NCBI RefSeq assembly: GCF_900130045.1
Contig: NZ_FQXT01000003.1
Span: 434,001-498,000 of the forward strand
Direction: 5' to 3'
Source of the DNA: Leeuwenhoekiella palythoae
GTDB lineage: Bacteria > Bacteroidota > Bacteroidia > Flavobacteriales > Flavobacteriaceae
DNA: 64,000 nt
Of the stretch, positions 1 through 64,000 are shown one piece after another. Positions within the stretch are counted from its first letter, which is position 1; each line of letters begins with the position of its first letter. Under the pieces are notes generated by a model. That model worked only from the letters and a program-made list of their open reading frames with translations. It was not told where the DNA came from and did no database searches. The translations under genes and the position numbers were made by a program.

Positions 1-906
1 CGAAGAAAATGGTTTGAAACTTCTTATTTATTAGATCAGAAACAAACGGCTAACGGTTTGGCAGAAGATCGTTATAACAACTTTGATCAGCAAGATTTGA
101 AGTTTGAATTTCCGAAGCATTTCACCGGAATCAAACCAACAATTGATGCTTCTAAACCAAGACCGAAAGCTGCGATCTTACGCGAAAAGGGAAGTAACTC
201 AGAACGCGAAATGGCCAATGCGATGTACCTCGCAGGCTTTGATGTAAAAGATGTACATATGACCGATTTGATTACCGGTCGTGAAACGCTTGAAGATATT
301 CAGTTTATTGGTGCTGTGGGTGGTTTTTCAAACTCAGATGTTTTAGGTTCTGCAAAAGGTTGGGCAGGAGCTTTCTTATACAATGAGAAAGCCAATAAGG
401 CATTAAAAGATTTCTTCGCACGCCCCGATACACTTTCGGTAGGGATCTGTAACGGTTGTCAACTTTTTGTTGAATTAGACCTGATCAACCCGGAACACGA
501 CCAAAAGCCAAAAATGCTGCATAATGATTCGCACAAGCACGAAAGTGGCTTCACCAGTGTGAAGATTCAGAAGAACGATTCGGTGATGCTTTCTACGTTA
601 GAAGGTGCTACTCTTGGTGTTTGGATCTCTCACGGAGAAGGAAAATTTGAACTTCCGCTTAGCGAAAAAGAATACAACATTGTGGCTAAATATGGCTATG
701 ATGCCTATCCTGCAAATCCTAACGGAAGTAGCTACAACACTGCAATGATGACCGATAAAACCGGACGTCATTTGGTAACAATGCCGCACATTGAGCGCTC
801 TATTTTTCAATGGAATTGGGCTAACTACCCAAAGGGTTGCAAAGATGAAGTAAGCCCATGGATAGAAGCTTTTGAAAATGCTCGCAAGTGGATTGAGAAG
901 CATTAA
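1..906 (+). CDS. purL: Phosphoribosylformylglycinamidine synthase, C-terminal part (5' truncated)
   Basis: This is the C-terminal part of the large single-chain PurL of purine synthesis, which uses glutamine and ATP to turn FGAR into FGAM in the cytoplasm. The reading frame is open from base 1, so the start lies outside the window and only about 301 residues are visible. They hold the class I glutamine amidotransferase domain: the frame begins it with KAAILREKGSNSEREM, the nucleophile cysteine is in GICNGCQ (codon at 448-450), and a late conserved histidine lies in MPHIERS. HGEGKF is also typical. The single-chain form with a fused amidotransferase is usual in Bacteroidetes. The gene ends 15 bases before the next start, with no terminator between. 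Confidence 0.95.
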   Translation, partial: RRKWFETSYLLDQKQTANGLAEDRYNNFDQQDLKFEFPKHFTGIKPTIDASKPRPKAAILREKGSNSEREMANAMYLAGFDVKDVHMTDLITGRETLEDIQFIGAVGGFSNSDVLGSAKGWAGAFLYNEKANKALKDFFARPDTLSVGICNGCQLFVELDLINPEHDQKPKMLHNDSHKHESGFTSVKIQKNDSVMLSTLEGATLGVWISHGEGKFELPLSEKEYNIVAKYGYDAYPANPNGSSYNTAMMTDKTGRHLVTMPHIERSIFQWNWANYPKGCKDEVSPWIEAFENARKWIEKH

Positions 907-921
907 GCTCCAACAAATTAA

Positions 922-1308
922 ATGACAGGTCTGAGCCGTAAACATACTGGTATTCGCATATTTTGGGGACTTATTGCGCTCTATATGCTTAATATTTGTG
1001 TAGACAGCCCAGACCTGTTTCCTAATCGCGCTGAAAATTTAAATTATAATGATCAGGAAAGTGTTATAGAATTAGTTGTTGAGCAAGTTCTAGATCTTGG
1101 TGATGTTATTCCTGAATACGACGACAATGATGCTGAAGAGCACACTTCTTCTGAAACTTCAGTAAATCTGGATCACTTTATCGTTGACCAATCGGCAATT
1201 GCATTTCAGCAGAATTTCAGTCTTTTAAAAAAACAAAATACGCTTTTTGCCTTAGCAAACTTCTGCACTTTATCACTGGAAGTTGACGCTCCACCACCCC
1301 GATATTAA
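922..1308 (+). CDS. Small membrane-anchored hypothetical protein
   Basis: I do not recognise a characterised family. The 128-residue protein has a basic N-terminus (MTGLSRKHTGIR), one hydrophobic stretch at about residues 12-27 that could be an uncleaved anchor, a strongly acidic middle (YDDNDAEEH near residue 70) and a short proline-rich end, DAPPPRY. That suggests a single-pass protein with its acidic part outside the cytoplasm. It starts 15 bases after purL and is followed at 79 bases by a beta-barrel gene on the same strand, so the two may work together at the envelope. Coding is supported by the open frame and the tight spacing; the function is unknown. Confidence 0.7.
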   Translation: MTGLSRKHTGIRIFWGLIALYMLNICVDSPDLFPNRAENLNYNDQESVIELVVEQVLDLGDVIPEYDDNDAEEHTSSETSVNLDHFIVDQSAIAFQQNFSLLKKQNTLFALANFCTLSLEVDAPPPRY

Positions 1309-1331
1309 TTTGTTTATACCACATAATTGAA

Positions 1332-1350
1332 CACCTCAGCACCTGAGGTG
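1332..1350 (+). promoter_or_regulatory. Perfect 8-bp inverted repeat before the beta-barrel gene
   Basis: CACCTCAG and CTGAGGTG are separated by three bases (1340-1342), 37 bases before the start of the beta-barrel gene. No T-run follows, so it does not look like a terminator. It could be an operator, an mRNA leader hairpin or a processing site between the two genes. Confidence 0.4.
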
Positions 1351-1387
1351 CATTCTCATATTCAATACATCCATTAAACAAATTAAA

Positions 1388-2236
1388 ATGAAACACTTAC
1401 CATTAGTGCTGCTCATGGCAGTACTCACACAGTATACTTATGCTCAAGAAACCGAGCCTAATGCTATTAAAGACAGCTTATATATTGCTGAAGTTGAAGG
1501 AAGCCAAGAGCCTTTAAAAATTCTACATGCCGAACCATTATACATCGACCTAATTCGAGATTTAGGTGCTCGTAAAGGAGAAAAAGAATGGAATATTGGT
1601 CTAGGTCTTACCGATCGCGATCGTTATGATGAATATCTGGCTCTTGTAGAATATGAATGGGCGCCCGCAGACCGATTGGGTTTAGAAATTGAATTGCCTT
1701 TCTCTTTACATTACCCGATTGGAGAAAATGGTGACGCACCCGGAAACCGCTTGAACAGCATCAAGATCGCTGGTCAATACACATTTTGGGTTTCTGAAAA
1801 GCACAAAACAAGCCTGGCGTTTGGCTACATCCAAGAGTTTGAACTCACAAATTTTAATAACTACGGCGCAGGGAAATTGTTTACTGGTAATGTCTATAAT
1901 CCGTTTTTTATTGCTGCTAAAAGACTAGGATCTAATTTTCATAGTTTGATTTATACAGGACCCGCGATTGCCCATCACTTTAGCGACGGAGCACTTCACA
2001 CCAGTTGGCAAATCAATAGTAATATTCATTATATGATATCGGGAACCCGAAATTTTATTGGTCTTGAATTTAATAAGGAATTCAATCAAGGTGATTTTGA
2101 TATGACTATAAGACCGCAGTTGCGGCTTGATGTCGCCGAAAACTTACTAATAGGTATTGTAACCGGTATTCCGATCAATAGAGAAACTGAGCGCTTTAGT
2201 TCGTTTTTACGCTTGATCTATGAGCCCGGGCATTAA
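1388..2236 (+). CDS. Outer-membrane beta-barrel protein of unknown role
   Basis: The 282-residue protein has a clear signal peptide (MKHLPLVLLMAVLTQYTYAQ, cleavage expected near residue 19-20). After a short linker, HAEPLYIDLIRDLGARKGE leads into alternating amphipathic strands rich in aromatic residues, as expected for a small outer-membrane barrel. Relatives in Bacteroidetes sometimes carry a purL-derived name because they lie beside purL; nothing here resembles a PurL domain. It follows the small membrane protein by 79 bases and is closed by a strong hairpin terminator at 2294-2316. The substrate is not visible from the sequence; the barrel assignment itself is fairly safe. Confidence 0.7.
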   Translation: MKHLPLVLLMAVLTQYTYAQETEPNAIKDSLYIAEVEGSQEPLKILHAEPLYIDLIRDLGARKGEKEWNIGLGLTDRDRYDEYLALVEYEWAPADRLGLEIELPFSLHYPIGENGDAPGNRLNSIKIAGQYTFWVSEKHKTSLAFGYIQEFELTNFNNYGAGKLFTGNVYNPFFIAAKRLGSNFHSLIYTGPAIAHHFSDGALHTSWQINSNIHYMISGTRNFIGLEFNKEFNQGDFDMTIRPQLRLDVAENLLIGIVTGIPINRETERFSSFLRLIYEPGH

Positions 2237-2293
2237 GGAATTTGGCAAAGCAAACTATCTTATGAGATCGAACCTTTAAGCAGCTTCAATAAA

Positions 2294-2316
2294 AAAGCCC
2301 GGTGTTACCGGGCTTT
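2294..2316. terminator. Bidirectional intrinsic terminator
   Basis: A perfect 10-bp stem (AAAGCCCGGT / ACCGGGCTTT) with a three-base loop lies between the ends of the convergent beta-barrel and susD genes. It has A-runs on the left and T-runs on the right, so it can serve both strands. Confidence 0.8.
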
Positions 2317-2339
2317 CATTACTGCAGTTCTACTATATT

Positions 2340-3989
2340 CTAATTTTGATCCCCAGATCCTAAATTAGGGTTAGCATCAATTTCTGCTTGAGGTATTTTG
2401 AAAATCCAATCATCGTTAAGTGATGGTCTTTCAATTTGGTAAGATTGCTGATAAAGAACCTCTGAAGCTCCGGAACCACCGTCAGCTGCATGGTCAATAC
2501 CATCATCCCATCTTATATGATTTGTATAACCAAAACCTTCGCCCCACATTTCTAATTTCCATTGAAATTTTAAATGATCGAGAAAGCTTTCAGCCGTAGG
2601 ATAATCAGTGGCTTCCCAAGATGAATCTCGCGCTTCTGCTAGAGGTTGTAAAGCCTCTCTAGCATCTGTTAAATTGTTCATCATAAGTTCTGCTTCTGCT
2701 TCAATCAAATACATTTCTGACGAGCGCATATAGATCACATCATCAGGATCAATAGTACCCGGATTAGCTTGTTTAAGTTTAAACTGCATATACGGATGTA
2801 AATTATGACCGGCAACTAAACCATACACAGCTTTTATACTATCTACCGCAGCATCAAACTCTTCTTCCGTAGGATATAAAGGATTGGTATTATTTGAAAA
2901 TCCACCATTACCATTTGCCGCTGAAGTGTTAGTATTAGGAGCATCTGGAAGAAAAACATCTTTTCTATAATCTGTCTCCGGAATAGCATCTACCATTCTT
3001 CGATCAGCTATTTTAGGGTTATTTCTAATTTGGCTACCGTTAAAAGTGTTACTCGCCAGATAAAAATAAGATCTGAAGAAAGTAGTTTCCGTAGCGATCA
3101 CATTACTACCCCAAATCACTTCTGATAAGGTATTTGTATTAAATCCTGATTTCCATTCATCCTCAGAAAGTAAAGGAAATCCGTCGCGTGCAGCCACGGC
3201 TGCATCAGCTGCGGTTTGCCAATCTCCTTTTGATAACGCACAACGCGCAAGTAAACCGTATGCTGCATTGATGCTCAATTGCGCTTTTGCTGCTGCACCT
3301 CCAACGCTAGGAGCTTCACTATCTTGAAAAGCAGTTATTGCTGCATCTAGGTCTGACTCAATCTGATCATAAATTTCTTGAACCGTTGATCTGGGTTCAC
3401 TTGTAAAAGGCGACTCTGATGAAAACAATAACGGTACCCCCGGATCTGATGCCGGATTGCCAATTAAATATCCTTTAGCATAATGCTGCACTAAAGAAAG
3501 GTATGCATAAGCTCTATACGTGTATGCCTGACCAAGAATATTTCTCAGTCTTGCTGTTTCGGTCAATGCTCCTCCTTCGATCTCGTTGATCAACAAATTG
3601 GCGTGTAATATGATATTATATCTGTGGTACCAAAGTAAACTTGATGTAAGAGATGTTTCTTGAGTATGCTCATTCCATTGCATTACGGAACGCCATGATA
3701 AATTATTGGCATTAGCAGAATGAATCAAATCACCGGTCAAGTTATCGCCCATAGGCACCCAATAGTGATTATTAGCACGTGCTGTATTTCCACCAGGAAA
3801 AACAGTTTGAGATTGCGAGTACAATCCGCGGTGTATTCCATTTAAAACAAGCTGCATATTTTCTTCACTGGCCAAAGCATCAGCAGAAGAAATCGCATCT
3901 GTTGGAGTTCGCTCTAAAAAGTCTTCTTGACAAGATAGAATGGGTATTGTAAGCAATACTACTAGTATATATTTAAGTCTATTTTTCAT
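2340..3989 (-). CDS. SusD/RagB-family nutrient-binding lipoprotein (pair 1)
   Basis: A 549-residue surface lipoprotein. The signal peptide MKNRLKYILVVLLTIPILSC gives a lipobox cysteine at residue 20, followed directly by QEDFLERTPTD, the typical SusD start. The body has the helical TPR-like SusD pattern (LRNILGQAYTYRAYAYLSLVQHY) and the C-terminal SusD segment (YLIEAEAELMMNN, FPTAESFLDHLKFQWKLEMWGEGF-like). SusD proteins bind oligosaccharides or other nutrients and cap the SusC channel. It lies 12 bases downstream of its susC partner, so they form one transcription unit. No glycosidase, sulfatase or regulator is next to this pair, so the nutrient cannot be inferred. Confidence 0.92.
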   Translation of the reverse strand: MKNRLKYILVVLLTIPILSCQEDFLERTPTDAISSADALASEENMQLVLNGIHRGLYSQSQTVFPGGNTARANNHYWVPMGDNLTGDLIHSANANNLSWRSVMQWNEHTQETSLTSSLLWYHRYNIILHANLLINEIEGGALTETARLRNILGQAYTYRAYAYLSLVQHYAKGYLIGNPASDPGVPLLFSSESPFTSEPRSTVQEIYDQIESDLDAAITAFQDSEAPSVGGAAAKAQLSINAAYGLLARCALSKGDWQTAADAAVAARDGFPLLSEDEWKSGFNTNTLSEVIWGSNVIATETTFFRSYFYLASNTFNGSQIRNNPKIADRRMVDAIPETDYRKDVFLPDAPNTNTSAANGNGGFSNNTNPLYPTEEEFDAAVDSIKAVYGLVAGHNLHPYMQFKLKQANPGTIDPDDVIYMRSSEMYLIEAEAELMMNNLTDAREALQPLAEARDSSWEATDYPTAESFLDHLKFQWKLEMWGEGFGYTNHIRWDDGIDHAADGGSGASEVLYQQSYQIERPSLNDDWIFKIPQAEIDANPNLGSGDQN

Positions 3990-4001
3990 ATTATTATTTT
4001 T

Positions 4002-7000
4002 TTAGAAGGATAGATTTAAACCAAGTGAAACAATTCTAGAAGGAGAAAAATCATTTGCTGATGGTGTTCCTGCTAGGTTATACTGAGGATCTAAACCTTT
4101 TCTTTTACTTTTTAGATATAAATTCTCACCTGTAATTGAAACTCGAAGAGCATCTAGCCCTAAGGTATTAGTTACCGAATCTCCAAAATTATAGCTGAAG
4201 CTTACATTTCTTAAAGCCCAGAAAGAAGCGTCTGTAAGGAATCGTTCAGATTGAGTACGCACAAGGTCTACGTTACCATTTTCAAGTCGTGGCACACTGG
4301 TGACATCGCCGGGCGCTCTCCAGGCATTAAGAATATCTGGATGAAAAGACCTTCCATACGTACCGCTATGCATCATAGAAGAGTAACCGTTATCTAATAC
4401 TTTACCTCCTATCCCATAAGTGATCAAGAAGTTTAAGTTAAACCCTTTATAGCTAAAACTATTAGAAACAGAACCCAGTAAATCAGGGATCGAAGAATCT
4501 CCTGTATAGGCTCTTTCTGTTTCTTCCCAATCGTTAGTAGTAGCAATTTCACCGGTAGTTTCGTCAATTACAGGAACGCTTTCACCATCTTCATTCTGCT
4601 CGTATAATAAAAACAATTGATCTCCTGTTTCAGGATCAACACCTGCAGTTCTCAAGAGAAAGAAATCAAATCTTGATCGCCCTTCAACCCAACGCTTACT
4701 TCCGTTGATAAAAGGATCTGGTAAACTGGTGATCTCGTTTTTAAATGTTGAAGCTTGAAGCGTCATATCCCATCTAAAATCATTGCGATTCACCAGATGT
4801 CCGGTTAATGCAAATTCAAATCCGGAGTTATACATATCCCCTAAGTTCACCGGTACTTGATTTAAACCATTACTAGGTGAAATAGGCAGATTGTAAAGTA
4901 AGTCACTTGAATTTTTCTTGTAGTACTCAATAGATCCATCAAGAAAGTTGTTAAATAACCCAAATTCTAAGGCTACATCAAAGTTCTCAATTGTTTCCCA
5001 TTGCAATGCAGCATTCCCAATATCTGTAAATAATAAAGCAGGAGCTCCGGCATTAGAGGTTATAGAGAAGCGTGCTTGAGATAAATAGCTATCAAATAGA
5101 TCGTCATTACCAACTTCACCATAAGAAGCTCTTACTTTCAATTTGTTGATAAATGAAACATCTTGCATAAAGTTTTCTTGATCTATGCGCCAAGAACCAC
5201 CCACAGAATAAAAGGTACCCCAACGGCTATCTGTTTGAAAAACTGAAGATCCATCTCGTCTCGCTGAAGCACTCAAGTAATATTTATTCTTATAGTTATA
5301 ATTTGTTCTTAAGAAATAACCTTCAATTCCCTTATCAAAAGTAGCTCCACCTAGATCTACAATATTTGAGAAATTTGCAAATTCATAAATACCATTAGCC
5401 GCTTGAACAGTTGCTAATCCATTTAAGCTTGAAATTGATCTATCATAACTTTCGTGACCAGCGGTAATATCAACATTATGATCTCCAAAACTTTTTTGAT
5501 AAGTCAAAAGTTGATTGAAGTTCTCTATTTCTCTTCTCGCGCGGTCTTCGCTTAACCTTCCGTCAGGTTGCGCATCACCAATGATCGCGTTCTCATATTC
5601 ACGCTCAAACAATTCATTAATATCACGACCATAGTTTAGTTTAAAACTTAAGCCGTCAAAGATTTCCCACTCTCCATAAAATCTAAAACCGTAGGTATTA
5701 TCTCTATCGCTTTCATTATTTAATAACAATTCTTGTAATGCGTGTCTCCCTTGGTTTACAGGTCTAGAACCAATATTAAATTCAGCATAACCCTCACCAT
5801 TATCAAACACAGGATTTCCGAAGTCATCCAAAACGATATCGCCATTCAAATCATTTACATACACAGGGTAAATAGATCCTATACCTCTGGCAAAACTAAA
5901 GGGGTTTACAATGCTTCCGCTTCCTGCTGAACTTGGGCCGCGAGCTTCTGAAAGCGTAATGTTAGCACTACCTCCAATTTTAATATTATCACTCACATCA
6001 AAATCAGCATTTAACCTTGCTGTTAAACGATCAAAGCCCGAGGTTACTACATAACTTTCTTCATCTAAGTAAGAAGCAGAGAAGAAAACGGTATGATCAT
6101 CACCACCTCCAGAAATATACACATTATAATTAGTTCTGTAACCGGTTTGCTGTAATTCTTCAAACCAATCTAAACTTTTATAGATTACCTGAGCATTAGG
6201 ATTTAATTGGCCATTGGTATTTACAATTTGATCATTGGGCACATTAAATGGATTGTATCCTAATTGATTGTATATGTTATCACTAGCAAACTGAGGATCT
6301 CCTCCACCGGCACTCGAATTTTTAAAAGCTTCCCACATACTCTCGTAATATTGACCAGGTGAAAGCTGATCATATTGACCAATACTATTGGTTACAAAAC
6401 CAGACTGTGCAGAAGCAGTTACTCGTAGCGCTCCCTTTTTACCTCTTTTTGTAGTAATAATAACTACACCGTTAGCTGCTCGAGAACCGTATAATGAGGT
6501 AGACGCCGCATCTTTTAAAATCGTAAGTGATTCAATATCCTCTTGATTTATGGTGTTTAAAGCCCCTTCATATTGAATTCCATCTACAATGTATAGCGGA
6601 TCTGTATCTCCATTTAAAGTACCTACACCACGAATAACAATATTAGGAGATGCACCGGGACCGGCTGCAGATGTAAATTGCACACCGGTAGCATTACCTT
6701 CGATCGCTGCGATTGGCGAAGTAACGTTTCGTTGTTGTAATTCAGCCTGCCCTACCACGTTAGCCGAACCGGTAAAAGCTTCTTTAGTACTGGTTCCATA
6801 AGCAGTGACAATAACCTCGTCTAATGATTCTGAATCTGCCTCCAGAGAAAACATGATCTCAGATGCATTCCCAACCACTTTATTGATGGTTTTAAAACCT
6901 ACATAAGACACCGTCAATGTTTCATCAGGAGCTACAGCGATAGAAAATTTACCATCAAAATCAGTCTGAGTTCCTCTTGAAGTTCCGGCAACTAGCACTG

Positions 7001-7130
7001 AGGCTCCCGGTAATGGAAGACCATCTTCTGCTGTCACCACAGTTCCTTGCACAGTTTTTTGCTGTGCAAAACTAAATTGTATTCCAAAGCAAAGTACCAA
7101 GAATACAGTGAGTAATTTTTTTTCATTCAT
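4002..7130 (-). CDS. SusC/RagA-family TonB-dependent outer-membrane transporter (pair 1)
   Basis: A 1042-residue TonB-dependent receptor. A signal peptide ends near FAQ (residue 22). A carboxypeptidase D-regulatory-like domain (about 25-100; GTVVTAEDGLPLPGASV, GTQTDFDGKFSI) follows, then a TonB-box-like DEVIVTAYG, a plug domain (about 115-230; VRGVGTLNGDTDPLYIVDG, LYGSRAANGVVIITTKRGKKG) and a long barrel ending in LGLNLSF with a terminal aromatic. It imports large ligands with its SusD partner, using TonB energy. It is transcribed leftward, from a 583-base divergent region shared with an acyl-CoA ligase. Confidence 0.95.
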   Translation of the reverse strand: MNEKKLLTVFLVLCFGIQFSFAQQKTVQGTVVTAEDGLPLPGASVLVAGTSRGTQTDFDGKFSIAVAPDETLTVSYVGFKTINKVVGNASEIMFSLEADSESLDEVIVTAYGTSTKEAFTGSANVVGQAELQQRNVTSPIAAIEGNATGVQFTSAAGPGASPNIVIRGVGTLNGDTDPLYIVDGIQYEGALNTINQEDIESLTILKDAASTSLYGSRAANGVVIITTKRGKKGALRVTASAQSGFVTNSIGQYDQLSPGQYYESMWEAFKNSSAGGGDPQFASDNIYNQLGYNPFNVPNDQIVNTNGQLNPNAQVIYKSLDWFEELQQTGYRTNYNVYISGGGDDHTVFFSASYLDEESYVVTSGFDRLTARLNADFDVSDNIKIGGSANITLSEARGPSSAGSGSIVNPFSFARGIGSIYPVYVNDLNGDIVLDDFGNPVFDNGEGYAEFNIGSRPVNQGRHALQELLLNNESDRDNTYGFRFYGEWEIFDGLSFKLNYGRDINELFEREYENAIIGDAQPDGRLSEDRARREIENFNQLLTYQKSFGDHNVDITAGHESYDRSISSLNGLATVQAANGIYEFANFSNIVDLGGATFDKGIEGYFLRTNYNYKNKYYLSASARRDGSSVFQTDSRWGTFYSVGGSWRIDQENFMQDVSFINKLKVRASYGEVGNDDLFDSYLSQARFSITSNAGAPALLFTDIGNAALQWETIENFDVALEFGLFNNFLDGSIEYYKKNSSDLLYNLPISPSNGLNQVPVNLGDMYNSGFEFALTGHLVNRNDFRWDMTLQASTFKNEITSLPDPFINGSKRWVEGRSRFDFFLLRTAGVDPETGDQLFLLYEQNEDGESVPVIDETTGEIATTNDWEETERAYTGDSSIPDLLGSVSNSFSYKGFNLNFLITYGIGGKVLDNGYSSMMHSGTYGRSFHPDILNAWRAPGDVTSVPRLENGNVDLVRTQSERFLTDASFWALRNVSFSYNFGDSVTNTLGLDALRVSITGENLYLKSKRKGLDPQYNLAGTPSANDFSPSRIVSLGLNLSF

Positions 7131-7236
7131 TGATTTATGTTTTTGATTTAAAGCAATATTATTTTTTTGTTAAAATTATACAAATTCTAACCCTACCCCT
7201 TCAGTAGGTTTTTAAATCGATTTACCTTCAAGTGCG

Positions 7237-7245
7237 AGGGGGCTT
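7237..7245 (-). promoter_or_regulatory. C-rich AAGCCCCCT element upstream of susC pair 1
   Basis: The minus strand reads AAGCCCCCT about 107-115 bases before the susC start. Runs of C are rare in this AT-rich DNA, and a nearly identical AAGCCCCCG sits about 100 bases before the second susC (41927-41935). A role as an activator site is inferred. Confidence 0.35.
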
Positions 7246-7451
7246 TGAAAAATTCTATATATCTCCTCAAGGGTTTGTAGATAGTACATAAGGGAATTAA
7301 GCTTGTGGTTTTACTTAACCGACTAAAATGTTCAGTTAGCTGAAAAACTTTAACATTTGTAAGGGTTATTTATTTTATTTCTAAACCATTGTATTAGCAG
7401 CACATTCAGAAATACTAGAGAGAGAAACCAGTAACATTGTAAAATCATTAA

Positions 7452-7463
7452 TACAACGTTGTA
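7452..7463. promoter_or_regulatory. Perfect 12-bp palindrome TACAACGTTGTA
   Basis: The palindrome has a central CG, as in many LacI/GalR-family operators. It is about 250 bases before the acyl-CoA ligase start and 320 bases before susC. No LacI-family gene is in the window, so the binding protein is unknown. Confidence 0.35.
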
Positions 7464-7713
7464 AATTTTTCTAAAATCATATAAAAAAGTCTATAATTTC
7501 GCTATTTTGCAGTAAGTAAATACCTCAAAGGACTTTCAAAACCGAAATATCAATAACTTAAATTGTATTTTGTCTGTACCTTAATAGCATTAGTTCACAC
7601 TTAGAATATTTTCTGAAGAAACGCTTTAAAGAAAACTTATAAAGAATATAGATTATCGGGACAGATCCCTTAATTATTCACTCTCGAGCATCGAGTAAAC
7701 CTATTTCATAACT

Positions 7714-9483
7714 ATGGAAACTAAACGTCTTTTTGACTTCCCCTACCATCAACTTGAACAGTATAATTTAAAAGAAGCCTTAGTAACTAAATATGATGGC
7801 AAATGGGTAGCAACAACTACTCAATCTTATCTTGATCAAGCTAATGCAATAAGTCGGGGGCTATTAAAATTAGGTGTAAAACCCAATGATAAAATTGCCG
7901 TGATCTCTTCTACAAACCGTACGGAGTGGAATATCATGGATATAGGTATCCTACAATTAGGCGCGCAAAACGTTCCTATTTATCCAACGATTTCGGAAGA
8001 AGAATACGAGTACGTACTGAACCATAGCGAATCTATCTTCTGCTTTGTTTCTGATGAAGAAGTACTTACAAAGCTTAATGCGATAAAAGCAAATGTTCCA
8101 ACGCTTAAAGAGGTCTATAGTTTTGATGCTATCAACGGATGCAAAAGTTGGGAGGAGGTCAAAGAAGAAGATGATAGCCTTCAGCCTGAAGTTGAAAAAT
8201 TAAAGGCAGCAGTTAAAGAAGATGATCTTGCAACTCTTATTTATACATCAGGAACTACCGGAAGGCCTAAAGGCGTGATGCTGAGCCATAAAAATGTGGT
8301 GTCTAATGCATTGAATAGCGCGTCGCGTTTTCCTATTGTGCCGGGGCAAAGTAAAGCGTTGAGTTTTTTACCGGTATGCCATATTTACGAACGCATGTTG
8401 ATGTATTTATATCAGTATACCGGAGTTTCTATATATTTTGCTGAAAGTCTAGATACGATAAGTGAAAACCTTAAAGAAGTTCAGCCGGAAGTAATGACAG
8501 CTGTTCCGCGTTTACTGGAAAAGGTTTATGATAAGATCATTGCAAAAGGTGCAGATTTAACCGGAATCAAAAAGAAACTGTTCTTCTGGGCTGTAGAAAC
8601 CGGTCTTGACTACGAGCCTTACGGTCAAAACGGCTGGTGGTACGAGAAAAAATTAGGTATTGCACGTAAACTGATTTTCAGTAAATGGCAGGAAGCTTTA
8701 GGCGGAAATTTAAAAGTGATCGCTTCGGGTAGTGCGGCTTTACAACCCCGACTTGCACGCGTTTTTAATGCTGCAGATATCGGCGTCATGGAAGGTTACG
8801 GCCTTACCGAAACATCGCCGGTAATTTCAGTAAATGATATGCGTGATAAAGGCTTTAAAATAGGTACCGTAGGAAAACCTATTCCGCAGACTGAAGTCAA
8901 GATCGCCGAAGATGGTGAGATTCTTATTAAAGGTCCACAGGTGATGATCGGCTATTATAAAGACAAAGAAAAAACTGATGAAGTTTTAGAGAACGGTTAT
9001 TTCCACACGGGAGATATCGGTGAGATCGACAGCGAAGGCTTCCTGAAAATTACAGACCGTAAAAAGGAAATGTTCAAGACCAGCGGAGGTAAATATGTAG
9101 CGCCTCAGATCATTGAAAATATGATGAAGCAATCCCGTTTTATCGAACATATAATGGTGGTAGGCGAAGGTGAGAAAATGCCGGCTGCCCTAATTCAACC
9201 TAATTTTGAATTTGTGACCGAATGGGCAAAACTCAAAAATATCAACGTAGGTACTACTCCTAAGGAAATCGCTTCAAACGAAGAAGTGAAGAAACGCATT
9301 CAAGAGGATGTTGACATTCACAATGAGAAATTCGGTAAGTGGGAACGCGTCAAGAAATTTGAGCTTACTCCCGACGAGTGGAGTATTGAAGCGGGTCACC
9401 TCACTCCTACTATGAAACTTAAAAGACGTATCGTAAAAGAGAAGTATCTTGACCTTTACAATAAAATTTACGAGCGTGAATAA
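7714..9483 (+). CDS. Long-chain fatty-acid--CoA ligase (AMP-binding)
   Basis: The 589-residue enzyme activates fatty acids with ATP and CoA, through an acyl-adenylate, for beta-oxidation or lipid synthesis. The family signature is clear: the AMP-binding P-loop at about residues 173-190 (LIYTSGTTGRPKGVMLSHKN), the adenine-binding motif GYGLTETSP near 362, YFHTGDIGE near 430 and the hinge/lysine region DRKKEMFKTSGGKYVAP. No signal peptide or membrane anchor is seen, so it is cytoplasmic or peripheral. It ends at its own terminator (9491-9519) and is therefore separate from the beta-oxidation operon that follows, although it supplies that pathway with acyl-CoA. Confidence 0.93.
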   Translation: METKRLFDFPYHQLEQYNLKEALVTKYDGKWVATTTQSYLDQANAISRGLLKLGVKPNDKIAVISSTNRTEWNIMDIGILQLGAQNVPIYPTISEEEYEYVLNHSESIFCFVSDEEVLTKLNAIKANVPTLKEVYSFDAINGCKSWEEVKEEDDSLQPEVEKLKAAVKEDDLATLIYTSGTTGRPKGVMLSHKNVVSNALNSASRFPIVPGQSKALSFLPVCHIYERMLMYLYQYTGVSIYFAESLDTISENLKEVQPEVMTAVPRLLEKVYDKIIAKGADLTGIKKKLFFWAVETGLDYEPYGQNGWWYEKKLGIARKLIFSKWQEALGGNLKVIASGSAALQPRLARVFNAADIGVMEGYGLTETSPVISVNDMRDKGFKIGTVGKPIPQTEVKIAEDGEILIKGPQVMIGYYKDKEKTDEVLENGYFHTGDIGEIDSEGFLKITDRKKEMFKTSGGKYVAPQIIENMMKQSRFIEHIMVVGEGEKMPAALIQPNFEFVTEWAKLKNINVGTTPKEIASNEEVKKRIQEDVDIHNEKFGKWERVKKFELTPDEWSIEAGHLTPTMKLKRRIVKEKYLDLYNKIYERE

Positions 9484-9490
9484 TCTATTA

Positions 9491-9517
9491 AACTCCTTAG
9501 AAATAAGGAGTTTTTTT
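9491..9517 (+). terminator. Intrinsic terminator after acyl-CoA ligase
   Basis: A 9-bp stem (AACTCCTTA / TAAGGAGTT) with a GAAA loop is followed by a run of T, seven bases after the stop codon. Confidence 0.85.
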
Positions 9518-9577
9518 ATGAATATACCCATCAATCATCTTGTGAGATAATAATCTTATAAAATTTCCTTAATTTAT

Positions 9578-9589
9578 TATGCGTGCATA
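9578..9589. promoter_or_regulatory. Putative MarR operator TATGC-GT-GCATA
   Basis: A perfect 5-bp inverted repeat with a two-base centre lies 29 bases before the marR-family start, where it would overlap the promoter. MarR regulators usually bind short palindromes of this kind in their own promoters, so autoregulation of the beta-oxidation operon is likely but inferred. Confidence 0.5.
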
Positions 9590-9618
9590 GTATTATTTTT
9601 TTAACTTTACGAAAACGT

Positions 9619-10083
9619 ATGAGTAAAAAAGATATCACAATAGATCACGCCCTTAGAGCGACCTGGCAAGCCGTCATTAAAATGTATAATGAGCAAGCTG
9701 CAAAGTTAGACAGTACGATGGCTACAGGTTTTGCTTTATTGAGTATAGACCCTGAGGAAGGAACGCCTTCTACAGCTTTGGGACCTAGGATGGGAATGGA
9801 AGCGACCAGTCTCTCTAGAACCCTAAAATCAATGGAAGAACGCGGACTTATAGAACGTAAACCCAATCCGGCTGATGGTCGGGGCGTATTGATTTTCCTG
9901 ACTGAATTTGGAAAGGAAAACAGAGACTTTAGTAAAGACCGTGTATTGAAATTTAACGAGGCGGTTCGCGCTAACATTGATGCAGAAAAAGTAGATCACT
10001 TTTTTGAAGTGATTCACGTCATCAATGATTTAATACAGAATAAAAAAATTTATAACACTTCTGAAACTACTATAAAACAATGA
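9619..10083 (+). CDS. MarR-family transcriptional regulator of the beta-oxidation operon
   Basis: A 154-residue winged-helix regulator. I chose the ATG at 9619 (MSKKDITIDHALRATW): the frame is open further upstream, but an earlier start at 9583 would overlap the palindrome and add residues without family likeness. The recognition region reads GMEATSLSRTLKSMEERGLIERK (about residues 66-88) and the wing reads PADGRGVLIFLT. MarR proteins bind DNA as dimers and are released by small ligands; here an acyl-CoA or fatty acid is plausible. The stop overlaps the start of the next gene (ATGA at 10080-10083), which shows translational coupling with the pathway it probably controls. Confidence 0.9.
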   Translation: MSKKDITIDHALRATWQAVIKMYNEQAAKLDSTMATGFALLSIDPEEGTPSTALGPRMGMEATSLSRTLKSMEERGLIERKPNPADGRGVLIFLTEFGKENRDFSKDRVLKFNEAVRANIDAEKVDHFFEVIHVINDLIQNKKIYNTSETTIKQ

Positions 10084-12488
10084 GTAAAAGACGTATAAAT
10101 AAAGTTGCAGTAATTGGCTCTGGTATTATGGGAAGCGGCATCGCTTGCCATTTTGCAAACATAGGAGTTGAAGTGCTGTTACTCGATATAGTTCCTCGCG
10201 AACTTAACGACAAAGAGAAAGCAAAAGGCTTAACGCTTGAAGATAAAGCGGTACGCAACAGACTGGTAAATGACCACCTTCAAAATGCGTTAAAATCTAA
10301 GCCCTCTCCTATTTACCACAAAGATTTTGCAAATCGCATCACTACTGGTAATATGGAAGATGATATCGCTAAAGTAAAAGACTACGACTGGATCATCGAG
10401 GTGGTGATCGAGCGTTTAGATATCAAAAAGCAAGTTTTTGAAAAACTCGATAAGCACCGTACTCCGGGCACACTGATCACTTCAAATACTTCAGGAATCC
10501 CGATCAAGTTTATGAGTGAAGGTCGAAGCGATGATTTCCAGAAGCATTTCTGCGGAACACATTTCTTCAATCCGGCGCGCTACTTAGATCTTTTTGAGAT
10601 CATTCCGGGACCAAAAACTGACAAAGAAGTTTTAGAATTCCTGAATGCCTACGGCGAAAAATTCCTTGGAAAAACTTCAGTTGTAGCAAAAGATACTCCG
10701 GCTTTTATCGGTAACCGCGTAGGTACCTATAGTATAATGAGTCTTTTTCACACCGTGGAAGAACTTGGGATGACGGTTGAAGAAGTTGATAAATTAACAG
10801 GCCCGGTAATTGGTCGTCCAAAATCGGCTACCTTCCGTACCGTTGATGTTGTAGGACTTGACACCTTAGTTCACGTGGCGAATGGTATTCGTGAAAACGT
10901 AGAAAACGATGAGCGTGCTGAGTTGTTTTCGCTACCTAACTATATCAACACGATGCACGAGAATAAATGGTTGGGAAGCAAAACCGGACAAGGATTTTAT
11001 AAGAAAATTAAAAAGGAGGACGGCTCTAGCGAGATTCTAACGCTAGACTTGAATTCTATGGAATACAGAGCCAATAAACGCGCCTCTTTCAGTACGCTTG
11101 AGATGACCAAGTCTATTGATAACGTGGCAGATCGTTTTCCGGTTTTGATTAAAGGAAAAGATAAAGCCGGAGAATTCTTCCGTAAAAATTTCGCCGGATT
11201 ATTCGCTTACGTGCAGAATAGAATTCCTGAGATCACAGATGAACTATACAAAATTGATGACGCGATGCGTGCCGGTTATGGCTGGGAACACGGTCCGTTT
11301 CAAATATGGGATGCCGTAGGTTTAGAGAAAGGAATCGAATTGATGAAAGCCGAAGGTTATGAAGTAGCCGATTGGGTTGCTGCAATGCTTTCTTCCGGAA
11401 AAGATTCCTTCTATACCGTTAAAGAAGGAAACACCTTCTACTACGATATTCCGAAGAAAGAATATTTGAAAAAACCGGGTCAGGATGGCTTTATTATTCT
11501 CGATAACATCCGTCAATCTAAAGAGGTATTTAAAAACAGCGGCGTTGTTGTTGAAGACCTCGGCGATGGAATTCTAAATGTGGAATTCCGTTCTAAAATG
11601 AATTCTATCGGTGGTGATGTGCTATCAGGTTTAAATAAAGCTATCGATTTAGCAGAAAAAGATTTCGCCGGACTCGTTGTTGCCAATCAAGGGAAGAACT
11701 TCTCTGTGGGTGCCAATATCGGGATGATCTTTATGATGGCCGTTGAGCAAGAATATGATGAGCTGAATGCTGCCGTTAAATACTTCCAAGATACCTGTAT
11801 GCGCTTGCGCTACTCTTCTATTCCTACTGTTGTTGCTCCACAAGCTATGACTTTAGGAGGTGGTTGCGAGATGACTTTGCACGCAGACCGCGTAGTGGCC
11901 GCTGCTGAGAGTTATATCGGTTTGGTAGAATTTGGTGTTGGGGTAATTCCCGGCGGTGGTGGTTCTAAAGAAATGACTCTTAGAGCTTCTGAAACTTATA
12001 AAAAAGACGACGTCGAGTTAAACCGACTACGCGAATATTTCCTAACAATTGGTATGGCAAAAGTTTCGACTTCTGCCTATGAAGCTTACGACTTAGGGAT
12101 TTTAAAACCGGGTAAAGATATTGTCGTGGTCAATAAAGATCGCCAGATCGCTGCAGCTAAAGAAGTAGCGAAGTTTATGGCAGATCAAGGCTACACCAAA
12201 CCTATTGAACGTAGCGATATTAAAGTCTTAGGTAAACAAGCTTTGGGTGCTTTTTTAGTAGGAACCGATCAAATGAACGCAGGGAAATACATCAGTGATC
12301 ACGATAAGAAAATCGCTAATAAACTAGCTTATGTAATGGCCGGCGGTGATTTATCGGAGGCTTCTTATGTAAGTGAGCGTTACTTGTTAGATCTTGAACG
12401 CGAAGCCTTCTTAAGTCTTTGCGGAGAGCGTAAAACCTTAGAGCGCTTAGAGCATATGATCAAGAAAGGGAAACCGCTAAGAAATTAA
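10080..12488 (+). CDS. 3-hydroxyacyl-CoA dehydrogenase / enoyl-CoA hydratase (bifunctional)
   Basis: This 802-residue enzyme carries two steps of beta-oxidation: hydration of enoyl-CoA and NAD-dependent oxidation of 3-hydroxyacyl-CoA. The N-terminal Rossmann fold shows GSGIMGSGIACHFAN (residues 12-26), followed by HFFNPARYLDLFEIIPG and the C-terminal dehydrogenase domain (TPAFIGNRVG). The crotonase domain is at the C-terminal end (about 500-700; GKNFSVGANIGMI, MTLGGGCEMTLHADRV, EFGVGVIPGGGGSKEM). The order is therefore reversed compared with E. coli FadB/FadJ, where the hydratase comes first; this layout is common in Bacteroidetes and in some Firmicutes and Proteobacteria. It forms the pathway with the thiolase and acyl-CoA dehydrogenase downstream. 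Confidence 0.93.
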   Translation: MSKRRINKVAVIGSGIMGSGIACHFANIGVEVLLLDIVPRELNDKEKAKGLTLEDKAVRNRLVNDHLQNALKSKPSPIYHKDFANRITTGNMEDDIAKVKDYDWIIEVVIERLDIKKQVFEKLDKHRTPGTLITSNTSGIPIKFMSEGRSDDFQKHFCGTHFFNPARYLDLFEIIPGPKTDKEVLEFLNAYGEKFLGKTSVVAKDTPAFIGNRVGTYSIMSLFHTVEELGMTVEEVDKLTGPVIGRPKSATFRTVDVVGLDTLVHVANGIRENVENDERAELFSLPNYINTMHENKWLGSKTGQGFYKKIKKEDGSSEILTLDLNSMEYRANKRASFSTLEMTKSIDNVADRFPVLIKGKDKAGEFFRKNFAGLFAYVQNRIPEITDELYKIDDAMRAGYGWEHGPFQIWDAVGLEKGIELMKAEGYEVADWVAAMLSSGKDSFYTVKEGNTFYYDIPKKEYLKKPGQDGFIILDNIRQSKEVFKNSGVVVEDLGDGILNVEFRSKMNSIGGDVLSGLNKAIDLAEKDFAGLVVANQGKNFSVGANIGMIFMMAVEQEYDELNAAVKYFQDTCMRLRYSSIPTVVAPQAMTLGGGCEMTLHADRVVAAAESYIGLVEFGVGVIPGGGGSKEMTLRASETYKKDDVELNRLREYFLTIGMAKVSTSAYEAYDLGILKPGKDIVVVNKDRQIAAAKEVAKFMADQGYTKPIERSDIKVLGKQALGAFLVGTDQMNAGKYISDHDKKIANKLAYVMAGGDLSEASYVSERYLLDLEREAFLSLCGERKTLERLEHMIKKGKPLRN

Positions 12489-12490
12489 AG

Positions 12491-12573
12491 TAGAAATTAG
12501 AAAAAAGATAATAGATCAGAGACGATTAAGAGATTACAAAATCTATCCTCTTATATCTTTTCTCTTTTCTCTC
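12491..12573. repeat. Purine/pyrimidine inverted repeat without a gene (empty relative of the IVS-type element)
   Basis: The 100-base gap before the thiolase starts with a purine-rich arm (12491-12534, beginning TAGAAATTAGAA) and ends with a pyrimidine-rich arm (12541-12572, TCTTTTCTCTTTTCTCT). The arms are imperfect inverted repeats. The left arm resembles the left flank of the four-helix-bundle gene one gene downstream (TAGAAATCTTAGAA), and the right arm resembles its right flank. Confidence 0.5.
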
Positions 12574-12588
12574 AAAAAAATCTAAAAA

Positions 12589-13779
12589 ATGAAAACAGCA
12601 TATATCGTAAAAGCATACAGAACAGCCGTAGGGAAAGCACCGCGTGGTTTGTTCCGTTTTAAAAGACCAGACGAACTCGCCGCAGAAACCATCGATTACA
12701 TGATGAAGGAGCTTCCTGACTTTGACAAGAAGCGCATTGATGATGTGATGGTGGGTAATGCGATGCCTGAGGCAGAGCAAGGCCTTAACGTTGGTCGGTT
12801 GATCTCTTTGATGGGATTAAAGATCGAAGACGTTCCAGGAGTAACGGTGAACCGTTATTGCGCTTCAGGAATTGAAACCATCGCGATGGCTTCGGCTAAA
12901 ATTCAGGCAGGAATGGCAGATTGTATCATCGCCGGGGGTGCCGAAAGTATGAGTTACATCCCTATGGGTGGTTACAAACCGGTTCCTGATTATAAAGTGG
13001 CAAAAGCCGGAAACGAAGATTATTATTGGGGAATGGGACTTACTGCAGAAGCGGTAGCCAATCAGTTTAATGTTTCTCGGGAAGATCAGGATGAGTTCGC
13101 TTACAACTCACATCAGAAAGCCTTAAAAGCGCAGGAAGAAGATCGTTTTAAAGAGCAAATCGTTCCGATTGATGTGGAGCACACATTTGTAAACGGTGCC
13201 GGAAAGAAAGAAACTAAAACCTATACGGTAAGTAAAGATGAAGGTCCACGTGCAGATACCAAGCTTGAGATTCTGGCAAAATTGCGCCCTGTTTTCGCCG
13301 AAGGCGGAAGCGTAACCGCAGGAAACTCTTCACAAATGAGTGACGGTGCAGCATTTGTACTAGTGATGAGCGAAGAAATGGTTAAAGAACTGAATCTAGA
13401 ACCAATAGCGCGTCTGGTGAATTTCGCAGCCGTTGGTGTAGAACCACGCATTATGGGAATTGGTCCCGTAAAAGCAATTCCGAAGGCTTTAAAACAAGCC
13501 GGATTGCAGCAGAAAGATATCGACCTTATCGAATTGAATGAAGCTTTCGCTTCGCAATCCTTAGCCGTAATCAGAGAGTTAGATCTTAATCCAGATATCG
13601 TAAACGTAAACGGTGGTGCCATCGCTTTAGGTCACCCGCTAGGTTGCACGGGAGCTAAACTTTCCGTTCAGCTTTTTGATGAAATGCGCAAACGTGAAAT
13701 GAAGAGTAAATACGGCGTTGTCACAATGTGCGTAGGTACCGGTCAGGGTGCAGCCGGGGTTTATGAGTTCCTTAATTAG
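12589..13779 (+). CDS. Acetyl-CoA C-acyltransferase (3-ketoacyl-CoA thiolase)
   Basis: A 396-residue thiolase that cleaves 3-ketoacyl-CoA to acetyl-CoA and a shortened acyl-CoA, the last step of beta-oxidation. All catalytic residues are visible: nucleophile C91 in NRYCASG, H349 in GHPLGCTGA and the acid/base C381 in MCVGTGQGAAG, with NEAFASQSLAVIREL before the histidine. The length is normal for the family. It lies between the hydratase/dehydrogenase and, after the inserted four-helix-bundle gene, the acyl-CoA dehydrogenase. The 100-base leader in front of it contains an inverted repeat instead of a normal short operon spacer. Confidence 0.95.
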   Translation: MKTAYIVKAYRTAVGKAPRGLFRFKRPDELAAETIDYMMKELPDFDKKRIDDVMVGNAMPEAEQGLNVGRLISLMGLKIEDVPGVTVNRYCASGIETIAMASAKIQAGMADCIIAGGAESMSYIPMGGYKPVPDYKVAKAGNEDYYWGMGLTAEAVANQFNVSREDQDEFAYNSHQKALKAQEEDRFKEQIVPIDVEHTFVNGAGKKETKTYTVSKDEGPRADTKLEILAKLRPVFAEGGSVTAGNSSQMSDGAAFVLVMSEEMVKELNLEPIARLVNFAAVGVEPRIMGIGPVKAIPKALKQAGLQQKDIDLIELNEAFASQSLAVIRELDLNPDIVNVNGGAIALGHPLGCTGAKLSVQLFDEMRKREMKSKYGVVTMCVGTGQGAAGVYEFLN

Positions 13780-13785
13780 AAATCT

Positions 13786-14215
13786 TAGAATAGAGAGCAA
13801 AGAACAGAGATAAAAGAGTTTTAATTATGAGCAAAAGAAGGCATAATTATAAAAACTTAAAAATTTGGTCTTTAGGATTGGAAATAGCTTGTGATATTTC
13901 TGATGTAATTGAATCTTTTCCTAAAGATGAAAGATTTGATCTCGCTTCACAAATGAGTAGAGCTAGTACATCAATCCCAAGCAATATTTCAGAAGGTTCA
14001 TCTAGAACAGATAAAGCTTTCAGCACTTTTATTGATTATGCTCTGGGATCTTCATTTGAATTGGGTACTCAATTACTGATAGCTAGACATAAAAATTATA
14101 TAGACGATAAAAAAATAGTTGAATTAGAAACCAAAATACAGGAATGGCAAAAAATGACAATGGGATTTCAAAACGGCTTGTAACCGATGATCTCTTCTCT
14201 TTTTTCTCTATTCTA
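13786..14215 (+). mobile_element. IVS-type element: four-helix-bundle ORF between 26-base inverted repeats
   Basis: The outer 26 bases (13786-13811 and 14190-14215) are inverted repeats identical at 22 of 26 positions without gaps; the outermost 11 bases (TAGAATAGAGA) match perfectly. They enclose a single small gene. The two flanks sit exactly between the thiolase stop and the acyl-CoA dehydrogenase start, interrupting an otherwise tight operon. The layout is that of a small mobile or formerly mobile cassette. No transposase is present, so movement would need help in trans. Confidence 0.5.
13827..14183 (+). CDS. Four-helix-bundle protein (S23/23S rRNA IVS-type family)
   Basis: This 118-residue protein belongs to the family first seen as an ORF inside intervening sequences of 23S rRNA genes. 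Typical features are YKNLKIWSLGLEIACDISDVIESFPKDE near the start, LASQMSRASTSIPSNISEGSSR in the middle (residues 38-60) and a final helix before the end. These proteins fold into a four-helix bundle and form pentamers; their job is not established, with nucleic-acid binding often suggested. Here the gene is not in an rRNA but inside the beta-oxidation operon, between inverted repeats, and its AT content is higher than that of its neighbours. This fits an inserted element, not a fatty-acid enzyme. Confidence 0.85.
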   Translation: MSKRRHNYKNLKIWSLGLEIACDISDVIESFPKDERFDLASQMSRASTSIPSNISEGSSRTDKAFSTFIDYALGSSFELGTQLLIARHKNYIDDKKIVELETKIQEWQKMTMGFQNGL

Positions 14216-14235
14216 TTTTCTTAAAATACATTACA

Positions 14236-16044
14236 ATGGCAGAAACAGCAGATAAAAAAGAAATTCTACGTGGCGGGCAATTCTTAGTTAAAGAAACCGC
14301 TTGTGAAGATGTTTTTACTCCCGAAGATTTTAACGAGGAGCAAAAAATGATGAAGGAAACGGTTAAAGAATTTGTTGACCGTGAGATTGTTCCTAACAAA
14401 GAACGTTTTGAACATAAAGACTATGCGCTTACCGAAGAAGTAATGCGTAAAGCCGGTGAACTTGGTCTTCTTGGTATCGCTGTTCCTGAGGAGTACGATG
14501 GTCTGGGGATGGGCTTTGTTTCAACGATGCTTGTTTGCGATTATATTTCGGGAGCTACGGGTTCTATCGCGACAGCCTTTGGTGCGCACACCGGGATTGG
14601 TACAATGCCAATCACCCTTTATGGTACCGAAGAGCAAAAGAAAAAGTACGTTCCCAAATTGGCTACCGGCGAGTGGTTTGGCGCCTATTGTTTAACAGAA
14701 CCGGGAGCAGGTTCTGACGCCAACAGTGGTAAAACAAAAGCTGAACTTTCACCAGACGGAAAAAGCTACAAAATCAACGGTCAGAAGATGTGGATTTCCA
14801 ATGCCGGTTTTTGTAACCTGTTTATTGTTTTCGCTCGTATTGAAGATGATAAAAACATCACCGGTTTCATTGTAGAAAATGATCCATCAAACGGAATTTC
14901 ACTTGGTGAAGAAGAAAAGAAGTTAGGTATTCACTCCTCTTCTACCCGTCAGGTATTTTTCAATGATACCGTGGTTCCTGTAGAAAATATGCTTGCCGGT
15001 CGTGGCGAAGGTTTCAAGATCGCGATGAATGCACTTAACGTAGGTCGTATCAAACTTGCTGCTGCCTGTCTCGATGCGCAACGTCGTATCATTGATATGG
15101 GCGTAAAATATGCAAATGAGCGCGTTCAGTTTAAAACACCGATTGCCAAATTTGGTGCGATCAAGTATAAGTTGGCTGAAATGGCTACGAATGCATATGT
15201 ATGCGAAAGTGCTTCCTACCGCGCAGCTAAAAATATTGAAGATCGAATCGCAATCAGAATGGCCGATGGTAACAGCCATCAGGAAGCCGAATTGAAAGGT
15301 GTTGAAGAGTATGCGATCGAGTGTTCTATTCTTAAAGTTGCCGCTTCAGAAGATATGCAGAATTGTGCCGATGAAGGTATCCAAATTTATGGTGGTATGG
15401 GCTTCAGTGCCGATGCGCCGATGGAAGCTGCCTGGAGAGATGCTCGTATTTCGCGTATTTACGAAGGTACCAACGAGATCAACCGTATGCTGGCAGTAGG
15501 AATGCTTGTGAAAAAAGCGATGAAAGGTCACGTAGATCTATTGAACCCTGCGATGGCAGTTGCCGATGAATTAACTGGAATCCCTTCTTTTGATACCCCA
15601 GATTATTCTGAAGTCCTTTCTGAAGAAAAAGCGATGATTGCTAAACTGAAAAAAGTATTCTTGATGGTTGCAGGAAGTGCAATCCAAAAATATGGGCCAG
15701 CACTAGAAGAGCACCAGCAATTATTGATGGCAGCTTCAGATATCTTGATTGAGATCTATATGGCAGAAAGTGCCATTTTACGTACAGAAAAGAACGTAAA
15801 ACGCTTTGGCGAAGACGCTCAGAAAGAGCAAATCGCAATGGCGCAATTGTACCTGTATCACGCTGTAGATACCATTAACCAAAAAGCAAAAGAAGGCATT
15901 GTGTCTTTTGCTGAAGGTGATGAGCAGCGTATGATGCTTATGGGTCTTAAGCGTTTCACCAAATATCAAAATCAGCCTAATGTAGTTGCTTTACGCAATA
16001 TCATCGCTGAAAAAGTAACGGAAGAAAACACCTATCCGTTCTAA
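14236..16044 (+). CDS. Acyl-CoA dehydrogenase (long form, FAD-dependent)
   Basis: A 602-residue flavoenzyme for the first step of beta-oxidation, oxidising acyl-CoA to trans-2-enoyl-CoA. The N-terminal and middle domains show LLGIAVPEEYDGLGMGF and AYCLTEPGAGSDANSGKT, and the C-terminal helical domain shows QIYGGMGFSADAPMEAAWRD and the catalytic glutamate E410 in RIYEGTNEINRM. It is longer than the usual 380-residue enzyme because of an added C-terminal helical region (about 430-602), as in very-long-chain dehydrogenases. It is the last gene of the MarR-led operon and is closed by a terminator at 16081-16112. Confidence 0.94.
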   Translation: MAETADKKEILRGGQFLVKETACEDVFTPEDFNEEQKMMKETVKEFVDREIVPNKERFEHKDYALTEEVMRKAGELGLLGIAVPEEYDGLGMGFVSTMLVCDYISGATGSIATAFGAHTGIGTMPITLYGTEEQKKKYVPKLATGEWFGAYCLTEPGAGSDANSGKTKAELSPDGKSYKINGQKMWISNAGFCNLFIVFARIEDDKNITGFIVENDPSNGISLGEEEKKLGIHSSSTRQVFFNDTVVPVENMLAGRGEGFKIAMNALNVGRIKLAAACLDAQRRIIDMGVKYANERVQFKTPIAKFGAIKYKLAEMATNAYVCESASYRAAKNIEDRIAIRMADGNSHQEAELKGVEEYAIECSILKVAASEDMQNCADEGIQIYGGMGFSADAPMEAAWRDARISRIYEGTNEINRMLAVGMLVKKAMKGHVDLLNPAMAVADELTGIPSFDTPDYSEVLSEEKAMIAKLKKVFLMVAGSAIQKYGPALEEHQQLLMAASDILIEIYMAESAILRTEKNVKRFGEDAQKEQIAMAQLYLYHAVDTINQKAKEGIVSFAEGDEQRMMLMGLKRFTKYQNQPNVVALRNIIAEKVTEENTYPF

Positions 16045-16080
16045 GGTTTTGCCCTAATTATTACATTTTGATTTGAATTC

Positions 16081-16112
16081 AACCCCGAAGCTTTGCTTTG
16101 GGGTTTGTTTTT
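16081..16112 (+). terminator. Intrinsic terminator of the beta-oxidation operon
   Basis: AACCCCGAAG pairs with CTTTGGGGTT (one G-T pair) across a five-base loop at 16091-16095, and a T-rich tract follows. Confidence 0.75.
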
Positions 16113-16163
16113 TAAAGAGTAATGAGAATGGAATAAACTAAGATTGGCTCAAATCTTGATTAC

Positions 16164-16196
16164 TTTGGTTGTGATGTAAGAAACATTGTATCTTTA
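16164..16196 (+). promoter_or_regulatory. Putative Bacteroidetes-type promoter (TTTG-N21-TATCTTTA)
   Basis: TTTG at 16164-16167 and TATCTTTA at 16189-16196 are 21 bases apart. This fits the flavobacterial -33/-7 consensus (TTTG or TTG, then TAnnTTTG) except for the last base. Transcription would begin a few bases before the ATG at 16214. Confidence 0.4.
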
Positions 16197-16213
16197 AAAC
16201 TTCAACTTAGTTT

Positions 16214-17095
16214 ATGCAAAAAATAGGATTTATACTGCTTGCGTTTGTGATGAGCTTTTCACTTCAAGCGCAGGAAAACACAGAGGTTTTTCTTTTTGAG
16301 ATCAAAACAACACCAACCACTATTGAAATAGTAAATGGTAAAAACATTTCTCAAAATGCAGGGTATGACAATCAGCCTTCATTTTATGATGAGAGCACGT
16401 TGCTCTACAGCCGCACTCAGGATAGCCTTACTACAATTGGGGTTTATGATATAAGTACTTCTAAAACTTCAGTTTTCACTAACGAACCGAATAGCGGTTT
16501 TTTCTCTGCGCAACGCATTCCAAATACTGAAACGATCGTTGCGGTACGTCAAGATCCAGAAGGCCGTCAGCGCTTGGCGCAGTATGATTTTCAAACCAAA
16601 GCTTTCAAAAAGCTTTTAGATAGCAGTCAAGTTGGTTATTTTTCCTTTTACGATCAGCAAACCTTTATTGCTTCGGTTTTACAGCCAAATCAAATGGATC
16701 TCTTCCTTATAAATATAGAAAAAGGAACTTCAGAAAGCATCATCACCAATTCCGGAAGGTCAGTACAAAAAATACCAAATAGCAACTCGATGAGTTATAC
16801 GGTGGAAAATGAAACCAAAAATATGGATCTCTATACACTCGACTTTTCGGGTGACGAACCTACAAGCTATTTCGTATGCGAGATGCCCATTGGTCGGCAA
16901 GATTATACGTGGCTCGATGAAAACCGGATTCTTGTAGGTAGCGGTGATAGTCTTTTTGTCTATGATCTATTTGGCGAACCGGCGTGGACGTTTGCCGCGA
17001 GTTTAAACAGCTACGGAATTAAAAATATCACCAGAATGACTGTCAGTCCCGACGGAAAATACCTCGCAGTAGCGGCAGAACCTGTAGAAAACTAA
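16214..17095 (+). CDS. Secreted PD40/TolB-like beta-propeller protein
   Basis: A 293-residue exported protein with a signal peptide (MQKIGFILLAFVMSFSLQAQ). The rest consists of repeated strands of the PD40/WD40-like kind (NQPSFYDESTLLYSRTQ, TIGVYDISTSKTS, MTVSPDGKYLAVAAE), as in TolB-type propellers and the blades next to many Bacteroidetes periplasmic proteins. No catalytic motif is seen, so binding is more likely than catalysis. It is the first gene of a tight plus-strand cluster, and its stop is nine bases before the GTG start of the MFS gene. The ligand and role are unknown. Confidence 0.75.
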   Translation: MQKIGFILLAFVMSFSLQAQENTEVFLFEIKTTPTTIEIVNGKNISQNAGYDNQPSFYDESTLLYSRTQDSLTTIGVYDISTSKTSVFTNEPNSGFFSAQRIPNTETIVAVRQDPEGRQRLAQYDFQTKAFKKLLDSSQVGYFSFYDQQTFIASVLQPNQMDLFLINIEKGTSESIITNSGRSVQKIPNSNSMSYTVENETKNMDLYTLDFSGDEPTSYFVCEMPIGRQDYTWLDENRILVGSGDSLFVYDLFGEPAWTFAASLNSYGIKNITRMTVSPDGKYLAVAAEPVEN

Positions 17096-17104
17096 ACCCA
17101 ATAG

Positions 17105-18268
17105 GTGCCTAAGCAAACTAAAATCATAATTCTCATTGTTCTCGCTCAGTTTCTGGGAACATCGTTGTGGTTTGTAGGCAATATCGTGGTTCCGCAACTT
17201 CCTGTCGCCCGTTTGGGAAATCCCGATCTTTTAGGAGATTTGCTTGCCGCAGTACAGCTTGGTTTCATTCTGGGAACGCTTGTTTTTGCAGTGCTCGCGA
17301 TTGCAGACCGCTTCTCGCCGTCTAAAGTTTTTGCCGTAAGTGCCATTTTGGGAGCAGTCGCAAACCTAGCTTTACTCTTACCTCAGGCCGAAAGTGGCAC
17401 TTTATTAATCTCACGATTGAGCACCGGTTTTTTCCTAGCCGGAATTTACCCCGTTGGAATGAAGATCGCAGCCGATTATTTTGAAAAAGGTTTAGGAAAA
17501 GTTTTGGGGTTTTTGGTTGGCGCTTTGGTCCTAGGTACAGCAATCCCCCACGCTTTGAACAGTTTTGAAGTTTCGGTAGATTATAAGATTATCACATTGG
17601 TAACTTCAGGTTTAGCTGCTGTTGGCGGACTATTAATCGGTGTTTTCGTTGCTGATGGTCCGTATCGAAAAGCGCAGCAAAAACTCTCGATAAAAGCGAT
17701 TCCTTTTATTTTTCAGACTAAAAAATTCAGAAGAGCAGCTTTTGGTTATTGGGGACATATGTGGGAATTGTACGCCTTTTGGGGATTTCTACCTGTTTTT
17801 ATCAACTATTATCAAGCAGAACATCAAGTCTATCTCAACACTTCGCTTTGGTCCTTTTTTGCTATTGCAATCGGTGCAATTTCTTGTGCGTTTGGCGGAG
17901 TTTTGACGCAGAAAATAAGCAGTAAAAAAGTTGCCTATTACGCACTCGTAATCTCAGGAATGTGCTGTTTGGTTTCTGCTTTTAGTATTGAATTCCCACC
18001 GGTGATTTTTGGTTTCTTTCTATTAATCTGGGGCGCTGCCGTAGTCGCAGACAGTCCGCAGTTTTCAACATTGGTCGCACAAAATGCTCCACCCGAATAC
18101 CGTGGGACCGCACTGACGCTCGTTAATTGCATAGGATTTGCGATTACTGTCGTTAGTATTCAACTGCTGAATTATTGGGTTATTCATTTTGATATTGATT
18201 ATCTTTTTTTGGTTTTAAGTCTGGGGCCTATCTTTGGAATTTTGAGTTTGTACCGGTCTAAACTATGA
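17105..18268 (+). CDS. MFS transporter (GTG start)
   Basis: A 387-residue inner-membrane major-facilitator protein with about twelve hydrophobic segments, starting directly with a transmembrane helix (KIIILIVLAQFLGTSLWFVGN). The start is GTG at 17105, nine bases after the previous stop; no better ATG is close. The style resembles the CynX/NimT-like branch of small-solute exporters and importers, but the substrate cannot be read from the sequence. The stop overlaps the start of the next gene (ATGA at 18265-18268), so it is coupled to the CBM9-like lipoprotein, which may handle the same compound in the periplasm. Confidence 0.85.
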   Translation: MPKQTKIIILIVLAQFLGTSLWFVGNIVVPQLPVARLGNPDLLGDLLAAVQLGFILGTLVFAVLAIADRFSPSKVFAVSAILGAVANLALLLPQAESGTLLISRLSTGFFLAGIYPVGMKIAADYFEKGLGKVLGFLVGALVLGTAIPHALNSFEVSVDYKIITLVTSGLAAVGGLLIGVFVADGPYRKAQQKLSIKAIPFIFQTKKFRRAAFGYWGHMWELYAFWGFLPVFINYYQAEHQVYLNTSLWSFFAIAIGAISCAFGGVLTQKISSKKVAYYALVISGMCCLVSAFSIEFPPVIFGFFLLIWGAAVVADSPQFSTLVAQNAPPEYRGTALTLVNCIGFAITVVSIQLLNYWVIHFDIDYLFLVLSLGPIFGILSLYRSKL

Positions 18269-19005
18269 GAATTCTTTACTGCTTTTTCTTTCTGATTTTT
18301 ATAGCCTGTGGCAAAAATGAGGGTCCGCCGCCACTGTTTCAAAAGTCTGAAAACACGTTTACGCCGGTTCAAAAAGCGATCATCGCTCCACGTGTTGATG
18401 GTAAACCTCACGATCCCGCTTGGCAGCATTTAGAATGGACGCAAATGAACAATATTTGGAGCGGAAAAGCTTCAGCAAATTCAACAATTCAATATAAACT
18501 GACGTGGACGCCTGATGCGCTGTATGTATTGCTTCGGTTAGAAAATATCACAATTCAGTCTACTTTTGGCAATCCGATGGAGCACTTCAACAGCGAAGAT
18601 CACTTAAGTGTGTATGTTGACGAAGACAACAGCGCCGGGAGCTATGAAAGTTCTTATAATGCTTTTAACTATCAAATTTCTCCGTCTAACACTTCAGTCT
18701 TTCTAGATCAAAATAAGAAGCCAAGAACTGCTAATCACGCGGTTTATTCCGCTGTAAAAAACTATGGGATTATATCCTATTGGGAATTAAGAATAACCTA
18801 TTTTGATTCCACATTTAATCCCAACGCTCCGCACGAAGCCGTATCTTTAAAACCCGAAAAATTAATGGGCTTTGCGCTCGCTTTTGAACACGCTGATGCC
18901 AAAGCTACCAACACGGTTCTTGGTTCTGTTGCGATTCCCCAAGATTACGAGGGACGCATAGACCTGGATGCCGGACTTTTTGAAACCCTAAAATTGATTC
19001 AATAA
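18265..19005 (+). CDS. CBM9-like carbohydrate-binding lipoprotein
   Basis: A 246-residue lipoprotein (MRILYCFFFLIFIAC, lipobox cysteine at residue 15). The mature part is the family 9 carbohydrate-binding-like fold: it opens with APRVDGKPHDPAWQHLEW and continues with KLTWTPDALYVLLRLENIT and FNSEDHLSVYVDEDNS, all typical of this module. In the known family these domains bind sugars or heme in extracellular enzymes; here the module stands alone, so it is probably a binding protein. It overlaps the MFS gene upstream by four bases and is two bases from the aldo/keto reductase downstream. Confidence 0.78.
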   Translation: MRILYCFFFLIFIACGKNEGPPPLFQKSENTFTPVQKAIIAPRVDGKPHDPAWQHLEWTQMNNIWSGKASANSTIQYKLTWTPDALYVLLRLENITIQSTFGNPMEHFNSEDHLSVYVDEDNSAGSYESSYNAFNYQISPSNTSVFLDQNKKPRTANHAVYSAVKNYGIISYWELRITYFDSTFNPNAPHEAVSLKPEKLMGFALAFEHADAKATNTVLGSVAIPQDYEGRIDLDAGLFETLKLIQ

Positions 19006-19007
19006 TT

Positions 19008-19910
19008 ATGGAAAATAGAATAGCACTTAATGACAACTTAAGCTTATCACGCATCGTTCACGGATACTGGCGTTTGCGCGATTGGAATTTGAGCGATGAC
19101 CACCTTTTAAAGCTTATTGAGCAAGTTTTGGAGTTAGGAATCACTTCTTTTGATCACGCAGATATCTACGGAAATCACACCTGTGAAGCCTATTTTGGCC
19201 GAGCATTAGCTAAGAGACCGGAGCTGCGTGAAAAGATGGAATTGATAAGCAAGTGCGGCATCAAGATGGCTACCGATTACAATCCGGAGCTTGACATTAA
19301 GATCTATGATTACAGCACCGAATACATTATAAAACAAGCCGAAACTTCGCTTAAAAACTTAGGTACAGATCGCCTAGATCTTTTATTACTACACCGCCCT
19401 GCACCTTTTTTCAATCCGGAAGAAGTTGCCAAGGCTTTTGATCAGCTTAGAAGCAGTGGCAAAGTGCTCAACTTTGGCGTTTCAAACTTTAGTCCGGCGC
19501 AATTTGATACCCTGCAAAGTTATCTTGATATGCCTTTAGCCACCAATCAGGTTGAGATTTCTGTGAGTTGTTTAGAACATTTTGAGAATGATAATACCGA
19601 ATATTTCTTAAAACATAAAATCAAACCGATGGCGTGGTCGCCACTTGCGGGCGGGGCTATCTTTAACCCAAAAACGGAAAAAGATCAGCGTTTAACTGCC
19701 GAATTAAAAAGCATCGCTGCCGAATTGAATACAGATATAGATCAAGTGATGTATGCGTGGCTTTTAAAGCATCCTACGGGGATTATGCCTATTGTGGGAT
19801 CACAACATATCAACCGAATTAAAAGTGCTGTTGATGCCCTTGAAATCGAATTGAGTCTAGAGCAATGGTATAAAATCTATATCGCTTCTAAAGGCGAAGA
19901 TTTGCCTTAG
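19008..19910 (+). CDS. Aldo/keto reductase
   Basis: A 300-residue NADPH-dependent oxidoreductase of the aldo/keto reductase superfamily, similar in layout to E. coli YdhF. The catalytic tetrad is visible: Asp and Tyr in SFDHADIYGNH (about residues 45-55), Lys in LISKCGIKM (near 79-83) and His in LDLLLLHRPAPF (near 125). The cofactor-binding end IMPIVGSQHINRIKSAVDAL is also present. No signal peptide is seen, so it is cytoplasmic. It ends the four-gene cluster and is followed by a bidirectional terminator. With the transporter and sugar-binding lipoprotein it could reduce an imported sugar or aldehyde; this is only an inference. Confidence 0.9.
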   Translation: MENRIALNDNLSLSRIVHGYWRLRDWNLSDDHLLKLIEQVLELGITSFDHADIYGNHTCEAYFGRALAKRPELREKMELISKCGIKMATDYNPELDIKIYDYSTEYIIKQAETSLKNLGTDRLDLLLLHRPAPFFNPEEVAKAFDQLRSSGKVLNFGVSNFSPAQFDTLQSYLDMPLATNQVEISVSCLEHFENDNTEYFLKHKIKPMAWSPLAGGAIFNPKTEKDQRLTAELKSIAAELNTDIDQVMYAWLLKHPTGIMPIVGSQHINRIKSAVDALEIELSLEQWYKIYIASKGEDLP

Positions 19911-19936
19911 TTTTTTTCAAATCGGAAATAAAGTCA

Positions 19937-19967
19937 AAAAGCCTGATCCATACCGAATCAGGCTTTT
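19937..19967. terminator. Bidirectional terminator between aldo/keto reductase and GH2
   Basis: An 11-bp perfect stem (AAAAGCCTGAT / ATCAGGCTTTT) encloses a nine-base loop between convergent genes. It ends both the plus-strand cluster and the long minus-strand PUL operon. Confidence 0.85.
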
Positions 19968-19968
19968 A

Positions 19969-25199
<5,231 letters not shown>

Positions 25200-25208
25200 A
25201 ATTGTTAT

Positions 25209-26396
25209 TTATTCTGAATCGACAAAGCGTGCCATTTCTGAAGCAGCAAGCAAATACGCTCCTACTCCAAAATCTGCAGTAGAATTGACATCTACCACTT
25301 GTCCGGGAATGGCTTTTTCACCAATGGGTTGCACATAGCCTACGCTACCATCATCTTGCAAAGCAACTTCCGTGAGATATTCCCAGCTTTTTTCTACTAC
25401 AGGCAAATAGGTTTCTTCCTCTAGGATATCATTATTTATTCCCCATAAATATCCATAGGTAAAGAATGCTGTGCCGCTGGTTTCTGGTCCCGGAGCATGC
25501 TCAGAATCTAGTATACTGCGCGTCCAGTAGCCTTCGGGCTGCTGCGCTTCCTTGAGTGTTTTTGCCATTTTTTTGAAGCGATCAATATAAGCTTGTCGAT
25601 ATTGAGCATCTTGCGGCAAATCCTGAAGCACTTTAGCTAAACCGGCAAACACCCAACCGTCTCCACGTGCCCAGAAATCTTTTTTTCCGTTGAGGCTTTT
25701 ATGCTTAGGGTAAACATATTTCGCATCGCGAAAGTATAATCCGGTTTCCTCATCAAGCATTATGCTGTCTGCATACGCTAAGTATTCGTTGAGTTTTTCT
25801 AGATACTGTTCGTTTCCAGTCACTTTATACAATTTGGTCATCACCGGCATCACCATATATAAACCATCTGCCCACCACCAATAATCATTATTAGGAGTGC
25901 TCATTTCATACTCCATCACCTCCTTTGCTCTGGCAATCTTTGTAGGATCTTTTGAACCTTCAAGCGTGTAGAGGTCAATATAGGTTTGAAATGCAATTTG
26001 CCAATCTCCAAACAGTACGTGCTCGTCGGTTTCTCCGTAGTTGTATTTCCATTTGGATTTATCCTGTGACTTGGCTCCCATCCACTGGTTATATTCAGCC
26101 CAGGCTTTAGAATAGTCCAAAAAGTCTTTATTCCCGGTCACTTTATAGGCTTCTATATTTCCTGTATGATAGGCTGCCGGATGCCAAAACGCAAAACCGG
26201 GTTTTGGATGGGTTTCCTGCCAGTGTTTATTTACTTTTTCAATTATGGCTAAAACCGAATCCTTCTCTTGTGGTATGCCGGTAACCTCAACCTCAGCATC
26301 TTGAGTATTAGAGGTACTATCTCCATTGCTTTTACAACTACTGAGCACAACGCCTAATACTGCCGAAAAAAGAAGTGTTTTAAAGTGGTTATTCAT
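25209..26396 (-). CDS. GH105 unsaturated glucuronyl/rhamnogalacturonyl hydrolase lipoprotein
   Basis: A 395-residue lipoprotein (MNNHFKTLLFSAVLGVVLSSC, lipobox cysteine at residue 21) of the GH88/GH105 type with an (alpha/alpha)6 barrel. WHPAAYHTGNIEAY, GDWQIAFQTYIDLY, NDYWWWADGLYMVMPVM and DFWARGDGWVFAGLAKVL are family hallmarks; the likely catalytic Asp is D177 in WWADGLYM. These enzymes hydrate the 4,5-double bond of the uronic acid left at the non-reducing end by polysaccharide lyases, releasing it as a keto-uronate. Its presence implies a lyase product as substrate. The only lyase candidate in the operon is the BNR_4 propeller protein. It lies 33 bases after the short DUF2264 gene. Confidence 0.88.
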   Translation of the reverse strand: MNNHFKTLLFSAVLGVVLSSCKSNGDSTSNTQDAEVEVTGIPQEKDSVLAIIEKVNKHWQETHPKPGFAFWHPAAYHTGNIEAYKVTGNKDFLDYSKAWAEYNQWMGAKSQDKSKWKYNYGETDEHVLFGDWQIAFQTYIDLYTLEGSKDPTKIARAKEVMEYEMSTPNNDYWWWADGLYMVMPVMTKLYKVTGNEQYLEKLNEYLAYADSIMLDEETGLYFRDAKYVYPKHKSLNGKKDFWARGDGWVFAGLAKVLQDLPQDAQYRQAYIDRFKKMAKTLKEAQQPEGYWTRSILDSEHAPGPETSGTAFFTYGYLWGINNDILEEETYLPVVEKSWEYLTEVALQDDGSVGYVQPIGEKAIPGQVVDVNSTADFGVGAYLLAASEMARFVDSE

Positions 26397-26429
26397 TGTT
26401 AATCTATTAATTAGTGTTTTATTTAATCT

Positions 26430-27644
26430 TTAATGTGCGTGGTCAATTGATATATTTTCACCACTCCAGATCTTTTTTTGTGTCCAGGAGGCATAGGGAT
26501 CAGACCATAAAGGTGCTGTTTCAGGTAACCCTAATATTAAGAAAGCTTCAGAGCATAGGTAAAGACTTCCGGTGGAGATATAACCTTCTCCTATATTATT
26601 TTGAGCTCCAAATAAACCTACTTTAAGCCATCCGTTGTCATCGAAAGTTCCAGGTGCCTCAATTTGTCTTTTTATCATCACGTATAAAGCTTCGCGCACT
26701 TGAGCAGGCTCTACTTCTTCTGGTAATTCTTGCCTAAGCGCGATATGAGACAATAACTGAAAAGCACCAAAACGATATGCCAAAGACCGGCCAATAGGAG
26801 GATAAGTACCTTCCGGACCTATGAGACGTTCTTGTATTGAAGCATAACGTTGCGCTCTATATTTTACGTTGTCAAAATCCTTCTTACGACCATTATCTGT
26901 TTCTTGAAGAGTTTGATAGATATCAAGTAAAAAAGGCTGAATTACAAAACTGTTATAATAATCCCAGTGAAACTCTGGTCCATCGCCATACATACCATCA
27001 CCTAGATACCATTCTCTATGTTTATTTAAACCATACTCTATTCGTAGTAGATCTCCGCTATTATCAAATTTCTCTAGTGCAGCTTCAACCATTCCCGAAA
27101 ATAAAAGCCAATTGCTGTAATATGGCTTTATTACCCGGGTAGACTTTAAAGCTTCAATTATACGCTCCTGAACCTCTTTATCTAATTTTTCCCAAATCTG
27201 GGTAGGAGATCGTAATAGTCCTTGTGCTAAAAATGCGGCATCAACAAGTGGTTGAGCATCTTTATTAAAGTTCATGAAATCATCTGATTCCGGGTTGGTT
27301 GCATTATCTAAACAGCGAATTACTAAATCGATATATTTTTTACGCAATTTTCCCTCCGAAGTATCATCTGGGCCTAATTCTAACCAAGGAGCCATCCCTG
27401 AGTACAATCTGCCAAAAGCCTCCAAATACGTCACGTGAGTACGATCATCCCAAGCACCAGGAGAACGCTCTACCGGCATATTCTTTTTTAGCTTTTCTTC
27501 AGCAAGATTAGTTAAAACAGGGTCGGCTATTTTAAGCAGCGTCTCAACCATATACTCTCTTTCCTCCTTTTGAGCAAGAATTTTAAAGCTGAATAGATTA
27601 ACTGCTATAAAACTAAAGATAAATAAGCCTTTAAATTTTACCAT
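26430..27644 (-). CDS. DUF2264 / GH154-like protein (short form)
   Basis: A 404-residue exported protein with a signal peptide (MVKFKGLFIFSFIAVNLFSFKILAQ). It has the DUF2264 domain only: SPGAWDDRTHVTYLEAFGRLYSGMAPWLEL, NFNKDAQPLVDAAFLAQGLLRS, YYSNWLLFSGMVEAALEKF and GDGPEFHWDYYNSFVIQPFLLDIYQ. It lacks the beta-rich C-terminal domain of the long form two genes downstream, so the two are diverged paralogs with different architecture. It may be a glycoside hydrolase acting on uronic acid, as reported for GH154, or a lyase-related enzyme of the same fold. It lies 12 bases after the GH16 gene. The exact activity is open. Confidence 0.72.
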   Translation of the reverse strand: MVKFKGLFIFSFIAVNLFSFKILAQKEEREYMVETLLKIADPVLTNLAEEKLKKNMPVERSPGAWDDRTHVTYLEAFGRLYSGMAPWLELGPDDTSEGKLRKKYIDLVIRCLDNATNPESDDFMNFNKDAQPLVDAAFLAQGLLRSPTQIWEKLDKEVQERIIEALKSTRVIKPYYSNWLLFSGMVEAALEKFDNSGDLLRIEYGLNKHREWYLGDGMYGDGPEFHWDYYNSFVIQPFLLDIYQTLQETDNGRKKDFDNVKYRAQRYASIQERLIGPEGTYPPIGRSLAYRFGAFQLLSHIALRQELPEEVEPAQVREALYVMIKRQIEAPGTFDDNGWLKVGLFGAQNNIGEGYISTGSLYLCSEAFLILGLPETAPLWSDPYASWTQKKIWSGENISIDHAH

Positions 27645-27656
27645 TTTAGATGTTGA

Positions 27657-28562
27657 TTATTGGTTTTGATCTGTTTTCTGATAAACCCTAACATAATCTA
27701 CCAGGTATTCTTTTGGGAATTCGGTTTTTGAAGGATCTCCGCCGTTAGAACCAATCGCGAGATTGAGCAAAATATAATGAGGCTGCTGAAAACCGTTAGA
27801 TCCATCAGGATTAATAGCATCTGCTAAATCAATTTCGTTTAGTAATTCATCATCGAGATAGAGTTTGATAAACTCAGATGTCCAATCCATTTTCCAGATA
27901 TGGAATTTTTCAGCCCATTGCGGGTCTTTCGCTATAAATTCAGAAAAGGGAATTTTAGCACTATCCCACGATACATTTCTCCAATCAGGCCCCCACGCGG
28001 CATTTGCTAAAATATGAGGCTTACCGCCTATTTGATAGAATTCCATCACATCGATCTCTCCATTAGAAGGCCAACCTTTTTCGACACCCAAAGTCCAGAT
28101 CGCCGGCCACATTCCGCTTGCCGTATCAATTTTTGCACGCACTTCTAGAATTCCATATTTAAACTGAAATTTTCCTCGAGTATTGATACTTGACGAAGTA
28201 TATTCGGCCTGCTGGCGGTTCTGTTTCCAGTTCGTAGCATCTGCCTTAAAATTTGGATTAGGGATTTTTTCCTTTCTTCCAGTAATGACTAAATTACCCT
28301 GCGCTACCGAAGCATTATCCTTCTGATACCATTGTAATTCTTCATTGCGGACAAATCCTTCTTCATAACTCCAAGAAGCCGCATTTGGCTTATCACCAGA
28401 ATCGAATTCATCGTGCCAGATCAACTCATAACCCCTGGGAGCCTGAATAGAATCTTCGGTTGACTTTTCTGACGAAGATTTACAGCTGCTGACTAAAACA
28501 ATTGACACTAACGTAAACAGTACTCTTGTTAATCTAGCGGTATGTAGGATGGATAGCTTCAT
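27657..28562 (-). CDS. GH16 endo-glycanase lipoprotein
   Basis: A 301-residue surface lipoprotein (lipobox cysteine at residue 27 in VLVSSC). The single catalytic domain (about 45-298) is a GH16 jelly roll: ELIWHDEFDS at the start, KFKYGILEVRAKI-like strands, WPAIWTLGV and the active-site motif NGEIDVMEFYQ, with nucleophile E169, helper D171 and acid/base E174. It ends in YLVDYVRVYQKT. The methionine between D and E is the beta-bulge form (EIDxxE) found in laminarinases and other branches, so the motif does not settle the substrate: beta-1,3-glucan, beta-galactan and agar-type cuts are possible. In this galactose-rich locus beta-galactan is my preferred guess. It starts one base after the GH97 stop. 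Confidence 0.88.
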   Translation of the reverse strand: MKLSILHTARLTRVLFTLVSIVLVSSCKSSSEKSTEDSIQAPRGYELIWHDEFDSGDKPNAASWSYEEGFVRNEELQWYQKDNASVAQGNLVITGRKEKIPNPNFKADATNWKQNRQQAEYTSSSINTRGKFQFKYGILEVRAKIDTASGMWPAIWTLGVEKGWPSNGEIDVMEFYQIGGKPHILANAAWGPDWRNVSWDSAKIPFSEFIAKDPQWAEKFHIWKMDWTSEFIKLYLDDELLNEIDLADAINPDGSNGFQQPHYILLNLAIGSNGGDPSKTEFPKEYLVDYVRVYQKTDQNQ

Positions 28563-28563
28563 T

Positions 28564-30522
28564 TTATTTTGAGATCAATAATGCGCCGCCTTCACCAAGG
28601 ACATCAATTTTCAATTTTCCGCTTGATTTGACCTTCACTGTTTTTTGAGCTGCGGTTTTATCTTTTGCATCATAGATAAACGTTGCTTCAGCATTTTTAA
28701 ACATCGGTAAGTCTAGTTCAAGTGTCTTCTTTTCTTGCTCACCATTAGTGACTGCCAGATACCATGTATCTCCTTTTCTTCGGGCAATTGCAACATAATC
28801 ACCGGGTTCGCCGCCAACATAAACCGTCTCGTCCCATACGGTGGGGACCGCTCTTAAAAAGTCTAAAACAAATTCTGGCTGCTCGTCAAGGTTGTTTGGC
28901 GTTAAGCCAAAATGCTGAATAGGTGAAAAATAAAGTACGGCTGTAGCCAGTTCAAAAGCATCCGTAGTTTTACGCACAGTTCCTCCTTTTTGATCTTTGC
29001 TTAAGCGCTTATTTAAAAACACCGGTGCAAAGTCCATCGCTCCCACAGGGTTACGTGTAAAGGGTAAAATCGTGCTGTAATACGCGTGTTTGTCTAGCGC
29101 ATACTGCGTAAAAATCAAATTTTCTGAAGCTCTAACCGCTTCTGAAGTGACATAGTTGGGATACATTTTTTCCCAGCCTCGGGGAAGCGTACAGCCGTGA
29201 AAAGTAATTGCTAAACCATAATCGTTACCATCATTTAAAATATCTTCATACAGCTGCATTGTCATCTGTTTGTCTCCGCCAAAAAAATCGATCTTCAGAC
29301 CTTTTACGCCTATTTCTTGTAACCACGCCATCTCTTGCTGGCGCTTGTAGGCGGTGTTCATAAAGTCTTGCGGCGTTTGTGGAGCATTGTTCCAAAATCC
29401 ATTGGAGTTGTACCAAAGCACCACATCCACATTTTTTGAATTGGCATAAGCCACTAATTCTTCCATCTTCTCGCGGCCAATATTAGCATCCCACCAATTG
29501 TCAATAAGCACATATTCAAAATTTAAAGCTTCAGCCAGATCAATGAATTTTACCTGATCTTCATAATTGATGCTGTTATCTTGCCATACAATCCAACTCC
29601 ACGTCGCTCTTCCCATTGTATAATCTTGCGAAGCCTCATAGCGTTGTTCTACCAGATCAAACGAAGCAGTTGTTTCTACAATAGGTTTTAAAGTTTTTCC
29701 CAGAGTAATCGTTCGCCAAGGCGTTTGTGCCGGCATCGCCATAGCGGCAAAAGCATCTCCTAAACCATTATTTTCTCCTTCTTGAGGAAACGCTATCGGA
29801 AACAATCCGTTTTTATCTGATTCTCCTAAGCGTGCCCCGGGATAGCTTCCATCTACATTGGTTTCTGAAATGAGAATCCATCCCTTTTCAGCATTTTTAA
29901 ATAAAGCCGGAAAAGTATAGCCCACACCATACTGAGATTGAGTTCCCAAAGCTTCATCAAAGGTATATTCTTCCTCATACGAAGGTTTGGTTTGCTCCCA
30001 GCCTGTCATAGGTAAAGCTTGAGGAGTGATAAAAGAAGTAGCATCATCAGGTAAATTGAAACCAGTTGCTTCTTCTAAGATTTTGACTTTAGTATTGCGC
30101 TCCTTTGCGGTGAGTTTGTAAGCAAAAGCCACATCACTATTGCTCACTCTAAATTGAACCGCCAAAGTATCTTCGTTTGCATTTACGAACTTTACAATCA
30201 GCTCATTCGCATGATATTCTACGTGACTTACTTTAGCCTTTTTAAGATCGTACGCTTCCTTTATTGCTGAAGAACCCTGTGCCGCATACGACAAGCCTTC
30301 AGAAAAATCACCTATCGAAGTTTTTAACCCTAAAGGGGAATCTTCCATAAAGAGCACATCATCTACATGAATGGAATATACAGGCTTTTCATCTTGTAGC
30401 CCTACTTCAACGCCAATATGTTTGTCAGGGCTACTAACTTTTACCGGAAGCTGGCACCACGCAGTTTGACCAGTGAGTATAAAAAAAAGACTTACTAAAC
30501 TTGCTATTCTAAATTTCTGCAT
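28564..30522 (-). CDS. GH97 glycoside hydrolase, probable retaining alpha-galactosidase type
   Basis: A 652-residue exported enzyme with a signal peptide (MQKFRIASLVSLFFILTGQTAWC). GH97 features are an N-terminal beta-super-sandwich (about 25-290), a TIM barrel (WSWIVWQDNSINYEDQVKFIDLA, YVLIDNWWDANIG) and a C-terminal beta domain. GH97 contains inverting SusB-like glucosidases and retaining galactosidases that differ in the catalytic base. Here an Asp is present at the retaining position (D412 in GLKIDFFGG), with E461 in TSEAVRASE as likely acid/base. The positions are close to those of the characterised Bacteroides retaining alpha-galactosidase. It is four bases after the GH2 gene and would remove alpha-galactose side groups. 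Confidence 0.88.
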   Translation of the reverse strand: MQKFRIASLVSLFFILTGQTAWCQLPVKVSSPDKHIGVEVGLQDEKPVYSIHVDDVLFMEDSPLGLKTSIGDFSEGLSYAAQGSSAIKEAYDLKKAKVSHVEYHANELIVKFVNANEDTLAVQFRVSNSDVAFAYKLTAKERNTKVKILEEATGFNLPDDATSFITPQALPMTGWEQTKPSYEEEYTFDEALGTQSQYGVGYTFPALFKNAEKGWILISETNVDGSYPGARLGESDKNGLFPIAFPQEGENNGLGDAFAAMAMPAQTPWRTITLGKTLKPIVETTASFDLVEQRYEASQDYTMGRATWSWIVWQDNSINYEDQVKFIDLAEALNFEYVLIDNWWDANIGREKMEELVAYANSKNVDVVLWYNSNGFWNNAPQTPQDFMNTAYKRQQEMAWLQEIGVKGLKIDFFGGDKQMTMQLYEDILNDGNDYGLAITFHGCTLPRGWEKMYPNYVTSEAVRASENLIFTQYALDKHAYYSTILPFTRNPVGAMDFAPVFLNKRLSKDQKGGTVRKTTDAFELATAVLYFSPIQHFGLTPNNLDEQPEFVLDFLRAVPTVWDETVYVGGEPGDYVAIARRKGDTWYLAVTNGEQEKKTLELDLPMFKNAEATFIYDAKDKTAAQKTVKVKSSGKLKIDVLGEGGALLISK

Positions 30523-30526
30523 GCTT

Positions 30527-34998
<4,472 letters not shown>

Positions 34999-35006
34999 AT
35001 ATTGGC

Positions 35007-35033
35007 TTATAAATGTATCGAAAACATTTATAA
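35007..35033. promoter_or_regulatory. Inverted repeat with core ATAAATGT-N7-ACATTTAT (PUL operon copy)
   Basis: The 10-bp arms (TTATAAATGT / ACATTTATAA) are perfect, with a seven-base spacer at 35017-35023. The core at 35009-35031 begins 11 bases before the first gene of the enzyme operon. The same core and spacer length occur before the GH43 gene at 41704-41726. Confidence 0.5.
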
Positions 35034-35120
35034 ATTTTGACTATACTTGTTTTCCCAAGATAGTTTCTTTAAGAAAACGTGAATTATAGTATATTATCTA
35101 AATACTGATTTTGATTACTC

Positions 35121-35152
35121 AAAACTATTTTTTACGAAATCGAAATAGTTTT
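35121..35152. promoter_or_regulatory. Perfect 10-bp inverted repeat AAAACTATTT-N12-AAATAGTTTT
   Basis: It lies between the divergent promoters, about 155 bases before the hybrid regulator. No T-run positioned for termination is relevant here, so an operator or leader structure is more likely. Low sequence complexity weakens the case. Confidence 0.3.
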
Positions 35153-35213
35153 AAAGTCATTGTACAATTTTCTTAAAACCTTTTGGCTATTAAAGGGTAG
35201 GAAATGATTTTTT

Positions 35214-35223
35214 ATAGGGGGTT
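35214..35223 (-). promoter_or_regulatory. C-rich element AACCCCCTAT upstream of the PUL operon
   Basis: Read towards the enzyme operon, AACCCCCTAT is followed about 22 bases later by CCTACCC (35201-35195). The identical ten bases occur before the second susC (41906-41915) with another C-run 22 bases later. A spacing of two helical turns fits direct-repeat sites of AraC-type activators such as the neighbouring regulator. Confidence 0.4.
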
Positions 35224-35307
35224 AACTGTTCAAACCGCTATAAACACTGGAACACAAAGCAAGACTAGCCGGTGGCTGATCTCAAGTATAACGTAATCTC
35301 AAGTTTT

Positions 35308-38300
35308 ATGTTTAAGAAAATAAGCCTCTTTATACTACTCTTTACACAGGTATGCATTGGCCAATATGATAATCACGACAGACAACTTACCTTTTATAAG
35401 CTCGATACCGAAGATGGGCTTTCTAACAACCTCGTGCGTGTAATAGAACAAGATACGCTTGGCTTTATTTGGATTGGCACCGCCGATGGTATCAACAGAT
35501 ATGACGGTAATGATTTTACGGTTTTTAGAAAAGAAAATTCGGCGCTTGCAAACAATTATCTTCAGAATATTGTACATCACACCAATACAGGAAATCTTCT
35601 TATAGGTAGTGATGGTGGTTTTGACCTTTTTAACTTAAAAACCAATTCATTTGAGCATTATAATGCGGCAAACACCATTCTTTCTAACAGTGTGAATTCA
35701 TTCGCCTTCACAAAATCGGGAACGATTTACGCCGGAGATTTTGGAATTGGCATCCGTGTTTTTAAAGATCAAAGTCAACAAAAAGTATTTAAACACGAAG
35801 CTCAAAATTTTCGCTCCTTGTCCTCAAATGAAATCATTTCACTTCACGTGCAAAATGATTCGATCCTTTGGGTAGGTACGCGTCACGACGGCTTGAACAA
35901 AATAAACCTAAAAACTCAAGAGGTTTCTCGAATACCAATACAAGGCCGCACAAACTTTAGGGTAAATGCACTTTTTATAGATCGCGATGATCACTTGTGG
36001 TTAGGCACGAATGAAGGAATCAAAATACTAACCCAAACCACTGCTCTTAACCCAACAGTTGTAGAAGGTTTAGTAGGAAGCGACATTACAAGTTTTGAGG
36101 AGGATGCCTATGGAAGAATCTGGGTAGGTACTTATGACGAAGGACTTAAGATCATAAGTAAATCTAAACCACTAAGAGGATTCAATGATCTTAGTATAAC
36201 CAATTATTTACCGAAAGATGATGGTACCAGTGTGTTTAACGCAACCGTTTTTTCGATTAAAAAAGACCGAAGTGGAAATATGTGGCTGGGCACGTATGCC
36301 GGTATAAACTATGTGAATCCCCGGGGCGAGCCGGTGAAATTGATCACAAACAGTTTAAATGGAACCGAACGCATAACGCACAACCGCATTAATGCCATTG
36401 CAGAAGATGCTTCCGGAAAATTGTTCATAGGTACAGACGGCGGCGGTGTGGATCAATACGATCCTAAAACCAATACTTATGCGTATGCTGTTTTTAACGA
36501 AGCTAACGCCCTAAAAAGTAACCACGTTTTAAGTTTACTTCAGGACACTGACAATCAATTATGGATTGGCACCTACCTGGGTGGTTTAAGCAGGTATAAT
36601 AAGACCACTAAACTATGGCAGCATTATCTACAAGGAGAACAAAAAGATGGGAATGATGTTCGCGTGTTATACCAGGCTAAAAATGAACTTATTTGGGTAG
36701 GCACAAACAGAGGTGGCCTATTTGTATATGACAACGCGCGGGACGCCTTCAAATACATTGCTGAACTGGGAAAGGTTGATGTACGCGATATCGCTGAAGA
36801 TAGTCGAGGCAATCTGTGGTTGGCAACCTATGGCAATGGGATCATTCATTATAATTTAGAAAGTGAACGTAGCACACATTATAATTCAGAAAATCTTGAG
36901 GGGTTAACGACCAATGTGGTATTTAGTATTGTGGTCACAGAAGATGATGCGATCATTGCCGGTACTAAGCACGGCGGTCTTGTTCATTTTAATCCAGAAT
37001 CGAAAAAAGCGCTCAATCTTAGAGAAGATGACGGATTGAGCAATAATACCATCAACAGCATCATTGCGCACGATAGCAACTCTATTTGGCTGGGAACCTT
37101 TAAGGGAATTAGTAAATACGATCCCATTAGTCATAAAATAGAAAATCTAACCCGTTTTAATAATATTCATAAAAGTGAGTATAATCCCGGTGCTGCGCTC
37201 AAGGCTATAAACGGAGCGCTTTATTTTGGGAGTAATAAAGGTCTGAATCAATTTCGCCCTGAAAATTTAAAAAACTACACCACTTCTGAAGCCTTAGTTA
37301 TTAAAGACTTACTCGTTTTTAATGAATCGGTTGCAATAGAACCCACGAATAAAAAGGCCATACTCAATCAGGCAATGCCTTTTCAAGAATCGATACAATT
37401 AAACGCAGAAAATACCGTCTTCTCTATAGATTTCACAAGTTTAGATTTTCCGATCGCTAACAATACCCAATACTCATATATTTTAGAGGGTTACAACGAC
37501 CACTGGATCGATCTCAAAAACAGCAACCGCATCAACTTCAGCAATATCTCTCCGGGTTATTATACGCTAAAAGTTAAAGCCGAAACACTCGCATCAACTC
37601 CTTTGTATAAAGAATTAGCTTTAACCATTTTACCTCCGTTTTGGCAAACCTGGCCTGCTTATCTCTTCTATATCGTCACGTTAATCATTTTAATTTACAG
37701 CGGATTAAGATACTATTCAGAACGCGTTTACCTCAAAAACTCGTTGCACTTTGAGCAGAAGCAACGCAGATTAGAACACGAATTGAATGAAGAGCGGGTA
37801 CGGTTTTACACGGGTTTCAGTCACGAATTAAAAACTCCCCTGACCCTTATTCTCGCGCCCTTAGAAAATCTACTGGATGAAATTGTTCACAAACAACATC
37901 GTAAAAGTCTCAAACTGATTAAGCGTAATGCGCATAATCTACATCAGTTTATCAACAAACTTCTAGAATTCAGAAAAAGTGAAGAAGGACTCAGTCAATT
38001 GACCTTAAACAATTATAACCTAACTAAAAATTTGTCTAATTGGCTTGGGGTCTATGAACCGCTGCTAAAAAAGAAAAATTTAGACCTGGTGATTCAAATG
38101 TCACAAACACCTATTTATATCTACTGTGATCTGGAGAAAATTCAGGTGATTGTGAACAATCTGATCAGTAATGCTATCAATTATAGTCCCGAAAACAGCA
38201 CGATCAATATTGAACTTTCTCAAGATGAAGAAGCGGTGTTTTTAAAAGTTATTGATCACGGAAGCGGTATTAATAGGCAAGATCTCGAGCACATCTTTGA

Positions 38301-39360
38301 ATGGTACTATCAAGCCAATACCACTTTAAAAAAAGACGGAAGCGGAATTGGGCTGGCCCTCAGCCGAAGGTTTGCTTTACTGCATAACGGCACCTTAGCC
38401 GTAGAAAGTAAATTAGGCGCAGGAAGTACATTTACCCTCAAACTACCTAAAGATGATAGTTTAGTAGACGCCTATCTCGAAGGAGATAAACACGCTACTG
38501 AAAACAAAAAGTTCATTGAAGCATCTATTCAAAGTGCCACCGAGAATGGTATTGAAACGCAGACCACACAAGCTATGCGCATTAAACCAGAAAGTCAGCG
38601 CGCACTCATTTTAGTGATTGATGACAATCCGGATATATTAGACTTTCTTGACACTTCGCTTTCTCAGGATTATGATCTGATTCAAGCTGAAAATGGTGAA
38701 GAAGGTATTGCGCAAGCTTGCAAACACGTTCCTGATTTAATTATTAGCGACGTTATGATGCCCATAAAAAATGGAATAGATCTGTGTAATTATATTAAGA
38801 ACAGAAAAGAAACTTCGCATATTCCTATCATTTTACTTTCGGCTAAAAGCAATACTGAGATGATCGCAACAGGATATACTGAAGGTGCTGACGATTATAT
38901 TTTAAAACCTTTTAACTTACAGCTATTGAAAGCCAGGATAGAGAATCTAATAGATTCGCGCAAGCGGCTTTTAAAAGCATATTCTGAAAATGAAAATACG
39001 CTAGAAACCATAGATGATGATCAAAAACGACTGCTTGATGTTGAGAAGAAATTTTTAGTAGAATTCCATCAGATAGTTGAGGAGCAAATGCAACAAGGTA
39101 TTAAAACCGTTGAAGTTGTAGCGCAAGAAATAGGTATGAGCCGCTCCTCTCTATACCGAAAAATCAAAGCGATCACCGGCAAAAACATCAACGAATATAT
39201 ACGGAATATCAAACTGGACAAAGCTGCGCAACTCATCGAAAAAGAACAGTTTACAATTTCACAGGCAGCGTACGAAGTAGGTTTTGGTGATGCCAAGTAT
39301 TTTAGAAAAATCTTTAAGGAACGATTTGGGAAGACTCCCTCTGCCTTTAAACCAAACTAA
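35308..39360 (+). CDS. Hybrid two-component system regulator (propeller sensor, kinase, receiver, AraC output)
   Basis: A 1350-residue single-chain sensor-regulator. I use the ATG at 35308 (MFKKISLFILLFTQVCIGQ, a signal peptide); a GTG 36 bases upstream would put polar residues before it. The periplasmic part is a two-component-regulator propeller (about 25-700, many blades with GxxWIGT- and NLWLATYGNG-like ends), followed by a Y_Y_Y domain (YSYILEGYNDHWIDL). A transmembrane helix (about 780-800) leads to the kinase (H839 in GFSHELKTPL), an ATPase domain, a receiver (acceptor D1148 in LIISDVMMP) and an AraC helix-turn-helix (about 1245-1345). Such proteins sense oligosaccharides and activate the adjacent PUL. 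Confidence 0.94.
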   Translation: MFKKISLFILLFTQVCIGQYDNHDRQLTFYKLDTEDGLSNNLVRVIEQDTLGFIWIGTADGINRYDGNDFTVFRKENSALANNYLQNIVHHTNTGNLLIGSDGGFDLFNLKTNSFEHYNAANTILSNSVNSFAFTKSGTIYAGDFGIGIRVFKDQSQQKVFKHEAQNFRSLSSNEIISLHVQNDSILWVGTRHDGLNKINLKTQEVSRIPIQGRTNFRVNALFIDRDDHLWLGTNEGIKILTQTTALNPTVVEGLVGSDITSFEEDAYGRIWVGTYDEGLKIISKSKPLRGFNDLSITNYLPKDDGTSVFNATVFSIKKDRSGNMWLGTYAGINYVNPRGEPVKLITNSLNGTERITHNRINAIAEDASGKLFIGTDGGGVDQYDPKTNTYAYAVFNEANALKSNHVLSLLQDTDNQLWIGTYLGGLSRYNKTTKLWQHYLQGEQKDGNDVRVLYQAKNELIWVGTNRGGLFVYDNARDAFKYIAELGKVDVRDIAEDSRGNLWLATYGNGIIHYNLESERSTHYNSENLEGLTTNVVFSIVVTEDDAIIAGTKHGGLVHFNPESKKALNLREDDGLSNNTINSIIAHDSNSIWLGTFKGISKYDPISHKIENLTRFNNIHKSEYNPGAALKAINGALYFGSNKGLNQFRPENLKNYTTSEALVIKDLLVFNESVAIEPTNKKAILNQAMPFQESIQLNAENTVFSIDFTSLDFPIANNTQYSYILEGYNDHWIDLKNSNRINFSNISPGYYTLKVKAETLASTPLYKELALTILPPFWQTWPAYLFYIVTLIILIYSGLRYYSERVYLKNSLHFEQKQRRLEHELNEERVRFYTGFSHELKTPLTLILAPLENLLDEIVHKQHRKSLKLIKRNAHNLHQFINKLLEFRKSEEGLSQLTLNNYNLTKNLSNWLGVYEPLLKKKNLDLVIQMSQTPIYIYCDLEKIQVIVNNLISNAINYSPENSTINIELSQDEEAVFLKVIDHGSGINRQDLEHIFEWYYQANTTLKKDGSGIGLALSRRFALLHNGTLAVESKLGAGSTFTLKLPKDDSLVDAYLEGDKHATENKKFIEASIQSATENGIETQTTQAMRIKPESQRALILVIDDNPDILDFLDTSLSQDYDLIQAENGEEGIAQACKHVPDLIISDVMMPIKNGIDLCNYIKNRKETSHIPIILLSAKSNTEMIATGYTEGADDYILKPFNLQLLKARIENLIDSRKRLLKAYSENENTLETIDDDQKRLLDVEKKFLVEFHQIVEEQMQQGIKTVEVVAQEIGMSRSSLYRKIKAITGKNINEYIRNIKLDKAAQLIEKEQFTISQAAYEVGFGDAKYFRKIFKERFGKTPSAFKPN

Positions 39361-39376
39361 AACATAACATTATAAA

Positions 39377-39407
39377 AAAAGCGCTCTGTTCAATACAGAG
39401 CGCTTTT
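39377..39407. terminator. Bidirectional terminator between the regulator and GH43
   Basis: A perfect 13-bp stem (AAAAGCGCTCTGT / ACAGAGCGCTTTT) with loop TCAAT lies between the convergent regulator and GH43 genes. It is one of the strongest terminators in the window. Confidence 0.9.
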
Positions 39408-39429
39408 ACATTTTAAATTATCAAAGTTT

Positions 39430-41601
39430 TTACTGTGCAGGGATCGTCACGGGATTAATTCCTTCAACGGTAGGCGTTACTTCGAGAATCGAACCATCTT
39501 CAGCAAAAGTCAGCTTATCTATACAAACTTCTCTGTGAAAGCCAGCCGGACCACCCATTGTGATTCCACGTGGACGTGTAAAGCGATGGTACACAATATA
39601 CCAATCATCTGTACCCGGTACATTGATCACCGAATTATGACCGGTTCCATAAATTTCATTTTCCTCATCTTTTTTGATCACTAAATTCTCCTCCGGAATA
39701 TTTAGAGGTCCTAACGGAGTATCTCCCGTCGCATAACGCACACGATAATTGGGGCTTCGGGTATCGTCTTCAGACCACAGGAAGTAGTATTTACCTTTTC
39801 TAAAAAACACTTCGGTCCCCTCTCTAAAAGTGCCGTCAGGAGTCATTTCTTTTAGTGTTTCTTCTTTGTAAGACATCATATCGTCATTGAGTTCTGCACC
39901 AGCCATATAGCCGTTACCCCAATAAAAATAAGCTTTCCCATCGTTTGGATCTACAAAAACATCAGGATCAATTATTTGACCGCCACCGCGTTTTATCGCC
40001 TCGGGCTTCTCCCCTACAAAAGCTTTTCCAGAATCAGTAAATGGGCCGGCCGGGTCATCTGCTGTAGCAAGACCTATGTTCTGTGCAGCAGAAAAATAGT
40101 AGAAGTATTTCAACTCCCCATCAATCTCTTTTTCAGCAATGCAAGGCGCCCAAGCGTTACGGTTAGCCCAGGAAACATCCTCAAGTAAATCTACAATGAC
40201 ACCTTCATCTTCCCAATGTACCAGATCTTTTGAAGAAAAGGTCTTAAAATAAGTTCCGCTCCAACCGTCAAAACCGTCGCTGGTAGGATATAAATAAAAC
40301 TTTTGATCTTTAGATGAATAAATGATTTCGGGATCAGCATAATACCCATCAAGAACCGGATTATTCGCTACTGCTGCTTCTACCGAGTAGGTTTTTTGAG
40401 TTCCGTCAGGTAATTCAAGCGTATACGACTGTGCCGCACTTGAGAAATCTTTAGCTCCTGAATCTATCAATTTAACTCCCGGAAAAGTGATCAATTGCGG
40501 ATCAAGAGCTGCTACGCTGCTATCTGTATAAACCGGTAAATATACCGAAGCATTCTCTGCGTTGGTTACCATATTCTGAGTGCGTACAGCACCCGACTTT
40601 GAGCCCACTACCAGCGGTAAATTTTCTGATGGAAAAGCTTTTAGTAACTGCGTTGCTTCGGCTTCTGTCACCGGAATGATCGTCCCGTGACGCGGATGAA
40701 AATTCATAGAAACCTTATCTGCGCCCAAAGCTTTAAAGTTTAATAAATCGGTTGACTCAGCAAATTGATATTTTCCATCAACATACATGTCATACATCAA
40801 AATATACTTATCACTATCAATCATTTTAAATACTGAAGAACCTTCTACTGCGCGATCAGTTTGATCTTTATAGCCCTCTTCAGGCACATAACCAGATGTT
40901 AAACTGTCTGAAACAGCCACACGAATTCCTTTGGTCGCGGTTCCTTCTGTTTTATAGAACATATAGTATTTATCATCCTTTTTGATGATGTCTGCATCGA
41001 TACAGGATTTCTCATCCGGACTGTAAAAAAGTTGTTTGGGAGTGCTCTCTAACGCTGTAAAATCTTCATTAGCGTACGCGTAATAAATGATATCATACCC
41101 GCCCGGTTGTAACATAGAGAAATACACCATATACTTACCTGCTTCTGCATCGTAAATGGTCTGCGGAGCCCAAGCTCTGCTAATATCACTAAACTCAGAA
41201 AATTCTTCAGCAAGATTGATTTGCGACGTTTCCCAGTCTAATAGATCTTTAGACTTTGCCAAAATAATTTCGGTATTGCTCCAGCCGTTATCGGTTTTTA
41301 AATCGGTTAAAACCATATAGAAATTTCCATCCTCTCCTCTTAAAATATGCGGATCGCGAACACCACCGGTAGTACTTATACTGTCTGTACTCACAATAGG
41401 TTTGTCATCATTTAAAGCGTAATAATCAAAGCCATTTCTACTTAAAGCATAATGCACGGCTTCTTCCCCAGCCCTATTACCAGTGAAGTAAACAAAAAGA
41501 TACGCGGTGTAATCGTCGGCAGTCTTTGTAGTATCGCAAGAATAAAAGACTTGAGATGAAACGAGCAGCGCGAGAATAAAGACCAATCGAAATTTAAACA
41601 T
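39430..41601 (-). CDS. Tandem GH43 glycoside hydrolase lipoprotein
   Basis: A 723-residue lipoprotein (lipobox cysteine C22 in VFYSC) with two five-bladed GH43 propellers. The first (about 30-325) has D83 in VRDPHIL, D202/D204 in CIDADII and E253 in AVEGSSVF. The second (about 415-720) has D423 in YYADPEI, D545/D547 in IIDPDVF and E594 in FREGTEVF. Both show the full base, helper and acid triad, so both may be active, probably on arabinose, xylose or galactose units. A linker of about 90 residues joins them. The gene is alone on the minus strand, facing the regulator, with a long promoter region shared with susC pair 2. Confidence 0.85.
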   Translation of the reverse strand: MFKFRLVFILALLVSSQVFYSCDTTKTADDYTAYLFVYFTGNRAGEEAVHYALSRNGFDYYALNDDKPIVSTDSISTTGGVRDPHILRGEDGNFYMVLTDLKTDNGWSNTEIILAKSKDLLDWETSQINLAEEFSEFSDISRAWAPQTIYDAEAGKYMVYFSMLQPGGYDIIYYAYANEDFTALESTPKQLFYSPDEKSCIDADIIKKDDKYYMFYKTEGTATKGIRVAVSDSLTSGYVPEEGYKDQTDRAVEGSSVFKMIDSDKYILMYDMYVDGKYQFAESTDLLNFKALGADKVSMNFHPRHGTIIPVTEAEATQLLKAFPSENLPLVVGSKSGAVRTQNMVTNAENASVYLPVYTDSSVAALDPQLITFPGVKLIDSGAKDFSSAAQSYTLELPDGTQKTYSVEAAVANNPVLDGYYADPEIIYSSKDQKFYLYPTSDGFDGWSGTYFKTFSSKDLVHWEDEGVIVDLLEDVSWANRNAWAPCIAEKEIDGELKYFYYFSAAQNIGLATADDPAGPFTDSGKAFVGEKPEAIKRGGGQIIDPDVFVDPNDGKAYFYWGNGYMAGAELNDDMMSYKEETLKEMTPDGTFREGTEVFFRKGKYYFLWSEDDTRSPNYRVRYATGDTPLGPLNIPEENLVIKKDEENEIYGTGHNSVINVPGTDDWYIVYHRFTRPRGITMGGPAGFHREVCIDKLTFAEDGSILEVTPTVEGINPVTIPAQ

Positions 41602-41658
41602 GTTATAAAATTTAGAGTGTTTGTATAATTCTCAGAAAGTTCTGAAACCAAATTCAAA

Positions 41659-41684
41659 CCGATTTTCAAAAATTCTAAAATCGG
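41659..41684 (-). promoter_or_regulatory. Inverted repeat CCGATTTT-N10-AAAATCGG in the GH43 leader
   Basis: Perfect 8-bp arms lie 58-83 bases before the GH43 start. It could be an operator or an mRNA leader hairpin; nothing in the sequence decides this. Confidence 0.3.
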
Positions 41685-41703
41685 CTTTACAAATAAAACA
41701 AAA

Positions 41704-41726
41704 ATAAATGTGTTTTATACATTTAT
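41704..41726. promoter_or_regulatory. Inverted repeat ATAAATGT-N7-ACATTTAT (GH43 copy)
   Basis: Perfect 8-bp arms and a seven-base spacer (41712-41718) lie 103 bases before the GH43 start. The arms and spacing are identical to those before the enzyme operon at 35009-35031, while the spacer sequences differ. That is what one expects of a protein-binding site. Confidence 0.5.
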
Positions 41727-41843
41727 AATGCGAAAATTTAAATTTGCGGTTTTTTATTCCTCATCAAAACGACTCTAAAAGTTTATTTATAACAAAAAAT
41801 TTAGGCTTAAAATAGCAAATTCTTAAAGCTCATTTTTATCAGT

Positions 41844-41862
41844 TATGCATTTCAAATGCATA
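41844..41862. promoter_or_regulatory. Perfect 19-base palindrome TATGCATTT-C-AAATGCATA
   Basis: Nine-bp arms flank a single central base, 169 bases before the susC start and 243 bases before the GH43 start. It is too symmetric to ignore and has no T-tract, so it is more likely an operator than a terminator. The binding protein is unknown. Confidence 0.45.
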
Positions 41863-41905
41863 GAATTAGGGCCAAAAGTCCCCATTATACCTATCCTGCA
41901 CCATC

Positions 41906-41935
41906 AACCCCCTATTATTAATTGATAAGCCCCCG
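41906..41935 (+). promoter_or_regulatory. Two C-rich direct elements before susC pair 2
   Basis: AACCCCCTAT (41906-41915) and AAGCCCCCG (41927-41935) have their C-runs 22 bases apart, about 97-123 bases before susC. The first is identical to the element before the enzyme operon, and the second is nearly identical to the one before susC pair 1. They are candidate binding sites for the hybrid regulator. Confidence 0.4.
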
Positions 41936-42030
41936 ATACACAAAACGCATTTTATAGAACATTGAACTCTGATTAAACGCTTATAAACAATTAAACACAT
42001 TAAGCTAGATGTTCAACTAATACTTATTCT

Positions 42031-45015
42031 ATGAAACAAAACATGTTACAATTAAAATCAATTGCGATTTGCAGTCTTGTAATGTTGTTGTTAGGCTTTT
42101 CTTTTGATGTTAAAGCTACAACGATATCGCAACCACAACAGACTGTTTCCGGTACAGTTACAACAGCGGCAGATGGTATGCCACTTCCCGGAGTTACGGT
42201 TGTTGTAAAAGGTACTTCTAACGGTACCACAACTGATTTTGACGGAAATTACGAACTTGAAGTTGCTGCAGACGCTGTGCTCTCTTTTTCTTATGTAGGA
42301 ATGAAAACGATTGATATTCCTGTAAACGGTCAATCTACGATTAATGCCCAGCTAGAAGAAGATCTTGGTGTTTTAGACGAAATCGTTGTCGTTGGGTATG
42401 GTAGTCAAAAGAAGTCTGATGTCACGGGCTCTGTGGCTTCTGTTCCTGAAGAACGTCTAGAAAACCTACCAGTGACTAACGTAACTCAAGCTATTCAAGG
42501 TACTACTGCCGGACTAAATATAAGTCAGGGTTCTTCGGTGCCAGGTTCTACCGGATCTATTCAAGTGCGCGGTATCAATTCAATCACAGGAAGTACGAGT
42601 CCATTTATTGTTTTAGATGGTGTTCCGTTTACAGGTACTTTAAACGATATCAACACTAGAGATATTCAGTCTATTCAAATTCTAAAAGATGCTTCTGCCG
42701 TTGCAATTTATGGTACACGTGGATCTAACGGAGTTATCCTTATTCAAACTAAAAGAGGAACCAGCGGTGATCCTGTGATCAATTACAGCACGTATGGCGC
42801 GATTGAAGAATTTGCAAATGTGCTTGAACCTTTAGGTCCTGATGCTTATGTGCAGAAATACGCAGATTTTTTCAGCCAAAATAATCCTGGAGCAGAACAA
42901 GATCGTATTCTTGAAAATCAGTCTGAAATAGACAATTATAATGCAGGGATCACTACAGATTGGTTTGATATTGCGACCAGAAGCGGTGTTATTCAAGAGC
43001 ATAACTTAAGTATTCGCGGTGGAAGCGAGAAAACCAAATATTTTGTATCCGGAAGTTATTTGGATCAAAAAGGGGTTATTGAAGGTTATGATTATCAAAA
43101 ATTCACCCTGCGTTCTAATATAGACGTTCAACTCACCGACTATTTAAAGGTTGGCCTTAATGCATTTTTTGCCAATAACAATTTTGATGGTGGTCGCGCA
43201 AATTTACTTTTGGCAACAGCTATGAGCCCCTACTCTGTTCCTTATGATGAGAACGGCGAACTCATAATCAACCCTATGTTGCCAGAGTTGCTTTATGAAA
43301 ATCCGTTGTTGGGTCTAACTACAGACCGCGTACAGCGCGAGCGTACTTTATCAGGTAATGTTTTTGCTGAAGTTACTCCGGCATTTGCCGAAGGTTTGAG
43401 CTATAGAATTAACGCTTCGTACACGTTTAATCCGTATTTATATCGCAACTATACCGGTCGTGCTGCAAATAATAACAGAGGTACAGCAAATGTAGGCGGT
43501 GATGAAGAAAAAGTATGGATTATTGAAAATATCCTAAAATACTCTAAGAGCTTCGGGAAACATAATTTTGATTTAACCGCTTTATATAGTGCGCAAGCCA
43601 ATGAGTTTTTCCAAGAGTCTCTTACAGGTACCGGTTTTGTAAACGACCAGTTATCGTACAATAATATTTCGGCAGCAGAAAATATCACTGGTGATACCTA
43701 TAGCACTAGATCTACGCTCTTATCACAAATGGGACGACTTAATTATAATTATGACAGTCGTTATCTACTTACGTTTACGGTACGTCGCGATGGGTATTCA
43801 GCCTTTGGTTCAAATACCAGTAAATATGGTGTATTTCCATCTGCAGCATTAGGGTGGAATATTCACAAGGAAGCATTTATGGAAAATGCTGATGTCATTA
43901 ACAATTTGAAGCTAAGATTTTCTATTGGTGAAACGGGTAACCGTGGGGTAGGAATTAACCAAACTCAAACCCGTGCAGGTACATTGCTTTATCCATTTGG
44001 TGGGCAGTCCTATACCGGGACTTACATCGCCGGTTTAGGTAACCCGAACTTAAAATGGGAAACTACGGTTTCTGGGAACCTTGGTGTTGACTTTGGCTTA
44101 CTAAATAACCGGATTAACGGATCGTTTGAAGTCTATAAATCAAAAACCGAAGATCTTCTTCTTAACCGAAGCATCCCGGCTCTGACAGGTACTACTAGTA
44201 TTATTGAAAACATAGGTGCGGTAGAAAACAGAGGTTTTGAATTTACTGTAAACAGCACCAATATTGACACCGGTGATTTTAGATGGGAGAGCAACATCAA
44301 CTTCTCTACCTATAAAAATGAGATTCTTGATCTTTATGGCGATGGCGAAGATGACATCCCAAGTAGATGGTTTATTGGTAAATCACTAGGTGCTATTTAT
44401 GATTACAAAATGGTTGGTGTATGGCAAGAAGGTGAAGACACAGGTAGCTTTAATGCCAATCCAGGAGATTTAAAATTTGAAGACATTAATGGTGATGGAG
44501 TGATTGAGCCAGAAAACGATCGCGTTTATTTAGGCTCAAGCCTTCCTAAATGGACCGGCGGTTTGACAAATACCTTCTCTTACAAAAACTTTGATTTATC
44601 GTTCTTTATTCAGACCGTTCAAGGAGTTTTAAAAGGTAATCCTGACATCAACTACGGGGATGAATTATCAAGACGTAACACCCCTTCTAACGTAGGGTAC
44701 TGGACACCTGAAAACCAAAGCAATGAATTTCCTTCTCTTGTTTATCGTAATACTTTGGGCTACGGCTATCCTAGAGATGCAAGTTACGTAAGATTAAAAG
44801 ATGCGCGTCTCAGCTACAGATTTCCTATTGAAAAAATTGAGCGTTTTGGCCTTGATAATTTAATGATCTACGTAGCCGGAAGAAATTTATATACCTGGAC
44901 AGATTGGATAGGCTGGGATCCAGAAAGTAGCCAATCGTATAGAGGGTCTGGAGATTGGACTAACAACTACCCAGTTGTGAGAACATACTCTATAGGACTT
45001 AATGTTTCGCTTTAA
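42031..45015 (+). CDS. SusC/RagA-family TonB-dependent outer-membrane transporter (pair 2)
   Basis: A 994-residue transporter. A long signal region (to about residue 30, ending near VKA) precedes a carboxypeptidase D-like domain (GTVTTAADGMPLPGVTVVVKG, TTTDFDGNYELEV), TonB-box-like DEIVVVGYG (about 115), a plug (VRGINSITGSTSPFIVLDG, IYGTRGSNGVILIQTKRG) and a barrel ending in YSIGLNVSL. It imports oligosaccharides of this PUL with the SusD that follows. The last bases before the susD start (45016-45043) contain no terminator, so the two form an operon. Two C-rich elements and a palindrome are in its promoter region. Confidence 0.95.
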   Translation: MKQNMLQLKSIAICSLVMLLLGFSFDVKATTISQPQQTVSGTVTTAADGMPLPGVTVVVKGTSNGTTTDFDGNYELEVAADAVLSFSYVGMKTIDIPVNGQSTINAQLEEDLGVLDEIVVVGYGSQKKSDVTGSVASVPEERLENLPVTNVTQAIQGTTAGLNISQGSSVPGSTGSIQVRGINSITGSTSPFIVLDGVPFTGTLNDINTRDIQSIQILKDASAVAIYGTRGSNGVILIQTKRGTSGDPVINYSTYGAIEEFANVLEPLGPDAYVQKYADFFSQNNPGAEQDRILENQSEIDNYNAGITTDWFDIATRSGVIQEHNLSIRGGSEKTKYFVSGSYLDQKGVIEGYDYQKFTLRSNIDVQLTDYLKVGLNAFFANNNFDGGRANLLLATAMSPYSVPYDENGELIINPMLPELLYENPLLGLTTDRVQRERTLSGNVFAEVTPAFAEGLSYRINASYTFNPYLYRNYTGRAANNNRGTANVGGDEEKVWIIENILKYSKSFGKHNFDLTALYSAQANEFFQESLTGTGFVNDQLSYNNISAAENITGDTYSTRSTLLSQMGRLNYNYDSRYLLTFTVRRDGYSAFGSNTSKYGVFPSAALGWNIHKEAFMENADVINNLKLRFSIGETGNRGVGINQTQTRAGTLLYPFGGQSYTGTYIAGLGNPNLKWETTVSGNLGVDFGLLNNRINGSFEVYKSKTEDLLLNRSIPALTGTTSIIENIGAVENRGFEFTVNSTNIDTGDFRWESNINFSTYKNEILDLYGDGEDDIPSRWFIGKSLGAIYDYKMVGVWQEGEDTGSFNANPGDLKFEDINGDGVIEPENDRVYLGSSLPKWTGGLTNTFSYKNFDLSFFIQTVQGVLKGNPDINYGDELSRRNTPSNVGYWTPENQSNEFPSLVYRNTLGYGYPRDASYVRLKDARLSYRFPIEKIERFGLDNLMIYVAGRNLYTWTDWIGWDPESSQSYRGSGDWTNNYPVVRTYSIGLNVSL

Positions 45016-45043
45016 AATGGCTAATCGAAAAAAGATACACTTT

Positions 45044-46681
45044 ATGAAAAATATATCTAAACTTACACTTATACTGCTTAGCCTAAATATCTTCATATTT
45101 AGTTCTTGCGGTGATGACTTTCTAGAAGAAGAAATTCGTTCTGACTTTACTCCAGAAACACTTAACGATGAATTGGGGTATCAAGCCCAGCTCGTGGGAC
45201 TTTATCAAATGCTGAGTACTTTTTATACCCGAAGCGGGCAACAAGGTTGGTTATCTGTATGGCAAGCCGGTACAGATATCGTATGGCCTACAGCACCGCA
45301 AGGAGTTGAAGTACCGTATTACAAGTACAATCAATTAACTACAGATGATAGTGCAGCATATCAAAGCTGGGAGCTTTGGTACAATATGGTTGAAAATACT
45401 AACAGTATTATCGCCAGCATTGAGGCCAATACTTCAGAAGAACTTTCTCAAGAAGAAAAAGATGCTATTAATGCCGAAGCGCGCTTTTTTAGAGCTTATG
45501 CTTATAATAATCTGGCAACGCTTTTTGGTGGAGTTCCCCTGATTACAGAACCGGTTACTGAAGCTCGTTTTGATTACACCAGGAATTCTCTGGAAGAAAT
45601 AAATGCTCAGATTGAAACAGATTTGCAATACGCTACCGCAAATCTTGCAGATCCCACAAACGCTCCTCAATTTGAAGCACGCGTGCATAAGTATGTGGCG
45701 CATCAATTATTTGCAGAATTCTACCTAAGATCTGGACAACCTGATCTCGCTGAAGATCAAGCCGATATTATTATAAATAGCAATGCCTTTCAATTAGTTA
45801 CAGAACGTTATGGTGTGAAAGCAGGTGAAGAAGGAGATCCTTTTTCTGATATGTTCTTTAAGGGAAATCAGCGCCGTTCACAAGGAAATACTGAAGCTAT
45901 TTGGGTCTTAGAAAATGAGAACCCTGCAGATGTGCGTGGTGGTTCAAGTGGTTCTCCTCAACAACGTCGTATTTGGGGTGCTGGCTACCATAACGTAAAT
46001 GGTATGATCCCGGCAGATTCGTTAGGTGGTAGAGGAATTGCACGTATTCGTCTTAACAACTGGGTCATCTATGATCTATATGATGAAGGAGACATGCGTA
46101 ACTCTAAACATAACATCCATAAGCGATTTAGATACAATAATCCTGATCCTAATTTTTCTGATATTTATGGCGAACTCGTGCCTTATGAAGGGATTGATAC
46201 GCTTGCCAGAATTCAACCTTATTCGTTAAAATGGGGACATTTTGATCCTGCAGATGTATTTGGTTTTGGGATGTGGAAAGATTTCATGATTATGCGTTTA
46301 GGTGAAACCTATTTACTAAAGGCAGAAGCGCAAGTGGCTCAGAACAATCCGGGTGGTGCTGCAACTACTATTAATATTTTAAGAACACGCGCAAATGCTC
46401 CTCAGGTAACTGCAGGAGAAATGAGCCTTGATTTTATACTCGATGAGCGCGTACGTGAATTGCTCGCTGAGGAAAACCGAAGAATGACCTTAATGCGAAC
46501 CAAAATGCTCGTAGAGCGTGCTACACGACTTAACATTCAAGATGAGAGTATTCCGTTACCTCAAACAATGCGCATTGAAGGACTGCAAGAATTTCACGAG
46601 TTGTTCCCCATACCTCTTCGCGAGATTCAACTTAATAAAGAAGCAGAGTTAACTCAGAATCCTGGTTATACTGGGAGTTAA
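45044..46681 (+). CDS. SusD/RagB-family glycan-binding lipoprotein (pair 2)
   Basis: A 545-residue surface lipoprotein. I chose the ATG at 45044 (MKNISKLTLILLSLNIFIFSSC, lipobox cysteine at residue 22); the frame opens 42 bases earlier, but that would overlap susC and spoil the signal peptide. SusD features are SCGDDFLEEEIRSDFTPETL, AEARFFRAYAYNNLATLFGGVPLITEPV, YLLKAEAQVAQNNPGGA and the end NKEAELTQNPGYTGS. It is expected to capture oligosaccharides released at the surface by the GH16 and GH43 lipoproteins and deliver them to SusC. A terminator follows at 46708-46736. Confidence 0.93.
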   Translation: MKNISKLTLILLSLNIFIFSSCGDDFLEEEIRSDFTPETLNDELGYQAQLVGLYQMLSTFYTRSGQQGWLSVWQAGTDIVWPTAPQGVEVPYYKYNQLTTDDSAAYQSWELWYNMVENTNSIIASIEANTSEELSQEEKDAINAEARFFRAYAYNNLATLFGGVPLITEPVTEARFDYTRNSLEEINAQIETDLQYATANLADPTNAPQFEARVHKYVAHQLFAEFYLRSGQPDLAEDQADIIINSNAFQLVTERYGVKAGEEGDPFSDMFFKGNQRRSQGNTEAIWVLENENPADVRGGSSGSPQQRRIWGAGYHNVNGMIPADSLGGRGIARIRLNNWVIYDLYDEGDMRNSKHNIHKRFRYNNPDPNFSDIYGELVPYEGIDTLARIQPYSLKWGHFDPADVFGFGMWKDFMIMRLGETYLLKAEAQVAQNNPGGAATTINILRTRANAPQVTAGEMSLDFILDERVRELLAEENRRMTLMRTKMLVERATRLNIQDESIPLPQTMRIEGLQEFHELFPIPLREIQLNKEAELTQNPGYTGS

Positions 46682-46707
46682 TCATTGGGTTAAAATTTGT
46701 TTGTGTG

Positions 46708-46736
46708 AAGCGCTGTGTAAAAACAGCGCTTTTTTT
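46708..46736 (+). terminator. Intrinsic terminator after susD pair 2
   Basis: AAGCGCTGT pairs with ACAGCGCTT across a six-base loop, followed by a T-run. Confidence 0.85.
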
Positions 46737-46875
46737 ATTAATGCTAGTTGAGCATAGCAGTTCTTTAATTTACTATCGTTATAGTATCTTGATCTCAAAA
46801 GTTTTAAATATCCTTAACGGAAATATGTCCTGCTTCCGCTTAACTTCAAAGTAAATTCTACAAAACACTGGGCTT

Positions 46876-47982
46876 ATGTTAGACTATTTTGACTCGCAAA
46901 CCTCAAAATTTTTGCTCATTACCATTCTTGCAGGAATGGTCTTTTTCGGCTTGATTTTCTATTTTCTAAAGAAATTGGGCAAAAGCCCTAAGAATATTCT
47001 ACCGGTCAATTTCGCTGGAAAAATGAGACTTCCGCTCGCGCTGTTTATGTTGGCGCTTGTGCTCAAAATCATCAAAACTAACGATCGCATTTTAGAATTT
47101 ATAGAGGAGAACTTTTTGAGTCACGTAAGTACATTGCTCTTTATTTTAAGCATCACTTGGATTTTAATCGTCATTCTCAAAGCATTTAAAAGAAATATTC
47201 TTTTAAAATATGATATGAGTGCTTCAGACAATGTTCATGCGCGTAAAGTCTATACGCAATTTACCGTACTCGAGCGCGTGCTTATGTTTTTGATCATTCT
47301 TTTTGCGGTAAGTATCGCCTTGATGAGTTTTGATAGCATTCGCTCTATAGGTGTGAGTATGTTGACTTCCGCCGGAATCGCTGGGATCATCATTGGTTTC
47401 GCTGCACAAAAAGCTCTAGGTACTTTGATGGCGGGGATTCAAATTGCGTTTACGCAGCCTATTCGTCTAGATGATGTCGTGGTCGTCGAAGGAGAGTGGG
47501 GACGTATAGAAGAAATATATCTTACCTATGTGGTTGTAAAAATCTGGGACAAACGCCGTCTGGTACTGCCTACAACCTATTTTATCGAACAACCTTTTCA
47601 AAACTGGACGCGCAATTCTTCTGATATTTTAGGTACTGTTTTTATCTATACAGATTACAACGTACCATTTGATGCACTTCGCAAAGAGCTCACCAGAATT
47701 CTTAAGAATACTGACTTATGGGATGGTGAAGTTAACGTGCTTCAGGTGACTGATACCAATAACGAAATGGTCGAAACCCGAGCCCTAATGAGCGCCATTG
47801 ACTCCCCTACTGCCTGGGATCTACGTGTACACGTAAGAGAAAAATTGGTCATTTTTATCCAAGAAAATTATCCGCATAGTTTACCGCGTACTCGTGTAGA
47901 AATGCAATCGCGTAAGGATAGTGATAAGGTTGAAAAAGCAACTAAAGAACCAGACAAATCAGATTTACTCAGAGATAAATAA
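46876..47982 (+). CDS. MscS-family mechanosensitive ion channel
   Basis: A 368-residue inner-membrane channel that opens under membrane tension to release solutes after hypo-osmotic shock. Hydrophobic segments are near residues 10-32, 53-68, 80-103 and 130-150, followed by the glycine/alanine-rich pore helix (VSMLTSAGIAGIIIGFAAQKALGTLMAG, about 157-185). The MscS beta domain starts with QPIRLDDVVVVEGEWGRIEEI, and LPTTYFIEQPFQNWTR is a family motif. A charged tail (KDSDKVEKATKEPDKSD) ends it. It follows the PUL terminator and seems to be a single gene or to be co-transcribed with the CDF transporter 64 bases downstream. Confidence 0.92.
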   Translation: MLDYFDSQTSKFLLITILAGMVFFGLIFYFLKKLGKSPKNILPVNFAGKMRLPLALFMLALVLKIIKTNDRILEFIEENFLSHVSTLLFILSITWILIVILKAFKRNILLKYDMSASDNVHARKVYTQFTVLERVLMFLIILFAVSIALMSFDSIRSIGVSMLTSAGIAGIIIGFAAQKALGTLMAGIQIAFTQPIRLDDVVVVEGEWGRIEEIYLTYVVVKIWDKRRLVLPTTYFIEQPFQNWTRNSSDILGTVFIYTDYNVPFDALRKELTRILKNTDLWDGEVNVLQVTDTNNEMVETRALMSAIDSPTAWDLRVHVREKLVIFIQENYPHSLPRTRVEMQSRKDSDKVEKATKEPDKSDLLRDK

Positions 47983-48046
47983 TTGAGATCTTAACGGGAT
48001 AGGCAATTTAAATAACAGAACTTTGCACTCCCCTTAGATTTAAATT

Positions 48047-48925
48047 ATGAGTAAAACAGAATCTGCAGTAAGCGCTACGTACTTCAGCATCGTTGGCAAT
48101 ACCGTGCTGGCTATCGCTAAAGCTTTGGCCGGGATCTTTGGCAATTCTTATGCTTTGATCGCTGATGCCATCGAGTCTACCGCAGATATTTTTGCATCGC
48201 TTCTGGTACTTTTTGGTTTAAAATATGCTGAAAGACCTGCAGACGACAATCACCCGTACGGTCACGGTAAAATTGAACCGCTCATTACCTTTATGGTCGT
48301 TGCTTTCTTGGTGACATCTGCAACGGTGATCGCTTACGAGAGCGTTCAAAATATTTTACTGGTAACTCCTCAAAAACCACCAAAACTCTGGACACTTATC
48401 GTGCTGGCAGTAATCATAATTTGGAAAGAAATCTCCTTTAGAATTGTACTAAAACGCAGCAAGGAAACCAATAGTTCGTCACTTAAAGCTGACGCCTGGC
48501 ATCACCGTAGCGATGCGATCACTTCAGTAATGGCTTTTATAGGAATTTCTGTTGCTTTGATTTTTGGGGAAGGTTTTGAGACTGCAGACGATTGGGCAGC
48601 CCTCTTTGCTTCGGGTATTATTCTGTATAACGCCTATCTCATTTTCAGGCCTGCTTTAGGCGAAATTATGGACGAAAATCGCTATGATGATATTATCGAA
48701 TTGGTACGCATCAAAGCATTAGAAGTTCCGGGAGTTTTAGATACCGAAAAAGCATTCATTCGAAAAGCCGGAATGAGTTATCACTTAGATTTGCACGCCA
48801 TTGTAGACGGAAGCATTTCGGTGGCTAAAGGGCACGAGATCGCCCATCGATTACAAGACTATTTAAAAGAAGAAATTCCCAACCTCAACTTTATTTTAAT
48901 ACACGTTGAGCCTGGGAATCCCTAA
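48047..48925 (+). CDS. Cation diffusion facilitator (divalent metal efflux)
   Basis: A 292-residue inner-membrane transporter of the CDF family that exports Zn, Fe, Mn or related ions using the proton gradient. About six transmembrane helices are visible, with metal-site residues in helix 2 (ALIADAIESTADI) and helix 5 (DAWHHRSDAITSV), and a cytoplasmic C-terminal domain (about 210-290; LDLHAIVDGSISVAKGHEIAHRLQ). The ADAxES pattern in helix 2 replaces the more usual HxxxD/DxxxD in some relatives, and metal specificity cannot be settled from it. It ends 29 bases from the convergent pgl gene; I see no strong terminator in that gap. Confidence 0.9.
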   Translation: MSKTESAVSATYFSIVGNTVLAIAKALAGIFGNSYALIADAIESTADIFASLLVLFGLKYAERPADDNHPYGHGKIEPLITFMVVAFLVTSATVIAYESVQNILLVTPQKPPKLWTLIVLAVIIIWKEISFRIVLKRSKETNSSSLKADAWHHRSDAITSVMAFIGISVALIFGEGFETADDWAALFASGIILYNAYLIFRPALGEIMDENRYDDIIELVRIKALEVPGVLDTEKAFIRKAGMSYHLDLHAIVDGSISVAKGHEIAHRLQDYLKEEIPNLNFILIHVEPGNP

Positions 48926-48954
48926 AAAATTTAAGCTATTGAATTAGCTAGACG

Positions 48955-49665
48955 TTATAAACCCGCTGCAGCGTCTTGATCTAAAAACCAATGCAATTCG
49001 CCCTGTTTAGGCGCTACTAAACTCGCAGGAAATTCTTTATAGCCATCGTGCTTTTTATGAATCGCAGTTACCTTTTCTTTTTTTCCTGCTCCGGTAACTA
49101 AAAACGCAATGGTTTTAGCATTGTTCACGATCTTACCGGTGAAGGTCACGCGCTTTTGCCCAGAATCAGGGTGTTTAGCCACACGACAATTCTCTGGCAT
49201 ATCCCATAATTCAATATTGTACGGAAAAATAGAAACGGTGTGCCCATCATCTCCCATTCCTAACATGACAACATCAAAATATGGTATTCCATTTGCTTTT
49301 GGCAATTGCTCATCAAGCACTTTTGAATAGCGCTTTGCTTCCTCTTCAGGATCATCTTCTCCTTTGATTCTAAAGATATTTTCTTCAGGAATATCAATTT
49401 TAGAAATCAGGTGTTCTACCGTCATTTTGTAGTTGCTCTCATCATCAGAAGGCGGCACACAACGCTCATCTCCCCAATATAAAAACACTTTAGACCAATC
49501 GATATCTGCACCGTATTCTTTGGCTAAATGATCAAAAACAATCTTTGGAGTGCTTCCGCCGGAAAGTGCGATATGCACATCTTCTCCGGTGGTACATTTT
49601 TCTTTAAAAAATTCAGAAAATTCTTCAGCAACAAGCTGCTTCGTTTCTTTAATATGTAAATCCAT
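48955..49665 (-). CDS. pgl: 6-phosphogluconolactonase
   Basis: A 236-residue cytoplasmic enzyme that hydrolyses 6-phosphogluconolactone to 6-phosphogluconate, the second step of the oxidative pentose-phosphate pathway. Motifs are HIALSGGSTPKIVFDHLA (about residues 32-49) and VFLYWGDERCVPPSDDESNYKM (about 60-82), which form the phosphosugar site. VVMLGMGDDGHTVSIFP is also typical. It is the second gene of a zwf-pgl operon (30 bases after zwf). The product feeds gnd, which is on the other strand just beyond zwf. Confidence 0.93.
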   Translation of the reverse strand: MDLHIKETKQLVAEEFSEFFKEKCTTGEDVHIALSGGSTPKIVFDHLAKEYGADIDWSKVFLYWGDERCVPPSDDESNYKMTVEHLISKIDIPEENIFRIKGEDDPEEEAKRYSKVLDEQLPKANGIPYFDVVMLGMGDDGHTVSIFPYNIELWDMPENCRVAKHPDSGQKRVTFTGKIVNNAKTIAFLVTGAGKKEKVTAIHKKHDGYKEFPASLVAPKQGELHWFLDQDAAAGL

Positions 49666-49695
49666 TTCTGGAATAATTTTAATTAAAAATTTAGT

Positions 49696-51234
49696 TTAGA
49701 TAATACAGAATCCGGTTTCATCGGTAAGTAACTCTCCCGGATTTCTCCAACCATTACTATCTTCGATCAAATCATCAGAATTCTTAGGGCCCCAGGTTCC
49801 GGCAGGATAACCGTAAGTTGGTACATCTTTGTCGTTTGCCCAATATTCTAGAATAGGATCAACAAATGCCCAAGCCGCCTCAACCTCATCGGCACGCGCA
49901 TAAAGGGTTGTATCTCCTTGCATCGCATCCAGCAATAGACGCTCGTAAGCATCCATAATATTTTTGTCGGCAAGACTGCTGTAGTAAAAGTCCATATTCG
50001 CACGCTCTACTTTAAAGCCTTGCCCCGGAACTTTTACCCCAAATTTGATCAAAATACCCTCATCTGGCTGAATACGAATTACCAGTTTATTGTCTTTATT
50101 ATTGATGTCCTGCTCTTTAAACACCTGGTGGTGCGGTGTTTTAAAATGAATTACCACTTCGGTAACCTTAGTTGGCATACGCTTAGCAGTACGAACATAA
50201 AACGGAACATCCTTCCAACGCCAGTTATCTACAAAGAATTTGATCGCTGCGTAGGTTTCGGTTTTAGAATCAGGATCTACTCCTTCTTCCTCACGATAGC
50301 CTTTTACGCGTTTTCCATCGATGCTAGAAGCAACATATTGTCCTTTCATCGTGTGATCAAAAAGCGTTTGCGTATCAGTCATTCTGCGTATAGACTTCAG
50401 TGCTTTTACCTTTTCGTTATGGATCTCGTCAGCGTCAGCGCTTATGGGTGGTTCCATTACTATTAACGAAACAATCTGCAGCAGGTGACTCTGAAACATA
50501 TCACGTAAAGCTCCAGATTTGTCGTAGTAGCCTCCACGCTTTTCTACACCTACAGTTTCAGCATTGGTGATTTCTACGTGGTGAATGTAATTACGGTTCC
50601 AAAGCGGTTCAAAAATAGAGTTTGAAAAACGGGTGACCATTAAGTTTTGTACGGTTTCTTTACCTAGATAATGGTCTATTCTGTAAATCTGCTTTTCTTT
50701 AAAATACTTCTGCAACCCGGCGTTAAGCTCTTTTGCAGTTTCCAGACTGTAACCAAAAGGTTTCTCAACGATGATACGTCTAAATCCTTTGTCAGTCCCG
50801 GAACCTTTTGTTAACCCTTGGTCAGAAAGATTTTTTGAGATGGGCTCAAACAAACTTGGTGGCGTAGAAAGGTAAAAGGAATAATTACCATCAAGACCGT
50901 GCTCCTCGTTTAGTGAGGTAATACGTTTGTTGAGTTTGCTGTATTCAGAATCATAATCATCGCCTAGATCTGAATAAAACATCATGTCTGCAAATTTCTT
51001 GATGAACTCGTCATCTTTCTTTTTGAGTTTATCTTTTAAAAACGGACTCTCGTAAACAACGCGTTTTCTAAATTCTTCATCACTCATATCACTCCTACTC
51101 GCTCCTAGCACTGCAAAATTTTCGGGAAAATGTCCTCCCTCATATAAGTTGTACAAAGCAGGAATAAGTTTACGGGCAGTTAGATCTCCAGAAGCTCCAA
51201 AAATGACCAGGAGCTGATTAGATGTTTTATTCAT
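49696..51234 (-). CDS. zwf: Glucose-6-phosphate 1-dehydrogenase
   Basis: A 512-residue cytoplasmic enzyme that oxidises glucose-6-phosphate with NADP, the entry step of the oxidative pentose-phosphate pathway. The nucleotide-binding motif is FGASGDLTARKLIPALYNL (residues 12-30), the substrate and catalytic motif is YRIDHYLGKETVQN (about 183-196) and the family EKPFG motif is present upstream of it. The length fits the bacterial enzyme. It is the first gene of the leftward zwf-pgl operon and diverges from gnd across a 204-base region. Confidence 0.95.
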   Translation of the reverse strand: MNKTSNQLLVIFGASGDLTARKLIPALYNLYEGGHFPENFAVLGASRSDMSDEEFRKRVVYESPFLKDKLKKKDDEFIKKFADMMFYSDLGDDYDSEYSKLNKRITSLNEEHGLDGNYSFYLSTPPSLFEPISKNLSDQGLTKGSGTDKGFRRIIVEKPFGYSLETAKELNAGLQKYFKEKQIYRIDHYLGKETVQNLMVTRFSNSIFEPLWNRNYIHHVEITNAETVGVEKRGGYYDKSGALRDMFQSHLLQIVSLIVMEPPISADADEIHNEKVKALKSIRRMTDTQTLFDHTMKGQYVASSIDGKRVKGYREEEGVDPDSKTETYAAIKFFVDNWRWKDVPFYVRTAKRMPTKVTEVVIHFKTPHHQVFKEQDINNKDNKLVIRIQPDEGILIKFGVKVPGQGFKVERANMDFYYSSLADKNIMDAYERLLLDAMQGDTTLYARADEVEAAWAFVDPILEYWANDKDVPTYGYPAGTWGPKNSDDLIEDSNGWRNPGELLTDETGFCII

Positions 51235-51438
51235 AAGAATAATTATTTTTCTATTTTTTGATTCGTTAGGTGGTTATTTACAATTATAACATGAGTTTAT
51301 AGAATAAAGGGGTAAAAAGTCAATGTTATCATTTAATTTTGACCATAACCAATACAAAAATAAGGCATCTTGACGGCACACAGGGGTCTTTATAAAAACA
51401 TTATGGTGTCAAATTAAAAAGAACAATAACTAATTATT

Positions 51439-52851
51439 ATGGAGCATAAAAATTATGATTTTGGACTGGTAGGTCTGGGCGTAATGGGACGTAACTTTAT
51501 TTTAAACGTCGCAGACAACGGTTTTAAGGCCTTTGGTTACGATTTAGATCAGGAAAAAGTAGATGCCCTAAAAAAAGAAGGTGGAGACCTAAACAAGGTT
51601 GATGCTTCTACCGAAATCGAAACTTTTGTAGAGGCGCTTGCCGCTCCCCGCAAAATCATGTTGCTTGTACCTGCCGGTAAAATTGTTGATCAAGTCATTG
51701 AGACACTTTTACCTCACCTAGACCAAGGTGATATTATCATAGATGGTGGAAACTCATTCTTCACAGATACAGACCGTCGTGAAGCTTATTTGAAAGAAAA
51801 AGGAATTAACTTCTTTGGAGCCGGAGTTAGCGGTGGTGCCGAAGGTGCTCGTAAAGGACCAAGTATTATGCCCGGCGGAAACGCAGAAGCATATACCCAT
51901 ATCAAACCTATATTTGAAGCGGTTTCGGCTAAATTTAATGGTGAACCTTGTGTGGCGCATTTAGGACCTAAATCTGCCGGTAACTATGTAAAAATGGTGC
52001 ATAATGGTATCGAGTATGGTCTTATGCAGTTGACTTCTGAGATTTATGATCTTTTGAAAAAATCTGTTGGTCTTGATAATGATGAATTGCATCAAGTCTA
52101 TGACCTATGGAATAAAGGACGCTTGCAATCTTTTTTAGTTGAAATTACCGCGGAAATTTTCAAGCAAGAAGATGATCTAGGTGATGGAAGATTAGTAGAT
52201 ATGATCCTCGACAAAGCCAAGCAAAAAGGTACCGGTAAATGGACCTCACAAAATGCAATGGACTTAGGAATTCCTGTTCCTACCATTGATGTTGCAGTGA
52301 GTATGCGTGAGATCTCAGCATTAAAAGAAGAGCGCATCGTTGCTGATAAATTATACAGCCGACCAGAGCCAAAACCTATTGATAAAGACAAAATCATCGC
52401 AATGGCCGAAGAGTCGCTGTATTTCTCTTTTATCATCGCTTACGCTCAAGGTTTACATCAATTGGCAGACGCTTCTAAAGAGTACGAGTACGATCTTGAC
52501 ATGTCTGTTATCGCTAAGATTTGGAGAGCAGGATGTATCATTCGCGCCGGATTGTTAGAAGACATTTCTCAAGCATATACTGCAGATAAAGAATTGCCTA
52601 ACCTATTATTAGCGCCATCTTTTGTAGAAAAAGTACAAGGTACTTTGGAGTCTGTTCGTGAGACGGTAGCTTATGCGGCGCAAAGCGGAATTCCGGTTCC
52701 CGGTTTATCAAGTGCTTTAAATTATTTTGAAGCTTATACCTCAAGCCGACTTCCATTGAATGTGATTCAGGCGCAACGCGATAACTTTGGTTCACATACC
52801 TATGAGCGTATCGACCGTTCAGGTATTTTCCATACAGAATGGGGAAAATAA
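51439..52851 (+). CDS. gnd: 6-phosphogluconate dehydrogenase, decarboxylating
   Basis: A 470-residue cytoplasmic enzyme that converts 6-phosphogluconate to ribulose-5-phosphate and CO2. The Rossmann motif is FGLVGLGVMGRNFILNVADNG (about residues 8-28), the substrate site includes GGAEGARKGPSIMPGG and NYVKMVHNGIEYGLMQL, and the end is HTEWGK. The length matches the homodimeric long form. It is divergent from zwf-pgl; the 204-base spacer contains a possible plus-strand TAATTTTG (51334-51341, consensus TAnnTTTG) without a clear -33 element. A terminator follows at 52892-52920. Confidence 0.96.
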   Translation: MEHKNYDFGLVGLGVMGRNFILNVADNGFKAFGYDLDQEKVDALKKEGGDLNKVDASTEIETFVEALAAPRKIMLLVPAGKIVDQVIETLLPHLDQGDIIIDGGNSFFTDTDRREAYLKEKGINFFGAGVSGGAEGARKGPSIMPGGNAEAYTHIKPIFEAVSAKFNGEPCVAHLGPKSAGNYVKMVHNGIEYGLMQLTSEIYDLLKKSVGLDNDELHQVYDLWNKGRLQSFLVEITAEIFKQEDDLGDGRLVDMILDKAKQKGTGKWTSQNAMDLGIPVPTIDVAVSMREISALKEERIVADKLYSRPEPKPIDKDKIIAMAEESLYFSFIIAYAQGLHQLADASKEYEYDLDMSVIAKIWRAGCIIRAGLLEDISQAYTADKELPNLLLAPSFVEKVQGTLESVRETVAYAAQSGIPVPGLSSALNYFEAYTSSRLPLNVIQAQRDNFGSHTYERIDRSGIFHTEWGK

Positions 52852-52891
52852 TCAAAGAGCAATAAATCCTTTGGCGGTGCCAATAAAATTG

Positions 52892-52920
52892 AAAAGAGCC
52901 TTTAACGAGGCTCTTTTTTT
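52892..52920 (+). terminator. Intrinsic terminator after gnd
   Basis: AAAAGAGCCT pairs with AGGCTCTTTT across a six-base loop, followed by a T-run. It lies before the ATG of the amidohydrolase gene. Confidence 0.88.
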
Positions 52921-52954
52921 ATTCCTATTTTTAAAGCATCACAACACCCTATTT

Positions 52955-54364
52955 ATGAAAAGAGCTTTACTTCCTCTACTTATTTTAATAACTCTTCTAA
53001 ATTCCTGCGGAAATCCTCCTCCACAATTTGATATTGCCATTCATAATGTGAACATTATCAACCTGCAAAATGGAAAAGTTGCACAAGATCAATCAGTTTT
53101 TATTGCGGGTGATACGATTCACTCTATTGTAAACAGTCGAGATTTGATGACCAGTGCAGCCAAGCAGCAAATTGACGGAAGCGGTAAATACCTGATGACT
53201 GGTCTTTGGGATAATCACGTGCATTTTAGAGGTGGTGCTGATTTAATTGAAGAAAATAAAGATTTACTGAAACTTTTTATCGCAAACGGAATCACCACCG
53301 TACGTGATGCCGGCGGCGATCTAACTACCGCGGTTCAAAAGTGGCAAAAGGAAATTGCAGCCAACACGCTTGTGGGACCAACTATTTATACCAGCGGACC
53401 AAAAATTGACGGACCCGGCGCAACTTGGGCAGGTTCGCTTGAAGTGGAAAATGATCAAGACATCGAGCAGGCGCTAGATAGTCTGCAGGAATTGAACGTG
53501 GATTTTGTCAAGATCTACGACAGTAACATTTCTGGAGAAAATTATTTAAAAGTGATTTCAGAAGCTGAAAAACGCAACATGATCACAAGTGGTCATATGC
53601 CCTACTCGGTGACGGTTGATGAAACTACAAGTGCAGGAATCGATGCGATTGAACATTTGTATTATGTTTTAAAAGGTTGTTCTTCTGATGAACTTGCCAT
53701 CACCGAAGCGGTAAAGAATAACGAAGCCGGCTTTTGGACCTCTCTAGATCGTGTAATGCAAACCTATTCAGATTCGGTTGCGACGCAGACATTCAATAAA
53801 CTCAAAGAACGTAATGTTTTTGTGGTTCCTACGCTTCATATTGGTCATACCCTGAGCTATCTTGACGAAGTAGATCATACGCAAGATGAATACTTAAACT
53901 ATATAGGCAACGGAATTCAAAAAACCTATGCGGGTCGCATTAACAGTGCAAAAAATGCTTCACCGGAGTTTGTGGTTATGCGTAAAAATCTAGATTCGGC
54001 ATTTGTAAAACTTGCAGGTACTTTAGCAGATAACGGAGTGGGATTACTTGCCGGCTCAGATAGTGGTGCATTCAACTCCTACACGTATCCCGGGATTTCA
54101 CTGCATAAAGAATTACAAGCCTTGGTAGATGCCGGCTTATCTCCGCTTGAAGCTTTACAGACCTCATCGCAAAACGGAGCCGTTTTTCTCAAAAAGCAAC
54201 TGCCACAAATCAATGCAGGTGCGCAGGCTGATTTGCTATTACTTAATGCTAATCCGTTGAAAAATATTGAAAATACCCAAGATATCTTTATGGTAGTAAA
54301 AAATGGAAAAACCTTTGACAGTAATCAACTATCAGAACTGCTAAATTCAACCGTCAAAAATTGA
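52955..54364 (+). CDS. Amidohydrolase-family lipoprotein
   Basis: A 469-residue metal-dependent hydrolase of the imidazolonepropionase-like amidohydrolase group, exported as a lipoprotein (MKRALLPLLILITLLNSC, lipobox cysteine at residue 18). I chose the ATG at 52955; the frame is open upstream into gnd, but that part overlaps gnd and its terminator. The first metal motif is WDNHVHFRGG, with FVKIYDSN (possible carboxylated or metal-binding lysine), TSGHMPYS, DAIEHLYYV and AGSDSGAFNSY further on. It ends in the usual composite domain (NPLKNIENTQDIFMVVKNGK). Relatives act on peptides or cyclic amides; the substrate here is unknown. Confidence 0.85.
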   Translation: MKRALLPLLILITLLNSCGNPPPQFDIAIHNVNIINLQNGKVAQDQSVFIAGDTIHSIVNSRDLMTSAAKQQIDGSGKYLMTGLWDNHVHFRGGADLIEENKDLLKLFIANGITTVRDAGGDLTTAVQKWQKEIAANTLVGPTIYTSGPKIDGPGATWAGSLEVENDQDIEQALDSLQELNVDFVKIYDSNISGENYLKVISEAEKRNMITSGHMPYSVTVDETTSAGIDAIEHLYYVLKGCSSDELAITEAVKNNEAGFWTSLDRVMQTYSDSVATQTFNKLKERNVFVVPTLHIGHTLSYLDEVDHTQDEYLNYIGNGIQKTYAGRINSAKNASPEFVVMRKNLDSAFVKLAGTLADNGVGLLAGSDSGAFNSYTYPGISLHKELQALVDAGLSPLEALQTSSQNGAVFLKKQLPQINAGAQADLLLLNANPLKNIENTQDIFMVVKNGKTFDSNQLSELLNSTVKN

Positions 54365-54496
54365 TAATTCTTCAATAATTAGATTAAAAATTTCTAAGCA
54401 CTAAATTTTAATTGCAGTAAAAGGATTTATCGTTGCATTTTATTAAAAAACTAAACCATATCCGTATTTTTAAGAATTACGAATAATTAATCTTCT

Positions 54497-55999
54497 ATGA
54501 ATCTAAAAACTACTCTTAGCGCACTTGCGCTTCTCGTGTGTTTCGCTTCCGCCCTACGCGCACAACAAGTAAAAGCCCCTGTTGATACTACAATTACTTC
54601 AACTCACAGTGTGACCATAAAAGGTCAGAATATTCCGTATAAGGCAGAGCTTGGTTTTCAACCGGTTTGGGACAATTCCGGGAATCCTGTGGCTACTCTA
54701 AATTATACCTATTACACCAGAACAGATGTAAAAGACAATCAAACGCGCCCGTTGCTGATCAGTTTTAATGGTGGTCCTGGTTCTGCTTCGGTTTGGATGC
54801 ATATTGCGTATACCGGTCCGCGTATTTTAAAAATCACCGACGAAGGTTATCCGGTTCAACCGTATGGAATTAAAGACAATCCAAATTCGGTTTTAGATGT
54901 GGCGGATATCGTTTATGTAAATCCGGTAAATACCGGCTATAGCAGAATGGTTCCTAACGCAGCAGGTGAAATGCCCAAGCGTGATCAGTTCTTCGGAGTA
55001 AATGCAGACATATCTTATCTCGCAGATTGGGTGAATACTTTTGTTACACGTCATAACCGCTGGCGTTCTCCTAAATTTATCATTGGTGAAAGCTATGGTA
55101 CTACACGTGTTTCAGGCTTAGCCAAAGCCTTACAACAAGGAAACTGGATGTATTTAAACGGTGTGATTTTAGTTTCTCCTACCGAAATAGGTTTTGACTT
55201 TGCCGGTCCAGTAGAGATCGCAAACCGTCTACCGTATTTTGCCGCGGCAGCTTGGTATCATAACGCCTTGCCTCCTGCCCTTCAAAATAAGGATTTAACA
55301 GAAATGCTTCCGGAAGTTGAAAAATATGCTGTGGAAGAATTGCTGCCGGTTTTGGCAAAAGGAGGTTATGCTTCTGAAGCCGAAAAACAACAAGCAATAG
55401 AGAAAACTGCTTACTACTCCGGACTTTCAGAAAGAACAGTGAGCCAAAATAACCTGGCGGTTCCTTTTAATTATTTCTGGAAAGACTTGCTACGTGATAA
55501 AGAAGGTTATACCATAGGTCGTCTAGATTCGCGTTACAAAGGTTTAGACATCGCAGATGCCGGCGAGCGCCCGGATTACAATAGTGAATTGACGTCTTGG
55601 TTGCACAGTTTTACCCCGGCAATCAACTATTATATGTCTGAAGAATTAGGCTTTAAAACAGACCTCACTTATGATATGTTTGGCAACGTGCATCCTTGGG
55701 ACCGCTCTAATAATCACACCGGTGCAGATCTTAGAGACGCGATGGGAATGAACGCTAATTTGCACTTGATGGTTCAGTCTGGCTATTATGACGGGGCATG
55801 TACGTATTTTAATGCAAAATATATTATGAGCCAGATCAACATCAACGGGAAATTTTCAGACCGAATGGACTTTAAAGGATACCGCAGCGGCCATATGATG
55901 TACCTGCGTGCTGAAGATTTAAAAAACGCCAATCAAGATCTTCGCGATTTCATTGAGAAAGCCAGTGAAGGTATTGATCAGGGAGCAATGTATAAGTAA
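54497..55999 (+). CDS. S10-family serine carboxypeptidase
   Basis: A 500-residue exported alpha/beta-hydrolase peptidase (signal peptide ending near LRAQ, residue 23). The family oxyanion motif SFNGGPGSASVWMH (about 89-102) and the nucleophile S199 in IIGESYGTTR are present. The acid and base of the triad are probably D432 in GYYDGACTYF and H466 in YRSGHMMYL. These enzymes remove C-terminal amino acids from peptides in the periplasm or outside the cell. It is a single gene, closed by the long hairpin at 56048-56076. It may act with the amidohydrolase upstream in peptide use. Confidence 0.92.
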   Translation: MNLKTTLSALALLVCFASALRAQQVKAPVDTTITSTHSVTIKGQNIPYKAELGFQPVWDNSGNPVATLNYTYYTRTDVKDNQTRPLLISFNGGPGSASVWMHIAYTGPRILKITDEGYPVQPYGIKDNPNSVLDVADIVYVNPVNTGYSRMVPNAAGEMPKRDQFFGVNADISYLADWVNTFVTRHNRWRSPKFIIGESYGTTRVSGLAKALQQGNWMYLNGVILVSPTEIGFDFAGPVEIANRLPYFAAAAWYHNALPPALQNKDLTEMLPEVEKYAVEELLPVLAKGGYASEAEKQQAIEKTAYYSGLSERTVSQNNLAVPFNYFWKDLLRDKEGYTIGRLDSRYKGLDIADAGERPDYNSELTSWLHSFTPAINYYMSEELGFKTDLTYDMFGNVHPWDRSNNHTGADLRDAMGMNANLHLMVQSGYYDGACTYFNAKYIMSQININGKFSDRMDFKGYRSGHMMYLRAEDLKNANQDLRDFIEKASEGIDQGAMYK

Positions 56000-56047
56000 G
56001 CGCAGGTCCACTATCGCTTAGCGATAATTTAAGAATCAATTAATAAG

Positions 56048-56081
56048 ACCCATAAACACGGCTCGTGTTTATGGGTTATTT
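56048..56081 (+). terminator. Intrinsic terminator after the S10 peptidase
   Basis: A perfect 13-bp stem (ACCCATAAACACG / CGTGTTTATGGGT) with a three-base loop is followed by TATTTTT. It ends nine bases before the HAD gene start, so the promoter for that gene must overlap it or lie upstream. Confidence 0.82.
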
Positions 56082-56089
56082 TTGTAAAT

Positions 56090-56911
56090 ATGGATTTAAC
56101 ACAAGTAAAACTCGTCGTTTCTGATATGGACGGCACCCTTCTTAATGACGAAGGAAAAGTAAGCCCTAAATTTTTTGATCTTTTTAAACAGCTGCAAAAG
56201 CACGATGTGCAATTCATCGCGGCCAGCGGTCGTCAATATTACAGTATCATTCACAAGCTTGACGCAATTAAAGATGAGATCATCGTAGTTGCAGAAAATG
56301 GTGGAATCACGATCAAAAAAACTGAAGTTTTAGATACCTGTACCGTAGATACCGAAACCGTGCATAATCTTATCAAGCAAATGCGTGAGATCGAAGATGC
56401 GCACATTGTTTTATGCGGAAAAGAACAAGCATACGTTGAATCTGATCACGAACCGTTTATTGAAATTTTTCAAGAATATTATACCAAATTCAAGCGCGTT
56501 CCTGACCTCACCGAAATTAACGACGACCATTTCTTTAAAATTGCTGTGTACAGCTTTGGCGGTTCAGAAGAAACTACCTACCCTATTGCAAAAGCTTTAG
56601 AAAAAGAAGTTAAAGTAAAAGTTAGCGGTGAATACTGGTTAGACATCAGTCACTTGGATACTGATAAAGGCCGCGCGCTTAAAATTCTTCAAGATCAATT
56701 AAAAGTGTCTAAGGCCGAAACTATGGTTTTTGGAGATTATAATAACGACCTTGAAATGATAGAGCAAGCTGATTACAGTTTTGCGATGCAAAATGCACAT
56801 CCTAATGTTACTAAAGCAGCAAATTATACTACCAAAAGCAACAATGAAGGCGGTGTAGAGCATATTCTAGAGCAACTTATCGCAGCTAAAGAAGCCCTAC
56901 TCACCAAATAA
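56090..56911 (+). CDS. Cof-type HAD-IIB phosphatase
   Basis: A 273-residue cytoplasmic haloacid-dehalogenase phosphatase. Motif I is VVSDMDGTLL with the nucleophile and acid/base D12 and D14, motif II is in FIAASGR, and motifs III and IV are in the C-terminal part (LDISHLDTDKGRALKIL with the lysine, VFGDYNNDLEMIEQADYSFAMQNAHPNV). The cap domain lies between about residues 85 and 185, which is the Cof (IIB) type. Such enzymes dephosphorylate sugar phosphates, pyridoxal phosphate or other small phosphates; the target is not predictable. Its last 15 bases overlap the end of the convergent yjbQ gene. Confidence 0.93.
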   Translation: MDLTQVKLVVSDMDGTLLNDEGKVSPKFFDLFKQLQKHDVQFIAASGRQYYSIIHKLDAIKDEIIVVAENGGITIKKTEVLDTCTVDTETVHNLIKQMREIEDAHIVLCGKEQAYVESDHEPFIEIFQEYYTKFKRVPDLTEINDDHFFKIAVYSFGGSEETTYPIAKALEKEVKVKVSGEYWLDISHLDTDKGRALKILQDQLKVSKAETMVFGDYNNDLEMIEQADYSFAMQNAHPNVTKAANYTTKSNNEGGVEHILEQLIAAKEALLTK

Positions 56912-57319
56912 CGTAAGCACAACTTTGCGGGCTCCGCCGTGATTGCGGTGCTCGCAAAGATATATACCTTGCCAAGTACCCAGATTTAACCTTCCGTTAG
57001 TGACCGGAATAGTTACCGAAGCGCCCATCAGCGACGCTTTTATATGCGCAGGCATATCATCTGGGCCTTCATAGGTATGAATATAATACGGTGCATTCTC
57101 AGGAACCATTTTGTTCATATGACTTTCAAAATCCTGGCGTACCGTTGGATCTGCATTTTCATTGATCGTTAAACTTGCCGAAGTATGCTTTATAAATACC
57201 TGAAGTTGACCAACTTTAATGTTTTTCAAGTCATCAAGATTACGTTCTATTTCTTGCGTAATAAGATGAAATCCACGGCTTCTGGATTGTAACCGTATTT
57301 CCTTTTGATAAAATCGCAT
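56897..57319 (-). CDS. YjbQ (UPF0047) family protein
   Basis: A 140-residue single-domain protein of the UPF0047 family. Conserved features are QVFIKHTSASLTINENADPTV, DMPAHIKASLMGASVTIPVTNGRLNLGTWQGIYLCEHRNHGG and the C-terminal strand. A weak thiamine-phosphate synthase activity has been reported for E. coli YjbQ, but the main role is not established. It has no signal peptide. It is convergent with the HAD phosphatase and overlaps it by 15 bases at the 3' ends, so no terminator fits between them. Confidence 0.92.
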   Translation of the reverse strand: MRFYQKEIRLQSRSRGFHLITQEIERNLDDLKNIKVGQLQVFIKHTSASLTINENADPTVRQDFESHMNKMVPENAPYYIHTYEGPDDMPAHIKASLMGASVTIPVTNGRLNLGTWQGIYLCEHRNHGGARKVVLTLFGE

Positions 57320-57447
57320 AGCTATTCTTTTGTTGAGCCTACAAATTTATAAAACACTATGCGTTCCTAAGCTTCTAAAGGCCTAAGAAGAAGCTTTCGC
57401 ATTACGATTTTGACTCGTATCTTCGTATTCCATCTAAATTATCAACA

Positions 57448-58458
57448 ATGGCAGCTATTCAAAAAATCACACAATTACACGCGCAATGGGATACACAAGA
57501 TCCTTTTTTGTTTTGTGCTTTTCATAACGATAAATACCCTAAAGGAAACGGTCAACTTGGTCCGGCTACTTCGCTAGCAGGCCGCAATCTGGGACAAGAT
57601 TTTGTTCAGAAAGACGGTTGGGCAATGTATCACGGTTCAAAAGTACCTGGATTTCCGGGGCATCCTCACGTGGGTTTTGAAACGGTTACCATTGCTGAAG
57701 AAGGTTTTGTTGACCATTCCGATTCTTTAGGTGCTGCCGGCAGATTTGGTCAAGGTGATGTGCAATGGATGACCGCCGGAAAAGGGGTTCAGCATAGCGA
57801 AATGTTTCCTCTTATAAATACCGAAGAAGAAAATCCGCTATTACTTTTTCAAATTTGGTTAAATCTTCCTGCTGCAAGTAAAAATGTTGAACCCTATTTT
57901 GGAATGATGTGGAATGAAAAAATTCCGGTAGTTTCGACACAAGATAACGAGGGTAAGCATATTCAAATTAAACTTATTGCCGGAAATTATAAAGACACTA
58001 AAGCTTTAGCACCGGCACCTGATTCTTGGGCGGCAAACCCGGAAAACGGAATCAATATCTGGCTGATCAGTCTTGAGCCTGAAGCAACATTCACACTTCC
58101 TAAAGGTGCTGCCGGAGCCAATCGCTCACTTTACTTTTATGAAGGCGAAATGCTTTATGCTGAAGAATTTGAAATTCCGCCGATGCATCAAATTAAAGCA
58201 GATCCTACTGAAGAACTTGTAGTAAAAAATGGAAACCAAAAAGCCCAACTACTTCTTCTAGAGGGCAAACCCATTAACGAACCAGTTGTAAAACACGGAC
58301 CCTTCGTAGGGAATACCCGAAAAGATATTGAGACTGCTTTTATGAATTATCAGCAGACGCAATTTGGTGGATGGCCTTGGGATTCTCACGAGCATACCCA
58401 CGCTGCTGATCGGGGTAGATTTGCACTTTTTCCCGACGGAAATTTGCAGAAACCGTAA
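57448..58458 (+). CDS. Pirin-family protein
   Basis: A 336-residue bicupin of the pirin family. The metal site of the N-terminal cupin is visible: PGFPGHPHVGFETVTIAEEG contains two His, GFVDHSDSLG follows, and QWMTAGKGVQHSEMFP gives the last His and Glu. Bacterial pirins may act as quercetinase-like dioxygenases or as modulators of other enzymes such as pyruvate dehydrogenase; none of these is shown here. The C-terminal cupin lies at about residues 180-300. No signal peptide is seen. It is a single gene, 108 bases before the secreted repeat protein. Confidence 0.93.
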   Translation: MAAIQKITQLHAQWDTQDPFLFCAFHNDKYPKGNGQLGPATSLAGRNLGQDFVQKDGWAMYHGSKVPGFPGHPHVGFETVTIAEEGFVDHSDSLGAAGRFGQGDVQWMTAGKGVQHSEMFPLINTEEENPLLLFQIWLNLPAASKNVEPYFGMMWNEKIPVVSTQDNEGKHIQIKLIAGNYKDTKALAPAPDSWAANPENGINIWLISLEPEATFTLPKGAAGANRSLYFYEGEMLYAEEFEIPPMHQIKADPTEELVVKNGNQKAQLLLLEGKPINEPVVKHGPFVGNTRKDIETAFMNYQQTQFGGWPWDSHEHTHAADRGRFALFPDGNLQKP

Positions 58459-58566
58459 ATTAGCAGGAGTTGTGTTACGATAATTTTAATAAATTTTTTA
58501 CATTTAATCGTAATTATTTGCAATTAATCGATTATACTTGTATCAAATTTTACTAACCCAACTCCT

Positions 58567-61500
58567 ATGCATAAAACAATTACGTTTTTAGGGAAAATAG
58601 CATGCCTATTTTTCCTTTTATTTAATGCGGGAATTTCATCTAAAAGTTATGGCCAATGTGCCGGCGAAGATGCTTCTCTTACTTCCTGCGACAAAGAAAC
58701 TAACCAGTTTATCGATCTCTATGCAGCACTGGGCGGAACTCCCGTTCCCGGGGGCACTTGGACTGACGAGGACAATAGTGGTGGTTTAAACACGGCAACC
58801 GGACAACTCAACACCTGGCTTATAAATCGTGGTGGAACCTTTACTTATACTTACACGGTTGAAGGAGAAGCAGGATGCACCGATACCGATGCCATTGTCA
58901 CGGTGACCCTTGCTGGTTATGCCGGTAGAGACAACAACAATGCTGTTGCTTGTGAAGATGAAACCAATGTAAACCTTTTTCAATTTATAGGTAGTGGTCC
59001 CAACCCTACACTATTTGGAACTTGGGTAATTACCAGCGGTCCCGCAGGTGCGCTAAATGGGCCTACCTTTAATGCGCAGATTGCAGGCCCGGGAAGTTAC
59101 ACCTTTACATACACAGTGGATGCGCAAGGCAGCTGCCCTGCAACTATGAGCACGGTCAATCTTGATGTGGTAGAAGCACCTGAGGCAGGTACGGTAGATC
59201 CTGCTGTGACTACTATTTTCTGTGAGACCGATGATCTAAGCAGCTTGACCAATTTTAATCTTAGAGATGCCATTGTTGGTGAAGATACTAACGGAGTATG
59301 GAGTGAAGGGTTTCTTACTAATGAAATTACCGCATTCAACGATAGCTTTATCAATATTGAAAATATACGCGATACTTACGGTCCCGGCTCGTATCCCTTT
59401 ACCTATACCGTTCAGCCGACCAATCCATTATGTACGTTGAGCCAAGTTACTGTTACTATCATTATTGAAGAAGTAATTGATTTTTCAAATGCGACATTTG
59501 AGTTGACATTTCCTACTGAAGAAGAGGATATTATTTGTGAAGACATACTTCCTATAGAAGCCATTGCGACTATAACCGGTGAACTGGACGATATTCCTAA
59601 TGGGGATTACGCACTTACCTATGAAGTTAGTCCGGCGCCAAATACTGGTACCGAAACACTTACCATTACCATGACCGATGGGATAGGTAGTTTCCCTATA
59701 AATCCTGACTTTTTCACTGGTGCCGGAGTTGCTGAAGTTCGTGTATTGCAAATCATAGATCCTACTACACAAAACGTATGCGACGCACAGTTAGGCGACC
59801 TAAGTGACACGCTAACCATCGTAGCGCTGCCTGATGTAACAGACACCGAATTAAGTGTTGTACAGCCGTTGTGTTTTGAAGAAAACGGGGTGCTTACTTT
59901 TTCTGATGCTGCCACTACCCCGGAAATTGAGTTAGTTGATGGAGATTATACCATTACCTACACGCTTTCAAACACTAATACTTCTCAAGAATACACAGAA
60001 CTTATTACCGTAGCAGCAGGAACTGCAACTTTAAATTTACTTGCTGAAAACTTACCTACGGCAGACGACTATACGTTTAGTCTTAGCAGCATTACTAATA
60101 CCAATGGGTGTACGACTGCTGTAGAACTGAGCACAACTTTTACCGTATCTCCCAAACCTGATGCGCAGACGCTAGGTGTTACTATTGCGGATACTTGTGA
60201 AGATGAAATTGTTTCGGTAACCTTAACCGATTCTTCTGAAACGCCCAATTTAGCTGATGGTTCTTACGAGATCATTTACGACATTTCTGGTGCTATCAGT
60301 GTGACTGATCAAACTGCAACCGTTGTTATTACAGACGGAACAGGCTCATTTGATCTTCCGCAAGCTTTACTAGCTAATGGTTCTTCAACACTCACGTTGA
60401 CTTCGCTTTTGAACTCAATCAGTAGCTGTGAGGCAGAGAATTTTACAATGCCGACTGCAACTTTCAATATTGTGGCGACTCCGGATGCTACTAACCTCGT
60501 GGGAACGGTAACAGACTCTTGTGAAGATCGCAGTGCAACGGTTAATTTAACCACAGATGCTACATTTATTCAAGATGGAGATTATGTAATTACCTACACC
60601 TTAAGCGGCGCTAATACCTTAGCTGAAACAACGACCAATGTTACGTTTACAGCAGGTGTTGCCGAATTTGAACTTGCTGCTGAAACGCTAGCAGAAGCCG
60701 GAACCACGAGTCTCACGATCGAAGAACTTACCACCGCTTCTCAAAGTTGTGATGCAACAGGCTTACCCATTACTATTGATTTTGAAGTGTTGCCTGTTCC
60801 TACTTTAGAAAATACCACAATTAGTGTGGATTCTGTTTGTTTAGGCGAAGATGCTTTAATTTCTTTTACTAATTCTGATCTTGCCGATGGTAGCTACATC
60901 ATTACTTACCAAGTTGGTGAAGGTACTCTAGCGCCAAGCGAAAATGTAACTTTTGCTGGAGGCGAAGCATCAATTACTATTGATAGCGAACTTCTGATAA
61001 CTCCAGGGTCAGTAACAGTTTCAATAATCAGCATAGCGAATCCCGCATCACTTTGCTTCAATGATACCGCTACTACTGTGTCATTTGACGTAAACCCTAT
61101 ACCTGATTTGATGGACGGTGATCTTAGCGCTTCCGATATTTGCTTAGCAGAAGATGGCTTGGTCACGATTACTTCATCAGATTTAGCTGATGGGGAATAC
61201 ACTATTGATTACGAGCTTGCAGGAGCAAACACTGCTTTAGCTCAAAGCGCAACAGCGTTAGTCAGTAATGGCGTTGGTAGCTTTACCATTCCTGCTACTA
61301 CCTTAGCAGCCACAGGAACGACCAGTATCACTGCGACTTTAATCAGCAGTGCTTCAGGATGTACTTCATTACCTATTGCAGTAAGTACTAGTTTTGAAGT
61401 AAATCCGTTGCCCAATGCAACCGGAGTGACTGTAACTGCAACAGATGTTTGTTTTGGCGAGCAGGTTATTGTAACGCTGTCAGGAGCTTCTGCTTTACAA

Positions 61501-62265
61501 AACAACACCTACTTGATCTCCTATCAGATCACCGGAGCTACAACTTCTGAGGTAACTTCTGAGAACGTAGATATCACTAATGGTGCAGCAAGTATTGTTC
61601 TTGACGCTAACGTATTTACCGCCGGCGGAATAACCACATTCAGCTTGCTTGATATTCAAAATGAAACTTCGGGTTGTAGTGCTACCAATCTTGGGGCCGC
61701 TTTTACTGACTTTTCTGTAGAAGATCCGGCGATGCCTAGCCTGGCAACTAATGGCGGAGTATTTTGTATCAATGACAACCCTACCGTAGCAGATCTTGAA
61801 ACTAATGTGAGTTCGTCTTTCAACATCATTACTTATGATGCTGCAAGCGGTGGTTCGGTAGTTAGCCCTACCACACCACTTATGGAAAATACCACATATT
61901 ACATCGCGGCTCAAAATACCGCAACCGGTTGTGAAGGTTCACAACGACTAGCAGTTACTGCTGACCTAAGCGGTTGTGATTCGGTCTTTATTCCTGATGG
62001 ATTCTCTCCAAACGGTGACGGAATCAACGACGTTTTTGAAATGCAGAATATAAATATTGTTTATCCCAACTACACGATAGAAATATTTAACCGAAACGGC
62101 GCAGTTGTCTTTAAAGGCAACGCTTCTACAGGGTTCTGGAACGGTCAGGCAAACCGAAGCAGACTGGGCGGAAACACCTTGCCTAACGGTGTGTATTTCT
62201 ACATAATAAATTATAATGATGGCCAGACTAGCCCAAAACAAGGTAAAGTTTACCTTAACCGATAA
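58567..62265 (+). CDS. Type IX secreted repeat protein with gliding-motility-type CHU_C domain
   Basis: A 1232-residue cell-surface or secreted protein. A signal region ends near SYGQ (about residue 29). Residues 30-300 hold three PKD/SprB-like segments with paired cysteines. Seven repeats of about 100 residues follow from about 309 to 1050 (each with a pattern like PDxxxxxxVTxxCxxExxxVTLT...DGxYxIxYxxxGA...GxxSFxLxxxxLxxxGTTSxTLxxL). A final domain (about 1138-1232) reads VFIPDGFSPNGDGINDVFE and GNTLPNGVYFYIINYNDGQ, the CHU_C/type B sorting signal of type IX secretion. The last 13 bases before the next gene carry a ribosome-binding-like AAAAGGA. It is first in an operon with PorP/SprF and an OmpA-like protein. 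Confidence 0.92.
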   Translation: MHKTITFLGKIACLFFLLFNAGISSKSYGQCAGEDASLTSCDKETNQFIDLYAALGGTPVPGGTWTDEDNSGGLNTATGQLNTWLINRGGTFTYTYTVEGEAGCTDTDAIVTVTLAGYAGRDNNNAVACEDETNVNLFQFIGSGPNPTLFGTWVITSGPAGALNGPTFNAQIAGPGSYTFTYTVDAQGSCPATMSTVNLDVVEAPEAGTVDPAVTTIFCETDDLSSLTNFNLRDAIVGEDTNGVWSEGFLTNEITAFNDSFINIENIRDTYGPGSYPFTYTVQPTNPLCTLSQVTVTIIIEEVIDFSNATFELTFPTEEEDIICEDILPIEAIATITGELDDIPNGDYALTYEVSPAPNTGTETLTITMTDGIGSFPINPDFFTGAGVAEVRVLQIIDPTTQNVCDAQLGDLSDTLTIVALPDVTDTELSVVQPLCFEENGVLTFSDAATTPEIELVDGDYTITYTLSNTNTSQEYTELITVAAGTATLNLLAENLPTADDYTFSLSSITNTNGCTTAVELSTTFTVSPKPDAQTLGVTIADTCEDEIVSVTLTDSSETPNLADGSYEIIYDISGAISVTDQTATVVITDGTGSFDLPQALLANGSSTLTLTSLLNSISSCEAENFTMPTATFNIVATPDATNLVGTVTDSCEDRSATVNLTTDATFIQDGDYVITYTLSGANTLAETTTNVTFTAGVAEFELAAETLAEAGTTSLTIEELTTASQSCDATGLPITIDFEVLPVPTLENTTISVDSVCLGEDALISFTNSDLADGSYIITYQVGEGTLAPSENVTFAGGEASITIDSELLITPGSVTVSIISIANPASLCFNDTATTVSFDVNPIPDLMDGDLSASDICLAEDGLVTITSSDLADGEYTIDYELAGANTALAQSATALVSNGVGSFTIPATTLAATGTTSITATLISSASGCTSLPIAVSTSFEVNPLPNATGVTVTATDVCFGEQVIVTLSGASALQNNTYLISYQITGATTSEVTSENVDITNGAASIVLDANVFTAGGITTFSLLDIQNETSGCSATNLGAAFTDFSVEDPAMPSLATNGGVFCINDNPTVADLETNVSSSFNIITYDAASGGSVVSPTTPLMENTTYYIAAQNTATGCEGSQRLAVTADLSGCDSVFIPDGFSPNGDGINDVFEMQNINIVYPNYTIEIFNRNGAVVFKGNASTGFWNGQANRSRLGGNTLPNGVYFYIINYNDGQTSPKQGKVYLNR
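59491..61728 (+). repeat. Seven coding repeats of about 105 residues in the secreted protein
   Basis: Units begin near residues 309, 421, 530, 637, 743, 843 and 947. They share a P-D/N start, a cysteine about 15 residues later, DGxYxIxY and a later TxSxTLxxL strand. The sequences have diverged at DNA level, so they are a protein-domain array and not recent duplications. Confidence 0.75.
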
Positions 62266-62278
62266 AAGGATAATCCCG

Positions 62279-63223
62279 ATGAAAAATTCAACTTCAAAAC
62301 TTACGTTTTTTGCAGCCTTTGTCCTTTTTTGTGGAAGCATTTTTGGGCAACAAGACCCGGAATACACGCAGTATATGTATAATATGAGTGTGATAAACCC
62401 GGCGTATTCTACAGTGAATCAAGCTAAATTAGGCGGCCTCTACCGTGCACAATGGGTGGGCATAGACGGTGCTCCTACTACCGCTACATTTTTTGGGCAT
62501 TTACCAATGTCTGAAAGAGTAGAAATCGGTGTCAATCTGGTACATGATGAGATTGGCGATGTGGTGCAGGAAACCAATTTAAATGCTGATTTTGCTTACA
62601 AACTTCCTGTTCAAGAAAATGCAACCTTAGCTCTAGGTTTAAAAGCCGGTGCTTCCTTTTTTAGCACAGATTTTAGCAGATTGCAATTAGGAAGCGGTGG
62701 CCCTGCAACAGACCCCTCATTTGCGCAGAATATTAATCAAACCTACCCTACCATTGGTATTGGAGCTTATTATTTTTCTGAAAGCTACTACATAGGGCTT
62801 TCTGCTCCTAACCTCGTGGCCTCTCGGCATATTGAGGACGAAGATGGAGTCCAGCGTTTAGGAAGCGAGAACACACATTATTTTTTAACCGGTGGATATG
62901 TTTTTGAACCTTCGGCAGATTTTCAGATCAAGCCTTCTTTTATGGCGCGTTGGGTAAATGGTGCTCCCGTGAGTCTTGACCTTAATGCTAACGTAAGATT
63001 TTATCAGCGTTTTGAAGCAGGTATAGGCTATCGTCTGGATGATGCCGTAACCGGAATGGTAAATTTTGAAGTTACTCCGGGTGTTCGCGTAGGCTACGCA
63101 TACGACTACACCACATCTAATCTGGGTGAATATAATAACGGAAGCCACGAGGTCATGGTATTATTTGACTTCGACTTGCTTGGCAAGCTTCCATCGTATC
63201 GCAAATCACCTCGTTTCTTCTAA
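62279..63223 (+). CDS. PorP/SprF-family outer-membrane protein
   Basis: A 314-residue outer-membrane barrel. I chose the ATG at 62279 (MKNSTSKLTFFAAFVLFCGSIFGQ, a signal peptide); the frame is open upstream only inside the preceding gene. Family features are QQDPEYTQYMYNMSVINPAYS (residues 24-44), LGGLYRAQWVGIDGAPTTATFFGHLP and SYYIGLSAPNLV. In Flavobacterium johnsoniae SprF is needed for secretion or attachment of the adhesin SprB; family members sit beside CHU_C proteins and serve them. It is 13 bases after the repeat protein and 15 bases before the next gene. Confidence 0.92.
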   Translation: MKNSTSKLTFFAAFVLFCGSIFGQQDPEYTQYMYNMSVINPAYSTVNQAKLGGLYRAQWVGIDGAPTTATFFGHLPMSERVEIGVNLVHDEIGDVVQETNLNADFAYKLPVQENATLALGLKAGASFFSTDFSRLQLGSGGPATDPSFAQNINQTYPTIGIGAYYFSESYYIGLSAPNLVASRHIEDEDGVQRLGSENTHYFLTGGYVFEPSADFQIKPSFMARWVNGAPVSLDLNANVRFYQRFEAGIGYRLDDAVTGMVNFEVTPGVRVGYAYDYTTSNLGEYNNGSHEVMVLFDFDLLGKLPSYRKSPRFF

Positions 63224-63238
63224 CCTACAACTTCGACT

Positions 63239-64000
63239 ATGAAAAATTATACGCTACTCATTATTCTGCTAGCAGTTTGTCAAGTAGGATTTACACAGAA
63301 CCAATCAATAGAAAAAGCAAACAAACTTTTTGCGAGTCAGGCTTATGCCGAAGCTATTGCGTTATATAGCGCAGCAGATCAACTTGACAGCGACGCTGCA
63401 CTCAATCTGGCAGATGCACTGTATTACAACGCCAATGCTGAAGAAGCGGTTAAAGCTTACGCAAAGGCTTGGGAACTTAATCCCGGAAGGTCTATGGATG
63501 CGCATTTTAGATATGCAGATGCATTAAAACGCAGCAACGCGTATGACAAGGCTAATGAGATTCTGACCACTTATAGCGGTACTTCAATTGATATTTTAAA
63601 GGCTATGGAAAAAAACGATATGGAAGTATCGCAATTTTTTATGCCTGAAGTGATGGATGCTGCATCCGCTTATGCAGATTTTGCGCCGGCATATTACGAC
63701 CGTCAACTCGTTTTTGCTTCTGACCGCAATGCTGCACGCCCCACCTACCCTTGGACGGGAAAACCTTTTTTAGATCTGTATTACGCGCAACCTGTTGCTG
63801 ACACACTTTCTGAATACCAAACATTTTCGCGTTCAATTAATACCGACACACACGAAAGCAACGCCGTATTTTTTGCAAACGGTACAAAAATGTATTTCAC
63901 CCGAACCAGTAATAAATTCAAGAAAATAGATGGTGCCAAAGTCGCGCCGCTTCAACTTTATAGTGCCGAATTGGTAAACGGTAAATGGGGAAATATCGAG
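63239..64000 (+). CDS. TPR/PD40 exported protein, probable OmpA-family (3' truncated)
   Basis: The open frame starts at ATG 63239 (MKNYTLLIILLAVCQVGFTQ, a signal peptide) and runs off the window; 254 residues are visible. Residues 20-105 form TPR-like helices (LFASQAYAEAIALYSAAD, DALYYNANAEEAVKAYAKAWEL). After that come PD40 propeller strands (QLVFASDRNAARP, AVFFANGTKMYFTRTSNK). In Bacteroidetes this layout after a PorP/SprF gene usually ends in an OmpA peptidoglycan-binding domain, which would anchor the complex in the periplasm; that domain lies beyond the window and is not seen. It is 15 bases downstream of PorP/SprF in the same operon. Confidence 0.85.
   Translation, partial: MKNYTLLIILLAVCQVGFTQNQSIEKANKLFASQAYAEAIALYSAADQLDSDAALNLADALYYNANAEEAVKAYAKAWELNPGRSMDAHFRYADALKRSNAYDKANEILTTYSGTSIDILKAMEKNDMEVSQFFMPEVMDAASAYADFAPAYYDRQLVFASDRNAARPTYPWTGKPFLDLYYAQPVADTLSEYQTFSRSINTDTHESNAVFFANGTKMYFTRTSNKFKKIDGAKVAPLQLYSAELVNGKWGNIE

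Follow-up and report, generated by a model that had tools for sequence, protein, structure and literature searches.

A probable IVS-type mobile element with tandem 7-mer arms in the thiolase operon spacers of Leeuwenhoekiella palythoae

Introduction

Short inverted-repeat units that lack a gene and occur beside gene-bearing relatives are known from MITEs and REP/RAYT systems, and heptamer repeats of cyanobacteria are known as STRR. Arrays of the heptamer TAACTGA occur in Beggiatoaceae, Cyanobacteria and Bacteroidetes with no evident mechanism of transfer, and the main text of the report contains no S23, four-helix-bundle or intervening-sequence term (PMC4679880). For the 23S intervening sequence (IVS) of Coxiella burnetii, an S23 ORF, terminal inverted repeats that form a stem, excision by RNase III and a sporadic spread with horizontal transfer are described. 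Tandem GACAGAT heptamers are located just upstream of the S23 ORF, which was found to be decaying and is probably untranslated, and the function and origin of IVS have stayed unclear for more than 25 years (PMC4990558). A likeness of the PF05635 family to Avd is noted in a paper on DGRs (PMC10053308), four-helix-bundle genes were reported inside phage-like regions of Flavobacterium columnare (PMC5524665), and the 23S rRNA IVP is named in a figure legend of a CRISPR-discovery paper (PMC10910872). Among the papers listed in a literature search, screened by title and start of abstract and including few subscription journals, none brings together IVP genes, 7-mer arms and operon spacers, which is only a weak sign that no such work exists.

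Here, an element with an IVP gene is described from a 64,000 nt stretch of the L. palythoae genome (NZ_FQXT01000003.1, positions 434,001 to 498,000), referred to as the window. The genome of the window is designated G000, the spacer before the thiolase gene UP and the spacer between the thiolase and acyl-CoA dehydrogenase genes DN.

The element and its host operon

Both spacers are flanked by three genes, which we take to encode a protein of the 3-hydroxyacyl-CoA dehydrogenase/enoyl-CoA hydratase type (10080..12488), a thiolase (12589..13779) and an acyl-CoA dehydrogenase (14236..16044); these and all features of the two elements are located on the forward strand. The full element makes up the entire DN spacer (13780..14235). 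It consists of a left arm (13786..13811), in which the 7-mer pattern continues by eye to about 13819, the gene of an S23/IVP four-helix-bundle protein with an Avd-like fold (118 aa, 13827..14183) and a right arm (14190..14215), whose pyrimidine tract extends to 14222. The arms of 26 nt are inverted and complementary at 22 of 26 positions (85%), and the local-alignment score of this inverted repeat was 18, with none of 200 shuffles above 13 (the highest score reached). When the full element is folded as RNA in silico, the arms pair mutually with 28 cross-arm pairs, and the overall fold energy is ordinary (z -1.24; 12 of 100 shuffles equally good).

The UP spacer (12489..12588) contains an arms-only element without a gene. 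Its left arm (12491..12524) is built of purine-rich degenerate 7-mers, with 21/30 at lag 7 in the spacer, and its right arm (12541..12573) of pyrimidine-rich 7-mers. The inverted repeat score of this spacer, 24, was equalled in none of 100 shuffles, and the left arm (12487-12518) pairs with the right arm of the full element (14188-14219) at 81%. Both structures, the four-helix-bundle gene within 26-base inverted repeats and the preceding spacer with like arms and no gene, had been proposed in the first-pass annotation and could be verified by these scores and by the protein family match given below.

No rRNA match was found within 9500-16200; the element is thus not situated in a 23S rRNA helix but between two protein-coding genes. 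A known RNA family was ruled out, the one Rfam match listed being far under its cut-off. A DNA search of G000 with the UP spacer revealed no second copy (best other match 18 nt, E 0.65). Among 70 spacers of 45-700 nt from 184 kb of G000, the 7-mer threshold was passed only by the three spacers bearing these arms, so that a dispersed repeat of G000 was ruled out as well. G000 harbors two PF05635 genes, the one in the thiolase operon and one between two genes presumed to be atpA and atpG; the arms of the latter element were missed by the 7-mer scan, their spacers being too short or nearly so. Another spacer of the window (58459-58566) carries a strong inverted repeat (score 30, reached in 0 of 100 shuffles) with AGGAGTTG and CAACTCCT near its ends, and is not among the spacers with a 7-mer signal in the G000 scan.

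The IVP protein

The 118-aa product matches PF05635 (E 1.7e-29) and TIGR02436 (E 1.7e-26), both above the cut-offs, and its AlphaFold model is a confident four-helix bundle (mean pLDDT 95.4). The closest structures found by Foldseek were 2GSC (TM 0.91, E 5e-7) and 2RLD, followed by the Avd structure 4DWL (TM 0.79, E 0.06, probability 1.00); the match to chain B of the Avd structure 8UB7 had a TM of 0.80 and an E of 0.16. A match to bAvd was also found on the sequence level (E 5e-4). The protein thus resembles the Avd of DGRs in its fold, but it scores under the Avd family cut-offs (PF22296, 21 bits with a cut-off of 40; NF033474, 19.9 bits with a cut-off of 80), and no reverse transcriptase was found in G000.

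The dN/dS of the IVP genes was 0.02-0.17 for most estimable pairs and 0.30 in three UP pairs, ratios that are rough because many dS values exceed 1; one pair showed no synonymous difference. Judged by these low ratios, the IVP gene is best read as being under purifying selection.

Arms of tandem 7-mers

The make-up of the arms is a new observation of this analysis: the arms are degenerate tandem 7-mers, sometimes of 8 nt, the 7-mers differ between elements, and one arm is mostly the inverse of the other. Autocorrelation of the flanks in 30 loci of the genus, out of 59 PF05635 matches, resulted in z values of 15.1, 10.5 and 6.6 at lags 7, 14 and 21, and 30 high-scoring loci from the taxonomic family of the host reached 16.2 at lag 7. 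For 79 named loci, mostly from Bacteroidota and a few from other phyla, the pooled lag-7 z was 26.6; 69 control spacers from these loci gave 5.1 and thus carry some lag-7 signal themselves. Lag 7 or 14 came out best at 56 of the 79 loci and lag 8 at 12. On cyanobacterial plasmids (16 loci from 22 records), the lag-7 z was 15.5 against 1.8 in 280 control windows, with a best lag of 7 or 14 in 10 of the 16 loci and of 8 in four.

Inverted similarity with a z of at least 3 was detected in 58 of the 79 loci and direct similarity in 13, and the arms gave a significant inverted repeat (p <= 0.01) in 22 of 30 loci of the genus and 18 of 30 loci of the taxonomic family. Inversion is weaker in the cyanobacterial loci, with significant inverted pairing in three of eight, and the arrays of Pseudanabaena share one direction. 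In 73 elements, the arms of one element fit each other better than swapped arms (0 of 5000 permutations). This was also the case within the UP site (11 of 5000), but not within the DN site (537 of 5000). In predicted RNA folds of the 73 elements, the mean number of cross-arm pairs was 16.8 with own, 8.1 with swapped and 8.6 with shuffled arms, and at least 12 such pairs were formed in 47/73, 76/219 and 23/73 cases, respectively; for the G000 element of the ATP synthase operon, the predicted fold contains none.

Distribution and preference for sites

The PF05635 family was found in 12 of 13 genomes within the genus; samples of the taxonomic family and of the phylum gave 118 of 149 and 157 of 198 genomes, respectively. 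Up to nine copies per genome occur in the genus and up to 19 in the taxonomic family. At 66 of the 79 loci the IVP gene is located between two co-directional ORFs; seven loci are mixed, six unresolved, and at none is it antisense on both sides. The host operons include, by presumed gene names, those of thiolase, ATP synthase, ffh-folD and sdhA-sdhB.

The elements prefer certain sites across genera, since their proteins group by site: those from the ATP, folD, fib and sdhB sites form one clade each, and a single clade accounts for 13 of 17 proteins at UP and seven of nine at DN. The remaining UP and DN proteins belong to other clades, which indicates that sites were also refilled. The tandem 7-mer arms, the wide spread of the family, the second copy in the ATP synthase operon and the keeping of sites go beyond the first-pass annotation.

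Two states and decay in place

The UP spacer is occupied in six of the 13 genomes of the genus, with an intact gene in G003, G005, G008 and G011 and a broken one in G009 and G012, and the DN spacer in five, intact in G000, G002, G004 and G008 and broken in G009. The remaining 15 UP and DN spacers of the genus have 91-157 nt, and most of them show 7-mer arms by eye. In other genera, the UP spacer comprises merely 3-6 nt in 11 of 29 cases. The atpA-atpG spacer is full in five of the 13 genomes, plain in five (29 nt in G003, G002 and G004; 32 nt in G008 and G001), and carries a short arm-like relic, recognized by eye, in three. A fixed operon member, the alternative that had been named for a gene always present at this place with arms found nowhere else, is ruled out by this patchy occupancy; the arms were indeed not found elsewhere in G000, whereas the gene is not fixed.

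On a two-gene tree of the 13 genomes, built from atpG and from thiolase, which itself recombines, four changes of occupancy are needed at UP, five at DN and four at ATP. The combined states show no more clustering on the tree than after shuffling, where 178 of 200 values were as low. Four sister pairs of the genus are fully supported, and each of them differs in at least one of the three sites. In the nearest relative, G003, the gene DNA of the thiolase operon is about 90-93% identical to that of G000, and the spacers align over at most 27 nt. Full and empty 29-nt atpA-atpG spacers share only short ends, and no target-site duplication was recognized by eye. Decay in place is seen in the broken genes and in the UP spacer of G001, a remnant which is 73-78% identical to the UP elements of three genomes. 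By eye, the folD spacer of G000 (L285) contains a scar with a single arm and its X1 spacer (L272) a decayed gene start.

GC-rich arms are present in five gene-less spacers (UP and DN of G006 and G007, UP of G010). In thiolase spacers of these genomes (L009, L010 and L005, respectively), GC-rich hairpin units with CCCC/GGGG arms replace the 7-mer elements, so hairpin units of more than one type occupy these spacers. A search of 257 loci revealed one exact GC-rich arm pattern only in loci of G006, G007 and G010, and no match for another; the arms of L101 resemble these units by eye.

An arms-only companion of like arm type is often located in the next spacer of the thiolase operon. For the 14 genomes with exactly one full thiolase spacer, the ends of the short spacer, taken over all 14, resemble the full element of their own genome more than those of others (mean score 30.6, compared to 20.0 for others; 0 of 10,000 permutations), and the same test within the genus gave 11 of 5040 permutations. 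The own full element is the top match in only four of the 14, as near relatives have arm types in common; no likeness to it is seen for the short spacers of G040, G025 and G017. In G000, G002 and G004 the empty UP spacer bears the arms of the DN element, while in G003 and G005, in reverse, the empty DN spacer bears those of the UP element. The view that the empty UP spacer is what remains of a UP-type element was therefore dropped. Together with the patchy occupancy, these matches agree with the earlier proposal of one element family in two states.

Exchange between species

Passage between species was observed at the site X1, where the IVP gene is nearly identical in the distant species G010 and G007 (8/75 synonymous differences) and the flanking genes are saturated (91/124 and 160/199). 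Thiolase, atpG and folD of this pair have 357/650 synonymous differences (Fisher p 3e-14 against the X1 gene). The UP gene of G003 and G008 shows 26/72 synonymous differences, compared to 423/650 in three other genes (p 3e-6), and is, by this measure, younger than the genomes. A moderate contrast was found for the folD gene of G007 and G002 (0/71 against 60/484, p 3e-4), and little or none for DN of G000/G004, DN of G002/G008, fib of G006/G010 and folD of G006/G005. The contrast is thus clear in only two or three of the seven pairs, which were picked for close-looking genes. The mobility between genomes assumed in the first-pass annotation has sequence-level support from X1 and from UP of G003/G008.

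A comparison of G010, G002 and G007 (L268, L269, L273) revealed mosaic X1 flanks with switches near the element: G002 resembles G010 over the final 120 upstream nt as well as in the downstream gene, and G007 farther upstream. This makes recombination at or near the element very likely, and stepwise homologous recombination may be behind the X1 exchange; the interpretation of X1 as a clean jump of the element only was softened due to these mosaic flanks. Between G010 and G007, no long shared tract was found on either side of the element. The dS of this pair is 0.45 for thiolase, far under that of atpG (1.76) and folD (2.11), which indicates that recombination is common.

The element contains no transposase or reverse transcriptase. 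RVT_1 matches are present in four of the 13 genomes of the genus, including both X1 genomes, G007 and G010, and absent from G000, so a resident reverse transcriptase is not needed for persistence. Y1 transposases occur in seven of the 13 genomes with no visible link to the number of IVP genes. A dependence on either resident enzyme showed no visible pattern in the genus and was rejected as an explanation.

Origin of the elements

The 7-mer arms, the switching of states, the matching arms-only copies and the near-identity at X1 are best read together as those of an IVS-type mobile element outside rRNA, which lives in the spacers of protein operons and is prone to decay. Such an element would ride on the transcription of the host operon, and its arms could pair in the transcript. 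Cutting by RNase III, as reported for the 23S IVS, might then free the element RNA and leave the neighboring genes unharmed. The Avd-like protein may bind this RNA or hairpin DNA and promote copying into matching spacers of other genomes, for which host recombination or an enzyme in trans would be used. The same process, or conversion between neighboring spacers, would yield the arms-only copies as non-autonomous products.

An exchange without any mobility of the element's own, in which homologous recombination between species swaps the spacers with their contents and vertical descent with frequent loss accounts for everything else, is rather unlikely, although the clustering of the elements by site, the mosaic X1 flanks, the low thiolase dS of G010/G007 and the remnants of in-place loss, partly seen by eye, are in line with it. 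Tracts of homologous exchange are usually longer, and no long shared tract accompanies the X1 element of G010 and G007; furthermore, passive exchange is at odds with sites refilled by UP and DN proteins of other clades and leaves the neighbor-type arms-only copies in the other spacer unexplained.

The low dN/dS, the co-directional placement at 66/79 loci and the arms retained without a gene at thiolase sites would also suit a transcript module of benefit to the host, in which the operon mRNA is regulated or cleaved by the arms and the protein, and the gene is an ordinary member of the operon. This is improbable in view of the differences within four of four well-supported sister pairs at one or more of three sites, the UP spacers of 3-6 nt in 11/29 cases from other genera, the plain atpA-atpG spacers of 29-32 nt in 5/13 genomes and the presence of the same family in unrelated operons. 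Tandem arrays slip, and 7-mers that are degenerate and differ between elements could be a mutational by-product, with slippage making the arrays and template switching at hairpins keeping the complementarity. We consider this very improbable, since slippage would not pick one period beside one gene family, whereas the period of 7, sometimes 8, is found across phyla, is tied to the IVP family and is little seen in the controls.

Compared with known systems, the IVS-type mobile element favored here shares with the 23S IVS the S23/IVP ORF, inverted repeats able to form a stem and a sporadic occurrence with horizontal transfer, and the GACAGAT heptamers reported for Coxiella agree with its 7-mer arms. 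It differs in its position in protein-operon spacers, the keeping of sites, the arms-only companions and a protein apparently under purifying selection. STRR and TAACTGA arrays are likewise intergenic 7-nt tandem units with a patchy occurrence over some shared phyla, but unlike the TAACTGA arrays, the arms described here are paired around an IVP gene and mostly inverted. Gene-less inverted-repeat units beside gene-bearing relatives are shared with MITEs and REP/RAYT; unlike these, the elements have no recognized target-site duplication and no matching transposase, their arms vary between elements, and their copies are bound to sites instead of being dispersed, with two PF05635 genes in G000.

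A wider reading, which we put forward tentatively and hold to be possible, is that IVP genes with 7-mer arms constitute a widespread unnamed class of site-faithful homing elements in operon spacers with the Avd-like protein as mobility factor. The 23S IVS, like the orphan heptamer repeats found in cyanobacteria, Bacteroidota and other phyla, would then represent arms, relics or special cases of this class. Such a class would offer many related full, empty and decaying sites for study, a test of the way in which an Avd-like protein spreads with no reverse transcriptase of its own, and a possible source of intergenic heptamer repeats. It would also caution against taking IVP genes in CRISPR or metabolic operons for functional partners, as they may be passengers.

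On three cyanobacterial plasmids (L055, L259, L261), IVP genes are located within annotated cas operons, in two cases between cas6 and cas4 and in one between cas10/cmr2 and cmr3, where they may be passengers instead of parts of CRISPR. On the Nostoc edaphicum plasmid pNe_5 (L054/L266), two ribonucleotide reductase genes enclose an IVP gene in antisense orientation, which is accompanied by nearly exact 7-mer arms of the AGGGAGT type.
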